A DNA stretch of 64,000 nucleotides. Origin: Cycloclasticus pugetii PS-1. Its GTDB lineage: Bacteria; Pseudomonadota; Gammaproteobacteria; Methylococcales; Cycloclasticaceae. A program made the position numbers and the translations under genes. Under the pieces are notes generated by a model. The model was not told the origin of the DNA. It was given only the letters and a program-made list of their open reading frames with translations, and searched no databases. The stretch lies in contig NZ_ARVU01000001.1 of NCBI RefSeq assembly GCF_000384415.1, positions 1,736,001 to 1,800,000 on the forward strand. The letters run 5' to 3'. Shown one piece after another: positions 1-64,000 of the stretch; the first letter of the stretch is position 1; each line of letters starts with the position of its first letter.

Positions 1-1770
1 AATACGCGCAAATATCAACTCATTTTCATCCAGCAAGCTCGATAAGCCAGCCTCATCTAATGCTGATAATTCATCACCATTTAGCACCTTGCCTTTATCA
101 CTAAACAAGCCAATTTGTTTACCTATCGCTTTAGCTGTAGGGCCAAAGTCACCGGTTAGCATAAATACACGTATGCCAGCCTGCCGACATTTTAAGATCG
201 CCTCAGGAACTTCTACCCGAGGCGGGTCAATCATGCCAACAACCGCAACAAATATGTAATGCGCATCCGGAATGCCATCATTATCAAGATTCCTATAAGC
301 TAATGCTAAGCCTCGCTCACCTCGTTCAGCCAGCGACATATATTGCGCAACAACCTGCTTTCGATACGCCTCGGTAAACGCCACCTTTTGACCATTTAAA
401 TGAATCTGATCACACATCGCCATCACCACTTCAGGCGCACCTTTTAAATAGGCATGAAAATGATCGCCCTCTGGTGATTCATTAACGGTCACCATATATT
501 TATCTTCAGAGGTAAACGATTTTTCAGCTAGGCGTTTAGTCTGCACAATGTCTTTAATTGAGGTTAGCTTTTCTGCGTAAGCCAGCAGCGCCACTTCTGT
601 TGAATCACCACTGTATTTCAGCTCACTGTCTAGGTGTGCGTTATTACAAAGGGTCATCACTCGACGGGCTATGTGTAATTCCACATCATCAGCAGTCAAC
701 GATAGCCCCACATCGTATTCACGTTGGTTAGTAATCAAGCTGTTAACACTGATTTTATTCTGCGTTAGGGTGCCAGTTTTATCGGTGCAAATAACGGTGG
801 TGCTACCCAGTGTTTCAACGCTTTCTAAATTTTTAATCAGCGCATTTTTACGCGCCATTCGTTTACTGGCCATGGTGAGTGCTAATGTGACCGTTGGCAA
901 TAAGCCTTCGGGTACATTCGCGACGATGATCCCAATCGCAAAAATAAGGCTACTGATCTCCCCTTTCCCAATCGCCACGCTCACGGCAAAAAAGCTAATA
1001 CCAAGCACTATCGCAATACTGCTGATTATTTTTATGAAGTAATTTAGCTCTTTACCAATGGGAGTTTCAACGTTTGAGGTCTGCTTGGTTAACTCAACTA
1101 TTTTACCAATTTGAGTCGCCATACCTGTTTCACAAACCAGCACCTTAGCATTGCCACTTTGTACCAAGGTACCTGAAAACACCATATTTCGGCTTTGATA
1201 TGGGTTCTCGCTATCAGCCTCTAACTGTAAGGTTTCGGGCGTACTTTCACCCGTTAAACTACTCATATCAACTTGCAGTTGATTAACGCGAATTAAGCGC
1301 CCATCTGCCGAGACTTTATCGCCCTCATACAGCAACATAATGTCACCAGGAACCACTTGGCTAGCGGCGATCTGCTTAACCTCACCTTCACGTTCAATAT
1401 TAACCATCGTTGGTAACATTTTCTGAAAGCTTTGCATGATTTTTTCACTTTGATACGCCTGTATAAAGGTGAAAATAGCGTTGAGTAATACCACGCCATA
1501 CAGGGCACAACCAATATAAAAGTTACCTTGACCTGGGTCCAAATAATCAGCAAAGAAAGCTAAACTGCCCCCAACCATCAGCAAGATGGCAAAGAAATTT
1601 TTAAATTGTAAGAGGAATTTTATATAGCCAGGTGTTTGCTGCCGAACGTGTAGTTCATTCGTACCAACAATTTTAAGCCGCCGCTCAGCCTCTTCATCTG
1701 ACAAGCCTGTTTCATGGCTATCAAGTGATTGATAGAGCTCACTAATCGGGCATTGATGAGGCTTTTCCAT
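1..1770 (-). CDS. P-type cation-transporting ATPase (P2 type), C-terminus beyond window
   Basis: This gene encodes an inner-membrane ATP-driven cation pump. The reading frame is open for 590 codons from an ATG at 1770 to the left edge, so the C-terminal membrane segments are missing. Visible motifs in order are SSLTGES in the actuator domain near residue 172, VANVPEGLL in the fourth membrane helix near residue 285, the phosphorylation site DKTGTLT with Asp330, and MLTGDFGPTA near residue 535. The VPEGLL form of the membrane motif is that of the P2 calcium or sodium/potassium-like pumps, not of heavy-metal P1B pumps, and there is no N-terminal CxxC metal domain. The transported ion cannot be named from this portion. 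It stands alone, with the methyltransferase gene upstream on the same strand. Confidence 0.93.
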   Translation of the reverse strand, partial: MEKPHQCPISELYQSLDSHETGLSDEEAERRLKIVGTNELHVRQQTPGYIKFLLQFKNFFAILLMVGGSLAFFADYLDPGQGNFYIGCALYGVVLLNAIFTFIQAYQSEKIMQSFQKMLPTMVNIEREGEVKQIAASQVVPGDIMLLYEGDKVSADGRLIRVNQLQVDMSSLTGESTPETLQLEADSENPYQSRNMVFSGTLVQSGNAKVLVCETGMATQIGKIVELTKQTSNVETPIGKELNYFIKIISSIAIVLGISFFAVSVAIGKGEISSLIFAIGIIVANVPEGLLPTVTLALTMASKRMARKNALIKNLESVETLGSTTVICTDKTGTLTQNKISVNSLITNQREYDVGLSLTADDVELHIARRVMTLCNNAHLDSELKYSGDSTEVALLAYAEKLTSIKDIVQTKRLAEKSFTSEDKYMVTVNESPEGDHFHAYLKGAPEVVMAMCDQIHLNGQKVAFTEAYRKQVVAQYMSLAERGERGLALAYRNLDNDGIPDAHYIFVAVVGMIDPPRVEVPEAILKCRQAGIRVFMLTGDFGPTAKAIGKQIGLFSDKGKVLNGDELSALDEAGLSSLLDENELIFARI

Positions 1771-1853
1771 AATCACACTCTTAGCAATTTACACTCAATT
1801 AGCCGCGAAACTAACAAACCATTATGATTATCTTGGCAGTTTTATCGTTCAAC

Positions 1854-2579
1854 TCAGCCATCAATAAACGTTAACTTAGCTAAATAATCATAGTGCGGCC
1901 CTTGCTGAACTATCTCGCAACTAAAGCCATTTCTGTCAGCTGCATCTTGTAATAATTCCTCAGCAACATATAACCAATTAAATGGCTTTCCAGTAATATC
2001 TTTATAAGACAAGTTAAACTCGACCTCACCATGATATTTATCATTTAAATCAATCAGGTAAGAACCATCGTCTTGTTCGTAAAGGTAGATAAGATCTGAG
2101 CTATCTAACAATATTTGCCCATTCGGTGCCAACAAACTTTTTGCTTTTGAAAAAAAGGCATCAAAGCCCTCTAATGTTTCAACTAAGCCGATTCCATTCA
2201 TTAATAATAATAAGGTATCAAACGGCTCTTCAGGTAAATCATAAAAGTTACACAATTTAACCGTTGATAAACCGCGCTTTTTCATCAACGCCACTGAATG
2301 AGGCGATATATCTAAGGCAGTCACATCGAGTCCTTGATTCTGCAAATACAAACTATGTGAGCCTGCACCTGCGCCTACATCTAACACTTTTCCATAGGCT
2401 AATTGAAGGGCTGCTTGCTCTAACGCGGGGCACTGCTCATAGGAACGGAAAAAATAGCTGGGCGCTAGCGTATCTTGCTCTGCAATATCCATATCAACGA
2501 AGATAGGCGTATCATCTTGCGTTTGATAAAAATTTATCAGCGCAGACCCTATCGGGTCCTCATTTTTATTTATCAACAC
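1854..2579 (-). CDS. Class I SAM-dependent methyltransferase
   Basis: The 241-residue product is a small soluble methyltransferase of the Rossmann type. Motif I reads LDVGAGAGSHS at about residues 66-76 and is followed by an acidic residue in VTALDIS, the usual SAM ribose contact. The motif IV region is LLLLMNGIG. The substrate is not evident. The gene starts only 23 bases after the stop of trhO on the same strand, so the two are probably cotranscribed. The first possible start is a GTG with no clear ribosome binding site, so the exact start is uncertain. It resembles generic methyltransferases of the Methyltransf_25 type more than any named RNA or quinone enzyme. Confidence 0.8.
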   Translation of the reverse strand: MLINKNEDPIGSALINFYQTQDDTPIFVDMDIAEQDTLAPSYFFRSYEQCPALEQAALQLAYGKVLDVGAGAGSHSLYLQNQGLDVTALDISPHSVALMKKRGLSTVKLCNFYDLPEEPFDTLLLLMNGIGLVETLEGFDAFFSKAKSLLAPNGQILLDSSDLIYLYEQDDGSYLIDLNDKYHGEVEFNLSYKDITGKPFNWLYVAEELLQDAADRNGFSCEIVQQGPHYDYLAKLTFIDG

Positions 2580-2602
2580 AGTTTTAAGAAGGGTGTTTTC
2601 AT

Positions 2603-3598
2603 TTAAGTGTCCTGTGTTTCGCTGTTGGCTTCGCGTTTCTTTTTGAGTTTATCTTGCCGATGCTGCTCAATCAATTCAGCCATTTCACCACCAATATGTT
2701 CCTCGCCGCGTTGTTTTGCCAATTCAATTTGATGTTGACGTTCAATAAACCGTGCTTTTTGCTCCTCATCCGTTTTATCAAAACAATGGTGGCAACTAAT
2801 TCCCTGCTGATAGTGCGGATGCAATTTATCTTCTTCGGTAATGGGCATTCTGCAACCAAAACACTGATCAAAACTGCCTTTTTCTAATTGATGATCCACC
2901 GACACGCGGTTATCGAAGACAAAACATTCTCCTTCCCATTGCGTTTGCTCCTCTGGCACTTCCTCAAGGTATTTTAGTATCCCACCTTCTAGGTGATACA
3001 CCTCATCAAAACCCTGTTGTTTGAGATAAGCAGTCGATTTTTCACAACGAATACCGCCGGTACAAAACATCGCTACTTTTTTATGCTTCGTTGCATCTAA
3101 ATTTTCTTTTACGTAATCAGGAAATTCGCGAAATGTTTGCGTTTTAGGGTTTAGCGCCCCTTTAAATGTACCAATCGCCACTTCATAGTCATTGCGGGTA
3201 TCCACCAATAACACATCAGGGTCGTTAATCAGCGCATTCCACTGTGTTGGTTTGACGTACGTACCTACTATATCGTTAGGGTCAATATCCTCGACACCCA
3301 TCGTGACGATTTCTTTTTTAAGCTTCACCTTAGTGCGGTTAAACGGTTGCGAATCGACATACGATTCTTTGTGAACAAGGTTTTTAAACGCTTCTTGATT
3401 TCTTAGCCACCCTAATAGGTGGTCTATCCCATTGCGTTTTCCTGCAACGGTGCCATTAATGCCTTCAGCGGCGAGCAGTAAAGTACCCTTAATACCCTGA
3501 TGTTGCATTAGCTTAAGTAAAGGCTGTTTTAATGCCGCGTGGTCAGCTAATCTAACAAAGTGATAGAGCGCACAAACAACGTAGTCTTGATTTTTCAT
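2603..3598 (-). CDS. trhO: tRNA uridine(34) hydroxylase TrhO (rhodanese family, YceA)
   Basis: TrhO hydroxylates uridine 34 of certain tRNAs to 5-hydroxyuridine, the first step towards cmo5U and mcmo5U wobble bases, in an oxygen-dependent reaction. The protein has an N-terminal acylphosphatase-like region, a rhodanese domain with the cysteine loop [12 protein letters not shown], and a C-terminal cysteine-rich part (CFGCRMP, CHHCFDK) typical of the family. I chose the ATG at 3598 because it is preceded by GAGGATACAT. An upstream in-frame ATG at 3610 would itself lie inside that ribosome binding site. The product is 331 residues. The methyltransferase gene follows closely downstream. Confidence 0.95.
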
Positions 3599-3702
3599 AT
3601 GTATCCTCAATGAGCTGGCTGGAACGTAAATCCAGTGCCTTGGTTGATTATTATATCAAACCGGCCAAAAACTTAGCGCAAACTCTTAAGAACCCACTCT
3701 GT

Positions 3703-4227
3703 TTAATAGCTTTTTAGGTTAACTATTTGATTTAAGTCATTATCACTTAAGTACATTTCACCGTCTTGGATATTACACTGTAAATTCATCGTTCGGCCCG
3801 CCAATGCTTCTACCCCACTGGCTGTAATGTGCACGATACTGAGATTTTTAAACCGTGCTAACTTTTCGCCGTGTTGTTGCCACCAAACAGTCGCCTTACC
3901 TTCGTGATAGGTATAAATAATCACTTGTTGTGCTCGTCCACAAGCCTTACGGATACGTTTTTCATCTGGCTGCCCAAGCTCAATCCATAATTCAATCTCA
4001 CCTGTTAATGATTTTTGCCATAATTCCGGCTCATCATCGGTTGATAAGCCTTTGGTCAATGTCAGGTTTTCATTAGCATTGGCTATAAAAGCAATTAATC
4101 GAACCATCAACCTGAAATCATTTTCTGATGGGTGTTGGGCTACTGTTAACTCGTGAGTTGCATAATAATGGCTATCCATATTAGCGATACTCAAAGACAC
4201 TTTATTAATGGTTGATCCGATAGCCAT
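3703..4227 (-). CDS. yaeQ: YaeQ family protein
   Basis: This 174-residue cytosolic protein matches the YaeQ family along its whole length: the N-terminal ATI/INK segment, the HPSE stretch, the motif GLSTDDEPE, ELWIELGQPDEKRIRKA, the WWQQ segment and the C-terminal YLSD. YaeQ proteins have a PD-(D/E)XK nuclease-like fold. The Escherichia coli member was described as able to compensate for loss of RfaH in haemolysin expression, but its biochemical role is not settled. It is monocistronic, transcribed away from the APC permease gene. Confidence 0.92.
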   Translation of the reverse strand: MAIGSTINKVSLSIANMDSHYYATHELTVAQHPSENDFRLMVRLIAFIANANENLTLTKGLSTDDEPELWQKSLTGEIELWIELGQPDEKRIRKACGRAQQVIIYTYHEGKATVWWQQHGEKLARFKNLSIVHITASGVEALAGRTMNLQCNIQDGEMYLSDNDLNQIVNLKSY

Positions 4228-4312
4228 CTACGTTAATAATTTTTTTTTAATCACAAAAAAACAGGCTAACAGATTAAAGCATTCTTGACACAGCTCATTG
4301 ACGCATTCCCCT

Positions 4313-4349
4313 CTAATGATTGATAGTTATTACACCTTTCAATCATTAG
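4313..4349. repeat. 11-bp perfect inverted repeat upstream of the APC permease gene
   Basis: CTAATGATTGA at 4313-4323 is mirrored exactly by TCAATCATTAG at 4339-4349, with 15 bases between them. It lies 64 bases before the permease start, within the divergent promoter region shared with yaeQ. The position fits an operator or an mRNA hairpin, but no regulator family can be named from the sequence. Confidence 0.5.
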
Positions 4350-4413
4350 CTCCAAACACAATAGAAAACCTTCCAACGAAAACTATAGCGTTCTTAACTA
4401 ATCAATAGCCATC

Positions 4414-5727
4414 ATGACACTAGCTGAAAAAAAAACCATCCATAGAGCAAGAGAAAAAACTCTTGGCGTGCCAGAATTAATTGCCATTGCATTGGGAGGG
4501 ATGGTTGGCGGAGGCATTTTTACCATTTTGGGCATTTCTGTTTCAATGGTCGGTGCATATACACCCGTGGCTATCTTTATCGGCGGAGGAATTGCCTTAT
4601 TAGCCTGTTATTCATATATAAAGCTGGGCGTTTACTACCAAGATGAAGGAGCTACGTACTCGTTTTACAAAAGAACCTTTCCCAAATCGCGGTTTGCCGC
4701 CTCATTAATTGGTTGGTGTGTGATTTTTGGTTATATCAGTACACTTGCTTTATATGCCTATACTTTTTCTTCTTACGCCGTTAGTGCTGTTGATTTTGCA
4801 AACAATGAATGGGGGCGAAAAATCGTTGCTGGACTGATCATTTTAAGCTTCACACTAATCAATATATGGAGCGTTAAAGGTATGGGTAAAATTGAAGACA
4901 TTATGGTCTATAGCAAATTAATTATCCTAATCGTGATCTCCTTTGTGCTGATTAACAACAGCCAGACCTCTCTGCCTGAGCTTCTGCAAAACGAACAAAA
5001 CACTAGCCTTCTATCAATACTTATTGTGGCATCACTGACCTTTGTCGCCTACGAAGGGTTTCAACTAGTCATCAATGCAGTGAATGAAATGGAACAGCCT
5101 GAGATCAATATTCCAAAATCAATTTATTCTGCTATTTTTTTAGCTATTTTGATTTATGTTGTGATTTCACTTGGCGCCATTTTAGCTATCTCATTTGAAG
5201 AAATTATCGAGAACCAGGAATATGCACTCGCTGCTGGAGCAAATCACACACTCGGCCACTGGGGCACAGACCTTGTTATTATTGGTGCACTGTTAGCCAC
5301 CAGTAGTGCAATTAGTGGCACCTTATTCGGTGCTTCAAGGCAAATGGCCGTCATTGCTCAAGATGGTTACTTTCCTGCTATTCTCGCCAAACGCTCTGGC
5401 CAAATACCCACTGCGTCCATTATCGGTATGTCGATAATGGCATTTTTATTAATATTAGCTGGAAGTCTGCGCATTATTCTTGAGTTTGGTAGCATTACGT
5501 TTTTGCTTGTCTCTGTATTGATGGCTTATGCAAACTTTAAAATTCGGCAGCTAACAAAGGCTTCCCCGTTAATAACAATAAGTTCCATCGTCGGGCTTTT
5601 TTTAGCCACCGCACTGATCATTTATTATGAGTTTACGCATCAACCGCAGCAATTAGCTTTTATCGTAGGAATATATGCTTTGCTGACCTTAAGCGCTTGG
5701 CTTTATTCTAAAAAAAACCAACCTTAA
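4414..5727 (+). CDS. APC-superfamily amino acid/amine permease
   Basis: The 437-residue protein is an integral inner-membrane transporter of the amino acid-polyamine-organocation superfamily. The first helix carries the glycine-rich substrate motif GGMVGGGIF (near residues 28-36), and about twelve hydrophobic segments follow. The conserved loop FGASRQMAVIAQDGYFP with the following helix is typical of the family. The substrate is unknown. It is transcribed divergently from yaeQ, and its stop codon directly abuts the stop codon of the convergent selO gene with no base between them. Confidence 0.88.
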   Translation: MTLAEKKTIHRAREKTLGVPELIAIALGGMVGGGIFTILGISVSMVGAYTPVAIFIGGGIALLACYSYIKLGVYYQDEGATYSFYKRTFPKSRFAASLIGWCVIFGYISTLALYAYTFSSYAVSAVDFANNEWGRKIVAGLIILSFTLINIWSVKGMGKIEDIMVYSKLIILIVISFVLINNSQTSLPELLQNEQNTSLLSILIVASLTFVAYEGFQLVINAVNEMEQPEINIPKSIYSAIFLAILIYVVISLGAILAISFEEIIENQEYALAAGANHTLGHWGTDLVIIGALLATSSAISGTLFGASRQMAVIAQDGYFPAILAKRSGQIPTASIIGMSIMAFLLILAGSLRIILEFGSITFLLVSVLMAYANFKIRQLTKASPLITISSIVGLFLATALIIYYEFTHQPQQLAFIVGIYALLTLSAWLYSKKNQP

Positions 5728-7317
5728 TTAAGAGCTACACGACAGCATAGAACAACCTACTTTATGCTTCGCCCAATCTGGCCTTTTTTGATTGAGGTGC
5801 TCTTTATCAGGTTGTTCATCATATGGGTGCCTTAAAACCTCTAAGAGCTCATTCACCATGCTGTGATCGCCTTTCTCTGATTTATCGATCGCCAGTTGAG
5901 CCAAATAATTACGTAATACATATTTAGGGTTAACGCTGTTCATTAAGGCCCTTCTTTGCACCGCATTTTGCGGCTCTTGTTCGCACCGTTTCACATAGCG
6001 AACTAACCACTCGGTGATCGCCTCTTTCGCCTGCAGCTCAAGCTCATCAATATAAAACGCTGGCTTTAAATGCTCTATCGCTGTTGCGACGTTAAAGTCA
6101 TCAGAAGTTGTCTGAATATCTGCTAATCGTCTAAAGAAAATCGTCATATCTGTTTCATGCAAACTAAAAAATGACAGCAATTGTTTAACCAACTCACTAT
6201 CAGTCTCTTCTTCATGCTGCGAGAAACCGAGCTTTTTAGACATCATTAATAACCATTGTTGACCGTAACGCTCAGCATACTCGTTAAGCGCTTTTTCCAA
6301 CGGTTCTGCCTCCTCAATCAACGGATAAATCGCATTTGCTAATTGATATAAATTCCAGTGCGCTATTTTTGCTTGTTGAGCAAAGGCATAACGATGATGT
6401 GTTGCATCGGTGGTATTAGGTGTCCAGTTAGGGTCATACGATTCAAGCCAACCATAGGGACCATAATCAATGGTTAAACCAAGTATCGACATATTGTCGG
6501 TATTCATGACCCCGTGAACAAAACCAACTCGCATCCATTCTATGACCATATCGCAAGTTAATCTGCAGACCTCTTCAAACCACTTCAGATAAATCTGCTT
6601 AGACGGCACTGAGTCTTTTTCTAGTAAGTGCGGAAAATCGGTTTCAAGCGTGTAATCAACAAACTGTTTTAATAAATCTTTATTTTGTTGCCCGTAATAT
6701 TGAAAATGCCCGAAACGCGTAAAGGATGGTGCGAGCCTACAAACGACAGCACCCGGTTCAGGCGCCGGGTTACCGTTGTACATCACATCACGCATAACAT
6801 GCTCGCCAGTACTTGCTAGACTAAGTGCCCGCGTGGTTGGCACGCCAAGATGAAACATCGCTTCACTGCACAAAAATTCTCTAATCGAAGAGCGTAAAAC
6901 AGCTAACCCATCTGCCGTTCTAGAGTACGGTGTTGGCCCGGCTCCTTTAAGCTGCAAAGCCCAACGTTCACCCTTTTTATTAACAATTTCTCCTAAATTA
7001 ATTGCTCGCCCATCGCCCAGTTGCCCTGCCCAATTTCCAAACTGATGGCCGCCGTAACAAGTAGCATATGGCTGCATGCCATCGAGTTGTTCATTCCCTG
7101 AAAAAGTATTGAGAAACTGTTCTGATAAGCAATCGTCTTCATCTAAGTCTAATAATGCCGCCGCTTCTAGAGAGTAAGAAACCAGCGATGGCGCCTTCAT
7201 CTGTTTTGGACTAACCCATGAAAAACAAGCTCCCTGAACCTGCCGCGGGTAATTCTCGCTAACATTATCGGCAGGTAACTGGCTTACAAATTTATTACTA
7301 AAGGTTAAATTATTCAT
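5728..7317 (-). CDS. selO: Protein adenylyltransferase SelO (YdiU)
   Basis: SelO is a pseudokinase that transfers AMP from ATP to serine, threonine or tyrosine of target proteins and is linked to oxidative stress. The 529 residues include the conserved blocks CYGGHQFGNWAGQLGDGRA, LQLKGAGPTPYSRTADG with the nucleotide-binding lysine, SSIREFLCSEAMFHLG, and the metal-binding region HGVMNTDNMSILG with DYGPYG. The C-terminus ends CSMLSCSS, so the position that is selenocysteine in some homologues is cysteine here. Its ATG overlaps the stop of the upstream ATP-pyrophosphatase gene by four bases, showing translational coupling in a three-gene operon. Confidence 0.96.
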   Translation of the reverse strand: MNNLTFSNKFVSQLPADNVSENYPRQVQGACFSWVSPKQMKAPSLVSYSLEAAALLDLDEDDCLSEQFLNTFSGNEQLDGMQPYATCYGGHQFGNWAGQLGDGRAINLGEIVNKKGERWALQLKGAGPTPYSRTADGLAVLRSSIREFLCSEAMFHLGVPTTRALSLASTGEHVMRDVMYNGNPAPEPGAVVCRLAPSFTRFGHFQYYGQQNKDLLKQFVDYTLETDFPHLLEKDSVPSKQIYLKWFEEVCRLTCDMVIEWMRVGFVHGVMNTDNMSILGLTIDYGPYGWLESYDPNWTPNTTDATHHRYAFAQQAKIAHWNLYQLANAIYPLIEEAEPLEKALNEYAERYGQQWLLMMSKKLGFSQHEEETDSELVKQLLSFFSLHETDMTIFFRRLADIQTTSDDFNVATAIEHLKPAFYIDELELQAKEAITEWLVRYVKRCEQEPQNAVQRRALMNSVNPKYVLRNYLAQLAIDKSEKGDHSMVNELLEVLRHPYDEQPDKEHLNQKRPDWAKHKVGCSMLSCSS

Positions 7318-7994
7318 ACTGCCTCCTCGGTTGGCATTAAGTCGGCAAATACAAAGCCATCACGTTCCACGACTTCACCCAGCAACACCCCAATGGAGTA
7401 CTTAAACATCGGGCCAGCATACGCAAAACTATGAAACTCACCATTTTCACCGCATGGATCAACACCAATCGGTAAGTCATCTAAAAACTGTTGGTTAAAA
7501 TCACGCCCTACAAAACTGGCTGGCAACTGCTTAGGGTCAATACAAGTAATGTGCGTTTTTAAGCCAGCTGCTAACATCTGTTGAGCTAGTTGATCGGTCG
7601 GTTTCAACCAGAGTGGGAATAAAGGCTCTATCCCAGTTGGTTTTAAGTTGTCTATTCGGTATTGGCGAATATCCTCTAAAAATAAGTCGCCAAAGGCCAT
7701 ATGCGTGGCACCCAGCTTTTCGATGGATTCAAAAAAAGCACTCATTGCTCGGTTATATTCATTATTACTACATGGCGATGGAATGGGGATAATATATAAG
7801 GGGAGGTCTGCCGCCGCCGCTTGTTGCTTTAGCAGTTCCACACGAACTGCATGCATCGCAACACGTTGGTGTGTTTGATTGACCGTTGTTACTAAACCAA
7901 GCAGTTCAATATCCTCATCTTGCTGAAGTTGATAAAGTGTCCACGCGCTATCTTTACCACTACTCCACGATAATAAGGTTTTTTTCTTTGTCAT
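7314..7994 (-). CDS. Dph6-related ATP pyrophosphatase (adenine nucleotide alpha-hydrolase fold)
   Basis: The 226-residue protein has the N-terminal PP-loop LLSWSSGKDSAW, which binds ATP and releases pyrophosphate in the N-type ATP pyrophosphatase family. Further family marks are THMAFGDLFLEDIRQYR and the C-terminal CGENGEFHSFAYAGPMF, which is the signature of the Dph6/diphthine-ammonia ligase group. Bacteria make no diphthamide, so the substrate must be another carboxylate that is amidated or otherwise activated. It overlaps by four bases both the thioesterase gene upstream and selO downstream. Confidence 0.85.
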   Translation of the reverse strand: MTKKKTLLSWSSGKDSAWTLYQLQQDEDIELLGLVTTVNQTHQRVAMHAVRVELLKQQAAAADLPLYIIPIPSPCSNNEYNRAMSAFFESIEKLGATHMAFGDLFLEDIRQYRIDNLKPTGIEPLFPLWLKPTDQLAQQMLAAGLKTHITCIDPKQLPASFVGRDFNQQFLDDLPIGVDPCGENGEFHSFAYAGPMFKYSIGVLLGEVVERDGFVFADLMPTEEAV

Positions 7995-8434
7995 GGTAGC
8001 GTTACACCTTCTACCGATTGTTCAAAAGAAGCAACTTTTGCTTTAATATCGTTGGGAATTGGGGCTGTTTGTTGACGTTTCATATCAAACCAAACTATCA
8101 CTCCTCGGCTTGTTAGTACGGGAGTATCCTGACCTTTGTGATAAATATCGGCTAACATTGTTGCGCTTTTATTACCCATTTGACTAATGCGCGTATGAAC
8201 CTCAAGTAAGGCTGGATAATGGACTTGTTTTAGATACCTACATTGCATATCCGCTAATACCCAGCCCGACTCTATACCCGCTTTAAGGGTTAAGCCCATC
8301 ACCTCTTCGCAGTAAGCAACTCGACCGGATTCAACATAACGAACAAATTCAACATTATTAATATGTCCATAAACATCTGCGTCACCCCAGCGAACAGATA
8401 ATGGAAAGACATGGTTAAATTCTTGTTTACTCAT
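7991..8434 (-). CDS. Acyl-CoA thioesterase, 4-hydroxybenzoyl-CoA thioesterase-like hotdog fold
   Basis: The 147-residue protein has the hotdog signature VRWGDADVYGHINNVEFVRY, in which the aspartate of the DADxxGHINN stretch is the usual catalytic residue of the YbgC/4HBT group. It probably hydrolyses acyl-CoA esters, but the chain length is not readable. I placed the start at the ATG at 8434, preceded by AAAGGG at good spacing, rather than at the adjoining TTG. It is the first gene of the operon with the Dph6-like gene and selO, and a TATAAT-like box lies in the upstream gap. Confidence 0.85.
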   Translation of the reverse strand: MSKQEFNHVFPLSVRWGDADVYGHINNVEFVRYVESGRVAYCEEVMGLTLKAGIESGWVLADMQCRYLKQVHYPALLEVHTRISQMGNKSATMLADIYHKGQDTPVLTSRGVIVWFDMKRQQTAPIPNDIKAKVASFEQSVEGVTLP

Positions 8435-8597
8435 CAACAGCCCTTTGAACCTTATAAATTATTCATTACGTTTGTCATTATAACGACTTGGACACCGCCG
8501 CTTTAGGACAATATATTTCAATATTCTTAACGCTTAGAGCTATAGAAAACATACCCATCATTTAAGTGCCCTATTGAAAACAACCATAACAGTCGAA

Positions 8598-10139
8598 CTA
8601 TTGAACACCCCTTTCTATTTCACCGCGCTTATTTAAAACCCGCTTCACGATCTTACCAGCACCATTTTTAGGAAGTGTATCCATAAAAACGACTTTTCTT
8701 GGCACTTCATAACTGCCTAAGTGTTGACGACACCAACGACGTATATCGGCTGAGCTCGCCTCAACGCTCTCTTTTAACACGACATAGGCAACGGGGATTT
8801 CACCATGTAGTTCATCTGTTTGCCCAATTACCGCTGCTTCTAATATTCCGTCATAGCGATACAGCACCTCTTCAATAATCCGCGGATAAACATTCATACC
8901 GTTAACAATAACCATATCTTTTTTCCGATCGAGAATACTAAAGTAACCCTCTTCGTCAACGTTACCTAAGTCACCGGTTAAGAACCAATCTTCATAAAAA
9001 GACTCTTTGGTCGCCTCTGGCAATTGCCAATAGCCTTTCATCACATTATCGCCACGAACGGCAATTTCACCAATTTCACCTACCGGCAACTCCACACCCT
9101 GTTCATTAAGAATTTTCATTTCAACATTGGGTACAGGCAGACCAACCGTGCCTATTTTTCGAATGCCGCCTACTGGATTTACACAAGTTACCGGTGAACA
9201 CTCTGTTGGCCCATCGCCTTCATAAATGGGCACGCCAAATTTTTGTTCAAAACGATTTAATATGTCTACCGGCATCGACGCACCACCAGACACACATAAC
9301 TTAATTGAACGAAAGCGTGCACACTTATCGTTACGAGTATTTAGCAACACGTTGTACATACTAGGCACACCAAGAAAAACGGTACTGTTAGTTTTTTCGA
9401 TGATGGTAAGCAAATTATCAGGTTCAAACTTGGCAACGGGAACAAAAGCACAGCCATGGGTCAGAGGGGTCAGCATGCCCACAGTCGCTGCAAACGCATG
9501 AAACATTGGTAACACTAAAACAATCACCTCTTTACCTGCTTGCCATTTCATTGCCTGAAAGACACTAGATGTATTGCTCACTAAATTGTGATGTGTCAGC
9601 ATCGCACCTTTTGGTTTCCCCGTAGTACCGGACGTGTATAAAATAGCCGCTAAGTCATTAACTGGGTCAATTTTTATATTTGGTAATGAGCCATCATTAT
9701 CACAAAGTTGCTTCCAATCAGCAGATTCTTCACGATTAGCGCGGATACAAATATTAAATAACGGTGCTGATATCTCTGCAGCAATGTCATCCATATTCGC
9801 CTGAAAAGCTTCATGGTAAATAACACCTTTAACCTGTGCATTTGTCATCACATAAATGATTTCAGCCGCTTTTTGAAGTAAATTAATAGGAACCACAACA
9901 GCTCCAGCCTTAACGATACCCATATAAGCTATCGCAAACTCAATACTGTTTATGCAATACAAGGCGACTGTGTCGCCTTTTTTAATACCCCTTTTTAGCA
10001 GCCCGTGAGCAAATTTATCTGAAGCAGTTTTTAACGCTATGAAAGTACATGACGTATCATTATCAATAACCGCAACACTATTAGCATAGGTGCTTGAAGT
10101 GGTGTTAAACGCATCTATTAAAGATATTTTATGGCTCAT
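8598..10139 (-). CDS. Acyl-CoA ligase (AMP-forming, class I adenylate-forming enzyme)
   Basis: This 513-residue cytosolic enzyme activates a carboxylic acid, most likely a fatty acid, to its CoA thioester through an acyl-adenylate. The P-loop LYTSGTTGKPKGAMLTH (residues about 169-185), the LTGDLG aspartate motif, DRKKDMVIVNGMNVYP and the C-terminal catalytic-lysine region PKNGAGKIVKR are present. The adenine motif reads EGDGPTECSPVT, where many ligases have a YGxTE form. It is a single gene with its own upstream region and no fatty-acid genes beside it, so substrate and pathway stay open. Confidence 0.9.
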   Translation of the reverse strand: MSHKISLIDAFNTTSSTYANSVAVIDNDTSCTFIALKTASDKFAHGLLKRGIKKGDTVALYCINSIEFAIAYMGIVKAGAVVVPINLLQKAAEIIYVMTNAQVKGVIYHEAFQANMDDIAAEISAPLFNICIRANREESADWKQLCDNDGSLPNIKIDPVNDLAAILYTSGTTGKPKGAMLTHHNLVSNTSSVFQAMKWQAGKEVIVLVLPMFHAFAATVGMLTPLTHGCAFVPVAKFEPDNLLTIIEKTNSTVFLGVPSMYNVLLNTRNDKCARFRSIKLCVSGGASMPVDILNRFEQKFGVPIYEGDGPTECSPVTCVNPVGGIRKIGTVGLPVPNVEMKILNEQGVELPVGEIGEIAVRGDNVMKGYWQLPEATKESFYEDWFLTGDLGNVDEEGYFSILDRKKDMVIVNGMNVYPRIIEEVLYRYDGILEAAVIGQTDELHGEIPVAYVVLKESVEASSADIRRWCRQHLGSYEVPRKVVFMDTLPKNGAGKIVKRVLNKRGEIERGVQ

Positions 10140-10668
10140 TTATGCTCTCTTTTATTGCCATTTAATGGCTTATATTTATTAATGAGTAAGCGGTAAGTTA
10201 TTTACTCTACGATGTTAGTTATTTATCACACATATTATTAGCAGCCAACCATAACGTGACAATATACTGATAGCAACCTAGAAGCGCTAAAGCAAGCGTT
10301 TCATTTTAATGAACTAAAAAATAGTTTACGTAGGTTTGATGATTGTCGTTAGCTTTTTGATCGAACAGCTCTGTTTAACAGCAAGTAATTACAAGATAGC
10401 TTACCGATAAGACTTAGCCGAACCAGATGATAAGAAAGCTAGATTAGCACTGAGATAACAGGGTAGTCTATTAATGGACTTTAGTGAATAATCCGTAATC
10501 CCAACTGATGAGCAACCGTAAAATAAACACCAGCAGGCAAAGCATTTTGAATGATACCGTTATTACCACGAATAGATTAGCAATAAGTGCTACTTACCAC
10601 TAAGGACGAGAACTGAGATGGTTTTATGTCTAATTCATGCCACTACGTTTATGTAGCCGTCATAGACA
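10140..10668. other. 529-base gene-free stretch between the acyl-CoA ligase and sspB
   Basis: No coding region, RNA gene or terminator is convincing here. The end nearest the ligase should hold its promoter. A 13-base palindrome, GCCATTTAATGGC, lies at 10157-10169, immediately before the ligase start on the minus strand. The remainder has stops in every frame. A minus-strand frame at 10484-10576 stays open for 31 codons, too short to call a gene. The stretch could be the decayed remains of a former gene, but I cannot identify one. Confidence 0.6.
10157..10169. repeat. 13-base palindrome before the acyl-CoA ligase gene
   Basis: GCCATTTAATGGC is a perfect dyad about a central T. It lies 18 bases upstream of the ligase start on the minus strand, close to the ribosome binding site, where a repressor or an mRNA hairpin could act. 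It does not match the FadR operator consensus. Confidence 0.4.
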
Positions 10669-11058
10669 TTATTTAACTATTTTTAACACCGGTTTTTTAG
10701 TTTCTTTTTTTGCCGGCGATTTATCAGGATCTGGTGGCACGTCATCTTCAAAGCGTTCATCAAACATCATCCCTTTACCATTTTCTTTTGCATACGTCGC
10801 TAAAACAGCATTGATCGGGATATATAGGTTTTCAGACTGACCAGAGAACCGAGCAGAAAAAGAAATAGCCTCATTATCTAAAAACCAATTTTGTACTGCG
10901 CTCGGGTTAGTATTTAAAATAATACGCTCATCCGATACATATGCAGTCGGAACAATGACCCCCTCATAGCTTGCATCAACTAAAAGATAGGGAGTCATTC
11001 CGTTTTCAAGTATCCACTCATGTAAAGAGCGTACTAAATAAGGCTTGAGTGGCGTCAT
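10669..11058 (-). CDS. sspB: ClpXP protease specificity-enhancing factor SspB
   Basis: SspB is an adaptor that binds ssrA-tagged polypeptides from stalled ribosomes and delivers them to ClpXP. The 129-residue protein has the SspB fold signature: KPYLVRSLHEWILENGMTP, the VSDERIILN strand, and FSARFSGQSENLYIPINAV. A flexible linker then leads to a basic C-terminal tail that ends PVLKIVK, equivalent to the ClpX-binding tail. It follows sspA by six bases, as in most gammaproteobacteria. Confidence 0.95.
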   Translation of the reverse strand: MTPLKPYLVRSLHEWILENGMTPYLLVDASYEGVIVPTAYVSDERIILNTNPSAVQNWFLDNEAISFSARFSGQSENLYIPINAVLATYAKENGKGMMFDERFEDDVPPDPDKSPAKKETKKPVLKIVK

Positions 11059-11064
11059 TGATAA

Positions 11065-11712
11065 TTAAGAGGCCATTAATATATGACTTTCCATCATATC
11101 AAGCTCTTCTTTGCTCATGCTTTCTTGGAAGGTGTCACGTTTTGTGACTCGAGCAATATAGTCCTTAATGGCCTTTGCTTCTTTAGGTAATTCAATACCA
11201 TATAGTGGTAGACGCCAAAGTAAAGGAGCCAGTACACCATCTACCAATGTAAACTCATCACTTAAAAAGTATTTATTTGATTCAAACAATGGAATAGAAG
11301 CGATTAAGTTTTCTCTAAGTAGTTTCTTTGCTTTTGCCGCTTTTTTCTCACCTGCATTAACAATATCATCAAGTAGGGTATACCAGTCTTGATCAATTCT
11401 ATGTATTAACAGACGAGAACGCGCACGGGATACAGGGTCAATAGGATATAACGGTGGATGCGGAAAGCGTTCATCCAAATATTCCATAATAATTCTTGAA
11501 TTGAATAAGGCTAAATCCCTGTCAATTAAAATAGGTAAGGTTCCATACGGGTTCAACTCTTGTAAGTCTTCTGGGAACTCCTTGCTATCTACAAATTCAA
11601 CTTCAGCTGATGCACTTTTTTCGCACAATATAAAACGAGCACGGTGACTATAGTGACACACAGGGTCTGCAAAAAGCGTCATGATGGATTTTCTATTCAG
11701 TGCATTTATCAT
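11065..11712 (-). CDS. sspA: Stringent starvation protein A, RNA polymerase-associated
   Basis: SspA has a glutathione-S-transferase fold without transferase activity and binds RNA polymerase to alter transcription under starvation and acid stress. The N-terminal thioredoxin-like domain begins SIMTLFADPVCHYSHRAR, and the helical domain follows. I chose the ATG at 11712 (MINALNRKS), because family members start just before this segment. An ATG at 11760 would add 16 residues with no family counterpart. It lies downstream of petC and upstream of sspB, the usual petABC-sspAB order. Confidence 0.94.
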   Translation of the reverse strand: MINALNRKSIMTLFADPVCHYSHRARFILCEKSASAEVEFVDSKEFPEDLQELNPYGTLPILIDRDLALFNSRIIMEYLDERFPHPPLYPIDPVSRARSRLLIHRIDQDWYTLLDDIVNAGEKKAAKAKKLLRENLIASIPLFESNKYFLSDEFTLVDGVLAPLLWRLPLYGIELPKEAKAIKDYIARVTKRDTFQESMSKEELDMMESHILMAS

Positions 11713-11791
11713 TATTTTGTCCGTTTTATTAAATGTGAAAGAGCTTTGTGTTAAATACAAAGCTCCTCAACTAGTACCGCTTATTATATTT

Positions 11792-12529
11792 TTAGTGAAC
11801 GTCTTTCCAATATTCTTTCTTTAAGAAATAGAACACGACAATCATCAAGAAGATAAACATCAAGACTTTCCAACCAAGGCGTTGACGTTCAAGTTTTGCT
11901 GGCTCGCCCATGTAGGTCATAAAATTAACAAGGTCATTCATCGCCTTATCAAATTCTTTTTCAGTCATTCGACCAGGCTCAACGATTTCTAATCGATCTA
12001 TCACTTTACGAATAGAACCATCTTCAAGCTCAACATCTTTATAGACTGCTTGTTGCATACCTTGTAAGTCTGCCAATACATGTGGCATCCCTACTTTTGG
12101 AAACAACGCATTGTCCACTCCAAACGGGCGCGATGCATCTACATAGAAGCTTTTTAGGTAGGTGTATAACCAGTCAGAGCCACGAGACCTAGCAATCAAT
12201 GATAAGTCTGGTGGGTTAACACCAAACCACTTTACTGCATCTTCTGGACGCATTGAAATGGTCATACCATCAAATATTTTTTCACCCGTGAACATTAGAT
12301 TAAGCTCAACTAATTCAGGCGGGATTTCTAAATCCTTCGCCATTCTTGAGTATCTAAGTTGCTTAGCTGAATGACAACTTAAACAATAGTTAACAAAATA
12401 CTTAGCACCCCGTTGTAAAGACGCCTTGTTATCTAAATCTATCCTCGCCGACTCAAGTTCAATTGCCCCACCTGCAGCAAACAATTGTGATGAAAATAGT
12501 ACTAATAAAGCCAAACTTAGTTTTTTCAT
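11792..12529 (-). CDS. petC: Cytochrome c1 of the cytochrome bc1 complex
   Basis: Cytochrome c1 takes electrons from the Rieske protein and passes them to soluble cytochrome c in the periplasm. The 245-residue product has an N-terminal signal peptide, the haem site YCLSCHSAKQLRYS (CxxCH at about residues 49-53), and a C-terminal membrane anchor followed by KKEYWKDVH. Methionines such as those in ISMRPED or VGMPHV are candidates for the sixth haem ligand region. Its start overlaps the end of petB by four bases. Confidence 0.96.
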   Translation of the reverse strand: MKKLSLALLVLFSSQLFAAGGAIELESARIDLDNKASLQRGAKYFVNYCLSCHSAKQLRYSRMAKDLEIPPELVELNLMFTGEKIFDGMTISMRPEDAVKWFGVNPPDLSLIARSRGSDWLYTYLKSFYVDASRPFGVDNALFPKVGMPHVLADLQGMQQAVYKDVELEDGSIRKVIDRLEIVEPGRMTEKEFDKAMNDLVNFMTYMGEPAKLERQRLGWKVLMFIFLMIVVFYFLKKEYWKDVH

Positions 12530-13752
12530 TTCTCTTCTACCCTCTCTGGAACATATTTATCTTGGCCAAGGTTTGAATAAAATGGCATTAATAAGAAAAA
12601 AGCAAAATAAACAATCGAGAAGAGCCTAGAAGCTATGGTGCCTATTTCTGTTACAGGCTGCATTCCAAAGTAACCTAAGCCAATGAAACTAACACAAAAT
12701 GCAACTATCGCCGCTTTAAATATAGGGCCTCTATAACGTATTGATTTATTCACACCCCTATCTAACCAAGGCAATAGGAATAAAACAAAAATTGCACCAC
12801 CCATTGCAACAACGCCTAGGAACTTATCAGGCACCGCTCTTAAGATTGCGTAAAACGGTGTGAAGTACCATACCGGGGCAATATGCTCAGGTGTCTTCAA
12901 TGGGTCCGCTGGTATAAAGTTTGCGTGCTCAAGGAAGTAGCCTCCCATCTCCGGCATATAGAAAATAATTAATGCGAAGACAAACATGAACACCGCGACA
13001 CCTACTAAGTCTTTGACTGAATAGTATGGGTGGAATGGTATTCCGTCTAACGGTACACCTTTATCATCCTTGTGCTTTTTAATCTCGATACCTTCTGGGT
13101 TGTTAGAACCCACTGCATGCAATGCCACAATGTGCATAAACACCAAAATAACCAGTACTAATGGAATCGCAATCACATGAAAAGCAAAAAAGCGGTTAAG
13201 TGTTGCATCAGAAATAACATAGTCACCACGTAACCATAGTGCTAAATCTTCACCAACATAAGGAATCGCTCCAAACAAAGACACAATCACTTGTGCTCCC
13301 CAATATGACATTTGGCCCCATGGTAATAAATACCCCATAAAAGCTTCAGCCATAAGAGCGACATAAATAATCATGCCGAATACCCAGACTAATTCACGAG
13401 GTTTTTTAAATGAGCCATAAATCAAACCACGGAACATGTGTAAATACACAACGATGAAAAAAGCAGATGCGCCTGTTGAGTGCATATAGCGAATCAACCA
13501 ACCCCATTCGACATCACGCATGATGTACTCAACAGAGTCAAACGCTAACTTTGCATCTGGCTTGTAGTTAATTGTTAAGAAAATACCGGTAATAAATTGA
13601 TTAATTAGCACCAATATCGCTAACGAACCAAAGTAGTACATCCAGTTGAAGTTTTTAGGTGCATAATATTCTGCAAGATGCTCATTCCACACTTTGCTTA
13701 GTGGGAATCGTTCATCCACCCACCCTAACGCATTTTTTAACATGCCACTCAT
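12526..13752 (-). CDS. petB: Cytochrome b of the cytochrome bc1 complex
   Basis: This 408-residue integral membrane subunit carries both b haems and the quinol oxidation and reduction sites. The haem-ligand histidines lie in WGWLIRYMHSTGASAFF with YLHMFR, and in FFAFHVIAIPLV with FMHIVALH. The Qo-site PEWY-like motif appears as APVWYFTPFYAILR. Eight membrane helices are expected. The start overlaps the petA stop by one base (TAATG), and petC overlaps the end, so the three subunits are translated as a unit. Confidence 0.97.
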   Translation of the reverse strand: MSGMLKNALGWVDERFPLSKVWNEHLAEYYAPKNFNWMYYFGSLAILVLINQFITGIFLTINYKPDAKLAFDSVEYIMRDVEWGWLIRYMHSTGASAFFIVVYLHMFRGLIYGSFKKPRELVWVFGMIIYVALMAEAFMGYLLPWGQMSYWGAQVIVSLFGAIPYVGEDLALWLRGDYVISDATLNRFFAFHVIAIPLVLVILVFMHIVALHAVGSNNPEGIEIKKHKDDKGVPLDGIPFHPYYSVKDLVGVAVFMFVFALIIFYMPEMGGYFLEHANFIPADPLKTPEHIAPVWYFTPFYAILRAVPDKFLGVVAMGGAIFVLFLLPWLDRGVNKSIRYRGPIFKAAIVAFCVSFIGLGYFGMQPVTEIGTIASRLFSIVYFAFFLLMPFYSNLGQDKYVPERVEEK

Positions 13753-14345
13753 TATGCTTGCCCTCCTGATGAACCAATTAATATTCTGGTGTCTGTTATA
13801 TATTCATGAGGCGGCACCACAAGATTTAATGGTGCAGGTACGCCCGCGTAAACTCGACCGGACAAATCAAACAACGAACCGTGACATGGGCAGAAAAACC
13901 CACCCTTCCACTGAGGACCTAAGTCTTCTGGAGCCACTTCGGGTCTATAGGTTGGAGAGCAACCCAAATGTGTACAAATACCAACTGCAATAAAAACTTC
14001 TGGCTTAATAGAGCGCGATACATTTTTACAAGACTCTGGTTGCTCAGATTCATTTGAATCTGGATCCCTTAATATATCTGTCATTTCAGCCATCTCAGCG
14101 AGTGCTTCTTGACTACGTTTCAACACCCAAACCGGTTTCCCACGCCATTCAACACGAATCAGCTGCCCGGGTTCTAACTTACCAATATCAGCCTCAACTG
14201 GAGCACCCGCCGCTTTTGCACGGTCACTTGGGTTCATTGACGCTATAAATGGAACCGCCACATAAGCCGCACCCACTCCCGTTACCGCAGTAGCTGCAGC
14301 GGTTAAAAAAAGACGCCTGCGCTTATCTACTACTTGTTCGCTCAT
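13752..14345 (-). CDS. petA: Rieske iron-sulfur subunit of the cytochrome bc1 complex
   Basis: The 197-residue subunit holds the high-potential 2Fe-2S cluster that oxidises quinol. Cluster ligands are in CTHLGCSP and CPCHGSLFD (Cys-x-His each). The N-terminus has a basic twin-arginine stretch, DKRRRLFLTAA, before a hydrophobic anchor, consistent with Tat export. Between the anchor and cluster is an insertion with PDSNESEQPESCKN that is longer than in mitochondrial proteins but known in proteobacteria. It is the first gene of the petABC-sspAB block. Confidence 0.96.
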   Translation of the reverse strand: MSEQVVDKRRRLFLTAAATAVTGVGAAYVAVPFIASMNPSDRAKAAGAPVEADIGKLEPGQLIRVEWRGKPVWVLKRSQEALAEMAEMTDILRDPDSNESEQPESCKNVSRSIKPEVFIAVGICTHLGCSPTYRPEVAPEDLGPQWKGGFFCPCHGSLFDLSGRVYAGVPAPLNLVVPPHEYITDTRILIGSSGGQA

Positions 14346-14490
14346 CTAAATCTCCATAAAATCATCGTAAATTACACATGCACATTTTGCACGGCACTTA
14401 TTCGCAGGATTTTAGCATATTTTATTTTTTTAGGGTCAGCTAACAAAGCCTAGAAGAGAAATTGTATGCCATATACAACTCTTTTTTGAT

Positions 14491-15576
14491 TTACTGCTTT
14501 AGTATTGAAGCAAATTTTTCAATAAATAAATCATTTTCCGAACGTGTGCCTACTGTGACGCGAAGACATTCCGCCGGCAAACCGGGATTACTAGCCATTT
14601 TTTTAATTAACACACCGGCTTGCTTTAATTGCTCAAAAACACGCTCCGCAGAATCGGATAACAATGAGAATAATATAAAGTTGGCATCACTCGGGAAAAC
14701 TTTCACTCCAGCAAATGACGTTAAGCCGCTCAGTAACCGTTCACGTTGTTCGCGAATAACGGCGGCTTGCTGATTTAGAGTATCAATGTGTTTAAATGCA
14801 AATGTAGCCGTTAATTGTGTAAAAACATTAATATTGTATGGCAGGCGTATTTTTTCAAGCTCGTCTGTCAGACATGGGTGGCCCACTACAAAACCAAGCC
14901 TCAACCCTGCCAAACCTAATTTAGACACTGTCCGCATCACTAATAAATTTTTAAAATCTGGCGTTCGATTCATAAACGTTTTGCATGCGAAAGGCTGATA
15001 CGCCTCATCAATCACGACTATGCCATTAGCCAATTCTAAAATTTGAATTAAATCATCATCATCAAATAAGTTTGCCGTCGGGTTATTTGGGTATGATAAA
15101 AATATAACAGCCGGGTCTTCTTGTTTAATTGCAGCCTTCATAGCCGACATATTCAAGCTAAAGTCTTCGTTAAGCGGCACACCGGTGAAAGGCAAACCGA
15201 GAGAATTTGCAATGTGCTGGTACATAACAAAACTTGGTGTTGGCGCTATGACAGCACTTCGATCGTTCATCGCCATTAAAATAAGTTGTATCAGCTCATC
15301 AGAGCCATTACCAAGCACTACCCCTAATTCTGCTGGCACATCAAAGCAATCACGCAACCCAGTTATCAATTCCCTAGCTGATGGATCTGGATATCTATTA
15401 GGCTCAACATTTGAAAGTAGTTGTAACCACTCTTCTTTCATTGCCTTAGGCCACGGAAATGGGTTTTCCATCGCATCCAACTTAATCAGCCCTGTTGCTT
15501 CTGGCACATGATAAGCCGCCATTTGCTGTATTTCTGGGCGAATTAAGTCTTCAACTATTTTGTTTGTTTTTGACAT
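14491..15576 (-). CDS. hisC: Histidinol-phosphate aminotransferase
   Basis: HisC is the PLP enzyme that converts imidazole-acetol phosphate to L-histidinol phosphate. The 361-residue protein has the class I/II aminotransferase blocks: GNGSDELIQLI for cofactor phosphate contact, SYPNNPTANLF, VVIDEAYQPF with the PLP-contacting Asp and Tyr, and RTVSKLGLAGLRLGF with the Schiff-base lysine. It follows hisD by only four bases, in the run murA-hisG-hisD-hisC. A weak hairpin (TTGTAT/ATACAA) lies just after its stop. Confidence 0.95.
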   Translation of the reverse strand: MSKTNKIVEDLIRPEIQQMAAYHVPEATGLIKLDAMENPFPWPKAMKEEWLQLLSNVEPNRYPDPSARELITGLRDCFDVPAELGVVLGNGSDELIQLILMAMNDRSAVIAPTPSFVMYQHIANSLGLPFTGVPLNEDFSLNMSAMKAAIKQEDPAVIFLSYPNNPTANLFDDDDLIQILELANGIVVIDEAYQPFACKTFMNRTPDFKNLLVMRTVSKLGLAGLRLGFVVGHPCLTDELEKIRLPYNINVFTQLTATFAFKHIDTLNQQAAVIREQRERLLSGLTSFAGVKVFPSDANFILFSLLSDSAERVFEQLKQAGVLIKKMASNPGLPAECLRVTVGTRSENDLFIEKFASILKQ

Positions 15577-15580
15577 CCTA

Positions 15581-16879
15581 CTAGCCGTTTATTTTACGGT
15601 ATTCTGCAGATTTTGCATGGGCTGTTAAAGCCTCACCGCGCGCCAAAATAGACGCTGTATCAGAGAGTGCTGAGGCCCCAGCTTTACTGCAATTAATCAT
15701 GCTAGTGCGCTTTTGAAAATCATAAACACCCAGTGGTGATGAGAATCTCGCTGTGCCAGATGTCGGTAAGACATGGTTAGGTCCAGCGCAATAATCGCCC
15801 AGTGCTTCCGGCGTATATCTACCTATAAATATTGCACCCGCGTGTTTAATCTCTTCAGCCCACTGCTCAGCATTATCTACTGATAACTCAAGATGCTCTG
15901 GCGCTATTTTATTAGCAATGCTTATCGCTTGTTCTTTTGTTTCTGCATAAATAAACCCACCCCTACCTTCTAATGAGGCTTTTATCACCTGTGAACGCTC
16001 AAGCGTAGGAAGTAATTTTTTTATGCTCGCCTTAACCGCTTCAATGAACCCTTCATCTAGTGAAACGAGTATCGACTGCGCTTTTTCGTCATGTTCTGCT
16101 TGCGAAAAAAGATCCATCGCTATCCAATCTGGATTGGTTTTTCCATCACAAACAATAAGAATTTCAGACGGACCAGCAATCATGTCTATACCTACTTGGC
16201 CGAAAACCATCTTTTTTGCTGTCGCGACAAAAATATTGCCCGGCCCAACAATCTTATCAACTCTCGGCACGGTTTCTGTTCCATAAGCAAGCGCTGCCAC
16301 GGCTTGCGCCCCACCCACTTTAATCACCTTATCTACGCCCGCAAGCCAGGCAGCCGCAAGAACTAATGCGTTTAGTTCGCCCTTAGGAGTCGGGGTAACC
16401 ATTACAATCTGTGATACCCCCGCTACTTTCGCAGGAATAATATTCATCAACACTGAAGATGGGTATGCCGCTTTACCGCCCGGCACATATACACCAACAC
16501 GTTCAAGTGGGGTAACTTTCTGACCGAGCGTATTACCCATCTCATCGACAAAATCCCATGATTGTGCTTTTTGCTGTTCGGCATAGTGACGAATCCTATC
16601 AGCGGCGACTTTAAGTGCCTTTGAGTGCTCATCCGGTAATTGATCCCAAGCACTAGCGAGCTGCTCTTGGTCAACAACAAGGTTATCGGCGCTGGCTTCC
16701 CATTGATCAAACTCTTGAGTATATGACAATAGCGCTGCATCACCATGCTGGCGGACAGCCTGTATTATTTCACTGACGGTTTGATTAACCGAGCTATCTT
16801 CTACATCATCCCATGCCAACAAATCAGCAAGTGATTGATCAAAATCAGTACTCGATGCGTTCAAGGTTTGTATATTCAT
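15581..16879 (-). CDS. hisD: Histidinol dehydrogenase
   Basis: HisD is a zinc enzyme that oxidises L-histidinol to L-histidine with two NAD, the last steps of histidine synthesis. The 432-residue length is usual. Characteristic segments are [48 protein letters not shown] and [12 protein letters not shown]. The active-site base region is [10 protein letters not shown], with Glu and His, and EHLELSV precedes the C-terminal [14 protein letters not shown]. It sits between hisG (3-base gap) and hisC. Confidence 0.97.
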
Positions 16880-16882
16880 TTA

Positions 16883-17512
16883 TTAACGCCTGTTATCAAC
16901 AGCCACTTCTAATGTCTTAATCAGCGTCTTAATTTGTTGATACTTCATTTTCATTGAGGCTTTATTAATGACCAGCCTAGAGCTAATGTCCATAATAAAG
17001 TCTAGTGGCTCCATACCATTAGCTTTCAATGTATTACCAGTATCGACTAAATCCACAATACAATCGGCCAAGCCTACAATAGGTGCCAACTCCATAGAGC
17101 CATATAACTTAATAATTTCTACTTGTTGGCCTTTTTTAGCAAAATATTGCTCCGTTAACGACACGTATTTAGACGCCACTCGAATTTTACCGGTTGGTAG
17201 TTTTTTACCCGTTACAATCGCCGTCATTAAACGACATTTTGCAATATTTAAGTCTAACGGCTCATAAAGGTTATCGCTACCATGTTCAACCAGCGTATCC
17301 TTACCCGTCACACCGACATCTGCTGCGCCATACTCTACGAAGGTTGGCACATCAGTAGCCCTTATGATGACTAAATTAACCTTACCACAAACACTTGGCA
17401 CAATCAGTTTCCGTGTTTTAGATAAATCCTCAGATGGCTCGATGCCCGCCTCAGCCAACAACGGGAGCGTATCTTTTAAAATCCGGCCTTTTGAAATTGC
17501 TATTGTTAACAT
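16883..17512 (-). CDS. hisG: ATP phosphoribosyltransferase, short form
   Basis: HisG starts histidine synthesis by joining ATP and PRPP. At 209 residues this is the short form, which lacks the C-terminal regulatory domain of the roughly 300-residue enzyme. Short HisG proteins work as a complex with HisZ, a HisRS-like regulatory subunit, and no hisZ is in this window. Motifs include [16 protein letters not shown] at the N-terminus, [11 protein letters not shown], and the PRPP loop [13 protein letters not shown]. It is four bases downstream of murA. Confidence 0.95.
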
Positions 17513-17516
17513 TGAA

Positions 17517-18785
<1,269 letters not shown>

Positions 18786-18814
18786 CTACCTACCTATTAT
18801 ATTTACTAACGCCA

Positions 18815-19114
18815 CTAAACGATTGGCAGAATTCCATCAAGACCACTAACTCGGGCGATTTCTAACATTTGCTCAGGTATTTCTTGAAAACAAATACCCT
18901 GACCAGACCTCTGCGCCATGGCCATCCACTCAACCAATAAAGCCAAGCCTGCGCTGTCTGTTTTTTCAACTGAGTTTAAGTTAAACGCTAGGTCAGCCTG
19001 ACCGGCAAAAAACGGCTCAGACGCTAATAACAACGCCGCAACATGATCAAACCCTAAGGTACCTGACACACATATTACACCTTCATCATTTTGCTCTAGT
19101 CTTGCATTACTCAT
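18815..19114 (-). CDS. mlaB: STAS-domain protein MlaB, lipid asymmetry transporter component
   Basis: MlaB is the small cytoplasmic STAS subunit that stabilises the MlaFE ABC transporter of outer-membrane phospholipid asymmetry. The 99-residue product has the STAS core VSGTLGFDHV and the loop VEKTDSAGLALLVEW, with the conserved DSAGL. I chose the ATG at 19114, preceded by GGAT, because longer versions would overlap mlaD with a sequence unlike the family. It follows mlaD directly with 28 bases between them, where mlaC would normally stand. Confidence 0.88.
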   Translation of the reverse strand: MSNARLEQNDEGVICVSGTLGFDHVAALLLASEPFFAGQADLAFNLNSVEKTDSAGLALLVEWMAMAQRSGQGICFQEIPEQMLEIARVSGLDGILPIV

Positions 19115-19142
19115 TGATAAATCCAGCCTGCTGTAAAACTTA

Positions 19143-19607
19143 TTATTCTTCGGAGCTACTGCTAAACAAAAATTGACCAATAATCTGTTCAAGCACTAAC
19201 GCTGATTGCGTCATCTCAAGTTGACTGCCGTGAACAAGTACTTCTTCTTCACCGCCAGGCTCAAGCCCAACAAACTGCTCCCCCAACAAGCCTGCTGTTA
19301 AAATACTCGCATTACTGTCAGAAGGTAATTGGTTGTACTTTGCATCGATCTTCATCGTGACAACAGCCTCAAATGAGTCTGGGTCAAAATCAATCGCCTT
19401 TACTCGGCCTATGTTGACGCCAGCCATTGATACTGGCGCACGCACTTTTAGGCTACCAATATTTTCAAAGTTAGCAATAACATCGTAACCTTCGTCACTA
19501 TTTGCATTGCTTAAATTGCTCACTTCCATAGACAAGAAAAACATCGCAACAAAGCCAATGGCTACAAAAAAACCTACTAAAATCTCAATCGATCTTGATA
19601 TGTGCAT
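19143..19607 (-). CDS. mlaD: MCE-domain substrate-binding protein MlaD
   Basis: MlaD is a hexameric inner-membrane-anchored periplasmic ring that passes phospholipids through the Mla transporter. The 154-residue protein has one N-terminal membrane helix and a single MCE domain: FENIGSLKVRAPVSMAGVNIGRV, with the family's VxxxGVxVGxV pattern, then TAGLLGEQFVGLEPG. A short C-terminal helical tail ends in serines and glutamates. It lies three bases after mlaE. The length is slightly under the usual 160-185 residues. Confidence 0.93.
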   Translation of the reverse strand: MHISRSIEILVGFFVAIGFVAMFFLSMEVSNLSNANSDEGYDVIANFENIGSLKVRAPVSMAGVNIGRVKAIDFDPDSFEAVVTMKIDAKYNQLPSDSNASILTAGLLGEQFVGLEPGGEEEVLVHGSQLEMTQSALVLEQIIGQFLFSSSSEE

Positions 19608-19609
19608 AC

Positions 19610-20392
19610 CTAGATATCTCCAAACATCAATGCAGTTAAAATAAAATCTAACAATAAAATAGCAAATGCAGAGTGAACAACCGTTCTCGTTGTTGCTCTC
19701 CCCACTCCTTCAGAAGTAGGCACCGCATCATAACCTTCAAAAATAGCAATCCATGTGACTACCCAACCAAACACTACACTTTTAATTAAGCCATTAATAA
19801 TGTCTTCGTTGAAATCAATCTTAGCCTGCATTTGAGACCAAAAACCACCTTCGTCAATGCCAAGCAAGCCAACGCCGATAAAGTATCCACCTAAAACACC
19901 AACCGCACTAAACAATGTCGCTAAAATAGGCATTGAAAGCAAACCTGCCAAGAAACGTGGCGCCATAACTCTTTTGACTGGGTCAACAGCCATCATCTCC
20001 ATTCCAGACAATTGCTCAGTGGCTTTCATTAAACCAATTTCTGCGGTTAGTGCTGACCCCGCACGACCAGCAAATAACAATGCCGTTACCACTGGGCCTA
20101 ACTCTCTAACCAGTGACGCGGCAACCATGACGCCCAGCATGCCTTCTGCGCCAAAGTCTGACAGCGTATAAAACCCTTGTAATGCCAGCACCATACCGAC
20201 AAAAACTCCTGAAATAATAATCAAGGAAAAACTCAGCACACCAACCGAATACATCTGTGCAATTAACAATCGCGGCCTCATCAAAACACTTGGGATGCTC
20301 AGCAAAATGTTAACAAAAAAAACAGATCCTCGACCCAAACGCTCAAGCATACTCAATGATGCAGCCCCTAAGCGTTGCAAATAATCTAGCAT
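19610..20392 (-). CDS. mlaE: Lipid asymmetry ABC transporter permease MlaE
   Basis: This 260-residue integral membrane protein is the permease of the MlaFEDB complex. Family marks are GMVLALQGFYTLSDFGAEGMLG, the long cytoplasmic stretch LRELGPVVTALLFAGRAGSALTAEIG-type segment (about residues 90-115), and MKATEQLSGMEMMAVDPV, the coupling helix that contacts the ATPase. Five or six membrane helices are visible. It lies between mlaF (19-base gap) and mlaD. Confidence 0.94.
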   Translation of the reverse strand: MLDYLQRLGAASLSMLERLGRGSVFFVNILLSIPSVLMRPRLLIAQMYSVGVLSFSLIIISGVFVGMVLALQGFYTLSDFGAEGMLGVMVAASLVRELGPVVTALLFAGRAGSALTAEIGLMKATEQLSGMEMMAVDPVKRVMAPRFLAGLLSMPILATLFSAVGVLGGYFIGVGLLGIDEGGFWSQMQAKIDFNEDIINGLIKSVVFGWVVTWIAIFEGYDAVPTSEGVGRATTRTVVHSAFAILLLDFILTALMFGDI

Positions 20393-20411
20393 GCTAAAGT
20401 CACCTTTATTC

Positions 20412-21248
20412 TCACGTCTCTATTCCCATTAAGTCTTTTGCATACTCTTTGGCTGCATAATGAAAAGGAACAGGCCCATCAGCCATTCCCTGCATAAACT
20501 GTTGCGTCCATTCAGAGTCTGATTGTGCTAATTGCTCCGGCGAGCCGTGCTCAACCACTTTGCCCTTTGATACCAGATAAACATAGTCTGCAATGGCACA
20601 GGTTTCTTTCACATCATGTGACACCACAATACTCGATAGGCCTAATGCATTATTCAACAAGCGAATTAACTGCACCAACACACCCATCGAAATGGGGTCT
20701 TGTCCAGTAAATGGCTCATCGTACATAATCATCATTGGGTCTAGTGCAATAGCTCGAGCCAATGCAACACGTCGCGCCATACCACCGGACAACTCGGCCG
20801 GCATCATATCCCTTGCGCCGCGCAAACCAACCGCATTTAACTTCATTAATACTAAATGGCGAATTAACGACTCGGGAAGCTGAGTGTGTTCACGTAGCGG
20901 AAACGCCACATTGTCAAACACCGAAATATCCGTTAGCAATGCACCACTTTGAAACAGCATTCCCATTTTTTTACGCAGTTGATAAAGGTGCTTATGTTTT
21001 AGCTGATGAACATTCTGCCCATCTACTTCAATAGAACCAGATGAAGGTTTCAACTGACCACCAATTAACTTCAACAAGGTAGTCTTTCCTGTCCCACTAG
21101 GCCCCATAATGGCCGTGACTTTTCCACGCTGAATATCCATATCTACGCCATCAAAGATAAGCTTTGATCCGCGAGAAAAATGGACATCTCTAACTTTTAT
21201 TAATGAAGTCGTTTCCGTCAATGACGTTTCCCTAGTTTCTTTCAACAC
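20412..21248 (-). CDS. mlaF: Lipid asymmetry ABC transporter ATP-binding protein MlaF
   Basis: MlaF powers phospholipid trafficking across the envelope. The 278-residue protein has Walker A GPSGTGKTT, the Q-loop MLFQSGALLTD, the signature AELSGGMARRVALARA in its MlaF-typical form, Walker B MIMYDEPFTGQDP and the switch histidine in VVSHDV. The C-terminal extension past the ATPase core is where MlaB and neighbouring MlaF subunits bind in the known structures. The start is a GTG with no strong ribosome binding site. A sigma-70-like promoter lies about 37 bases upstream. Confidence 0.95.
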   Translation of the reverse strand: MLKETRETSLTETTSLIKVRDVHFSRGSKLIFDGVDMDIQRGKVTAIMGPSGTGKTTLLKLIGGQLKPSSGSIEVDGQNVHQLKHKHLYQLRKKMGMLFQSGALLTDISVFDNVAFPLREHTQLPESLIRHLVLMKLNAVGLRGARDMMPAELSGGMARRVALARAIALDPMMIMYDEPFTGQDPISMGVLVQLIRLLNNALGLSSIVVSHDVKETCAIADYVYLVSKGKVVEHGSPEQLAQSDSEWTQQFMQGMADGPVPFHYAAKEYAKDLMGIET

Positions 21249-21284
21249 TATTATCAGCGTTATTGAAGATAAAATAAATCAGGC

Positions 21285-21313
21285 ATTGTCCCTACCTTAT
21301 CAATGCACGTCAA
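21285..21313 (-). promoter_or_regulatory. Putative sigma-70 promoter of the mla operon
   Basis: Reading the minus strand, TTGACG (21313-21308) is followed after 17 bases by GACAAT (21290-21285). Both hexamers match the consensus at the strongest positions, and the spacing is ideal. Transcription would begin near 21278 and leave a leader of about 30 bases before mlaF. Confidence 0.5.
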
Positions 21314-21438
21314 TCCGAACTTTCACTATTTATGGCGCAATCTTTTAAAACCCAATTGTTTTTTTCGCTTAAACTATCCACTTTTTATGCGACAATAAAT
21401 TTCGCGTTAACTTAACCTATTCTCCTTACCTTAATCTT

Positions 21439-22416
21439 ATGCTTGTATTTTCTGTTGCGCTGCTTGCAGGCTTTTTCTTTTTAATTTTTTCAGCTGATTA
21501 TTTTGTTAAGGGCACTTCCGCTATTGCGCGAAATATTGGAATATCGCCGTTAATTATTGGTCTCACCATCATTGGCTTGGGCACTTCGGCCCCTGAAATG
21601 TTGGTTGCTGGAATAGCCTCTGTTCAAGGCAACACTGGTCTTGCAACAGGCAATGCCGTTGGCTCAAATATCGCTAATATTGGTCTAGTACTCGGTGTTA
21701 CCGCGTTAATCAGCCCCATTTTGATAAAGTCATCTTTACTTAAACGCGAACTACCTATTTTATTGGTCATCTCTATAATCAGTTACCTTTTACTCGTTGA
21801 TGGCCACCTATCAAGATTTGACGGACTTATTTTAATTGCTGGGCTCATTGCTTTCCTTTACTGGTTATTACGCAGCGCTCAACAGAACAAGCAGCAAAAA
21901 AAAGACATCTTAGCAGCCGAATTTGATGACGAAATCCCAAGCGACCTAAGTACAAAGACTGCCTCTTTTTATGTCATCATCGGCCTTACTATCCTCATTA
22001 TTAGTTCAAAACTACTAGTTTGGGCAGCCGTCAATATTGCCATCCTCTTTGGTGTTAGTGATTTAGTCATTGGATTAACCATTATCGCCATAGGAACTAG
22101 CTTGCCAGAATTAGCAGCTTCTATTATGAGCGTTATTAAAAAAGAGCCTGATCTTGCTGTAGGAAACATTATTGGGTCGAATGCCTTCAACTTATTAGCT
22201 GTCTTATGTTTGCCTGGGCTTCTTCACCCTGGCAATGTAGATCCACAGCTCGTTTCACGCGACCTCCCCATTATGCTTGGCTTTACTTTATGCCTATTCA
22301 TTTTTTCATATAGTTTTAATGGCCAACCTAAGATCAACCGTTTTAAAGGTGGGGTTTTTATGCTATTTTTTGTCGCCTACCTTAGCAAGGTATACTTAGA
22401 TACTCTTGGAATTTAG
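21439..22416 (+). CDS. yrbG: Calcium/sodium antiporter family protein YrbG
   Basis: This 325-residue inner-membrane protein belongs to the CaCA cation antiporter superfamily. The two inverted alpha-repeats are clear: GLGTSAPEMLVAG with GNAVGSNIANIGLVLG in the first half, and AIGTSLPELAASI with GNIIGSNAFNLLAV in the second. These carry the ion-coordinating acidic and asparagine residues. The transported ions are inferred from the family. It is divergent from mlaF, the same arrangement as in Escherichia coli, and leads the kds-lpt-rpoN run. Confidence 0.93.
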   Translation: MLVFSVALLAGFFFLIFSADYFVKGTSAIARNIGISPLIIGLTIIGLGTSAPEMLVAGIASVQGNTGLATGNAVGSNIANIGLVLGVTALISPILIKSSLLKRELPILLVISIISYLLLVDGHLSRFDGLILIAGLIAFLYWLLRSAQQNKQQKKDILAAEFDDEIPSDLSTKTASFYVIIGLTILIISSKLLVWAAVNIAILFGVSDLVIGLTIIAIGTSLPELAASIMSVIKKEPDLAVGNIIGSNAFNLLAVLCLPGLLHPGNVDPQLVSRDLPIMLGFTLCLFIFSYSFNGQPKINRFKGGVFMLFFVAYLSKVYLDTLGI

Positions 22417-22436
22417 CACAACTGAACACCGACCTA

Positions 22437-23417
22437 ATGCCTGATAACCATCATCGAACTCAACTTAAGCAACTAGGCTTGGCCGTTGTACAAACCGAAG
22501 CAGACGCTATTGCTAATCTCGCCGGACACATTGACGAACATTTTATCGATGCGTGTGAACTGATGCTTAAATGTGACGGCAAAGTTGTCGTCATCGGTAT
22601 GGGAAAATCAGGCCATATTGGTAATAAAATTGCTGCCACGCTAGCCAGCACCGGAACACCTGCTTTTTTCATTCACCCAGGGGAAGCCAGCCATGGCGAT
22701 CTTGGCATGATCACTAAAAACGATGTCGCTTTAGCGCTTTCAAATTCAGGCGAAACCGGAGAAGTGCTCACCATTTTACCCATTCTTAAACGTTTAGGCA
22801 TTCCACTCATTTCTATCACAGGCAATCCAAGTTCAACCTTAGCAAGCCTTTCTGACGCACCCATTAATGCCAGTGTTGCTAAAGAAGCTTGCCCATTGGG
22901 CCTTGCGCCTACCTCCAGCACCACAGCTGCGTTGGTTATGGGCGACGCCTTGGCCATTGCGTTACTTGAGGCACGCGGCTTTACCGAAGCGGACTTCGCT
23001 CTTTCACACCCAGGCGGCAGCCTAGGAAGGCGTCTATTACTTCATGTTAGTGACATTATGCATCAGGGTGATGATATTCCAATCACTGAAGAAACAGCGC
23101 CGGTAAGCGCCGCCTTGCTTGAAATGACAGAAAAAAAATTAGGAATGACGGCTATTACAAACCAACAAGGTGATTTAACCGGTATTTTCACCGATGGCGA
23201 TTTACGACGCATGCTTGAAAATAATATTGACATCCACGGCACTGAAATCAAACAAGTGATGACCCGTGGAGGCGCGACTATTAGCTCAACACAACTGGCC
23301 GTCGAGGCCTTACAACTGATGCAAGATAAAAAAATTAACGCATTATTGGTCACCGATAACAACCAACTGGTTGGTGCTCTTAATATGCACGATATGCTAA
23401 AAGCAGGGCTATCATGA
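22437..23417 (+). CDS. kdsD: D-arabinose 5-phosphate isomerase
   Basis: KdsD interconverts ribulose 5-phosphate and arabinose 5-phosphate, the first step towards the Kdo sugar of lipopolysaccharide. The 326-residue protein has an N-terminal SIS sugar-isomerase domain (VVIGMGKSGHIGNKIAATLAS, SNSGETGEVL, PTSSTTAALVMGDALA) and two C-terminal CBS repeats from about residue 205 onwards. It overlaps kdsC by four bases (ATGA), so the two consecutive pathway enzymes are translationally coupled. Confidence 0.96.
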   Translation: MPDNHHRTQLKQLGLAVVQTEADAIANLAGHIDEHFIDACELMLKCDGKVVVIGMGKSGHIGNKIAATLASTGTPAFFIHPGEASHGDLGMITKNDVALALSNSGETGEVLTILPILKRLGIPLISITGNPSSTLASLSDAPINASVAKEACPLGLAPTSSTTAALVMGDALAIALLEARGFTEADFALSHPGGSLGRRLLLHVSDIMHQGDDIPITEETAPVSAALLEMTEKKLGMTAITNQQGDLTGIFTDGDLRRMLENNIDIHGTEIKQVMTRGGATISSTQLAVEALQLMQDKKINALLVTDNNQLVGALNMHDMLKAGLS

Positions 23418-23953
23418 TTGAGCTAACTGATGATTTTCAGCAACGGGCACAAGATATCCGATGCGTTATTTTTGATGTCGATGGGGTGTTAACAGACGGA
23501 AAATTGTTTTTTGACCTAAAAGGCAATGAGTACAAATCTTTTCATGCACAAGATGGACAAGGCTTAAAACTACTCCAGCAAAATGATATCGATGTTGCCG
23601 TTATTTCTGGCCGCTCATCCCCCCTTGTCGAGCAAAGAATGAAAAACCTTGGCGTGACAAATATTTACCAAGGCCAAGAAAACAAAACCGCCGCGTTTAA
23701 CCATTTACTAAAAAAACTTAACATTACCCCAAATCAAGTGGCGCACGTTGGTGACGACTTACCCGACTTAGCGCTAATGACACGAACTCGCTTAGCCATT
23801 GCCGTTAAAGACGCAAACCCATCTATACTTGGATACTGCCAAGGCCAAACAGAACGACTCGGGGGACACGGTGCCGCTCGAGAAGTCTGTGATACTATTT
23901 TAAGCATTCAAGACAAACTCACGCCTTCTGTGCAACTGTTCTGTGACACCTAA
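23414..23953 (+). CDS. kdsC: 3-deoxy-D-manno-octulosonate 8-phosphate phosphatase
   Basis: KdsC removes phosphate from Kdo-8-phosphate to release free Kdo. The 179-residue enzyme is a C0-type HAD phosphatase without a cap domain. The nucleophile motif is FDVDGVLTDGKLF, with Asp and Asp two residues apart. Motif II is VISGRSS, a conserved lysine follows in QGQENK, and the metal motif is HVGDDLPDLALM. The C-terminal GGHGAAREVCD is conserved in KdsC. It overlaps kdsD and runs into lptC. Confidence 0.96.
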   Translation: MIELTDDFQQRAQDIRCVIFDVDGVLTDGKLFFDLKGNEYKSFHAQDGQGLKLLQQNDIDVAVISGRSSPLVEQRMKNLGVTNIYQGQENKTAAFNHLLKKLNITPNQVAHVGDDLPDLALMTRTRLAIAVKDANPSILGYCQGQTERLGGHGAAREVCDTILSIQDKLTPSVQLFCDT

Positions 23954-23960
23954 CACCCTA

Positions 23961-24518
23961 ATGAAACCTCTTAAAATCCTTGCCTTGGCTCTATTTGCCG
24001 CTGGCACTTGGTGGATTGCCTTCACACAAGAGCCAGAAGCGCCTGTACAAACGACAAAACCAGGGCATAAAATTGATTATTTTTTAAAACATTTTGAAGC
24101 CCTCAGCATGACCTTATCGGGCGAACCAAAACAACGAATAAAAGCAGAATACATGCAACATTTTGTTGATGACGACAGCACCGAGCTTACTCGCCCTATC
24201 ATGACCATGTATTCACCAGACAAACCTGATTTGCACATTAATTCGGAGACTGGTTATTTATCTTCAGACGGTGAACTTGTTTTACTCAATGGTGCCGTAA
24301 ACATCAGACGAGAGGCATTAAAAAATATTGCGCCACTTGAAATCGACACGCATAATCTACGCATTCAATTGCCCAACGATTTTGCAGAAACCGATGAGTT
24401 TGTGAAAATAAAATCTGGCACTAACGCCATTGAAGGCATGGGCTTACGTGCCCACTTTCGAGAACCCATTAATATTAAAATACTAGAACAAGTTCGAGGC
24501 CGCCATGAAATCAACTAA
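23961..24518 (+). CDS. lptC: LPS export system protein LptC
   Basis: LptC is a bitopic inner-membrane protein that takes lipopolysaccharide from LptB2FG and hands it to the LptA bridge. The product has one N-terminal membrane helix (ILALALFAAGTWWIAF) and a periplasmic beta-jellyroll. LSGEPKQRIKAEYMQHF and SSDGELVLLNGAVNIRRE are the usual segments. I chose the ATG at 23961 (185 residues). A GTG at 23943 overlapping kdsC is possible, and neither start has a clear ribosome binding site. It overlaps lptA by 14 bases. Confidence 0.92.
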   Translation: MKPLKILALALFAAGTWWIAFTQEPEAPVQTTKPGHKIDYFLKHFEALSMTLSGEPKQRIKAEYMQHFVDDDSTELTRPIMTMYSPDKPDLHINSETGYLSSDGELVLLNGAVNIRREALKNIAPLEIDTHNLRIQLPNDFAETDEFVKIKSGTNAIEGMGLRAHFREPINIKILEQVRGRHEIN

Positions 24519-25008
24519 ACAAACGCTTCTTTTTTTAACACTGACATTAATCTCAGTGACAACACCCTTGTGGGCGCTCAGTACAGATAAACAAAAACCG
24601 GTAGAGGTTGAGGCCGATAACTTTAATTTAGATGACGCGAAAAAAATTACCGTCTATTCTGGTAACGTTATTATCACCCAAGGCAGCATGGAAATTATAG
24701 CTGATAAAGTCACCATTTATGGCGTTCGCGGTACCACCGATAAAGTTATTGCCATTGGAAACCCAGTTAAATTCAAACAACAACCTGATGGTAACCAAGG
24801 ACTTATTCGAGGTGAAGCTAATCGGTTTAACTACTTGGTAACCAAAGACACTTTGGTGCTATTAGACGATGCCACTTTATGGCAAAACGGTAACACCTTC
24901 GCCAGCGATCGAATTGAATACGACAGCAAGCGCTCTATCGTCAAAGCAGGTGATAAAAAAGCAGGCTCTAAACGTGTAAAAGTAACCTTAGAGCCTGCAA
25001 AAAAATAA
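24505..25008 (+). CDS. lptA: LPS export periplasmic protein LptA
   Basis: LptA polymerises into the periplasmic bridge along which lipopolysaccharide slides to the outer membrane. The 167-residue product begins with a signal peptide that likely ends after PLWALS. The OstA-like beta-jellyroll follows: [21 protein letters not shown] with [19 protein letters not shown], then [11 protein letters not shown] lysine-rich C-terminus closes it. Its stop overlaps the lptB start by one base. Confidence 0.94.
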
Positions 25009-25733
25009 TGAGCACCTTAAAAACACATAATATCTGCAAACAATTCAATAATAGAAAAGTTGTTGATAACGTTAGTATTAACGTAAAAAGTGGTGAAGTT
25101 GTTGGTTTATTAGGCCCAAATGGTGCAGGCAAAACAACCTCTTTTTACATAACCGTTGGCCTCATTAAACCTGACAGTGGCGATGTCTTTCTTGATGACG
25201 AAAACATTACTCAAAGCCCTATGCATGTTCGCGCACGTCAGGGTCTTGGCTATTTACCACAAGAAGCCTCTATTTTTAGAAAATTAAGCGTAGAAGACAA
25301 TATTCGCGCCGTTCTACAAACACGAAAAACACTCTCACCCGGCCAGCAAGAACTGGTTCTTGATGAGTTATTAAATGAGTTTGCAATCGATCAATTACGT
25401 ACTCAAAATGCCTTAGCACTTTCTGGCGGTGAAAGACGCCGATTAGAAATAGCCCGTGCGCTAGCCACTGAACCTCGTTTTGTATTGTTAGATGAGCCTT
25501 TTGCCGGCGTTGACCCCATCTCTGTTATTGATATTCAAAAAATCATCCATCACTTGACCGAACGAGATATCGGTGTCCTCATTACCGACCATAATGTTAG
25601 GGAAACCTTAGGTACTTGTGATCGTGCATACATCCTAAATAATGGTCGTGTTATCACCGAAGGATCAGCTGAAGATATCTTAGAACACCGCGAGGTACGG
25701 GACGTTTATCTAGGGCATGAATTTCGCATGTAA
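25008..25733 (+). CDS. lptB: LPS export ABC transporter ATP-binding protein LptB
   Basis: LptB is the cytoplasmic ATPase of the LptB2FGC exporter. The 241-residue protein has Walker [12 protein letters not shown], the Q-loop [17 protein letters not shown], signature [16 protein letters not shown], Walker [17 protein letters not shown] and the switch histidine in [11 protein letters not shown]. The C-terminal [21 protein letters not shown] is diagnostic of LptB. lptF and lptG are not adjacent, as in most gammaproteobacteria. Confidence 0.97.
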
Positions 25734-25832
25734 TTTCCAATTAAAAGTCATTCTTTTTGTTGAAATATGGGCTAAACTTACAACATGAGATGTCAGCAAG
25801 TTTTTAATTCTTTTGTACAACAGGCGGTATAA

Positions 25833-27281
25833 ATGAAGCAGTCATTACAGCTTCGAATAGGTCAGCATTTAACAATGACCCCTCAATTGCAACAGGCTAT
25901 TCGCTTGCTGCAATTATCGACAGTAGAGCTTCAACAAGAAATCCAAACCGTCCTAGATGGCAATATGATGTTGGAAGTTCCGGACGAAGAGCTTCCTGCT
26001 AATCAAGATGCTATAGACAAGAAAAATCTCCCCGCCGATGAAAAAACCAGCGAAGGTTCACAGGATCTTCTACCTGACGAGTTAGCCGTCGACACTTCAT
26101 GGGATGACATTTACGACCTAACCCCCTCACCCGGACTTAATCAAGCTTCAGACAGTATCGCCCCTGACCCTGGTAGTATCAATTCTGCTAAGCAGACTTT
26201 ACATGATCACCTGACGTGGCAGATGGAGTTAACCAATTTCTCAGATACTGACCGCGTCATAGCCACCACCATTATCGACAGTATCAACGACAACGGTTAT
26301 CTAAATTCAAGCCCTGAGCTTATTCACCAATACCTGTCAGAGCAACTAGACAATTTAGATCTAGATGAAGTTATTGCTGTTTTACATAAAGTGCAATCAT
26401 TCGACCCCATAGGTGTTGGAGCACTTGATTTACAAGATTGTTTGCTCATTCAATTAAAGCAACTGCCAGAAAATACGCCTCTTTTGTCACTTGCTATCGA
26501 ACTGGTCAGCAACTGTATGCCAGCACTTGGCTCTCAAGATAGTACAAAACTTAAACGCCAGATGGGCGTTGATGACGATACATTAGGGCAGATTATTGCT
26601 CTTATTCAGCAGCTCGATCCACGACCAGGGTCAGGTGTTGAAGAAACCAGTACCGAATACGTCACACCTGATGTTTATGTTAACAAAGTAAAAGGTCGCT
26701 GGCAGGTTTCTATCAATGGAGAGATCGCGACAAATATTCGTATTAATCCTTATTACCAAACGCTGATTAAACACGGCGATAAAAGCACCGACACTCAGGC
26801 CATGAAAAACCACTTGCAAGAAGCGCGTTGGTTTTTAAAAAGCCTACAAAGCAGAAATGAAACGTTGATGTTAGTCGCACAAGAAATTGTTAACCGGCAG
26901 CATGAATTCCTTGAGCATGGCGCTATCGCCATGAAGCCGATGGTATTACGTGACATCGCTGAAACCGTTGAAATGCATGAATCAACCATTTCACGCGTTA
27001 CGACAAACAAATACATGCATACACCCAACGGTATTTTTGAACTCAAGCATTTCTTTTCAAGCCATGTTTCAACTGACACAGGTGGAGAGTGTTCCGCTAC
27101 TGCGATTCGAGCCTTTATTAAAGAACTTGTTAGTAACGAAAACCCTAAAAAGCCTCTTAGCGACAATAAAATTGCCGTTATACTGGGAGAAAAAGGCATT
27201 AACGTTGCGAGAAGAACGATCGCCAAATACCGCGAATCCATCTCAATACCCCCTTCTAGTCAAAGGAAGCGAATTCTTTGA
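25833..27281 (+). CDS. rpoN: RNA polymerase sigma-54 factor
   Basis: RpoN directs RNA polymerase to -24/-12 promoters and needs AAA+ enhancer-binding proteins to start transcription. The 482-residue protein has the glutamine- and leucine-rich region I (TPQLQQAIRLLQLSTVELQQE), an acidic linker at about residues 50-105, the core-binding domain, the helix-turn-helix region around HESTISRVTTNKY, and the C-terminal RpoN box ARRTIAKYRES, which differs from the textbook form by one conservative change. It lies 99 bases after lptB, probably with its own promoter. Confidence 0.97.
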   Translation: MKQSLQLRIGQHLTMTPQLQQAIRLLQLSTVELQQEIQTVLDGNMMLEVPDEELPANQDAIDKKNLPADEKTSEGSQDLLPDELAVDTSWDDIYDLTPSPGLNQASDSIAPDPGSINSAKQTLHDHLTWQMELTNFSDTDRVIATTIIDSINDNGYLNSSPELIHQYLSEQLDNLDLDEVIAVLHKVQSFDPIGVGALDLQDCLLIQLKQLPENTPLLSLAIELVSNCMPALGSQDSTKLKRQMGVDDDTLGQIIALIQQLDPRPGSGVEETSTEYVTPDVYVNKVKGRWQVSINGEIATNIRINPYYQTLIKHGDKSTDTQAMKNHLQEARWFLKSLQSRNETLMLVAQEIVNRQHEFLEHGAIAMKPMVLRDIAETVEMHESTISRVTTNKYMHTPNGIFELKHFFSSHVSTDTGGECSATAIRAFIKELVSNENPKKPLSDNKIAVILGEKGINVARRTIAKYRESISIPPSSQRKRIL

Positions 27282-27309
27282 TTTTTTACCACCAAAACAG
27301 GAGAGTGAT

Positions 27310-27600
27310 ATGCAATTAGATCTATCTGGACACCACGTTGAAATTACCGATGCAATTAGAGAATATACAAATACAAAATTTGGTAAAATTAAACGTCATT
27401 TTGATAAAGTTATCGATGTACATGTTGTTTTATCCGTTGAAAAACTTGAACAAAAAGCAGAAGCGACTATTCAGCTAAACGGCTCAAAAATTTTTGCTGA
27501 AGATACGCAAGAAAACATGTATGCAGCCATCGACAACTTGGTTGACAAGTTAGATAGACAAGTTATAAAACACAAAGAAAAGACTAACGCTCACCGCTAA
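27310..27600 (+). CDS. hpf: Ribosome hibernation promoting factor (short HPF)
   Basis: Short HPF binds the 30S decoding region and helps form inactive 100S ribosome dimers in stationary phase. The 96-residue protein shows the family's beta-alpha-beta pattern: MQLDLSGHHVEITDAIREYT, KFGKIKRHFDKVIDVHVVL and DTQENMYAAIDNLVDKLDRQ. The start at 27310 has a strong ribosome binding site, AGGAGAG. It sits 28 bases after rpoN. A strong intrinsic terminator follows. Confidence 0.95.
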   Translation: MQLDLSGHHVEITDAIREYTNTKFGKIKRHFDKVIDVHVVLSVEKLEQKAEATIQLNGSKIFAEDTQENMYAAIDNLVDKLDRQVIKHKEKTNAHR

Positions 27601-27606
27601 TTAATT

Positions 27607-27633
27607 AAGGCCGACTTCACCGTCGGCCTTTTT
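27607..27633 (+). terminator. Intrinsic terminator after hpf
   Basis: AAGGCCGAC (27607-27615) and GTCGGCCTT (27622-27630) form a nine-base-pair GC-rich stem with loop TTCACC, followed by further T residues. It separates the rpoN-hpf transcript from rapZ, which starts only 12 bases later and so must rely on read-through or an internal promoter. Confidence 0.85.
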
Positions 27634-27644
27634 ACTGACTTATT

Positions 27645-28502
27645 ATGAAATTTATTATCGTTAGTGGTTTATCCGGATCAGGAAAAAGCGTCACTTTAGA
27701 TACCTTGGAAGACGCCGGTTTTTACTGCACGGATAATTTACCTGTTGCCTTATTATCAGATTTTGCAACATTGCTGACAGATTCAAAAAAACCTCTCTTT
27801 AGCAAAGCCGCTGTTGGCATCGATGCACGTAATGACCCGTCGTCCTTGGAGCAGTTCAGCGGTTTTATTGAACAACTAAAAAGCAATAATATCGATTATG
27901 ACATTATCTTTCTTAGAGCCAGTAAAGGCAGTTTAATTAAGCGTTTTAGTGAAACTCGACGAAAACACCCCTTATCTGACAGCAATACCTCGTTAGATGA
28001 GGCGCTAGACTTAGAACTTAACCGACTTAGCTTAATCTCAAGTCATGCAAGCATCCAAATTGATACAACGCACAGCAATGTGCATGAGTTACGCGGAATC
28101 ATTCGTGAACGTGTAAGCTTTGATAACAGCACAGGTTTGTCGCTTCAAGTCATGTCCTTTGGGTACAAACACGGGGCACCCAATGACGTCGACTTTGTAT
28201 TTGATGCTCGATGCCTCCCTAACCCATATTGGGAACCAAGTTTGCGTGAATTCACCGGGTTAGACAAACCTGTTATCGAGTTTCTAGATGATAAACAACT
28301 CGTTCAAGATTTTCTTCAAGATACCGCTAAATTCCTGACTCGCTGGGTGCCAGAGTTTATCAATACAAACCGTAATTATTTATCCATTGCTGTAGGCTGT
28401 ACCGGTGGACAACACCGCTCTGTTTACCTCACAGAAAAGTTAGCAAAATACCTTACTTCTCAAGCACTTAACGTAATCACTCGACACCGCGAATTAACCT
28501 AA
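27645..28502 (+). CDS. rapZ: RNase adapter protein RapZ (P-loop NTPase)
   Basis: In enterobacteria RapZ binds the sRNA GlmZ and guides RNase E to it, so controlling glucosamine-6-phosphate synthase. Homologues elsewhere are nucleotide-binding proteins of less certain role. The 285-residue product has Walker A GLSGSGKS, TLEDAGFYCTDNLPV, and the C-terminal domain segments MSFGYKHGAPNDVDFVFDARCLPNP and VGCTGGQHRSVYLTEKL, which hold the RNA- and ligand-binding residues. ptsN and npr, which usually flank rapZ, are both missing here. Confidence 0.95.
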   Translation: MKFIIVSGLSGSGKSVTLDTLEDAGFYCTDNLPVALLSDFATLLTDSKKPLFSKAAVGIDARNDPSSLEQFSGFIEQLKSNNIDYDIIFLRASKGSLIKRFSETRRKHPLSDSNTSLDEALDLELNRLSLISSHASIQIDTTHSNVHELRGIIRERVSFDNSTGLSLQVMSFGYKHGAPNDVDFVFDARCLPNPYWEPSLREFTGLDKPVIEFLDDKQLVQDFLQDTAKFLTRWVPEFINTNRNYLSIAVGCTGGQHRSVYLTEKLAKYLTSQALNVITRHRELT

Positions 28503-28601
28503 GTCTATTCGGCCTTGACAGTTCGCATAAATAACAAAGCAGTCAACAAATGATTACGCTAGAATATTAGGTGTTTACAGTACCTGATTTTTATTATTGA
28601 T

Positions 28602-29960
28602 ATGTCAGCTTCTCCACAACATGAGAACACCCATGAGCACCTACGTTTACTCGCCGGTAACCTCGACAGCGGTGCTTTATCAAAAATTGAAGCCCAACTA
28701 AACGAACTTCATCCTGCTGAAATAGCTAACCTTCTCGAATCACTACCACTACAAAACCGACGTATTGTCTGGGAGCTTACCAACCCTGAACTAGCCGGTG
28801 ACATTTTAGTTGAAGTAAATGATGAAGTACGCCTAGGGCTTATCGAACATACCGATGAAGACGACTTAGTTGCAGCTGTCGGCTCACTAGATACTGATGA
28901 TCTGGCTGATATTTTTGAAGACCTTCCGAAGGTTGTTTTGCATCAGGTTGTCCGTGCCATGTCAAACCAAGACCGACGACGACTACAGTCTGTCATGTCT
29001 TATGATGAGGATAGCGCGGGGGGGTTAATGAACCCTGACATGGTCACTATTCGCCCAAATGTGGATCTTGGTGTGGTTTTAAGGTACCTAAGACAACGCA
29101 GTGAGTTACCGGCGAATACTGACAAATTATTTGTTGTCGATAGAGATGATCGTTATTTAGGTATTTTGAACATCTCAGACTTGCTGACAACCAATTCTAA
29201 AGCGTCGGTGAGCAACACCATGATCACTGACCAAAAAGCCTTACTGCCTACCTTATCTGCTAATGAGGTGGCCCTATTCTTCGAAGATTACAACCTCGTT
29301 TCAGCGCCTGTTGTTGATGAGGACAATCGATTACTTGGGCGCATTACCGTTGATGATGTTGTTGATGTTATTCGTGATGAAGCCGATCGCTCCTTGTTAA
29401 GCTTAGCCGGTCTAGATGAAGATGATGACATGTTTGCACCTGTCACAAGGAGCGCTAAACGTCGTGCAGTTTGGCTAGGAATTAATTTATTCACCGCTTT
29501 TCTAGCTGCTTGGGTTATCGGTATATTTGCAGCAACCATTGAACAGGTTGTTGCCCTTGCGGTTCTTATGCCAATTGTTGCCAGTATGGGTGGAATTGCC
29601 GGTAGCCAAACATTAATGCTGGTAATACGAGGCATTGCACTGAATCAAATTGGCACTACCAATGCTCGTTGGCTATTATGGAAAGAATTAGCCGTCGGTA
29701 GCTTAAATGGTATTCTATGGGCTTGCGTTGTCGCCGCAATAACTGGGTTTTGGTTTCAAAGCCAATCCCTCGGCCTTTTGATTGGTGTCGCTTTGGTTAT
29801 TAACTTAATCGTTGCTGCACTGGCCGGCGCCACCATTCCGTTAACGCTAAAGAAAATGAATATAGACCCAGCTATTGCTGGGGGCGTTATTCTGACGACG
29901 GTCACCGACGTTATCGGCTTCTTTTCTTTCTTGGGCCTCGCAACCGTTTTTCTAATTTAA
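28602..29960 (+). CDS. mgtE: Magnesium transporter/channel MgtE
   Basis: MgtE is a Mg2+-gated magnesium channel of the inner membrane. The 452-residue protein has the N-terminal superhelical domain (LHPAEIANLLESLP), a pair of CBS domains at about residues 130-260, a connecting helix, and five C-terminal membrane helices. The conserved pore segment is VLMPIVASMGGIAGSQTLMLVIRG, and the last helices include TTVTDVIGFFSFLGLAT with its metal-site aspartate. It follows rapZ after 99 bases and is convergent with pmbA. Confidence 0.95.
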   Translation: MSASPQHENTHEHLRLLAGNLDSGALSKIEAQLNELHPAEIANLLESLPLQNRRIVWELTNPELAGDILVEVNDEVRLGLIEHTDEDDLVAAVGSLDTDDLADIFEDLPKVVLHQVVRAMSNQDRRRLQSVMSYDEDSAGGLMNPDMVTIRPNVDLGVVLRYLRQRSELPANTDKLFVVDRDDRYLGILNISDLLTTNSKASVSNTMITDQKALLPTLSANEVALFFEDYNLVSAPVVDEDNRLLGRITVDDVVDVIRDEADRSLLSLAGLDEDDDMFAPVTRSAKRRAVWLGINLFTAFLAAWVIGIFAATIEQVVALAVLMPIVASMGGIAGSQTLMLVIRGIALNQIGTTNARWLLWKELAVGSLNGILWACVVAAITGFWFQSQSLGLLIGVALVINLIVAALAGATIPLTLKKMNIDPAIAGGVILTTVTDVIGFFSFLGLATVFLI

Positions 29961-29978
29961 ATAAGTCCAAACGCTGAC

Positions 29979-31334
29979 TTACGAACCAGCAATGGTCATT
30001 TCACTAACTAAAATAGACCCTGTCCGCGTATTCCCTCTAAGGTCTACATCATTACCCACAGCAACAATAGATTGATAAATATCTTTTAAATTACCCGCTA
30101 TCGTCACTTCTTCTACTGGGAACTGGATGACCCCATTTTCAACCCAAAAACCTGCGGCTCCTCTGGAGTAGTCACCGGTCATTGTATTCACTCCCTGACC
30201 TATCAATTCAGTCACTAGCAAGCCTGTATTCATTTCTTTAAGCATGCCATTAAAATCCAGCTCACCGGACTTAACGGTCAAATTATGTACGCCACCAGCA
30301 TTAGCCGTGGTTTTCATCCCAAGCTTACGCGCTGAGTAACTACTTAAAACATAACCTTCGACTACGCCTGCTTTAACAATGTTCCTTGCCGATGTGGCCA
30401 CACCTTCAGAATCATACGTTGCACTACCCATTGCTTGAGCTAACAAAGGCTGCTCATAAATATCAATAAATGAAGGAAAAACTTGCTGACCTAAACTGTC
30501 CAAAAGAAATGATGATTTGCGATATAAATTTCCACCTCTAATGGCTGATATAAAATGGCCGATCAGGCCACCGCTGACTTCAGCAGCAAACATAATAGGG
30601 CTTTTTCTAGTGCTAATGGCTTTAGCTCCAAGACGGTTTATGGTTCTTTTAGACGCCATTTCACCTACTTTTTTAGCATCATCCATTGCACTAGCCTGAC
30701 GAGCAACGGTGTACCAATAATCGCGCTGCATAGTTCCATCACGTTCACCAATAACTGAGCAGCTCATGCTATGGCGACTAGCCGGATAACCATGATTAAA
30801 CCCAAGGCTATTGGCTAGCACTCGGGTGCCCTCAAATGTTTGAATACTGGCACCCTCTGAGTTGCTAATGTCTTTATCATAAAAACGTGCGGCATCTTCA
30901 CACCTTACCGCCATTTCAATGGCTTCATCCGCACTAATAGTCCATGGGTGATATAACGATAAGTCAGGAAAAGTTGTTGCCAAATACTGCTGTTCTGGCA
31001 GCCCAGAAAATGGATCTTCTTCAGCATACTTCGCAATTGCACACGCTGCAGACACCATTTCTTTAATTGCCGCAGAATCCAATTTTGTGGAACTAGCAGA
31101 GCCCTTCTTATGGCCCTTATAAACGGTAATACCAATACCCTGATCACGATGATGCTCTATCGTTTCAACTTCCCCCAAGCGTGCATTCACAGAAAGGCCT
31201 TGCCCAACACTAATAGCCGTTTCTACTTGGTCTGCACCCTGTTTTTTTGCTTCTAATAAAATATCGGCTGCAATATTTTTCAATTGCTCCGTTTTTTGTT
31301 CACTGTTAGTTGATGTATCCACTGACTTAGGCAT
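29979..31334 (-). CDS. pmbA: Metalloprotease PmbA (TldE)
   Basis: TldE/PmbA is the partner subunit of TldD. The heterodimer degrades unfolded or modified peptides, matures microcin B17 and removes CcdA. This 451-residue protein lacks the HExxH zinc motif, as expected for the TldE subunit. Typical parts are [19 protein letters not shown] and the C-terminal [15 protein letters not shown]. The start has a strong ribosome binding site, GTAGGAGG, and overlaps the end of tldD by eight bases. The yjgA-like gene commonly found beside tldD or pmbA is not here. Confidence 0.95.
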
Positions 31335-32769
31335 GCGTCCCTCCTACTGTCAAGCCATCAATTTTTAGTGTTGGCTGGCCGACTCCAACCGGAACACTTT
31401 GACCTTCTTTACCGCAGGTTCCAACCCCTTGATCTAATTTGAGATCATTCCCCACCATGCTGACTTTGTTCAAGACATCTGGGCCATTACCAATTAACGT
31501 TGCGCCTTTGACAGGTTGGGTTATTTTTCCGTTTTCAATTAAGTAGGCTTCGCTGGCTGAAAACACAAACTTACCCGAGGTAATATCCACCTGCCCCCCT
31601 GCAAAATTGACTGCATACAAGCCATTTTTTACCGATGACACTATCTCAGCTGGCTCACTTTTACCCGGCAACATATAAGTATTTGTCATTCTAGGCATTG
31701 GTAAATGTGCATATGACTCACGTCGGCCGTTTCCAGTTGCTGCATGCCCCATCAGGCGCGCATTCATTTTATCGTGCATATAGCCCTTCAATACACCATT
31801 TTCAATTAATGTTGTACACGCCGTCTTAGTACCTTCATCATCCACCGACAGTGAACCACGCCGACCTTCCAACGTTCCATCATCCACCACAGTGCATAAT
31901 GGCGAGGCCACCTTTTCACCAATGCGTCCACTAAACGCTGAGCTGCCTTTGCGGTTAAAATCGCCCTCTAAGCCATGGCCTATTGCTTCGTGTAGGAGAA
32001 TCCCCGGCCAACCAGGCCCTAATACGACTGTCATGGTACCTGCTGGAGCCTCAACTGCTTCTAAGTTAACCTGCGCTAAACGCACAGCCTCTCTTGCATA
32101 ACTCATTGCTCGATCTTCTTCTAAGAAGTATTCATAACCTTGTCGCGCGCCACCACCCGAACCACCTTGTTCACGTCGCCCATTTTCTTCTATGATAACC
32201 GACACATTCATTCTTACTAAGGGTCGGATATCGCTGCTTAGACTGCCATCATCCGTTGCCACCAGTACAACTTCGTAAACACCCACCAAACTAATAACGA
32301 CTTGTTCAATACGTGCATCCAGTTGACGTGTTTGCTGATCAATACGTTTTAATAAAGCCACTTTCTCTTCACGAGTCATGGTATTTAATGGGTCAATGGG
32401 TGCATACAAGCTAGGCATATCATTGAACATAGTAGCCTTTAAAATACCCGAACGTCCCCCACTCGCTATTGCTTTGACGCTGTTCGCGGCGGCTAACATA
32501 TTCGGCAGTGTTAGTTCCTCACTGTAGGCAAAACCTGTTTTTTCCCCGCTCACCGCTCGAAGACCAACGCCTTGTTCTATATTGTAATTGCCATCCTTCA
32601 CGATACCATCTTCAAGAACCCACGACTCACTGCGTGACGATTGAAAGTAAATATCTGCCTGATCAATGTTAGTCGACAGTAATGACCCCATCACATTGTC
32701 TATATCGTTAATTGATAAACCGACAGGTTTAAGAATCAAACTTTCTGCTTGTTGAATTAAATCGCTCAT
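31327..32769 (-). CDS. tldD: Metalloprotease TldD
   Basis: TldD is the catalytic zinc subunit of the TldD/TldE peptidase. The 480-residue protein contains the zinc motif [11 protein letters not shown] (HExxxH-type) near residue 262 and the conserved [21 protein letters not shown]. The C-terminal [17 protein letters not shown] is also conserved and contributes a zinc-site cysteine. The substrate channel is closed by the PmbA partner encoded next. It lies 12 bases after the nitrilase-family gene. Confidence 0.96.
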
Positions 32770-32781
32770 AATGTCTCGTTA

Positions 32782-33603
32782 TTAAAGTCGTCTATGCTGA
32801 ATCGCTGGTAGACTTGTTCTGACCTTGTTTAGTTCTGATTTTTTGAATGTCGCTAGGGCAATACCATTGTCGATGTCTAAGCTCGATAGCACATCACCCC
32901 AAGGACCGACAATCATACTATGTCCGAAGGTTGAACGGCCATTATTATGCTGACCACCTTGGTTAGCCGCAATCATATAACACGAATTCTCAACGGCCCT
33001 AGCCCTACATAATAATGACCAATGTGCTTGACCTGTGAGTTCAGTAAAAGCCGACGGTGCGACCATAAACTCCGCCCCTTGGCGTAACAGTTCACGGTAA
33101 AGTTCGGGAAAGCGTAAATCATAACAAATAGACAACCCCATCTTACCAAACGGCGTATTAACTACCACTGGGGAATCACCTGCTAAAAAGGTCTCTGATT
33201 CACGATAACGCTTCTTGCCATCCGCTATGTCTACATCAAATAGGTGCATTTTATGATAATACGCCTGTCGCTCACCCTTAGCGTTATAGACCAAACACGT
33301 CGCATATACTTTGTCTTGTACCGGCGAGCTTATCGGTAAAGAACCCGCCACTATCCAACACGCCGTCTTTTTTGAGAGTTCACTTAAAAAACTCTGGATT
33401 GCCCCCTCCCCTAACGTTTCAGCAATCGATAGAAGTTGCCCCGAGTGCTTGGCCATTAGTGCAAAGTTTTCCGGCAACACAACCAGTTTTGCTCCCTCAG
33501 ACACCGCTTGGTTCACCCAATATTCAACGGCTGTTAAATTATCTGCAAGTTGGTCAGATGATGTCATTTGAACAGCCGCCACCGTTAACTCTTTTTTCAT
33601 CAT
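32782..33603 (-). CDS. Carbon-nitrogen hydrolase, Nit1/omega-amidase branch
   Basis: This nitrilase-superfamily enzyme has the full Glu-Lys-Cys triad: VVLPENFALM, YYHKMHLFDVDI and LSICYDLRFPELYR. The branch includes deaminated-glutathione amidases and Nit1-like repair enzymes, so hydrolysis of a small amide is likely, and the exact substrate is inferred. I chose the ATG at 33603 (273 residues), just after the yhdP stop. An adjoining ATG at 33600 and one at 33618 inside yhdP are alternatives. The yhdP-nit-tldD order is common in gammaproteobacteria. Confidence 0.9.
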   Translation of the reverse strand: MMKKELTVAAVQMTSSDQLADNLTAVEYWVNQAVSEGAKLVVLPENFALMAKHSGQLLSIAETLGEGAIQSFLSELSKKTACWIVAGSLPISSPVQDKVYATCLVYNAKGERQAYYHKMHLFDVDIADGKKRYRESETFLAGDSPVVVNTPFGKMGLSICYDLRFPELYRELLRQGAEFMVAPSAFTELTGQAHWSLLCRARAVENSCYMIAANQGGQHNNGRSTFGHSMIVGPWGDVLSSLDIDNGIALATFKKSELNKVRTSLPAIQHRRL

Positions 33604-33607
33604 GGCA

Positions 33608-36600
33608 TTACGGCTCATTAGCCTTCTGCCCTGAAAGAGGTAACTGGCCAAGTGTTGCATCAAAAACAGGCGTTAACACATTATCCATCATGCCAAATAT
33701 TTTACCCCCAGGTTGACTAATTTGTTCTATCGTCGGGTCACGCCATGGCCCGGTAACACGATATTGATAGCCGGCCAATTTATTCACTGTTTTGCCAGCA
33801 ATTTTTTGAGCGATAAATACCGCTGCGCCGACCAAAGGACCACCAGCGATAGCACCGGCTAAAGGTAAGCTTTCCGTTGTTTTTGGTGTCACCGTAATCA
33901 ACTGATCTAATTGTTCGTTAACTAAACTAACATCCCCTTGAAAATCTAAGCGAGCCGACGGGCTTTCTAAATAAAAACGCTTTGTAGATGCCTCGCCTTT
34001 TAGCAAGTTAAAGCGCCCTTTTATTTTATCAAAACTCAAGCCTTTTTGTACCAAATCACTAAAGTCGAGCTGCAAGCGCCTTTGCAGTGTATTTAGACTC
34101 AACAAACCAAAAATCCGCCCAATGCCAGGCTCGACATCTAACAAACGCCCTTGACCTGATTTTATCTCTGCATACCCGCTGAGCGTATCTTTTGAGAAAT
34201 CTTGCGGCTCGCCTAACCAGTTCAAATCAAAATAAAACTCGACAGGCGCATCTTTCAGTTTCTTGGTGATGTGCATATCCGCTAACAAAGAACCTAATGA
34301 CTGACTATTAAGCGTTCCTTTTAAACCCGTTATACTTTGCCCATCCAGAACTTCCCACGCGCCGCCCGCTTTAAAGTCATCACGATCTGATTTTAAAGAT
34401 AATGTTTCAATCACGACTCCATTATCTTTTTGACGAAGCTGCAATGTCAGCGTTCCTAGTTTTGAGCGCCCAATAAAAAACTCTTTACTACTCAAATCTA
34501 GATTTGGGATATCAGTAGGGCTCATTGGCGGTATTTTGCCGCTATATACCTGCCCCTCATTAGAGGGTAGTTTCAAGGTATCTAACTCTAGACTTATTGT
34601 GCTTCCATCAACAAATTTGTCCGGCACTTTATATCGACCTATAACAGTTGGGCTGTTGACCTCGCCCGACCAAGTTGAGTGCTGATGCGTGCCACTAACA
34701 AGCACATTATCAAAGACTCTATCTAGCCATTCTAGCGTTCGAATATTGAGGTTAAATTGGTTGATCATGGGCGGCTCTGATATACGACTTGTGTCAACAC
34801 CAAGAGCTTGCTGCCACTGTGTAATATTTAACACTTCGATTTCCCCAGATAACTGAACTCCCTGCTTTACCGGTAGTTTCGACTCGTCTTTACCAAAATG
34901 AATATCTGCTTTTTCTAGGGCCAGTTTTTTATCCTGACTATTGGTTAATCGTATATAGGTTTTAAGGCTGTCTCCATACCAGGCTTTAATTGGTAATGAG
35001 GACTGACCCAGCTGCACTATCGCCTTAAAGGGCTTTACTTGATTTTTTTGCTTACCTATCGGCGCGGGTAAGTCCACCCCTACCCCTTTGAGAGAACTGC
35101 TTAATGTGATCGTCGATAACCTTCCAGTCGCTAATCCCTTATGCGGTAACTCAACCTTTACCTTGGCCAAACCAGTACCCTTAATATGCCTCCAAAAGTC
35201 TGACGGGTACTGTTTTGCAAGACGCGAAATAGTTAACGGGCCATTACCTTCAATGACCGTACTATCTTTTTCCGTCTTGATCGCTAGACTAAGTTTTTCA
35301 TCTAAGAAATGCCCAGTAATTGAGTCCCCACGTATGCCTTGGTCGTCATATTCAATTTCACCTTCAATAGCATTAATAACCAGCCCAACATCAGGAACCG
35401 TTAGTCGATTATCTTTTAATTGCGCTTTCGCTTTCACCTTTGTTTTAAGGTTTTTCCTAAGCGGTATATCAAGGTTTAAATCTAAAACCGAGGACCCAGA
35501 CACAGTGCTGTAGTCTAATAAGCCACTCATCTGTTCATTAAGCGGTGACTGCTTAAAAAAGGTATATAAGCCTTGAATATCATTTTTAACCTTACCGCTT
35601 AGGTGTAAGTATTTATCTGTTTTAAAATCTGCGATATTAACAAGAACATGATCAATTTCATTACCCGCTATTAAGCCTTCATGCCCATTAATCTTCATCC
35701 CTTCATTTTTAAATTCAATATCTGCTGACACGCCTAACGCATCTGGCCACTTATCTGCATAATGTAAGCGGAGATTTTGTGCGCTAAATAGCACTTGAAA
35801 AACACCTTCATTTTGACGATATGGGAAACTTGATAATGGACCGCTAAGTAATAAACCACCTCCTTGAACCCCACCTTCTATAAAAGCTGCATCTAACCAA
35901 TTAACAACCTGTTTGCCCATGATACCAACCGGTAAATAAAGCGCTGTATAGCGGCTATCCGCTGCACCAAAATTTGTTTGCAAGTCGATCGAAGGTTTTT
36001 CATCGCCATCAGGTAACGTAACGTTCACCCGTGTTTGTGTCGCAATATGCGGTGAATTCATCGTGATATGATCAGACTTTATTGACCAGCCATACGCGTC
36101 TTTATGCCACGTTAATTGACCATTTAGCTGATCAACCGTTATCGGTTCTCTAAACAGCGGCGTAAAGTGTATCGAGCCGTTATCCACATCAAGCTGTAAC
36201 CAACCTTTATCTTGCGTTGCACAGCCTGTTCCAGAAAAATTATTAATACTTGGAAATACTTCATACGCCTCGCTCGTCAAGCCTTGCAGCTCGCCGCAAG
36301 TAGCCCAGCTAAGCTGTGTGTCTCGGCGTTGAATAGAAACACTTGCATGATTTAATAAACCCGTTGGTTTAACCTCTTTAAGAATAGGTAAGACAGAATC
36401 GTCTGTCACACTAACAGACTGAAAAATACTGGTAATGGCCTTTAAATTAAGCCCATTTGCTGTTACATCAAAGGAATAATTATCCGCATTATCCGAGCGA
36501 TATTGCACATTAAATTGGCTTTCCTTCTGCATGCTGTTCTGTGTTTTAAACACTACATCTTGGGCTTTTAATGTCCAACCATTCAAAATGGTTTCCCAAG

Positions 36601-37495
36601 CAAAATGACTACTAAAGTCAGACACATTAATTTCATTATCGCCCTGCCTAAGGCTGGCTCTTCGTACCAAGGCATTGCCTTTAACCTTTGACAATTTAGC
36701 GGCTTTCCACGTACTCCAAAGCTCAACATCACCTTCACCTTGGTCAATAGACAACGTTTCTACTTTTAACCGCGTCAGGTATTCAGCTATATCAATCCCT
36801 TCTGCCTTAAAGTAGCCTTTAGCATCCCAGTTTGTTGTTGATAAAACATCCCCTCTAACTTTAATAGCTAAAACAAAGGTTCCCCCTTTTTCTGTTGGCA
36901 ATGCCGCAGTCACTTTGAGTGCATGTTCTGGCCCGTTGTTTTGAAAAATGATATTTGCCTTTTCAAGGGTAATGTCTGGCAAGTCTCGTAAATCGTCTTG
37001 CCATATGATCTGACTATCCATTACTTCATAACGTCTACCCTCTAATAACCAAGAAAAGTCACCTGATGAAGCATCCGTGTTTTTTGCAGTTGTCAAACCA
37101 ACGAGAGAAAAACGCCCATCAGCAAGCCGCTGTATTTTAATATGACTATTAACGATGGTTATTTTATTTGGCTTGGTTTCCCCCGTCACCAAATCAAGTG
37201 GATTAAACGATAAGCGAATTTCACCCACCTTGAGTGCGTTTGTTTGTTTGTTTAGCCCATTTATTGTTATACCTCTTAGACTTAACTGTGGATTGAAACC
37301 AGACATTCTCGCCGACAAGCTGGTAATACCAACCTCAGCACCTATTTCTTCAGACAAGTACACTTCTAAATCATGTTTGTACTCGGGCACCTCTGTTAAA
37401 AAAAATCGTGCCGTCATTAGCAATACCGCAAGCACACCAAGACTTACGGTAAAAAACCATAATAAGGAATGTCCAAATAAACGTACTTTACTCAC
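33608..37495 (-). CDS. yhdP: YhdP family AsmA-like phospholipid transport protein
   Basis: YhdP is a very large AsmA-like protein anchored in the inner membrane. With TamB and YdbH it moves phospholipids to the outer membrane through a long beta-groove. The 1295-residue product has one N-terminal membrane helix (residues about 9-28), a long repetitive beta-rich DUF3971 body and a C-terminal AsmA-like domain that includes GRIFGLLSLNTLQRRLQLDFSDL. It starts at a GTG. The gene lies 16 bases after rng, the conserved rng-yhdP pairing. Confidence 0.93.
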   Translation of the reverse strand: MSKVRLFGHSLLWFFTVSLGVLAVLLMTARFFLTEVPEYKHDLEVYLSEEIGAEVGITSLSARMSGFNPQLSLRGITINGLNKQTNALKVGEIRLSFNPLDLVTGETKPNKITIVNSHIKIQRLADGRFSLVGLTTAKNTDASSGDFSWLLEGRRYEVMDSQIIWQDDLRDLPDITLEKANIIFQNNGPEHALKVTAALPTEKGGTFVLAIKVRGDVLSTTNWDAKGYFKAEGIDIAEYLTRLKVETLSIDQGEGDVELWSTWKAAKLSKVKGNALVRRASLRQGDNEINVSDFSSHFAWETILNGWTLKAQDVVFKTQNSMQKESQFNVQYRSDNADNYSFDVTANGLNLKAITSIFQSVSVTDDSVLPILKEVKPTGLLNHASVSIQRRDTQLSWATCGELQGLTSEAYEVFPSINNFSGTGCATQDKGWLQLDVDNGSIHFTPLFREPITVDQLNGQLTWHKDAYGWSIKSDHITMNSPHIATQTRVNVTLPDGDEKPSIDLQTNFGAADSRYTALYLPVGIMGKQVVNWLDAAFIEGGVQGGGLLLSGPLSSFPYRQNEGVFQVLFSAQNLRLHYADKWPDALGVSADIEFKNEGMKINGHEGLIAGNEIDHVLVNIADFKTDKYLHLSGKVKNDIQGLYTFFKQSPLNEQMSGLLDYSTVSGSSVLDLNLDIPLRKNLKTKVKAKAQLKDNRLTVPDVGLVINAIEGEIEYDDQGIRGDSITGHFLDEKLSLAIKTEKDSTVIEGNGPLTISRLAKQYPSDFWRHIKGTGLAKVKVELPHKGLATGRLSTITLSSSLKGVGVDLPAPIGKQKNQVKPFKAIVQLGQSSLPIKAWYGDSLKTYIRLTNSQDKKLALEKADIHFGKDESKLPVKQGVQLSGEIEVLNITQWQQALGVDTSRISEPPMINQFNLNIRTLEWLDRVFDNVLVSGTHQHSTWSGEVNSPTVIGRYKVPDKFVDGSTISLELDTLKLPSNEGQVYSGKIPPMSPTDIPNLDLSSKEFFIGRSKLGTLTLQLRQKDNGVVIETLSLKSDRDDFKAGGAWEVLDGQSITGLKGTLNSQSLGSLLADMHITKKLKDAPVEFYFDLNWLGEPQDFSKDTLSGYAEIKSGQGRLLDVEPGIGRIFGLLSLNTLQRRLQLDFSDLVQKGLSFDKIKGRFNLLKGEASTKRFYLESPSARLDFQGDVSLVNEQLDQLITVTPKTTESLPLAGAIAGGPLVGAAVFIAQKIAGKTVNKLAGYQYRVTGPWRDPTIEQISQPGGKIFGMMDNVLTPVFDATLGQLPLSGQKANEP

Positions 37496-37511
37496 TATTA
37501 ATACTCTAGTT

Positions 37512-38963
37512 TTATACTAGCACCACATCATATTGTTCTTGGGTATATTCATTTTCTGCTCTAAAACGAATGCGTATACCAACAAAAGATTCTAAGTCTG
37601 CCAATGTTGTTGATTCTTCATCGAGCATCATGTCGACAACTTCATTTGACGCCAACACCAATAGCTCCTTTGCTTCGTATTGCCGAGCATCTCGTATAAT
37701 TTCACGAAAAATCTCATAACACGTCGTTTCTGGTGTTCGCACCATCCCCGTGCCTGAACACGTAGCACAAGGTTCACACAACACTTGCTCCAAACTTTCC
37801 CGCGTCCGCTTACGTGTCATTTCGACCAAACCTAACTCGGAAACATTACTAATTGTATATTTTGCATGATCCTTAATCATTGCTTTTTCTAAGGCATTCA
37901 ACACCGCCGCTTTATGCTCTTCGTTATGCATATCAATGAAATCGATGATGATAATGCCACCCAAGTTTCTCAGCCGTAACTGGTGTGCAGTAACTTGAGC
38001 CGCTTCCATATTAGTTTTAAAAATAGTTTGCTCTTGATTACCTCGTCCTAAATAACTGCCAGTATTAACATCAACCGTTGTCATTGCTTCTGTTTGGTCA
38101 AGTATCAAATGCCCACCTGACTTTAACGGCACTTTTCTTTCCAATGCTGCCTTTATGTCACTTTCAATGCTGTACATATCGAATAAGGGCCGATGGCCTT
38201 TATACAATTCTAATAAGTGTTCTACTTCCGGCATAAACTTGATTGAAAAATCCAGCATTCGATCAAAGTTACTCTTCGAATCTATAACAATTTTAGTGAC
38301 TGATGTTTGATACCAATCCCGTAATATCCTCAAAGCCAAAGGTAAATCTTCATAAATAAGCCCAATAGGCACTTCTTTTACTTGAAGACTGATCACTTCC
38401 CAAAGTTTGTTAAGAAACAGCATATCAGCGCGAATGCTCTCTTCACTAACCCCTTCTGACGCAGTTCTTGCGATATAACCACCTGAGTAACCTTGCTCTT
38501 TAAAAATCTCCATACACGCTAGCAACCGTTCTCGCTCGGCTTCGTCTTCTAATTGTTGGGACAGCGCTAATTTTTCAGAATAAGGCAAAAAAACTTGGTA
38601 ACGAGATGGAATTGAAATACTCATCGTTAAACGCGGGCCTTTTGTACCAATGGGGGCTTTCAAAACTTGTACGACAACTTTTTGACCTTGCTGCAAAAAA
38701 TGCTCGATGCCTTTGTCTTCCGAGGGAGTTTCCCCCGCCACCAACACGTCAGATGCATGTAAAAAACCAGCCCGGCCGATACCAATTTCCACAAAAGCCG
38801 CTTGAATACCTGGCATAACACGACATATTTCACCACGATATAAATTCCCAACAACATCTCGTTTACGCTGGCGCTCAATAATCAGTTCTTGCAAGACACC
38901 ATTTTCAAGCACCGCCACCCGTGTCTCAGGCGGCGTGATATTTATCAGAATTTCATCGCTCAT
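37512..38963 (-). CDS. rng: Ribonuclease G
   Basis: RNase G matures the 5' end of 16S rRNA and degrades some mRNAs. At 483 residues it is RNase G and not the much longer RNase E. An S1-like domain (GNLYRGEICRVMPGIQAAFVEIG) is at the N-terminus, followed by the DNase I-like catalytic part with VDVNTGSYLG and the metal-binding IIIDFIDMHNEEH. The zinc-link cysteines appear as CEPCATCSGTG. It begins the run rng-yhdP-nit-tldD-pmbA. Confidence 0.96.
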   Translation of the reverse strand: MSDEILINITPPETRVAVLENGVLQELIIERQRKRDVVGNLYRGEICRVMPGIQAAFVEIGIGRAGFLHASDVLVAGETPSEDKGIEHFLQQGQKVVVQVLKAPIGTKGPRLTMSISIPSRYQVFLPYSEKLALSQQLEDEAERERLLACMEIFKEQGYSGGYIARTASEGVSEESIRADMLFLNKLWEVISLQVKEVPIGLIYEDLPLALRILRDWYQTSVTKIVIDSKSNFDRMLDFSIKFMPEVEHLLELYKGHRPLFDMYSIESDIKAALERKVPLKSGGHLILDQTEAMTTVDVNTGSYLGRGNQEQTIFKTNMEAAQVTAHQLRLRNLGGIIIIDFIDMHNEEHKAAVLNALEKAMIKDHAKYTISNVSELGLVEMTRKRTRESLEQVLCEPCATCSGTGMVRTPETTCYEIFREIIRDARQYEAKELLVLASNEVVDMMLDEESTTLADLESFVGIRIRFRAENEYTQEQYDVVLV

Positions 38964-39306
38964 TTTTTCTAAACCATTGGTTATTTAGTATTGATGAATA
39001 TAGTTAGGGTATTGACCACTTTACTATGAAAAGCCTTTTTTACTGCGTTGATTTTACGCTTATTACACCGCTGCATTTATCAATTTGCTGATAAAAACAG
39101 ATAACCAACTTGCAAATAAAAAATGTAAAAACTAGTCCCGCACAAACATTAATAGTTTTACCGGTATGGGACGGAAAAGTTGCCGATAAACCTGAGGCTG
39201 ACTAAGGCTTTTGTGTTATGCCTAATAACGACCCTCTATAAGCGCCTGTCATGGAGCCATTCAACAATAGCATCACGTTTTGCCCCTATCATTCCAGTTG
39301 AAAAAA
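38964..39306. other. 343-base gene-free stretch between maf and rng
   Basis: The end nearest rng must hold its promoter on the minus strand, but I find no hexamer pair good enough to mark. A weak dyad (GTCCC at 39135-39139 and GGGAC at 39168-39172) and a distant ATTTGC/GCAAAT pair are present. Nothing here resembles a terminator with a T-run, an RNA gene or a protein. Confidence 0.6.
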
Positions 39307-39894
39307 TTAAACAGTTTTAGCTTGGCTTACATCAAGTCCATGTTGTTTAAGTAACTGAGCTGTTTCATAGATAGGAAGCCCCATAACACCTGAAAAACTG
39401 CCATTCAATTCGGTAATAAAAACAGCGCCTTTACCTTGTATTGCATAGGCGCCGGCTTTATCTTTTGGCTCCCCTGTTAACCAATACCATTCAAGCTGAT
39501 GATCTGAGAGAGTTGAAAATGTCACCGTGCTTTCACTAACTACATACGCATTTTGTTGCCCCATAACGGCCACCGATGTTAACACTGTGTGTCGCTTACC
39601 TGACAGTTTCCTTAACATTGCCAAGGCATGTTCTTTGCTATCTGGTTTACCTAAAATCTCCCCCTCGATAACAACGGTCGTATCAGACCCTAGCACCAAC
39701 ACCTCTTGTTCCGGATAAAAAACCTTTGCTGCTTTGGCTTTCTCTATTGCCAAACGCTGAACATAATCATATGGCAACTCACCCTTTAACGGAGTTTCAT
39801 CTATATCGACAGGTTTTACATTAAACTCAACACCCAACTGACGCAGCAATTCAGCCCGCCTTGGTGATGCCGATGCTAATATTAATCGCTTCAT
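39307..39894 (-). CDS. Maf-family nucleoside triphosphate pyrophosphatase, YhdE type
   Basis: Maf proteins hydrolyse non-canonical or excess nucleoside triphosphates. The YhdE branch prefers dTTP and UTP. The 195-residue product has the N-terminal LASASPRRAELLRQLG loop, VLGSDTTVV with the conserved Asp, the basic GKRHTVLTSV stretch and DKAGAYAIQGKGAVFI. The assignment to YhdE rather than YceF rests on the adjacent rng-yhdP genes. It overlaps the end of rlmH by four bases. Confidence 0.9.
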   Translation of the reverse strand: MKRLILASASPRRAELLRQLGVEFNVKPVDIDETPLKGELPYDYVQRLAIEKAKAAKVFYPEQEVLVLGSDTTVVIEGEILGKPDSKEHALAMLRKLSGKRHTVLTSVAVMGQQNAYVVSESTVTFSTLSDHQLEWYWLTGEPKDKAGAYAIQGKGAVFITELNGSFSGVMGLPIYETAQLLKQHGLDVSQAKTV

Positions 39895-40361
39895 TCTCTA
39901 TGGTAGGGATGGTTATTCATCAGGCTCCAGCCTCTATATAATTGTTCAGCAAGAACAACACGCACAAGAGGATGAGGAAACGTCAAGGCGGATAAGCACC
40001 ATTGTTCATTGGCTCTTTTTAAGCACTCGGCGGAAAGACCGTCTGCACCACCGATGATAAAAATTATTGACGGTTGAACACCTTGCCAAGCCGATAACTT
40101 ATTTGCAAGCTCTTCTGTTGACCACTGCTTTCCTTTCACCTCAAGGGCCACGACATAATCAACATCTTTAATCATGGATAAAATCTTTTTCCCCTCCAGC
40201 TCCACCACTTTCGACACATTACTTTGCTTAGTCCTTTTTGCAGGGGGAATTTCAATCATTTCAAGTGAGCATTCACGAGGCATTCGCTTTGCGTATTCCT
40301 GATAGCCATGACTCACCCAGCTGGGCATTTTTTGCCCTACTGCTAAAATTTTCAGCTTCAT
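39891..40361 (-). CDS. rlmH: 23S rRNA (pseudouridine1915-N3)-methyltransferase RlmH
   Basis: RlmH methylates pseudouridine 1915 in helix 69 of 23S rRNA on assembled ribosomes. The 156-residue SPOUT enzyme has MKLKILAVGQKMPSWV at the N-terminus, the SAM-binding knot segments IIFIIGGADGLS and SLSALTFPHPLVRVVLAEQLYRGW-type C-terminal region ending NHPYHRE. It is normally next to rsfS. Here the OmpA-like lipoprotein gene and a terminator lie between them. Confidence 0.96.
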   Translation of the reverse strand: MKLKILAVGQKMPSWVSHGYQEYAKRMPRECSLEMIEIPPAKRTKQSNVSKVVELEGKKILSMIKDVDYVVALEVKGKQWSTEELANKLSAWQGVQPSIIFIIGGADGLSAECLKRANEQWCLSALTFPHPLVRVVLAEQLYRGWSLMNNHPYHRE

Positions 40362-40380
40362 ATACGACCTATGATTTATG

Positions 40381-40408
40381 AAAAAGGCGGCTCAACTGAG
40401 CCGCCTTT
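40381..40408 (-). terminator. Intrinsic terminator downstream of the OmpA-like lipoprotein gene
   Basis: AAAGGCGGCTCA (40383-40394) and TGAGCCGCCTTT (40397-40408) are perfect complements and form a GC-rich stem. On the minus strand it is followed by more T residues. It lies just upstream of the rlmH start, so rlmH-maf should have a separate promoter. Confidence 0.85.
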
Positions 40409-40471
40409 ATACTTTCTTTTGAGCCCTTATCGTAACAAGCTCCTTAAAATACGCTGTAAGCTAACGCAGTG

Positions 40472-41131
40472 CTACCTAACATTTAATGGTGTTAATGTTA
40501 TTTCCACTCGCCTGTTTTGTGCTCGCCCTTCTTTTGTAGAGTTACTTGCAATCGGACTTTGCTCACCATAGCCCATTACATTAAACCGTTGGCCAACCAC
40601 ACCTTGTGAGCGTAGGTAGCTCGCTACACTTTGTGCGCGCTGTTCAGATAAACCTTGGTTATACGCTTCATCACCTACACTATCTGTATGGCCAATGACC
40701 GTAATGGTCGTATCTGAATATTCTTTAAGAATAATCGCCACTGAGTCCAGCACTTGATAGAAGCCTGCATTAATACTTGAGTTACCAGTTGTAAACGTAA
40801 CATTGCCGGGCATATTCAATATAAGGTTGTTTCCAACACGGCTAACGCTTACCCCTGTTCCACTTAGACGTTGACGTAATTTCGCCTCTTGCACATCCAT
40901 ATAGTAACCAACACCACCGCCTGCTGCCGCACCCAAGACTGCACCTTTCAATGCCGTTTTTCGGTCCCCTTTCATTGCGCCTATTATAGCGCCTGTTACA
41001 GCACCCGCTCCTGCACCCATCGCCGCTTTACTGGTTTGTTGTTCTTGTGTATATGGGTTTACTGTCGTACAACCGGCTAATGTAAACATTAAACCAGCTG
41101 CAATGCCTGTTACTAAGGTTTTACTATTCAT
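40472..41131 (-). CDS. OmpA-family lipoprotein with glycine-zipper (YiaD-like)
   Basis: The 219-residue protein is an outer-membrane lipoprotein that probably binds peptidoglycan. A signal peptide ends in the lipobox LAGC with the lipidated cysteine at residue 20. A glycine-zipper region follows (AGAGAVTGAIIGAMKG, then GAVLGAAAGGGVGYYMD). The C-terminal OmpA domain contains TVIGHTDSVGDEAYNQGLSEQRAQSVASYL-type peptidoglycan-binding residues (about 140-170) and QNRRVEITL. It has a good ribosome binding site (AGGGAG) and its own terminator, and interrupts the usual rsfS-rlmH pair. Confidence 0.92.
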   Translation of the reverse strand: MNSKTLVTGIAAGLMFTLAGCTTVNPYTQEQQTSKAAMGAGAGAVTGAIIGAMKGDRKTALKGAVLGAAAGGGVGYYMDVQEAKLRQRLSGTGVSVSRVGNNLILNMPGNVTFTTGNSSINAGFYQVLDSVAIILKEYSDTTITVIGHTDSVGDEAYNQGLSEQRAQSVASYLRSQGVVGQRFNVMGYGEQSPIASNSTKEGRAQNRRVEITLTPLNVR

Positions 41132-41268
41132 CCAAAATCTCCCTATTAATACGTATGGTTAAAAATCATTGATTCATAAAATCGAGCATTTAAAATCATT
41201 GCCATTTCTTTGTTTTGTTCCTTATCTTAACTCACTTAAATGAACAAACAATGAACTTAAATCAATCT

Positions 41269-41598
41269 TTAAGTATCTGTCTCGACCGTCCAAAGCTTTT
41301 CAAGTTGGTAGAACTCACGAATATTCGGCTGCATAACATGAACAATCGTATCACCCAAGTCTATTAGCACCCATTCACCCGCATCCATTCCTTCAACACC
41401 GAGGGGTATTAATCCGTGCTTTTTAGAAACCATCGATACTTCCATTGCAAGAGACTTTACATGTCTATTTGATGAGCCTGTCACAATCACTATATGATCA
41501 GCAAAAGAGCACTTACCGCTCACATCAATCACTTCAATGTGCTGACCTTTTTTATCATCCAGCGCTTCGGTGACTTTTGTTAATAACTGCTGAGCCAT
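41269..41598 (-). CDS. rsfS: Ribosomal silencing factor RsfS
   Basis: RsfS binds ribosomal protein uL14 on the 50S subunit and blocks subunit joining during starvation. The 109-residue protein is of usual length. Family segments are VTEALDDKKGQHIEVIDV, SFADHIVIVTGSSNRHVKSLA, GMDAGEWVLIDLGDTIVHVM and REFYQLEKLW. It follows nadD by 31 bases, the widespread nadD-rsfS pairing. Confidence 0.96.
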   Translation of the reverse strand: MAQQLLTKVTEALDDKKGQHIEVIDVSGKCSFADHIVIVTGSSNRHVKSLAMEVSMVSKKHGLIPLGVEGMDAGEWVLIDLGDTIVHVMQPNIREFYQLEKLWTVETDT

Positions 41599-41629
41599 AT
41601 TTTCTATACCTTATTTTCTAATTATTGAG

Positions 41630-42265
41630 TTATCTATAAAAACTGTTTTTGTTAATCACATCTAAACACTGACTCGTCAGCATTTCTTTTACAGTTTTTT
41701 TATCTTTAATGCGTTGTCTAATCTGTGTTGCCGAAATATCGAGAGGCTTCACTGACTGACAGTAAATTTTACCATGTGTTTGCTGCTTTAGTTGCGACTT
41801 ATCCTTTGTTAAAAAAGGGGTAATATAACTTTTTACTGCTGCTTCAAACTGGTTATCAAACCCAGCACGATCGGTCACCACGATATGCGTCAATTTTATT
41901 AGCTCTTCCCAGCGATGCCACGACATCAAACCATTAAAAGCCTCCATGCCTAACACCAACACCAGCGAGTCATTTGGATACTTTCGACGAAAATCCGATA
42001 ACGTATCTACCATATAACTCGGCCCACTTCGCTCCATTTCGCAACTATCCGCCACTAGCGAGGGGTACTCTCTCACTGCCAACTTCAATAAAGAGAATCG
42101 TTGTTCCGCTGATAACACCGGCGCAATACGATGCGGTGGATTAGCTGATAAAACCATTCTCACCTCATCTAAGCCTATCTCTTTTTGCACTGCGCTTGCC
42201 GCTGTCAAATGCCCCAAATGAATGGGGTCAAACGTCCCGCCATATATTCCAATAAATTTGGCCAT
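41630..42265 (-). CDS. nadD: Nicotinate-nucleotide adenylyltransferase
   Basis: NadD joins nicotinate mononucleotide and ATP to give deamido-NAD, an essential step of NAD synthesis. The 211-residue enzyme has the nucleotidyltransferase loop YGGTFDPIHLGHL with the HxGH site, VLGMEAFNGLMSWHRWEEL, and the C-terminal ISATQIRQRI, which replaces the common ISSTxIR. I chose the ATG at 42265 over a preceding GTG. It lies 52 bases after proA. Confidence 0.95.
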   Translation of the reverse strand: MAKFIGIYGGTFDPIHLGHLTAASAVQKEIGLDEVRMVLSANPPHRIAPVLSAEQRFSLLKLAVREYPSLVADSCEMERSGPSYMVDTLSDFRRKYPNDSLVLVLGMEAFNGLMSWHRWEELIKLTHIVVTDRAGFDNQFEAAVKSYITPFLTKDKSQLKQQTHGKIYCQSVKPLDISATQIRQRIKDKKTVKEMLTSQCLDVINKNSFYR

Positions 42266-42317
42266 CACTCACAGCATCTCAAAACAAGCAAACAACAAGC
42301 CCATTAATGGAGCAAAA

Positions 42318-43577
42318 CTACTGACGAATATGCCCATCACCTAACACAATATATTTTTGCGTCGTCAAACCAATCAGCCCAACAGGGCCACGCGCGTGCA
42401 GCTTGTTGGTGCTGATACCTATTTCACCACCCAAACCATACTCAAAGCCATCCGCAAACCGTGTCGAGGCATTGACCATCACAGAGCTCGAATCAACCTC
42501 ACGTAAAAATTGCATTGCCTTAGAATAATCGGCCGTCACAATTGACTCGGTATGCCCAGACCCATGCTGATGAATATGATCCATAGCAGCTGTCATATCA
42601 TCAACAACCCGAATTGACAAAATAGGGGCAAGGTACTCTTCGTCCCAATCAGCCTCAACAGCTTTCTCGCAACTGGGTATAATTTGACAAGTTCTTTCAC
42701 AGCCACGTAACTCCACTCCCTTATCAGTGTAGAGTTTCGCTAATTCAGGCAAGATATCTTTTGCAATACCTTCGGCCAGCAATAAAGTTTCCATTGTATT
42801 ACAGGTACCATAACGCTGTGTTTTTGCATTGAACGCAATCGATTTCGCCATTTCTTTATCCGCCAAATCGTCAATATAGACATGACATACTCCATGCAAA
42901 TGCTTGATCACTGGCACCCGTGCTTCTTTAGTGACCCGTTCAATCAGGCCCTTACCGCCTCGTGGGATAATAACATCCACAAAATCTTCCATACGTATTA
43001 GCTCACCAACTGCATTACGATCCGTTGTTTCAACAACTTGAACCACCTCGTTTGGTAAGCCTGCTTGATTTAAACCTTTGGTAATACAAGCTGCAATGGC
43101 TTGATTTGAGTGTTTTGCTTCCGAGCCGCCACGTAAAATACTTGCGTTACCTGACTTCAGGCATAACGCAGCCGCATCGGCAGTTACATTTGGACGTGAC
43201 TCATAAATAATACCGATCACACCTAACGGGACACGCATTTGACCAACTTTTATTCCCGAAGGTCGTGAGTTAATTTGACTGATTTCTCCCGCAGGATCAG
43301 GTAAGGCGATTATCTGCCTTAAGCCTTCTGAGATGGCCTGTACACGTTCTTCATTCAACGCTAAACGATCTAATAAAGCAGCATCAAGGCCACTGTCCTG
43401 GCCAGCTTTTACATCTAGCGCATTGGCCTGTAAAATAACACTTTGTTGATGTTCTATTTCATCAGCTATAAACGCCAGAGCTTGATTTTTAACGCCAGTA
43501 TCTGCATTAGCAATAACACGGGCAGCACGTTTTGCCCGCTCACCCACGCTATACATATAGTCTTTTAGTTCGCTCAT
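42318..43577 (-). CDS. proA: Gamma-glutamyl phosphate reductase
   Basis: ProA reduces gamma-glutamyl phosphate to glutamate semialdehyde in proline synthesis. The 419-residue protein belongs to the aldehyde dehydrogenase superfamily, with [27 protein letters not shown]-like N-domain segments, [14 protein letters not shown], and the catalytic cysteine in [15 protein letters not shown]. The ATG at 43577 has an AGGA ribosome binding site and fits the family start. Longer readings would run into holA. proB is not in the window. Confidence 0.96.
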
Positions 43578-43617
43578 TTTTTTCCTATAAAAATCATTAT
43601 TTTTGACATTAATTATA

Positions 43618-44643
43618 CTACGGTTGGTTATTGAAACGTTTCGGCTCACAAAACGCTAAACAAATTTGCTCAATCATCAGCCATTCATCCCCTGTCTCAA
43701 CACCTTTTGTCACCCGTTCGGCCTTTGCGCAAGCCTGAATCATCGCTTGCCACTGACCAAGCCCTCCTCTAGATAGAGCCTTCATATAAGTGTTTTTTTT
43801 ACTGTCCCAAATCCGGTGCTTTTTAAACGTTGCGTCACGTCGACCCATTGTTTTTTCTTCAAAGCTTAAGCTGGCAAGAATCCGTAATTCGCGCATTAAA
43901 GCCCATAAAACGACAGGTGCCGCCAGCTTTTCCCCTAACAAGCCTTTTAATATTTGAAGTGCTCTTGCCGCGTCACCCAACAGCAAGCTATCGGTCAGCT
44001 TGAAAACATCATACCGTGCATTATCTGCCACCGTATTTGAGATATCTTCTATTGATAATTCTACTGGGCCAAATAATGTGTGAAGTTTTTCAATTTCTTG
44101 ATCAGCAGCCAGCAAATTCCCCTCAACACTGTCTGCTAGCAATTTAACACCTTGGGCGCTTGCCTTTAAGCCTTTTCGCTTCAGACGATGGTCCAACCAT
44201 CTCAACAATTTATCATCAACCAGAGGCCACACTTGCACCACTACCCCATGTTGATCTATCGATTTAAACCATTTTGACTTTTTTGCAGAACCATCTAACT
44301 TGCCAGCGACAATAATCAGTAGATTGTCGGCAGACAAATCATCTAGCATTTTTTCAATCGCTTGTGATCCTTCTCGCCCCGGTTTAGCCGTTGGTAAATT
44401 TAATTCAATTAGGTTCTTTTCGGCAAATAATGACTGGTTCAAACTAGCGGCATAAAGCTGGTTCCAGTCAAACTGCCCCTCAACATGCAACACCTGACGG
44501 TTCACAAACCCCGCGTTTCTGGCCTGCTGACGAATTAAGTCAACAGCCTCACCTTGCTGTAATGGCTCAGCACCCGACACTAAATACACCGGTGCTAGTT
44601 TTTTATTCAGCGAAGAAGATAATTGATTAACGTCTAACTGCAT
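43618..44643 (-). CDS. holA: DNA polymerase III delta subunit
   Basis: The delta subunit is part of the clamp loader and is the wrench that opens the beta sliding clamp. The 341-residue protein has the clamp-interacting N-terminal region ([20 protein letters not shown], then [18 protein letters not shown]), a middle domain, and the C-terminal collar domain around [18 protein letters not shown]. It lies 33 bases after lptE, in the usual leuS-lptE-holA order. Confidence 0.94.
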
Positions 44644-44676
44644 AGGCTCTGGCTCAACACAGGCCAGCTAATTGAG

Positions 44677-45207
44677 TTAATGAACCACCGCGTCTACTTT
44701 TACTGCTTGTATATGCCTTAAAATTTGTTGGGCCGCATCTCGTTTTAAATCACGCGCAATAACCGCTGACTCATTGGTTCGACCTATAATGTCATTTTCA
44801 TCGTTGATGAAATCACGCACTAATAATAGCGCTTGGTCATCTAAAAGCACCTGACCATTCGCCATCACCAAACTATAAATGACGGAGTACTGCATTTCTG
44901 ACTCACGAACTTTACCTCTTGAGTCCACACTCAAAGTTCTATTTTCTGACTCTTCTTTTTTAATCGTTAATATCGCATCGGCATCTGAACGCTGGCTTAC
45001 CACTTCTGCGGAGTACCCAAGCAGCTCTTTCAAATCTCTTACTAAGTCAGTGTGCTGAGGGCCAGCCACATAAATTTTCTGAAGTTCAGCAGGTAGCTCG
45101 AAAGCTCCTCGTAATTTAAAACCGCACGCCGTTAATGAAACTGACAACAGGCAAAGTATTGTCATTAAACGCAGTATCACAAAAAAGTGTGTTCGAGTGT
45201 TCATCAT
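44677..45207 (-). CDS. lptE: LPS-assembly lipoprotein LptE
   Basis: LptE is the outer-membrane lipoprotein plug inside the LptD barrel, which inserts lipopolysaccharide in the outer leaflet. The 176-residue product has a lipoprotein signal ending LTACGFKLRG, where the cysteine would be lipidated. The mature part shows the family's LQKIYVAGPQHTDLVRDLKELL, LTIKKEESENRTLSVDSRGKV and a C-terminal helical end. It starts 11 bases after the leuS stop. Confidence 0.94.
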   Translation of the reverse strand: MMNTRTHFFVILRLMTILCLLSVSLTACGFKLRGAFELPAELQKIYVAGPQHTDLVRDLKELLGYSAEVVSQRSDADAILTIKKEESENRTLSVDSRGKVRESEMQYSVIYSLVMANGQVLLDDQALLLVRDFINDENDIIGRTNESAVIARDLKRDAAQQILRHIQAVKVDAVVH

Positions 45208-45218
45208 ATTTTAGTCCG

Positions 45219-47714
<2,496 letters not shown>

Positions 47715-47837
47715 TTAGCTACCTATAAATCTAAAGTTGAATTAAATAGAAGGTTACATCTTCTGTTTGTATAAACTTTAAACCCAATGGGTCTGAAGTT
47801 GAATTGAGAAGACTAGACCTTCATACAGGGAGATCTT

Positions 47838-48362
47838 ATGAATAACTCAATACAAGATAAGTTACTTCAAGCCTACGATAAGATGATGCAACGCCTCCAT
47901 GACACCGTTGAACGGGCTGAAAAAATTGCTATTCCAACTCTTAGTGAAAACCTAAAACATGCACAAGAAAAAGCCGTTGAACTAGGCGAACTGACAAAAG
48001 AGGAAGCAAGTAAAGTTGCCGACTATTTAAAAAGGGACTTAGAAGACGCCTCAGCCTATCTACAAACCACAAAAAAGGAGTTCTCTGACTGGCTATCTTT
48101 TGAGTCAAATTTGATAGAGGGTAAAATCGGTGACTGGACCCATTCGGTCGTCGATAAAGCAAAATTAGAGTGGGAGAACTTAAACTTAGATACCATAAAG
48201 GGAACGCTTTACCATTCAGGAGAGCTTACAGGCCCTGGCACTCTTGAGTGCACCCAATGTAAACAGACACTGAACTTTAAAAAAACCGGACATATTCCCC
48301 CATGTCCAACCTGCCATAAAACTGAATTTAAACGTCGCAAAAAGAAGGTGGTTAAAAAATGA
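47838..48362 (+). CDS. YbeL-like zinc-ribbon protein (DUF1451)
   Basis: The 174-residue protein has a long, mostly helical, charged N-terminal part that may form a coiled coil, then a C-terminal zinc ribbon with CTQC and CPTC pairs and a basic tail (FKRRKKKVVKK). The segment YHSGELTGPGTLECTQC is the DUF1451 signature. The Escherichia coli homologue ybeL is also beside leuS, so the position is conserved. Its function is not established. A strong ribosome binding site, GGGAG, precedes the ATG. The gene overlaps the ParA gene by four bases. Confidence 0.9.
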   Translation: MNNSIQDKLLQAYDKMMQRLHDTVERAEKIAIPTLSENLKHAQEKAVELGELTKEEASKVADYLKRDLEDASAYLQTTKKEFSDWLSFESNLIEGKIGDWTHSVVDKAKLEWENLNLDTIKGTLYHSGELTGPGTLECTQCKQTLNFKKTGHIPPCPTCHKTEFKRRKKKVVKK

Positions 48363-49126
48363 ACCGTGTTATTTTTAATAAAAAAGGTGGTGTTGGCAAA
48401 TCTACTATTACCTGCAATTTAGCCGCAATTAGTGCGTCGAAAGGTAAAAAAACCTTGGTCATCGACCTTGATACACAAGGCAACTCAACTCACTATTTAC
48501 TCGGCCAGCAATCAAATACGCTTGAATCCACATTGGCAGATTTTTATACCAACACCCTTAACGTAAGCCTATTTCCAAAAGATTTCAGCGATTTTATCTA
48601 TGAAACTGGTATGCCAAATTTATATGTCATGCCATCACACCCAGACATGGACAATCTACACGCAAAGCTTGAATCTCGTTACAAAATATATAAATTGAAA
48701 GAAGCGTTAGACACCATGGGAGAGTTTGATAATATTTTTATCGACACGCCACCAGCGCTCAACTTCTACACCCGTTCGGCACTAATCGCCGCAAATAGCT
48801 GCATCATTCCCTTCGATTGCGATGTTTTTTCAAAACAAGCCTTGTATTCCTTACTCGATACTGTCGCCGAAGTTAAAGCTGACCATAACCCAAACTTGGC
48901 GATTGAGGGTATTGTTGTCAACCAGTTCCAAAAACGCGCAAAACTACCGACCCAGCTACTAGAAGAACTTATTGACGACAATTTAAAGCTTTTCAAAAGC
49001 ATGATCTCCCCTTCTGTAAAAATACGAGAATCCCATAGCGCAAGCCAACCCATGATCCAATATGCGCCAAACCATAAAATCACCGAGGAGTTTAAAAGCC
49101 TTTATCAGGAATTAAAGAAAAAATAA
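48359..49126 (+). CDS. Solo ParA/MinD-type ATPase
   Basis: The 255-residue protein is a deviant Walker ATPase. The N-terminal NKKGGVGKSTITCN has the signature lysine of ParA and MinD, Walker A' is followed by VIDLDTQGNSTHYLL, and Walker B is IFIDTPPALNFYTRSAL. No ParB, MinE or centromere-like repeats are near it. Orphan ParA proteins usually position a protein cargo in the cell rather than segregate DNA. It is translationally coupled (ATGA) to the YbeL-like zinc-ribbon gene, which suggests the two act together. Confidence 0.9.
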   Translation: MNRVIFNKKGGVGKSTITCNLAAISASKGKKTLVIDLDTQGNSTHYLLGQQSNTLESTLADFYTNTLNVSLFPKDFSDFIYETGMPNLYVMPSHPDMDNLHAKLESRYKIYKLKEALDTMGEFDNIFIDTPPALNFYTRSALIAANSCIIPFDCDVFSKQALYSLLDTVAEVKADHNPNLAIEGIVVNQFQKRAKLPTQLLEELIDDNLKLFKSMISPSVKIRESHSASQPMIQYAPNHKITEEFKSLYQELKKK

Positions 49127-49137
49127 TTGGATTCTCC

Positions 49138-49149
49138 CCTAACGTTAGG
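49138..49149. repeat. 12-bp perfect palindrome upstream of the 2Fe-2S reductase gene
   Basis: CCTAACGTTAGG reads the same on both strands. It stands between the ParA stop and the reductase start, 75 bases before the latter, a plausible operator position. No regulator family can be assigned from the sequence. Confidence 0.45.
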
Positions 49150-49224
49150 TTTACACTCTACGGCGGTTATAAATTACCTACATTTAACACTTTTTAAAAT
49201 CAACACAGCAAACGTAAGGTCACA

Positions 49225-50295
49225 ATGAAAAAACTATTTGGCTTATTTGGTGGGGCAAAAAAAACCCCTTTAAAGGCAACTATTCAGCCATCTGGCAAAT
49301 CATTTGAAGTTCCAAAAAACAACACTTTGTTACAGACTGCGCTCAATGAAGGGGTTAATTTTCCGTTTCACTGCACGGTGGGCACCTGTGGAAATTGTCG
49401 CTGCAAATTACTCGATGGTGAGGTTAAAGCCATCATGGATTTTTCATACACCTTATCAGAACCAGAACTTGATGAAGGCTACATTCTTGCCTGCCAAAGC
49501 TTATTGAAGACCGATGTTATCATTGAGCTTGAAGCCGACGCTAACCAACCCAAACACTCAGTAAAAACCTATAAGGGAACCATTACTGACACCCACATGC
49601 ATACACATGACATTATGGAAGTGACGGTGGAATTAGACCAAGCAATTTCATTCACCGCAGGGCAATTTGCCGATATAGGACTTGAGGGGTTTTCTCGCCA
49701 CCGCAGTTACTCTTTCGCCAATGCGCCGGCTGCTAATGGCCAAAAAACGCTAAGTTTTCATGTTAGAAATGTGCCCGGTGGCGACTACACCCAATGGCTG
49801 TTTGAAAAAGACCGAAAAGGCGAAGCCTTTGAACTGCACGGCCCTAGCGGTGCGTTTTGGTTAAGAACTTCAGATGCGCCAATTCTCGCCATCGCAGGTG
49901 GTAGCGGCATGGCACCACTAAAATCTATTTTAGAAGATGCCTTAAAAAATAACATTAATAGACCCGTTACCTATTTATTTGGTGCCCGTGCTCAACGCGA
50001 TCTCTATTGTCTTGATGATATGAAAAAACTAACAGAAAAGTGGTCCAACTCTTTTAAATTTGTACCCGTGCTGTCCGAGGAGCCTGAAGATTCAGACTGG
50101 ACTGGAAAACGTGGTCTGGTCACCGACTTTATTGACGATGAAACTATCGGTTTTTCGGTGTCTGATAGTCACGCCTACCTATGTGGCCCGCCAGGAATGA
50201 TTGATGCAACACTGGTAAAGCTTGAAGAGGCTAATATCAGTTTAGATAATATTCATTACGACAAATTTTTGGACTCTAGGCAGTTAGAGAGCTGA
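49225..50295 (+). CDS. 2Fe-2S ferredoxin/FAD oxidoreductase (oxygenase-reductase type)
   Basis: The 356-residue protein passes electrons from NAD(P)H through FAD to a plant-type 2Fe-2S centre. The N-terminal ferredoxin domain has CTVGTCGNCRC followed by ILACQSLL, giving the four cluster cysteines. The FAD motif is HRSYSFANAP near residue 165, and the nucleotide-binding domain has AIAGGSGMAPLKSIL and the C-terminal YLCGPPGMID. This domain order is that of phenol hydroxylase, naphthalene dioxygenase and similar reductases. No oxygenase subunit lies nearby, so its partner is unknown. Confidence 0.9.
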   Translation: MKKLFGLFGGAKKTPLKATIQPSGKSFEVPKNNTLLQTALNEGVNFPFHCTVGTCGNCRCKLLDGEVKAIMDFSYTLSEPELDEGYILACQSLLKTDVIIELEADANQPKHSVKTYKGTITDTHMHTHDIMEVTVELDQAISFTAGQFADIGLEGFSRHRSYSFANAPAANGQKTLSFHVRNVPGGDYTQWLFEKDRKGEAFELHGPSGAFWLRTSDAPILAIAGGSGMAPLKSILEDALKNNINRPVTYLFGARAQRDLYCLDDMKKLTEKWSNSFKFVPVLSEEPEDSDWTGKRGLVTDFIDDETIGFSVSDSHAYLCGPPGMIDATLVKLEEANISLDNIHYDKFLDSRQLES

Positions 50296-50381
50296 TTTTC
50301 GAACTACCCTAGAGTTAAATCTGATTCGCCTTCAGCAAACCAGCATAAGAGCGTCATGTTCATCTGGCCGCCTTTAGTCTG

Positions 50382-51902
50382 TTAAGCACTGTAGGCGGGG
50401 CGATTTTTTATACGGTCCCTTTTTAAAAAACTCACCAGTACCATCACCACAACAAAACCTAAAAAGCCCCACCAACCACCTTGGACAAAAGGGGTAGCGC
50501 CCTTTAACGGCGTTATCTCCCCAGTTAATGCAGTGCGTCTAAACATCGGCGCTTGTTTAATAACTTGCCCCGCAGGGTCAATAATTGCCGTAATACCCGT
50601 ATTGGTAGACCTTAATAAAAAGCGCCCACTTTCCAACGAACGCATCCGAGCCATCTGAAAATGTTGGTACGGTGCAATCGTGTCGCCAAACCAGGTATCG
50701 TTACTCACGTTCACTAAATACGCTGCCTCAGGAAGCCCATCAATGGATGTTTGCTGAAAAGCATCTTCGTAACAAATAGACGATGCAAACGGAAAACCCG
50801 CCCCTTGTAAAAGCGTTTGCTGATCACCTCCGGCTGAAAAATCGGACATGGGTATTTTTAGAAAATTTAAAATAATGGTCGATAGGGGCTTCAATGGCAT
50901 ATATTCACCCAGAGGCACTAAATGACGCTTAAGGTAAAAATCATTCGAATATCGAACACTGTATAAGCCATTATAATAATCGCTGCCATTAGTAGACATG
51001 ACGGGTAGCCCTAGAACAATATCTATATCACGTTCATCTACTTCCCTTTTTAGTTGTGGTATCAACGTGTTTTCCACCCGATGCAAAAAAGCAGGTACAG
51101 ATGTTTCAGGCCAAACAATTAAATCAACACCATGCTGTTGCCTTGTCATTTGCAGATAAATGTCGATGTTTTTTTGCTTAAATGACGGCAGCCATTTTAT
51201 TTCTTGTGGGATATTACCTTGCAATAAGGCTACTTTAATCGGCGCTCCTGCAGGCTCCGTCCATTCGATGTTTTTAAGCATAAATCCACTGAGCCAAACG
51301 GACACAATTAAAGTACTAGCAAACATCATCTGCCTTTTTCCTAACTTATGAAGGCAGTATGAAATCGCCCCAACCATTACGACTAACAACCAAGAAACCC
51401 CCAACACCCCAACGATAGGGGCCCAAGCAGACAGCCAAGTATCGACTTGGCTAAAACCCAGTGACAACCATGGAAACCCAGTAAACAAGATGCCTCGTAA
51501 CGCTTCTAACCCAACCCATAAACTGGGCAACGCCAATAAATACCGAACCGCAAGGCGCCGGTAAAAAAATCGGTTCATCAAATATGCAAATAACGCCATA
51601 TAAAGCGCAAGAATGGCCACCATTCCTAACATGATAATGATGGCTAACCACAATGGAGCATTTGCAAAGTGGTGAATACTAAAGTAAACCCAATAGACAC
51701 CATGAGCAAAATACCCCCAACCAAAGGCATAGCCCATTAACGCTGCTGTTGATGGCCTTAATTGGCGTAAGGTCAATAGAAATAAAACGGGAGACAGCAC
51801 CGCCATAAGCGGAAGGTCGTAAGGTGAAAACGCTAGTGGGAGTAAGGCACCAGAAAAAATTGCAGCAATAACACGCATGCCCTGCTTAGGATTCATCAGC
51901 AT
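50382..51902 (-). CDS. lnt: Apolipoprotein N-acyltransferase
   Basis: Lnt adds the third acyl chain to the N-terminal cysteine of lipoproteins in the inner membrane, the last maturation step before Lol export. The 506-residue protein has about six N-terminal membrane helices, then a periplasmic nitrilase-like domain with Glu in IVWPETSVPAF, Lys in LKRHLVPLGEYMP and Cys in SICYEDAFQ, and a last membrane helix. The first two in-frame starts are two codons apart. It ends the miaB-ybeZ-ybeY-corC-lnt series. Confidence 0.96.
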   Translation of the reverse strand: MLMNPKQGMRVIAAIFSGALLPLAFSPYDLPLMAVLSPVLFLLTLRQLRPSTAALMGYAFGWGYFAHGVYWVYFSIHHFANAPLWLAIIIMLGMVAILALYMALFAYLMNRFFYRRLAVRYLLALPSLWVGLEALRGILFTGFPWLSLGFSQVDTWLSAWAPIVGVLGVSWLLVVMVGAISYCLHKLGKRQMMFASTLIVSVWLSGFMLKNIEWTEPAGAPIKVALLQGNIPQEIKWLPSFKQKNIDIYLQMTRQQHGVDLIVWPETSVPAFLHRVENTLIPQLKREVDERDIDIVLGLPVMSTNGSDYYNGLYSVRYSNDFYLKRHLVPLGEYMPLKPLSTIILNFLKIPMSDFSAGGDQQTLLQGAGFPFASSICYEDAFQQTSIDGLPEAAYLVNVSNDTWFGDTIAPYQHFQMARMRSLESGRFLLRSTNTGITAIIDPAGQVIKQAPMFRRTALTGEITPLKGATPFVQGGWWGFLGFVVVMVLVSFLKRDRIKNRPAYSA

Positions 51903-51926
51903 TATTCGCCCTGCATTTTCCTGACT

Positions 51927-52778
51927 TTATTCTTCCTCAACCGCATCTAGAATGGTCATACGAAGTAAATGAACACGACGATTATCAGCCCTTAACACCT
52001 CAAATAAAAAGCCATCAATTTGTGTTTTTTCACCATGTTCAGGCACATGACCGAAGCTTTTAACCACCATACCACCCACTGTATCAACATCGTCTGGATA
52101 ATCGGTTTCAAAACGTTCATTAAAATCGGCAATTTCGGTTAAGGCTTTAATGTTGTATTCATATTCGCTACGCTGAAGAATAAACGCTTCTTCTTCAAAA
52201 TCATGCTCATCTTCAATCTCACCAACAATTTGCTCAAGCACATCTTCAATCGTGATAAGACCCGCAACTGAACCATACTCGTCAATCACAATCGCCATGT
52301 GATTTCTATTCGCACGAAACTCATGCAACATCACATTTAAACGCTTACTTTCAGGCACAAAAATCGCGGGGCGCATGACATCCTTTACGTCAAACTTTTC
52401 ATCCTTATTAGTAACAACATAGTTCAATAAATCTTTCGCCAACAAAATACCAGCCACTTGTGAGGTTTCTTCATCTTGAACAGGAAAACGAGAGTGTGCT
52501 GACTCCGTCACGCGAGGAAAGATATCTTTCAATTCTGCTTCTCGAGGAATAAAAACTATCTGCGAACGAGGAATCATAATATCTCGCACCTGTAACTCTG
52601 AGACTTGCAAAACACCTTCAATCATCGCTAAGGCATCCTGCCCTAATAAATCTCTTTTCTCCGCGTCACGCATTAACTGCACTAGGTCTTCACGATCTTT
52701 TGGCTCGCCCATTAGCGCCTGCCCTAATCGTTCTATCCAAGATCGATTTTCAAGTGTGTCATTTTTTGTCTGGTTCAT
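51927..52778 (-). CDS. corC: CorC-like CBS and transporter-associated domain protein
   Basis: This 283-residue soluble protein has two CBS repeats (from VRDIMIPRSQIVFIP to about VIDEYGSVAGLITIEDVLEQIVGEI) and a C-terminal CorC_HlyC domain (VDTVGGMVVKSFGHVPEHGE). CorC has been linked to magnesium and cobalt efflux, though its mechanism is not clear because it lacks membrane segments. I favour the ATG at 52778 over an overlapping TTG at 52790. It is next to ybeY and lnt, the conserved arrangement. Confidence 0.93.
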   Translation of the reverse strand: MNQTKNDTLENRSWIERLGQALMGEPKDREDLVQLMRDAEKRDLLGQDALAMIEGVLQVSELQVRDIMIPRSQIVFIPREAELKDIFPRVTESAHSRFPVQDEETSQVAGILLAKDLLNYVVTNKDEKFDVKDVMRPAIFVPESKRLNVMLHEFRANRNHMAIVIDEYGSVAGLITIEDVLEQIVGEIEDEHDFEEEAFILQRSEYEYNIKALTEIADFNERFETDYPDDVDTVGGMVVKSFGHVPEHGEKTQIDGFLFEVLRADNRRVHLLRMTILDAVEEE

Positions 52779-52786
52779 ATTATTGC

Positions 52787-53245
52787 TCAACCCTCATAAG
52801 GGTTCTTAATCCCGATACTATTCAAAAGTTTTATTTCTAACAATTCCATGACCTGAGCATCATCGTCATTAATGTGATCATAACCTTGAAGGTGTAAACA
52901 ACCATGGATCACCATATGCGCCCAGTGTGCAGCCGCTTGCTTCCCCTGCTCTTCCGCCTCACGCAACACCACAGGTGCACAAATAACTAAGTCGCCTAGG
53001 GTTTCTTCCGATAAGGCACCGTCAGGCAAACCACTTGGGCTTTCGAACGGAAAGCTTAAAACATTCGTTGGCCCTTTCTTTTGACGATAGGCTTCATTTA
53101 AAGCAGCTGACTCATCTTCGTCTACCAATCTTATAACGACTTCAGCATCTTTTTGCTGTTGGAGTCCAAGTTTAACCCAATCAATCAACGATTGTTGCTC
53201 AGGCAATTCGCTACAGTCACTGGCTATTTGTAATTCAACACTCAT
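52787..53245 (-). CDS. ybeY: Endoribonuclease YbeY, 16S rRNA maturation factor
   Basis: YbeY is a zinc-dependent endoribonuclease involved in 16S rRNA 3' end maturation and ribosome quality control. The 152-residue protein carries the metal motif HMVIHGCLHLQGYDH, that is HGxxHLxGYDH, and the upstream TNVLSFPFE segment. Its ATG overlaps the stop of ybeZ by four bases. Confidence 0.96.
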   Translation of the reverse strand: MSVELQIASDCSELPEQQSLIDWVKLGLQQQKDAEVVIRLVDEDESAALNEAYRQKKGPTNVLSFPFESPSGLPDGALSEETLGDLVICAPVVLREAEEQGKQAAAHWAHMVIHGCLHLQGYDHINDDDAQVMELLEIKLLNSIGIKNPYEG

Positions 53246-54204
53246 GATTTAGCGTGCTTTTCATAGGCCGACACAATTTTTTGTACGATCGGATGCCTCA
53301 CCACATCTGTATTTTTAAACTGCGTAAAACTAATGCTGTCTATGCCCTTTAAAATCTTCATGACCAATTTCAAACCCGATTCGGTATGCCCTGGTAGGTC
53401 TATCTGAGTAATATCACCCGTCACCACCACTGTAGACCCATAACCAATTCGTGTTAAAAACATTTTAATTTGTTCTGGCGTTGTATTTTGCGCCTCATCT
53501 AAAATAATAAATGCTTCGCTCAATGTTCGGCCTCGCATAAAAGCCAATGGCGCAATCTCTATTACATTTCGTTCAATAAGTTTTTCGACTCGCTCGACAC
53601 CTAACATCTCATATAAAGCATCGTACAAAGGTCTTAAATATGGATTAATTTTTTCACTTAAATCGCCCGGTAAAAAACCCAGTCGTTCACCCGCCTCTAC
53701 CGCTGGGCGAGCTAGAATAATTCGTGATACTTTCTCTGCTTCTAAGGCTTCTACTGCACAGGCTACAGCCAAATATGTTTTACCCGTCCCTGCCGGCCCA
53801 ATGCCAAAAACAATATCATTTTTTGGAATACTTTTAACGTAAGACTGTTGGTTACCGCCACGTGGCTTAATTACTTTTTTTCTAGTATGGATAACGGCGG
53901 TGTCATCTAGATCCACCGGTTGCTCTACAGACATCTTTGTTTCCTGCATTAATAAATGTACCTTTTCAGGTGTTAATTGATCGCTTTCGGTACTTTTATA
54001 CAGCGCTTTTAACGCCGTAATCGCTACTCCAACCCCAATCTCCAAACCGGTCACGCTAAAATGATGCCCTCGATGTTTTACATCAACATCTAAACGCCGT
54101 TCTAACTGTGTGATATGCTCATTAAATTGGCCGCACAAACTGGCCAAACGTTTATTGTTGGCTGGCGTTAAGATCACATCAGTGGTTTTAAGTTTGCTAC
54201 TCAA
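53242..54204 (-). CDS. ybeZ: PhoH-like ATPase YbeZ
   Basis: YbeZ is a PhoH-family P-loop ATPase that works with YbeY in RNA metabolism. The 320-residue protein has Walker A GPAGTGKTYLAVACAVEAL and Walker B FIILDEAQNTTPEQIKMFL, followed by VVVTGDITQIDLPG, which resembles helicase motif III. The N-terminus has a KH-like or RNA-binding segment. The only early start is a TTG, one base after the miaB stop, so its translation may depend on coupling to miaB. Confidence 0.94.
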   Translation of the reverse strand: MSSKLKTTDVILTPANNKRLASLCGQFNEHITQLERRLDVDVKHRGHHFSVTGLEIGVGVAITALKALYKSTESDQLTPEKVHLLMQETKMSVEQPVDLDDTAVIHTRKKVIKPRGGNQQSYVKSIPKNDIVFGIGPAGTGKTYLAVACAVEALEAEKVSRIILARPAVEAGERLGFLPGDLSEKINPYLRPLYDALYEMLGVERVEKLIERNVIEIAPLAFMRGRTLSEAFIILDEAQNTTPEQIKMFLTRIGYGSTVVVTGDITQIDLPGHTESGLKLVMKILKGIDSISFTQFKNTDVVRHPIVQKIVSAYEKHAKS

Positions 54205-54205
54205 T

Positions 54206-55582
54206 TTATGAAGCTGTACGCCTTTCTTGAAGAGACTGACTAGCCTCCCTATCTGCTGCTGTCACTACCCGTCCCCTTAGAGAGTATGGCAAGGCTTCTG
54301 TAATTAACACATCAACAAATTGCCCTTTTAGCCGAGTATGGCCAGCAAAGTTTACAACGCGATTATTCTCTGTACGCCCGGTCATTTGTAAAGAATTCTT
54401 CTTTGACTCACCTTCCACCAAAAGCCGTTGAACAGTGCCAACCATGCTTTTCGAAATATCTGCCGTTTGCTGGGTAATAATATTCTGTAGTCGCTCAAGA
54501 CGTTGCTTTTTAACATCCATATCAATATCATCTGGCATTTCTGCCGCTGGCGTTCCTGGACGAGCACTAAAAATAAAGCTAAATGAAAAGTCGAAGCCTA
54601 TTTTTTCGATTAGCTGTATGGTGTCTTCAAACTCCTCATCGGTTTCTTGTGGAAAACCAACAATGAAGTCTGATGAAAAGCTCATATTCGGACGAATCTT
54701 TTTAAGACGTTGAAGTTTTTCAATATATAAATCTATTTCATGCCCGCGTTTCATTCGTGCCAACACGCTATTGCTGCCGCTTTGCACTGGCAAATGAAGG
54801 TGATCAACTAACTCTGGAATATCCTCATACGCTTGAATTAAACTTTCTGAAAACTCCTTTGGGTGTGATGTGGTATATCGGATACGATCAATACCATCAA
54901 TTGCTGCAACGTAATGCAGCAGTAACGCAAAATCAGCGATATCTCCATCGCTCATTTCTCCGCGATAGGCGTTAACATTTTGCCCCAATAAATTAACTTC
55001 TCTAACCCCTTGCGACGCTAAACTCGATACTTCTGCAATCACATCATCTAAAGGTCTACTGACTTCCTCGCCGCGTGTATAGGGAACAACGCAAAAGGTA
55101 CAATATTTACTGCACCCTTCCATAACTGATACGAAAGCTTTCGGCCCTTCTGCACGAGGTTCTGGCAAATTATCAAACTTTTCAATTTCCGGAAAAGAAA
55201 TGTCCATTACCAGTTTCTTTTTTGTTTGCGCCTCTTTCAACATCGCTGGTAAACGGTGCAAGGTCTGTGGACCAAACACTACATCAACATAGGGTGCTCT
55301 TCGCCGTATAATTTTGCCCTCTTGACTGGCAACACAACCACCTACGCCTATTAATAAGTCGGGGTTCTTTTCTTTCAATGGGCGCCAGCGCCCTAATTGA
55401 TGAAAAACACGCTCTTGTGCTTTTTCTCTAATTGAGCAGGTATTAAGCAGCAATACATCTGCTTCTTTTTCATTATCTGTTAACCGTAGGTCATGCGATT
55501 GCGCAAGCACATCCGCCATTTTTTCAGAATCATATTCATTCATCTGACAACCATGGGTGCGTATAAAAAGTTTTTTAGTCAT
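54206..55582 (-). CDS. miaB: tRNA-2-methylthio-N6-dimethylallyladenosine synthase
   Basis: MiaB adds the 2-methylthio group to i6A37 of tRNAs using two 4Fe-4S clusters and SAM. The N-terminal UPF0004 domain starts [20 protein letters not shown] and includes the further cluster cysteines in [10 protein letters not shown] and GVGGCVASQ. The radical SAM motif is [15 protein letters not shown], and a C-terminal TRAM domain binds tRNA. I chose the ATG at 55582 (458 residues) over a GTG six codons upstream. It is followed directly by ybeZ. Confidence 0.96.
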
Positions 55583-55618
55583 ATTCGTTAATTTTAACAC
55601 GCAACGAGAGGCCGTTGC

Positions 55619-56428
55619 TCAACTTGGTCCACCAGCTTTTCTTACCATCATGCCCTTTGATGGGTTATAACCCCAAACGGCCACTAACAAAAACACAATA
55701 AACGCCACTAAGGTATACACAAAAGCAGCTAGGTTAAACTGCCCATACAGCGCAAATCGAAGCAACTCAACCGCTTGTGAAAACGGATTATAACTTGCCA
55801 AGGTATGCAATAACTCGCTTGATTCTTTAATTTTCCATAACGGATAAAGCGCCGTAGACATAAAAAACATTGGAAAAATAACAAAATTCATCACCCCTGC
55901 AAAGTTTTCTAACTGTTTTATAAAAGACGACAGCAACATTCCTAACGCTCCGAGCATTAAACCCGCTAGGACCAACGCCGGAAATAAAGTCAGATAGCCC
56001 AGCCATGGTGCTTGAATGTCATAGAACCACGCAATCAGCAAAAACACATACGCTTGAAGGATCGAAACAAACGTCCCGGCCATTAATTTTCCAGTGAGTA
56101 AAAACCAACGTGGCAAAGGGCTAACTAAGAGTGTTTTCATGCTACCCATTTCGCGATCATAGACCATCGATAAGGAACTTTGCATGCCATTGAAGAGTTG
56201 AATCATGCCAATCAAACCAGCAGTAATATACACCTCATACAATATGTACGTTTCATACGGTGGCATAATCGCAATTCCCAAGGTAGAGCGAAAACCCGCT
56301 GCAAAAACAAACAACCAAACCAAGGGCCTAACTAACGCCGCAATAAAACGTTCACGTTGAAGCAAAAATCGCCACAACTCTCGTTTTATAATACCTTTCA
56401 ATGCAATAAAGGCATGCTTAAGCCTCAT
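55619..56428 (-). CDS. ABC-2-type permease of PQQ/alcohol-associated ABC cassette
   Basis: This 269-residue inner-membrane protein has six predicted helices and the ABC-2 permease pattern, with the loop MVYDREMGSMKTLLVSPLPRWFLLTGKL. It resembles the permeases (PedC-like) found with PQQ-dependent alcohol dehydrogenases. ABC-2 permeases usually export, yet the cassette also encodes a periplasmic binding protein. The start overlaps the ATPase gene by four bases. It ends 36 bases before miaB, so the cassette may read into the miaB-lnt genes. Confidence 0.87.
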   Translation of the reverse strand: MRLKHAFIALKGIIKRELWRFLLQRERFIAALVRPLVWLFVFAAGFRSTLGIAIMPPYETYILYEVYITAGLIGMIQLFNGMQSSLSMVYDREMGSMKTLLVSPLPRWFLLTGKLMAGTFVSILQAYVFLLIAWFYDIQAPWLGYLTLFPALVLAGLMLGALGMLLSSFIKQLENFAGVMNFVIFPMFFMSTALYPLWKIKESSELLHTLASYNPFSQAVELLRFALYGQFNLAAFVYTLVAFIVFLLVAVWGYNPSKGMMVRKAGGPS

Positions 56429-57159
56429 GATGATATCCCCTGTGTTAAGCGCTTAAACGCACGGGAGATGTCATCTGTAGAGTCCCCACCACATACTTGG
56501 CTCACCGGCCCTTGTGCTTTGATTTCCCCTTGATGCAAAACAAGCAACTTATCAGACGGATACACCTCATCGATCAAATGCGTTGCCCAAAGAACCGACA
56601 ACCCATCATCTTTGCATAACGCATGCACGTGCTCAACAATCCCTTTACGGCTTGACACATCCAAACCAACAGTGGGCTCATCTAATAACAATAAAGATGG
56701 CTTATGTAACAGCGCTCTGGCTATTTCCACACGCCGACGATGCCCGCCATTGAGCTGACGAATTTTTTCATCTTTACGCGCCAACATACCCTGCCTTTCT
56801 AGTTCTTCACTTACTCGAACGGAAGCCTGTTTACGCGACATACCGTGCAACGAGGCGTGATAATAAAGATTTTGCAGAACACTTAAATCCATATCTAGTG
56901 TTGTTTGCTGAAACACCACCCCTAAATTCGCCAAAGCCTGACAAGCTTGCGTCTTAACGTTAAACCCATTAATGCTAATTTCACCGGAACGACTGTCGTA
57001 CAAATGCGTTATCAACGAAAACAAGGTCGACTTGCCCGCACCATTAGGCCCTAACAAAATAGCGCACTCACCAGCTGCTATTGAAAAATTAATGTCCGAT
57101 AAGGCTGCTGTATTTCCATACGCATAACTTAGCGTTTTAACAGCTAATGAAAGACTCAT
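56425..57159 (-). CDS. ABC transporter ATP-binding protein of PQQ/alcohol-associated cassette
   Basis: The 244-residue ATPase has Walker A GPNGAGKSTLF, the Q-loop VVFQQTTLDMDLSV, an unusual signature LNGGHRRRVEIARALL in place of LSGGQ, Walker B LLLLDEPTVGLDVSS and the switch histidine in LWATHLIDEV. The NGGHRR signature is typical of the group associated with PQQ-dependent alcohol oxidation. It overlaps the beta-propeller gene by one base and the permease gene by four. Confidence 0.9.
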   Translation of the reverse strand: MSLSLAVKTLSYAYGNTAALSDINFSIAAGECAILLGPNGAGKSTLFSLITHLYDSRSGEISINGFNVKTQACQALANLGVVFQQTTLDMDLSVLQNLYYHASLHGMSRKQASVRVSEELERQGMLARKDEKIRQLNGGHRRRVEIARALLHKPSLLLLDEPTVGLDVSSRKGIVEHVHALCKDDGLSVLWATHLIDEVYPSDKLLVLHQGEIKAQGPVSQVCGGDSTDDISRAFKRLTQGISS

Positions 57160-58112
57160 TATTTAACTGCAATACCCCAAGGGTAACGACCAACCCGTAC
57201 AGATTTTGTTACTGTTAAGGTTTCCACCTCAATAATCGAAATGTCATTACTGACACCATTAGTTGTATACAACCGCTTTAAGTCTGGCGAAAACGCAAGG
57301 TTCCATACCCGCTGGCCAACTAATAAATACTTGATGACCGTCATTGTTTCAATATCCAAAACAGCAACACGGTTCGCAGGACCCAACGCAACAAATAAAA
57401 ATTTATTATTCGGGTGCGCCAACACACCGACCGGTTGAATAAGCGCCTTATCAACCCCGGCTATTTCAAACTGTACTTTACTGACAATTTGCTTCGTCGA
57501 CACATTAATACGAGACAAAGAACCTGCTATTTCAGAGCTTACAAACAGCGCTTGACCGTCTACAGAAAACTCTGCTGCCCTAGGACGTGAATCGACCAAG
57601 GTATTCTCTTTTATCGTTTGCTCTGTAGGATCAATCCAATGGACCATATTAGTTGTTTCAGATGTATTAACTACCCACTTTCCATCAAGAGACACAGCAA
57701 TACCTTCAGGTTCCACGCCAACCGGGATCTCAGCAATTACGTTCTTTGTTTGCAAATCAATCACTGTGACAATATTGTCATCTTCATTAGATACGTACAA
57801 CCAAAGGCCATTAGGGTGAATCTTGAACAATTCCGGGTCATCACCTGATGGCAGCTCACCCACCACCTTTAAGCTTGCGGTATCTATAACCTGAATGGTG
57901 TCATCGTCACTCGCTGCGACATAGAGTTGTGTTTTATCGTTGTTGAAGGCTACACCACGTGGGCGCTGACCCAACGGCACTGTTTGCAACAACTGCCCTG
58001 TTTCACCGTTAACCACAGCCAAGGCGTTGTCTTTTTCTAATGTTATATAAAGTGTATCTGCAAAACTGACTGTCGAAAAAATTATTAAAAACGCGAAGAG
58101 GTATTTATTCAT
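57159..58112 (-). CDS. Periplasmic YVTN beta-propeller protein, PQQ-catabolism associated
   Basis: The 317-residue product has a signal peptide (cleavage probably after VSFA) and six or seven YVTN-type repeats of about 42 residues. Clear repeat cores are LYVAASDDDTIQVID, LYVSNEDDNIVTVIDLQT and LYTTNGVSNDISIIEVETL. It matches the beta-propeller family that accompanies PQQ-dependent catabolism ABC cassettes. Its ligand is unknown, and it does not have the tryptophan-docking motifs expected of a PQQ enzyme itself. It lies eight bases after the binding-protein gene. Confidence 0.9.
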   Translation of the reverse strand: MNKYLFAFLIIFSTVSFADTLYITLEKDNALAVVNGETGQLLQTVPLGQRPRGVAFNNDKTQLYVAASDDDTIQVIDTASLKVVGELPSGDDPELFKIHPNGLWLYVSNEDDNIVTVIDLQTKNVIAEIPVGVEPEGIAVSLDGKWVVNTSETTNMVHWIDPTEQTIKENTLVDSRPRAAEFSVDGQALFVSSEIAGSLSRINVSTKQIVSKVQFEIAGVDKALIQPVGVLAHPNNKFLFVALGPANRVAVLDIETMTVIKYLLVGQRVWNLAFSPDLKRLYTTNGVSNDISIIEVETLTVTKSVRVGRYPWGIAVK

Positions 58113-58120
58113 TATTATTT

Positions 58121-59305
58121 TTAGCGTAATTCACATGTTGATTCGAGCTTATCATACCCTAGCGTATCTAAATAAGTCCGCGGGTGTAAAAACTCTTTAA
58201 GCGGCAATACCGAGACAATTGAGCGTGGCGTTGCCAATAAAACAGGCTGACGTAACTGTTGATTCCAACGCCTAAATGTAAGCTTTACACCTTTAAAACC
58301 GGCCAAACTAAAACGATCACTGAGGATATATTTTTTTACTTCAGCTGGCTCCACTTTATTGGCTCGTGTCACCGCCTCACCTACCGTACGAACGGCTAAC
58401 CATGACGAGTAATCAACATCATTCATCCAGCGGCCAGCTTGCTTATAAAACCTATTTTGCATTTGAACTGCGCCCCATCGCTCGTGGGTTCTATGCCAAG
58501 CACTTGGCACTAAACCCTGCGTGCCAATAATAGGTCGAGGTAACCAAGTATTCATCGTTAAGTATTCACCAAATAAGCCTTTTACATCCGCTACCGCTAA
58601 AACATCATACTCAGCGCCCTGAGTAAATACAGGGATTTCTGCTTGCGCTGTGCGACGAGCATCATGATCAAAATTCCACGTTTTTTCTTTTACGATTTTT
58701 ATCCCAAAACGTTTTGCAGCACGCTTAATAGCATTAGCAAAGCGTTGGTCTTCTTCATCGTTCCCCTTAACCAAAAACCAATTTTGCCAGCGTTTTTTCA
58801 GCATCCATTGAGCAAGTGCATCTGCTTTCATAGCATCACTTGGAATAATATGAAAGATGTTTGCACTACAACTGTTATTCCTTAGCCTGTCATCTGTCGA
58901 TGAAACATTGAAGAGCAATATATTCTTCGGCTTGGCCAAGGCAGAGATTTTTTCCAGTGTTGATGCTTGAACATCGACGAGGATATAGCGATAACCTCCT
59001 TCTACCAATAGATTGAAGGCGCTAATTACATCAGCATGAAGAGGCACCTCAATGTGCTTCAAGTCATAATGATGTCCTGTAAATTGCCCTGTGGTATTAT
59101 TATCCTTGATGCCTAAGGTGGCTCCTTGAATACCTTCATCCGTTAGTATTGGGTCAAGGTTTGATAAGGCCGGCGGCACTGCTCTTTTTTCCGTAAGCAA
59201 GGCCAAACTCACCTTAACATCATTTGCTAGCACATGATTGGAGCCCATCACCATTAAGCAAGTTAAGAAAAAAACCACGCGCTTGTTTAATACCATATTA
59301 TTCAT
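58121..59305 (-). CDS. Periplasmic binding protein of PQQ/alcohol-associated ABC cassette
   Basis: The 394-residue protein has a signal peptide (cleavage likely after HVLA) and the two-lobed fold of leucine/amide-type binding proteins. It matches the binding-protein family seen beside PQQ-dependent alcohol dehydrogenase systems: LTDEGIQGATLGIKDNNTTG, ILLFNVSSTDDRLRNNSC and the GVKLTFRRWNQQLRQPVLL end are typical. The substrate is not known. It is the first gene of the four-gene cassette. A candidate small RNA with its own terminator lies 138 bases upstream on the same strand. Confidence 0.88.
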   Translation of the reverse strand: MNNMVLNKRVVFFLTCLMVMGSNHVLANDVKVSLALLTEKRAVPPALSNLDPILTDEGIQGATLGIKDNNTTGQFTGHHYDLKHIEVPLHADVISAFNLLVEGGYRYILVDVQASTLEKISALAKPKNILLFNVSSTDDRLRNNSCSANIFHIIPSDAMKADALAQWMLKKRWQNWFLVKGNDEEDQRFANAIKRAAKRFGIKIVKEKTWNFDHDARRTAQAEIPVFTQGAEYDVLAVADVKGLFGEYLTMNTWLPRPIIGTQGLVPSAWHRTHERWGAVQMQNRFYKQAGRWMNDVDYSSWLAVRTVGEAVTRANKVEPAEVKKYILSDRFSLAGFKGVKLTFRRWNQQLRQPVLLATPRSIVSVLPLKEFLHPRTYLDTLGYDKLESTCELR

Positions 59306-59442
59306 TTTTTAACCGGCTCTTTAGCAATGGACACTGCCCTTTCAAGCGCTTCATGCGCCATCTGTGTGCAGCTTGACTTGTTTTTGATTTTATTTTGATT
59401 AAAACAGCACGTCTAGTGCAATTAAAGTCTAGAATGTGAGGC

Positions 59443-59469
59443 AAAAAAAAGCGACTCATAAAGAGTCGC
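59443..59469 (-). terminator. Intrinsic terminator of the candidate small RNA
   Basis: On the minus strand, GCGACTC (59469-59463) and GAGTCGC (59457-59451) form a perfect seven-pair stem with loop TTTAT, followed at once by eight T (59450-59443). There is no T-run on the plus strand, so the signal is directional. Confidence 0.88.
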
Positions 59470-59533
59470 CAAGAGGAGGAGAACATTATTACATTGGGCA
59501 GCGATCTGAGAGCAGAGCTGCAGTAACAATGTG
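59443..59533 (-). ncRNA. Candidate small RNA with anti-Shine-Dalgarno tract
   Basis: The predicted transcript of about 90 nt starts near 59533. A ten-pair 5' stem joins 59532-59523 and 59492-59483. It includes one G-U wobble that only works in minus-strand RNA. Inside it, GCAGC (59521-59517) pairs with GCUGC (59502-59498). Next comes an unpaired UCUCCUCCUCUU (59482-59471), complementary to strong ribosome binding sites of the AGGAGGAG kind. A terminator hairpin GCGACUC-UUUAU-GAGUCGC followed by eight U ends it. This layout matches trans-acting sRNAs that block translation starts. I do not recognise a named family. A transcription attenuator for the ABC cassette is the alternative. Confidence 0.7.
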
Positions 59534-59539
59534 ATATGA

Positions 59540-59568
59540 ATATTATATTGCTTTGCAGCATACGTCAA
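59540..59568 (-). promoter_or_regulatory. Putative sigma-70 promoter of the candidate small RNA
   Basis: The minus strand shows TTGACG (59568-59563), 17 bases, then TAATAT (59545-59540). An overlapping TATAAT lies at 59547-59542, at 15-base spacing. The predicted start, about seven bases after the -10 box, coincides with the first base pairs of the long 5' hairpin, which supports both calls. Confidence 0.65.
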
Positions 59569-59659
59569 GACTTATTCTAAAATTTACACATAAAAAGTTA
59601 GCCCGCTTTAAATAAAAGGAAAATAATGATTAATACATCTAAATATAATCGAGGTAGCA

Positions 59660-60469
59660 ATGAACATTGAATCCTCGGCAGAAAACCCAGCTTTAGATGT
59701 TATTGAGCGCCACCCTAACAAAGCGACTCGCAAACCCATCTTATTTATTCATGGTGCGAACATGTCTGCATGGTGTTGGGACGAATACTTTATGCCTTTT
59801 TTTGCAGACCTGGGGCATCCAACCTATGCCATCAATCTACGCGGCCACGGGAAAAGCGGCGGAAGCGCCATGCTCGCTTCAAATAGCATTGCCGATTATG
59901 TTAATGACATTCAACGAGTTATCGATGAAATTGGCGAACCCCCAATTCTGATTGGTCACTCCTTAGGTGGGCTGATTATTCAAAAATATATAGAAAAGGA
60001 AACCGTTCCTGCCTCCATACTGATGGCTAGTGTTCCTGTTGACGGTCTTATTCCATCAATTATTGATTTGGCCTTGAACCCAACTTTTTATATGCAAATG
60101 AACCTTGGCGAACTTATCGGCACGTGGTTTTCACCGGTTGATCTAACGCGTAAATCTATATTTGCTGGCCACGTTAATGACGATGTTGTAATCCGTTATT
60201 GTGCTGAAATGCAACAAGGCTCTCCAAAAGCTTTGCTTGATACCTTATGGCTTGGTCTGCCTACGTACAAAAACCCTTTCGAGATCCCGATGTTGGCGCT
60301 CAGTGCTGATGAGGATACTTTCTTTAGGCCCGCACACATCAGAAAAACAGCAAAGGCATACAAGGCAGACTTCATTAATATGAAAAAAATGGGGCATACC
60401 ATGATGATTGACGCTCACTGGCGTGAAAGTGCTGAAACCATTCAGCATTGGCTAGAAAAAAACCTTTAG
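59660..60469 (+). CDS. Alpha/beta-fold hydrolase
   Basis: The 269-residue protein is a soluble serine hydrolase of the alpha/beta family. The oxyanion segment is LFIHGANMSAWCW, the nucleophile elbow is IGHSLGGLI with Ser near residue 99, the acid is probably in ALSADEDTFF and the histidine is in KKMGHTMMID. The substrate is not evident, and esterase, lipase or C-C hydrolase activity is possible. The ATG has a good ribosome binding site, GAGGT. It is a single gene closed by a bidirectional terminator. Confidence 0.87.
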   Translation: MNIESSAENPALDVIERHPNKATRKPILFIHGANMSAWCWDEYFMPFFADLGHPTYAINLRGHGKSGGSAMLASNSIADYVNDIQRVIDEIGEPPILIGHSLGGLIIQKYIEKETVPASILMASVPVDGLIPSIIDLALNPTFYMQMNLGELIGTWFSPVDLTRKSIFAGHVNDDVVIRYCAEMQQGSPKALLDTLWLGLPTYKNPFEIPMLALSADEDTFFRPAHIRKTAKAYKADFINMKKMGHTMMIDAHWRESAETIQHWLEKNL

Positions 60470-60496
60470 CCGCTCATTAACGACATATACCTTAAT

Positions 60497-60524
60497 AAAA
60501 AGGGCTGAATACACAGCCCTTTTT
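60497..60524. terminator. Bidirectional intrinsic terminator between hydrolase and glutamate dehydrogenase genes
   Basis: AAAAAGGGCTG (60497-60507) and CAGCCCTTTTT (60514-60524) are exact complements around the loop AATACA. The A-run and T-run on either side let it serve both convergent genes. Confidence 0.9.
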
Positions 60525-60550
60525 ACGATCACTTAAAGCACCACAGCGAT

Positions 60551-63500
60551 TTAAGATATCATCGCTTTGCTTTTCTCAACAATTAAGTGAAGTTTCTTCA
60601 AAATGACTGATAATTGCTCAATTTCCATTTCACTTTCAGCTTGAATTAATGACACCAAGTGCAAATAACGATCAATATCAGCGCGTTGAGTAGAGCACCA
60701 CTCAGTGAGCCTTTTTTCCGTAGTATCGCCTTTATCAAATGATTTAAGTATAGCCGTTAACAAGGCACGATTTTCAGCATGCAATTCATCTCGTAAAGCC
60801 GACCGAGCCAAGGATTGCCAGTAGTTTTTCCGCGGTAAATAACTAATACATCCATGCAACCAACTGAGTTTAAGTTCGTTACTAACCACCGAATACACAG
60901 ACAGAACATCCTCTATACCTCGATCAACAATACTGTTCACCGCAATAATATCTAAAGCAACAAACTCCAACTCTAGACAGGCAATCTTGTTAGCTAATAC
61001 CTCATCCACGCCGCCTTCTTGGTAGTAAGCAGCTCGCTGCTCAACATGCTCTTTTTCAACGTCTGAAGCATGCGTTATCATCTTTTCCCCTATTAGGGAA
61101 ACATTCTTAGCAAACTCATCAGTCACGTCGGTAACTGAAACGACTTGCGAACGGTTTCTCTGCAACCAATACATCGTACGTTCAACCAGCTTTCGTACAT
61201 TCATCAACATATCGATCTGCACTTTGGGCGATACTTTATTATCTAGCGCCTCAATCTCGCTCCATATCACTTCTATATTAAAAATCTCGCAAGCAATCTT
61301 ATAATTTTTAATAACCTCATCAATACAGGCACCCGCTTCATCTTTCATTCTAAAGGCAAATGATGGCCCTAGCCGGTTTACCATACTGTTAACTACCTGA
61401 TTAACAATGATATCGTCTCGTAAGCGATGCTCCTCAATAGCGCTTACAAATTTATCCCGTAAGTTTGATGGGAAGTATGCCAATAACTCTCGTTTAAAAT
61501 TTTCATCTTGTATAACTGAAGCGCCCTTCATTAAGTCCTTTAAAAGTAACTTGCTATAGGCAAAAATCACCGCCAACTCGGGGCGATGCAAGCCCTCGCC
61601 TTTAGCCTTCCGCTCTTCTATTTCTTCTTGGCTTGGTAAGAACTCAACTGTACGGTCTAACCGACCCTCTTGACCAAGTTGGTTGATCAAACGCCCATGC
61701 ACTTCCAGCATGTCTGAGGATTGGCTTTCAACCATCGTAATGGCTTGTGTTTGCAGGTAATTATTTCTTAGTACCAACGTACTGACCTCATCGGTCATCT
61801 TGGCAAGAAGAGCATTGCGCTGCTTAATGGTCATATCGCCTTGCTCAACCAATTTATTAAGTAAGATTTTAATATTCACTTCGTGGTCTGAGCAATCCAC
61901 ACCTGCAGCATTATCAATAGCATCGGTATTAATGCGCCCTTTAGCCGCGTATTCAATCCGGCCTAATTGGGTAAACCCTAAATTTCCGCCTTCACCCACC
62001 ACTTTGCAAGCAAGCTCTCGACCGTTAACCCTTAGTGCATCATTGGCCCGATCTCCTACATCAGCATCCGTCTCGATGCTAGATTTTACATACGTTCCTA
62101 TACCACCGTTCCACAACAAATCTACCGGCGCTTTTAGCATCGCTCGAATAAGATTATTAGGCGTTAACACCTTATCGCTAACGCCTAATAACTTCTGTAT
62201 TGGTGGCGTGAGGGCAATAGATTTATCTGCCCTTGAAAAAACACCTCCACCCTTCGAAATCAACGCCTTGTCATAGTCACTCCATGATGAACGTGGCAAT
62301 TTAAATAACCGCTTACGCTCTTCAAATGAAGCACTGATATCGGGGTCTGGGTCTAAAAAAATGTGCATATGATTAAATGCACCGATAAGCCTAATCTTTT
62401 CAGATAACAACATTCCGTTACCAAACACATCTCCGGCCATATCGCCAATTCCGATCACGCTAAAAGGAGTTGTTTGAGTATCGACGCCTATCTCTCTAAA
62501 GTGTCGCTTTACCGACTCCCAAGCCCCTTTGGCGGTAATGCCCATTTTTTTATGGTCATACCCGACAGAACCTCCTGATGCAAATGCATCACCCAGCCAA
62601 AAGTCACGCTCAATAGCTATATTATTCGCAATATCAGAAAATGTTGCTGTCCCTTTATCTGCCGCCACCACTAGATAAGGATCATCATCGTCATACCGCA
62701 CCACATCATGTGGCGGTATCACTTTTTCACCTTTCAAATTATCAGTGATATCTAACAAGGCACCAATAAAAATACTGTAACAAGCAACCACTTCTTCCAT
62801 CATCTCGTCACGCGTTAAGCCGTCTAGAGAACGCTTAACGATAAAGCCACCTTTAGCGCCGGTTGGCACGATCACCGCATTTTTTGACATCTGCGCTTTC
62901 ATCAAGCCTAAAATTTCTGTTCTAAAGTCCTCTTTTCGATCTGACCAACGCAAGCCACCACGCGCAACTGAGCCCCCTCTTAAATGTACCCCTTCAACAC
63001 GAGGCGAATAAACAAATATTTCAAATTTTGGTCGCGGAGACGGCAACTCGGTCAGCGCTTCTGGGTTTAGCTTAAACGAGAGATACGGCACACCCGTACT
63101 ATCGACAGTGCATTGGTAATAATTTGTCCGTAATGTTGACTGAATTAAATTCAAATACCGCCGTAGAATTCGATCTTCATCTAGCGACACGACCGTCTCA
63201 ATTTCAGCAAGAATCTCTGCTTCCTGCTGCCCAATTTTTGTTTTTTTAGCTTTAATAGATGGGTCAAATCTAAGCTCAAATAAGCGCACTAAATGCCCCG
63301 CAATAATTGGGTTACTTTGCAAAGTTTGCTGAACATATGCCTGGCTAAAGGTTATTCCTGCTTGCCGCAAATACATATAATAGGCACGCAGTAACATAAT
63401 CTGTTTCCAATCAAGGTTTGCCTTAATGACAAGCTGATTAAATCCATCGTTCTCAATATTTCCAGTCCAAACCTTTTCAAAAACCAATTGAAAGTTTTCT

Positions 63501-64000
63501 TTTATACTTTCTATGTCAGGCAGTTCTGTGTTGTACACCAAACCAAAATCATGCACCCAGTAACTCGACTGTGATGATAGATCAGTCACTTCAAACGGTC
63601 GCTCATCAAACACCGTAACACCCATGTTTTCTAGTACCGGTAACGTTTGCGATAAAGGAGCTGGCACCCCCTTATTAATTAACTTAAATTGTAAACCCTC
63701 GCCGTGCGACTCTAATGGTTGATACAAAGACATTTGAATTTGTTGGTCGGCACTGACTTTTAAACGTTCGGCTTTTTCAATATCGGCCACAGCAAACCTA
63801 GCTGGATAGTTATCTTTATACGCCGAAGTAAAACCATCACCATAACGATTCCAAAGCTCTGTGCCTTTCGTTTCCCCATGTCGATGAACTAAAGAAGATA
63901 ATAAATCGTCCTTCCAATCTCTGAGCGCTTCAATGATTTCACTTTCCACTTCAGATACATCAAACTCACCCACCCAATCAGTATTGGTATGCACCATAAA
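60551..64000 (-). CDS. NAD-specific glutamate dehydrogenase (large type), N-terminus beyond window
   Basis: This enzyme of the roughly 1600-residue (180-kDa) class interconverts glutamate and 2-oxoglutarate with NAD and mostly serves glutamate catabolism. The frame is open for 1149 codons to the right edge, where an upstream codon continues it, so the ATG at 63997 is internal. Core motifs are RGGLRWSDRKEDFRTEILGL, MSKNAVIVPTGAKGGF with the catalytic lysine, IGDMAGDVFGNGML, LLWNGGIGTYVKSS and VGEGGNLGFTQLGRIEYA. The C-terminal 350 residues are helical, as in the family. Symbols gdhB or gdh2 are used for homologues. Confidence 0.96.
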   Translation of the reverse strand, partial: FMVHTNTDWVGEFDVSEVESEIIEALRDWKDDLLSSLVHRHGETKGTELWNRYGDGFTSAYKDNYPARFAVADIEKAERLKVSADQQIQMSLYQPLESHGEGLQFKLINKGVPAPLSQTLPVLENMGVTVFDERPFEVTDLSSQSSYWVHDFGLVYNTELPDIESIKENFQLVFEKVWTGNIENDGFNQLVIKANLDWKQIMLLRAYYMYLRQAGITFSQAYVQQTLQSNPIIAGHLVRLFELRFDPSIKAKKTKIGQQEAEILAEIETVVSLDEDRILRRYLNLIQSTLRTNYYQCTVDSTGVPYLSFKLNPEALTELPSPRPKFEIFVYSPRVEGVHLRGGSVARGGLRWSDRKEDFRTEILGLMKAQMSKNAVIVPTGAKGGFIVKRSLDGLTRDEMMEEVVACYSIFIGALLDITDNLKGEKVIPPHDVVRYDDDDPYLVVAADKGTATFSDIANNIAIERDFWLGDAFASGGSVGYDHKKMGITAKGAWESVKRHFREIGVDTQTTPFSVIGIGDMAGDVFGNGMLLSEKIRLIGAFNHMHIFLDPDPDISASFEERKRLFKLPRSSWSDYDKALISKGGGVFSRADKSIALTPPIQKLLGVSDKVLTPNNLIRAMLKAPVDLLWNGGIGTYVKSSIETDADVGDRANDALRVNGRELACKVVGEGGNLGFTQLGRIEYAAKGRINTDAIDNAAGVDCSDHEVNIKILLNKLVEQGDMTIKQRNALLAKMTDEVSTLVLRNNYLQTQAITMVESQSSDMLEVHGRLINQLGQEGRLDRTVEFLPSQEEIEERKAKGEGLHRPELAVIFAYSKLLLKDLMKGASVIQDENFKRELLAYFPSNLRDKFVSAIEEHRLRDDIIVNQVVNSMVNRLGPSFAFRMKDEAGACIDEVIKNYKIACEIFNIEVIWSEIEALDNKVSPKVQIDMLMNVRKLVERTMYWLQRNRSQVVSVTDVTDEFAKNVSLIGEKMITHASDVEKEHVEQRAAYYQEGGVDEVLANKIACLELEFVALDIIAVNSIVDRGIEDVLSVYSVVSNELKLSWLHGCISYLPRKNYWQSLARSALRDELHAENRALLTAILKSFDKGDTTEKRLTEWCSTQRADIDRYLHLVSLIQAESEMEIEQLSVILKKLHLIVEKSKAMIS

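Follow-up and report, generated by a model that had tools for sequence, protein, structure and literature searches.

CCUCCU is the anti-Shine-Dalgarno core of 16S rRNA. Several described small RNAs carry motifs of this kind. The alpha-R8 RNAs, which include MmgR and SisA-D (Rfam RF00519), are described as consisting of a hairpin, a single-stranded anti-Shine-Dalgarno linker, UUUCCUCCCU, and a U-tailed terminator (PMC12559287). According to the same account, the Caulobacter RNAs SisA-D are present in several copies that have unrelated promoters, their targets include TonB-dependent receptors, and SisA represses TonB-receptor mRNAs (PMC12559287). NfeR1, an alpha-r14 RNA from S. meliloti, is reported to have ultraconserved unpaired anti-Shine-Dalgarno motifs, CCUCCUCCC, amid variable stems, and to silence via this motif by occluding a translation start (PMC10746234). 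The Neisseria RNAs NmsRA/B (NgncR_162/163) are presented as tandem sibling sRNAs with anti-Shine-Dalgarno motifs and metabolic targets (PMC5362039).

We analyzed a window of 64,000 nucleotides from Cycloclasticus pugetii PS-1, a marine bacterium that degrades oil, and found that a 90-base stretch almost certainly encodes, judging from its sequence, a small regulatory RNA that exposes an anti-Shine-Dalgarno sequence. This RNA (the window RNA) and its homologues have the same plan as the alpha-R8/MmgR RNAs, hairpin, anti-Shine-Dalgarno linker and terminator, in 16 of 16 folds. The window RNA does not have the 10-nt UUUCCUCCCU core; its linker is UCUCCUCCUCUU and its terminator is also different, and it gave no match to RF00519 (gathering threshold 41 bits) at E up to 10. 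With the betaproteobacterial toxic small RNAs (RF02278), which are described as having several copies per genome, it has in common a tract of the UCUCCUCC type that precedes a GC-rich terminator. In the RF02278 model, unlike in the window RNA, the tract and the terminator are separated by a hairpin whose loop holds a second CU run. The window RNA gave no match to RF02278 (gathering threshold 50 bits) at E up to 10, and copies of a related element in another genome (G401, below) score 21.9 and 21.7 bits. NfeR1 is described as having three hairpins, each with the motif, and as acting independently of Hfq. In contrast, the window RNA has one linker and two hairpins, and the three hairpins exposing CCUCCUCCC that mark alpha-r14 members were not found in it. 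NmsRA/B, which are from a different lineage and are described as having two anti-Shine-Dalgarno motifs, are alike by description, not by sequence.

More generally, Rfam searches at gathering thresholds found only tRNAs in the sources scanned and no family at this site. At E up to 10 nothing relevant was found in the window; the best sRNA match was JA04, with 17.6 bits against a gathering threshold of 81. The features expected of a trans-acting anti-Shine-Dalgarno sRNA are present in the sequence: its own promoter, a Rho-independent terminator, exposed CCUCC, and a host with Hfq (not required by every such RNA). Because the RNA would work like the alpha-R8/MmgR RNAs and falls outside the described families by sequence, we would classify it as a new family. 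We found no description of it in the literature searched, using searches that were too loose to show absence.

The element and its conservation in Cycloclasticus

The predicted features of the element are as follows.

59540 to 59568, minus strand: sigma-70-type promoter, TTGACG-17-TAATAT (-35 at 59568-59563, -10 at 59545-59540)
59557 to 59549, minus strand: TGC-AAA-GCA in the promoter spacer, possibly an operator
59443 to 59532, minus strand: candidate small RNA of ~90 nt, predicted to start at A59532 and to end in the U tract, based on the fold and homologues
59483 to 59532, minus strand: 5' hairpin with a 10-pair outer stem (59532-59523 / 59492-59483) and a variable loop
59521-59517 / 59502-59498, minus strand: inner stem of the 5' hairpin, GCAGC/GCUGC
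59471 to 59482, minus strand: single-stranded linker UCUCCUCCUCUU with CCUCCU (anti-Shine-Dalgarno-like), the proposed seed
59443 to 59470, minus strand: intrinsic terminator, GGCGACUC-UUUAU-GAGUCGCU followed by U8 (hairpin 59470-59450, U8 59450-59443)

A preliminary description, made from the letters of the window, had named the promoter, the ten-pair hairpin with its GCAGC/GCUGC pairing, the UCUCCUCCUCUU tract and the eight-U terminator on the minus strand, and all are there. The minus-strand RNA folds at -30.9 kcal/mol (z = -7.3), which was equaled by none of 200 dinucleotide shuffles, and the fold of the 90-nt RNA has eight pairs in the terminator hairpin. The plus-strand fold of the same 90 nt is -25.9 (z = -4.7), and the terminator hairpin forms there too. 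The promoter hexamers alone were not significant (3 promoter-like sites in 2 kb vs 4.9 expected), and terminator-like sites alone were within chance (4 vs 1.7 ± 1.6 expected). It is the conservation of promoter spacing, hairpin, tract and terminator, rather than the hexamers alone, that places the element above chance.

We compared 18 Cycloclasticus genomes in a DNA search (the source genome is 2.38 Mb). Homologues were found in 16 of the 18, including all 10 that are near-complete; the two genomes without a match are G013 (58% complete) and G014 (87% complete). Each genome with a match has one copy at E <= 0.001. All 16 copies have the hairpin, the open CU linker and the terminator (the weakest hairpin is in L016), and the linker is unpaired in all 16 minimum-energy folds. 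All 16 also have TTGAC (TGGAC in one), exactly 17 nt, and then TA.

Mean pairwise identity among the 16 copies changes abruptly along the element. In the promoter it is 0.90 for the -35, 0.77 for the spacer, 0.73 for the -10 and 0.35 between the -10 and the start. In the RNA it is 0.90 and 0.87 for the two stem arms, 0.50 for the loop, 0.94 for the CU linker, 0.87 for the terminator hairpin and 1.0 for the U tract. The flanks are at 0.44 upstream and 0.46 downstream. These sharp boundaries indicate that the element is one transcription unit.

Compensatory changes in both stems and an invariant CU tract had been put forward as the result that would support a small RNA. The first was found. Changes on both sides of a pair occur in 1 of 10 outer-stem pairs and 2 of 8 terminator pairs, and 98.3% of pair cells can pair, compared to 31-61% in controls with slid partners. 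The count of double-changed pairs was reached by 1 of 500 shuffles, a control that ignores relatedness. For further pair types the count was ordinary (reached by 123 of 500 shuffles). Strict invariance did not hold: the tract UCUCCUCCUC is exact in 14 of 16 copies and L013 and L015 deviate, so that it is nearly invariant. With the element in 16 of 18 genomes, a common fold and paired stem changes, the small-RNA interpretation gains support.

The transcribed strand had been assigned from a single G-U wobble in the long stem, and the homologues bear this out. In the minus-strand RNA 281 of 286 pair cells are standard. Read as plus-strand RNA only 234 of 286 are standard, because 47 cells are G-U pairs in the minus-strand RNA. 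As read from the alignment, the pair changes, via G-U and compensatory steps, fit only the minus-strand RNA.

We also considered that the region encodes a small protein, an 87-aa open reading frame at 59298..59561, and rejected this. There is no conserved reading frame: in L013 and L016 each of the three frames of the RNA contains stops, so the 87-aa frame is not conserved.

Bases 59442-59440, just after the U tract and outside the predicted RNA, are GCC in many copies from several families.

Genes and promoters around the element

Three annotated regions flank the element.

58121 to 59305, minus strand: PQQ-dependent alcohol dehydrogenase system ABC substrate-binding protein, the downstream neighbour (TIGR03863, 484.6 bits, cutoff 413.6)
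55619 to 58112, minus strand: rest of the cassette, comprising a PQQ-associated beta-propeller protein (TIGR03866), an ABC ATPase (TIGR03864) and a permease (TIGR03861, PedC type)
59660 to 60469, plus strand: alpha/beta hydrolase, the divergent upstream neighbour (no NCBIfam model above cutoff)

A homologue of the substrate-binding protein is near 14 of the 16 Cycloclasticus loci, and a homologue of the hydrolase is also near 14. The exceptions are L014, which is without the hydrolase, L016, whose contig stops short of the ABC gene, and L013 (G002), which has neither. The genes next to L013 are presumably of the MoeB/ThiF and MurJ types. Since L013 keeps the RNA amid other neighbours, the link between the RNA and the ABC operon is not obligatory.

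We clustered the flanking open reading frames of 43 loci, mostly outside the genus, over ~1.5-2.3 kb. These represent 41 distinct places (L118 is the same as L060, and L138 the same as L068); L073 (G135, family f8) was left out. A PqqU-like TonB receptor or a PQQ-ABC substrate-binding gene adjoins 16 of the 41. The TonB-dependent receptor is next upstream on the same strand at 11 loci, all in families f4 and f6. The substrate-binding gene is next downstream on the same strand at five: L001, L042 and L086 (f1, f7), and L067 and L243 (f4). None of the 41 loci has both. The remaining clustered loci, f8 included, have other neighbours. Among solved structures, the receptor is nearest to E. coli YncD and the PQQ transporter. 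Its best NCBIfam match is PqqU, with 119.8 bits against a cutoff of 1200, and for this reason we call it PqqU-like and not PqqU.

The receptors adjoining the RNA at L118 (4281-6605), L143, L074 and L075 have an acidic D/E-rich insert around NGDDSDFEECEDE. This insert is possibly metal-binding.

The lut lanthanide-transport cluster of Methylorubrum extorquens is described as containing an ABC substrate-binding protein, exported proteins, an ABC ATPase, a membrane component and a TonB receptor (PMC7391723). The TonB and ABC neighbours found here make up a similar gene set, a likeness of gene content and not of LutA or LutH sequence. The order TonB receptor, sRNA, ABC cassette may be ancestral.

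The promoters vary between families. TGCnnnGCA is directly before the -10 TATA in 14 of the 16 Cycloclasticus copies (not in L007 or L015) and also in L042 and L043 of f7. As an operator pattern, ATRTTGCnnnGCAATAT with up to three mismatches is loose, with 815 places in the source genome compared to 444 for the reversed control. In f4, a different box, ATAAGA-N-CTKAT, was found with a regular expression in 15 of 16 loci of the first set, and it lies 21-22 nt before a -10-like TATA in the 10 loci scored. Among further f4 loci, L238 has the box, L236, L237, L241 and L243 do not, and L239 and L240 show it by eye. This variety resembles SisA-D, which are described as placing varied promoters on one output module.

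Related elements beyond the genus

The 3' part of the RNA, GUUCUCCUCCUCUUGGCGACC...GGUCGC-U8, is also present in three further families of the order, where the 5' hairpins are different. A model, R1, found 6 further genomes among 183 genomes of the order outside the genus; these keep the CU tract and the terminator and largely not the 5' hairpin. A pattern for the tract and terminator stem matched 24 of the 183 genomes (reversed control, 0). One of the 24 (G135; L073, f8) is without likeness in the terminator tail and looks like chance. The same pattern matched none of 365 genomes of the class outside the order. The terminator stem, GGCGAC/GUCGC, is itself kept in the other families of the order.

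A 24-row alignment has the consensus GUUCUCCUCCUC-UUGGCGACC..GGUCGC-U8, with 160 of 160 terminator cells paired and double changes in three pairs. The model R2 was built from these 24 rows, which come from genus copies and pattern hits, and its search is thus not independent of the pattern search; both R1 and R2 recover their training rows by construction. At E <= 0.01 R2 matched 89 of 201 genomes of the order. At E <= 1e-5 it matched 37 of the 183 outside the genus, and 36 of these 37 are in families f4, f6 and f7. Alignment A4 is without L063 and L064 (the script required TTTT in the tail), and L060, L061 and L066 were excluded as near-copies. Organisms of the order among the matches listed are Methylocaldum, Methylotetracoccus, a Methylothermaceae MAG and Methylococcaceae MAGs. 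We also scanned a wider contig collection. Most of the matches listed there (Streptomyces, Halorubrum and others) are chance-like, and they are to be taken as names, not counts.

Family f8 has weaker R2 matches, a degenerate tract (often UAUCCUUCUCUU) and its own AACUCU..AGAGUU-type hairpin, with one tandem pair, in L230. The kinship of these copies to the window RNA, judged from sequence, appears less sure. The f8 copies at L226-L232, L234, L235 and L244 have repeats like GCGACAATCTGCCAC upstream of the promoter. We take these repeats to resemble sites for RegA/PrrA-type redox regulators.

Among the 365 genomes of the class outside the order, 10 reached E <= 0.001. One of those outside the order, G401 (L367, L368, L369), has four sibling copies with a CUCUCCUCCUC linker and a GGCCGACC..GGUCGGC terminator, and two of the four are in tandem, 167 bases apart. 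In the wider contig collection, look-alikes from Betaproteobacteria, TCTCCTCCT-N-GGGCGACC..GGTCGCC and a T run, are present in L097 (4880-4965) and L139 (Gallionella, Ferrigenium), each downstream of a small gene that looks glutaredoxin-like by eye. Some look-alikes come near RF00519, below its gathering threshold of 41 bits (L097, 24.6 bits; G401, 19.9 bits). A second, diverged copy, with CTCTCCTCCTT and another terminator stem, lies ~480 bases away from the first in L372 (G023).

Possible mode of action, alternatives and targets

We think it likely, on the basis of sequence comparison, that the element is a stand-alone, trans-acting sRNA of ~90 nt whose linker occludes the ribosome binding sites of several mRNAs and so probably damps their translation. 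The promoter, the fold, the conservation, the strand, the autonomy from flanking genes and the presence of hfq (5 of 5 genomes tested; 104 bits in the source genome) can be read from the genomes themselves, and we infer transcription, Hfq binding, the targets and the sign of regulation. A sigma-70 promoter would drive transcription, with Rho-independent termination at the U tract. The 5' hairpin would shield the RNA and keep the linker UCUCCUCCUCUU open, and the U-tailed terminator is a probable docking site for Hfq. The linker would pair with Shine-Dalgarno regions rich in purines (AAGAGGAGGAGA-like) on several mRNAs, and this pairing would stop ribosome loading. Counting against this explanation, the linker would match many Shine-Dalgarno sequences, leaving specificity unexplained.

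It is conceivable that the element is instead a cis-acting leader or attenuator of the PQQ-ABC operon, with a common promoter and a terminator that is conditionally read through. It is on the same strand as the operon, its terminator is ~138 nt before the substrate-binding gene, and that gene follows in 14 of 16 Cycloclasticus loci and in f7. However, L013 keeps the whole RNA without a substrate-binding gene nearby, only 5 of the 41 clustered loci have the gene 3' of the RNA in the DNA covered, and the downstream sequence is unconserved (identity 0.46). Nor was there an alternative antiterminator in minimum-energy folds of the RNA alone, in which the stretch up to the gene was outside the fold. 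We consider a leader unlikely and favor an independent sRNA because the module also sits in other contexts. There is somewhat less reason to think that the CU tract is a sponge or decoy that mainly titrates a G/A-rich partner RNA or protein and not the ribosome binding sites of mRNAs, a quite unlikely reading whose precedent is that the SisA-D tract of Caulobacter is described as itself being sponged by the G/A-rich RNA CrfA (PMC12559287).

That the RNA is a global inhibitor of translation, a toxic RNA competing for Shine-Dalgarno sequences without defined targets, strikes us as very improbable. The window RNA has no RF02278 match even at E up to 10 and there is a single copy per Cycloclasticus genome at E <= 0.001, although the tract is of the same kind as that of the betaproteobacterial toxic RNAs, the four G401 siblings have similarity to RF02278 below threshold (21.9 bits, gathering 50), and RNAs of that family are reported as toxic when cloned in E. 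coli (PMC4603805). Hardly credible is an inactive or non-regulatory element, such as an intergenic terminator that works strongly in both directions. The terminator hairpin forms on the plus strand as well, but the promoter, the 5' hairpin and the CU linker are conserved and a terminator needs none of them.

The stand-alone sRNA raises the question of targets, for which prediction against start regions had been suggested; it gave some candidate leads and no clear match at the adjacent ABC gene. For L001, the linker and the start of that gene gave -10.4, compared to -8.6 ± 2.6 for shuffles (-7.7 ± 2.7 for shuffles at a second possible start). Without a clear match at the adjacent start, action is more likely in trans. 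We rejected the ABC gene as a cis target, with duplex energies near those of shuffled sequences at L001, L042, L086, L067 and L243 (the starts used for L067 and L243 are uncertain). At TonB receptor starts the values were -12.1 vs -8.0 ± 2.7 (L118) and -17.1 vs -13.0 ± 3.0 (L143).

We also counted places with GAGGAGG 2 to 10 nt before ATG. The source genome, G000, has 18 (2 for the reversed control), G003 has 34 (24 for the control) and G017 has 12 (2 for the control). We inspected 17 stretches that hold all 18 G000 places, all 12 from G017, and 20 chosen from the 34 in G003. Thirteen inspected places open a frame of at least 100 aa; L289 and L294 look internal to longer genes. A Pfam scan covered nine of the candidates (L289, L294, L313 and L319 were outside it). 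By Pfam, those in G000 are SelO, an HNH protein, a phage GPA-like protein and a ring-hydroxylating beta subunit; those in G017 are an AMO-family protein, a 4Fe-4S protein and a CoA-transferase III; and those in G003 are a CBS protein and one without a family. No coherent regulon emerged from these leads, and those in the source genome are few and functionally mixed. By family, the dioxygenase beta subunit, AMO-family and 4Fe-4S candidates may hint at hydrocarbon catabolism, but the other candidates alongside them are unrelated.

Based on the recurrent neighbours of the sRNA loci, our guess is that the regulon may have to do with alcohol oxidation that depends on PQQ, with the uptake of the metal or cofactor for it, or with the breakdown of hydrocarbons. 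The recurrent PQQ-system ABC and PqqU-like TonB neighbours provide a first hypothesis for what the sRNA senses or controls. A broader notion, which we regard as doubtful, places the module as one branch within an ancient superfamily of proteobacterial RNAs with anti-Shine-Dalgarno linkers. In this branch it would have become linked to a locus for PQQ/lanthanide uptake and would set the translation of oxidation genes. The other branches would be alpha-R8/MmgR in the Alphaproteobacteria and the toxic sRNAs in the Betaproteobacteria, with the branch here in methanotroph-related Gammaproteobacteria. If so, the locus order would be PqqU-like TonB receptor, sRNA, PQQ-ABC cassette; alcohol- and hydrocarbon-oxidation genes would follow the supply of cofactor or metal; and lineages would swap only the promoter and the 5' hairpin. 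A conserved anti-Shine-Dalgarno sRNA with a 3' module reused under different promoters would provide oil- and methane-oxidizing bacteria with a post-transcriptional regulator that can be tested.

The start of a 4Fe-4S-type gene keeps GAGGAGGGTGTTATG in both of the Cycloclasticus genomes G017 (L301) and G003 (L319); the likeness of the L319 gene was judged by eye.
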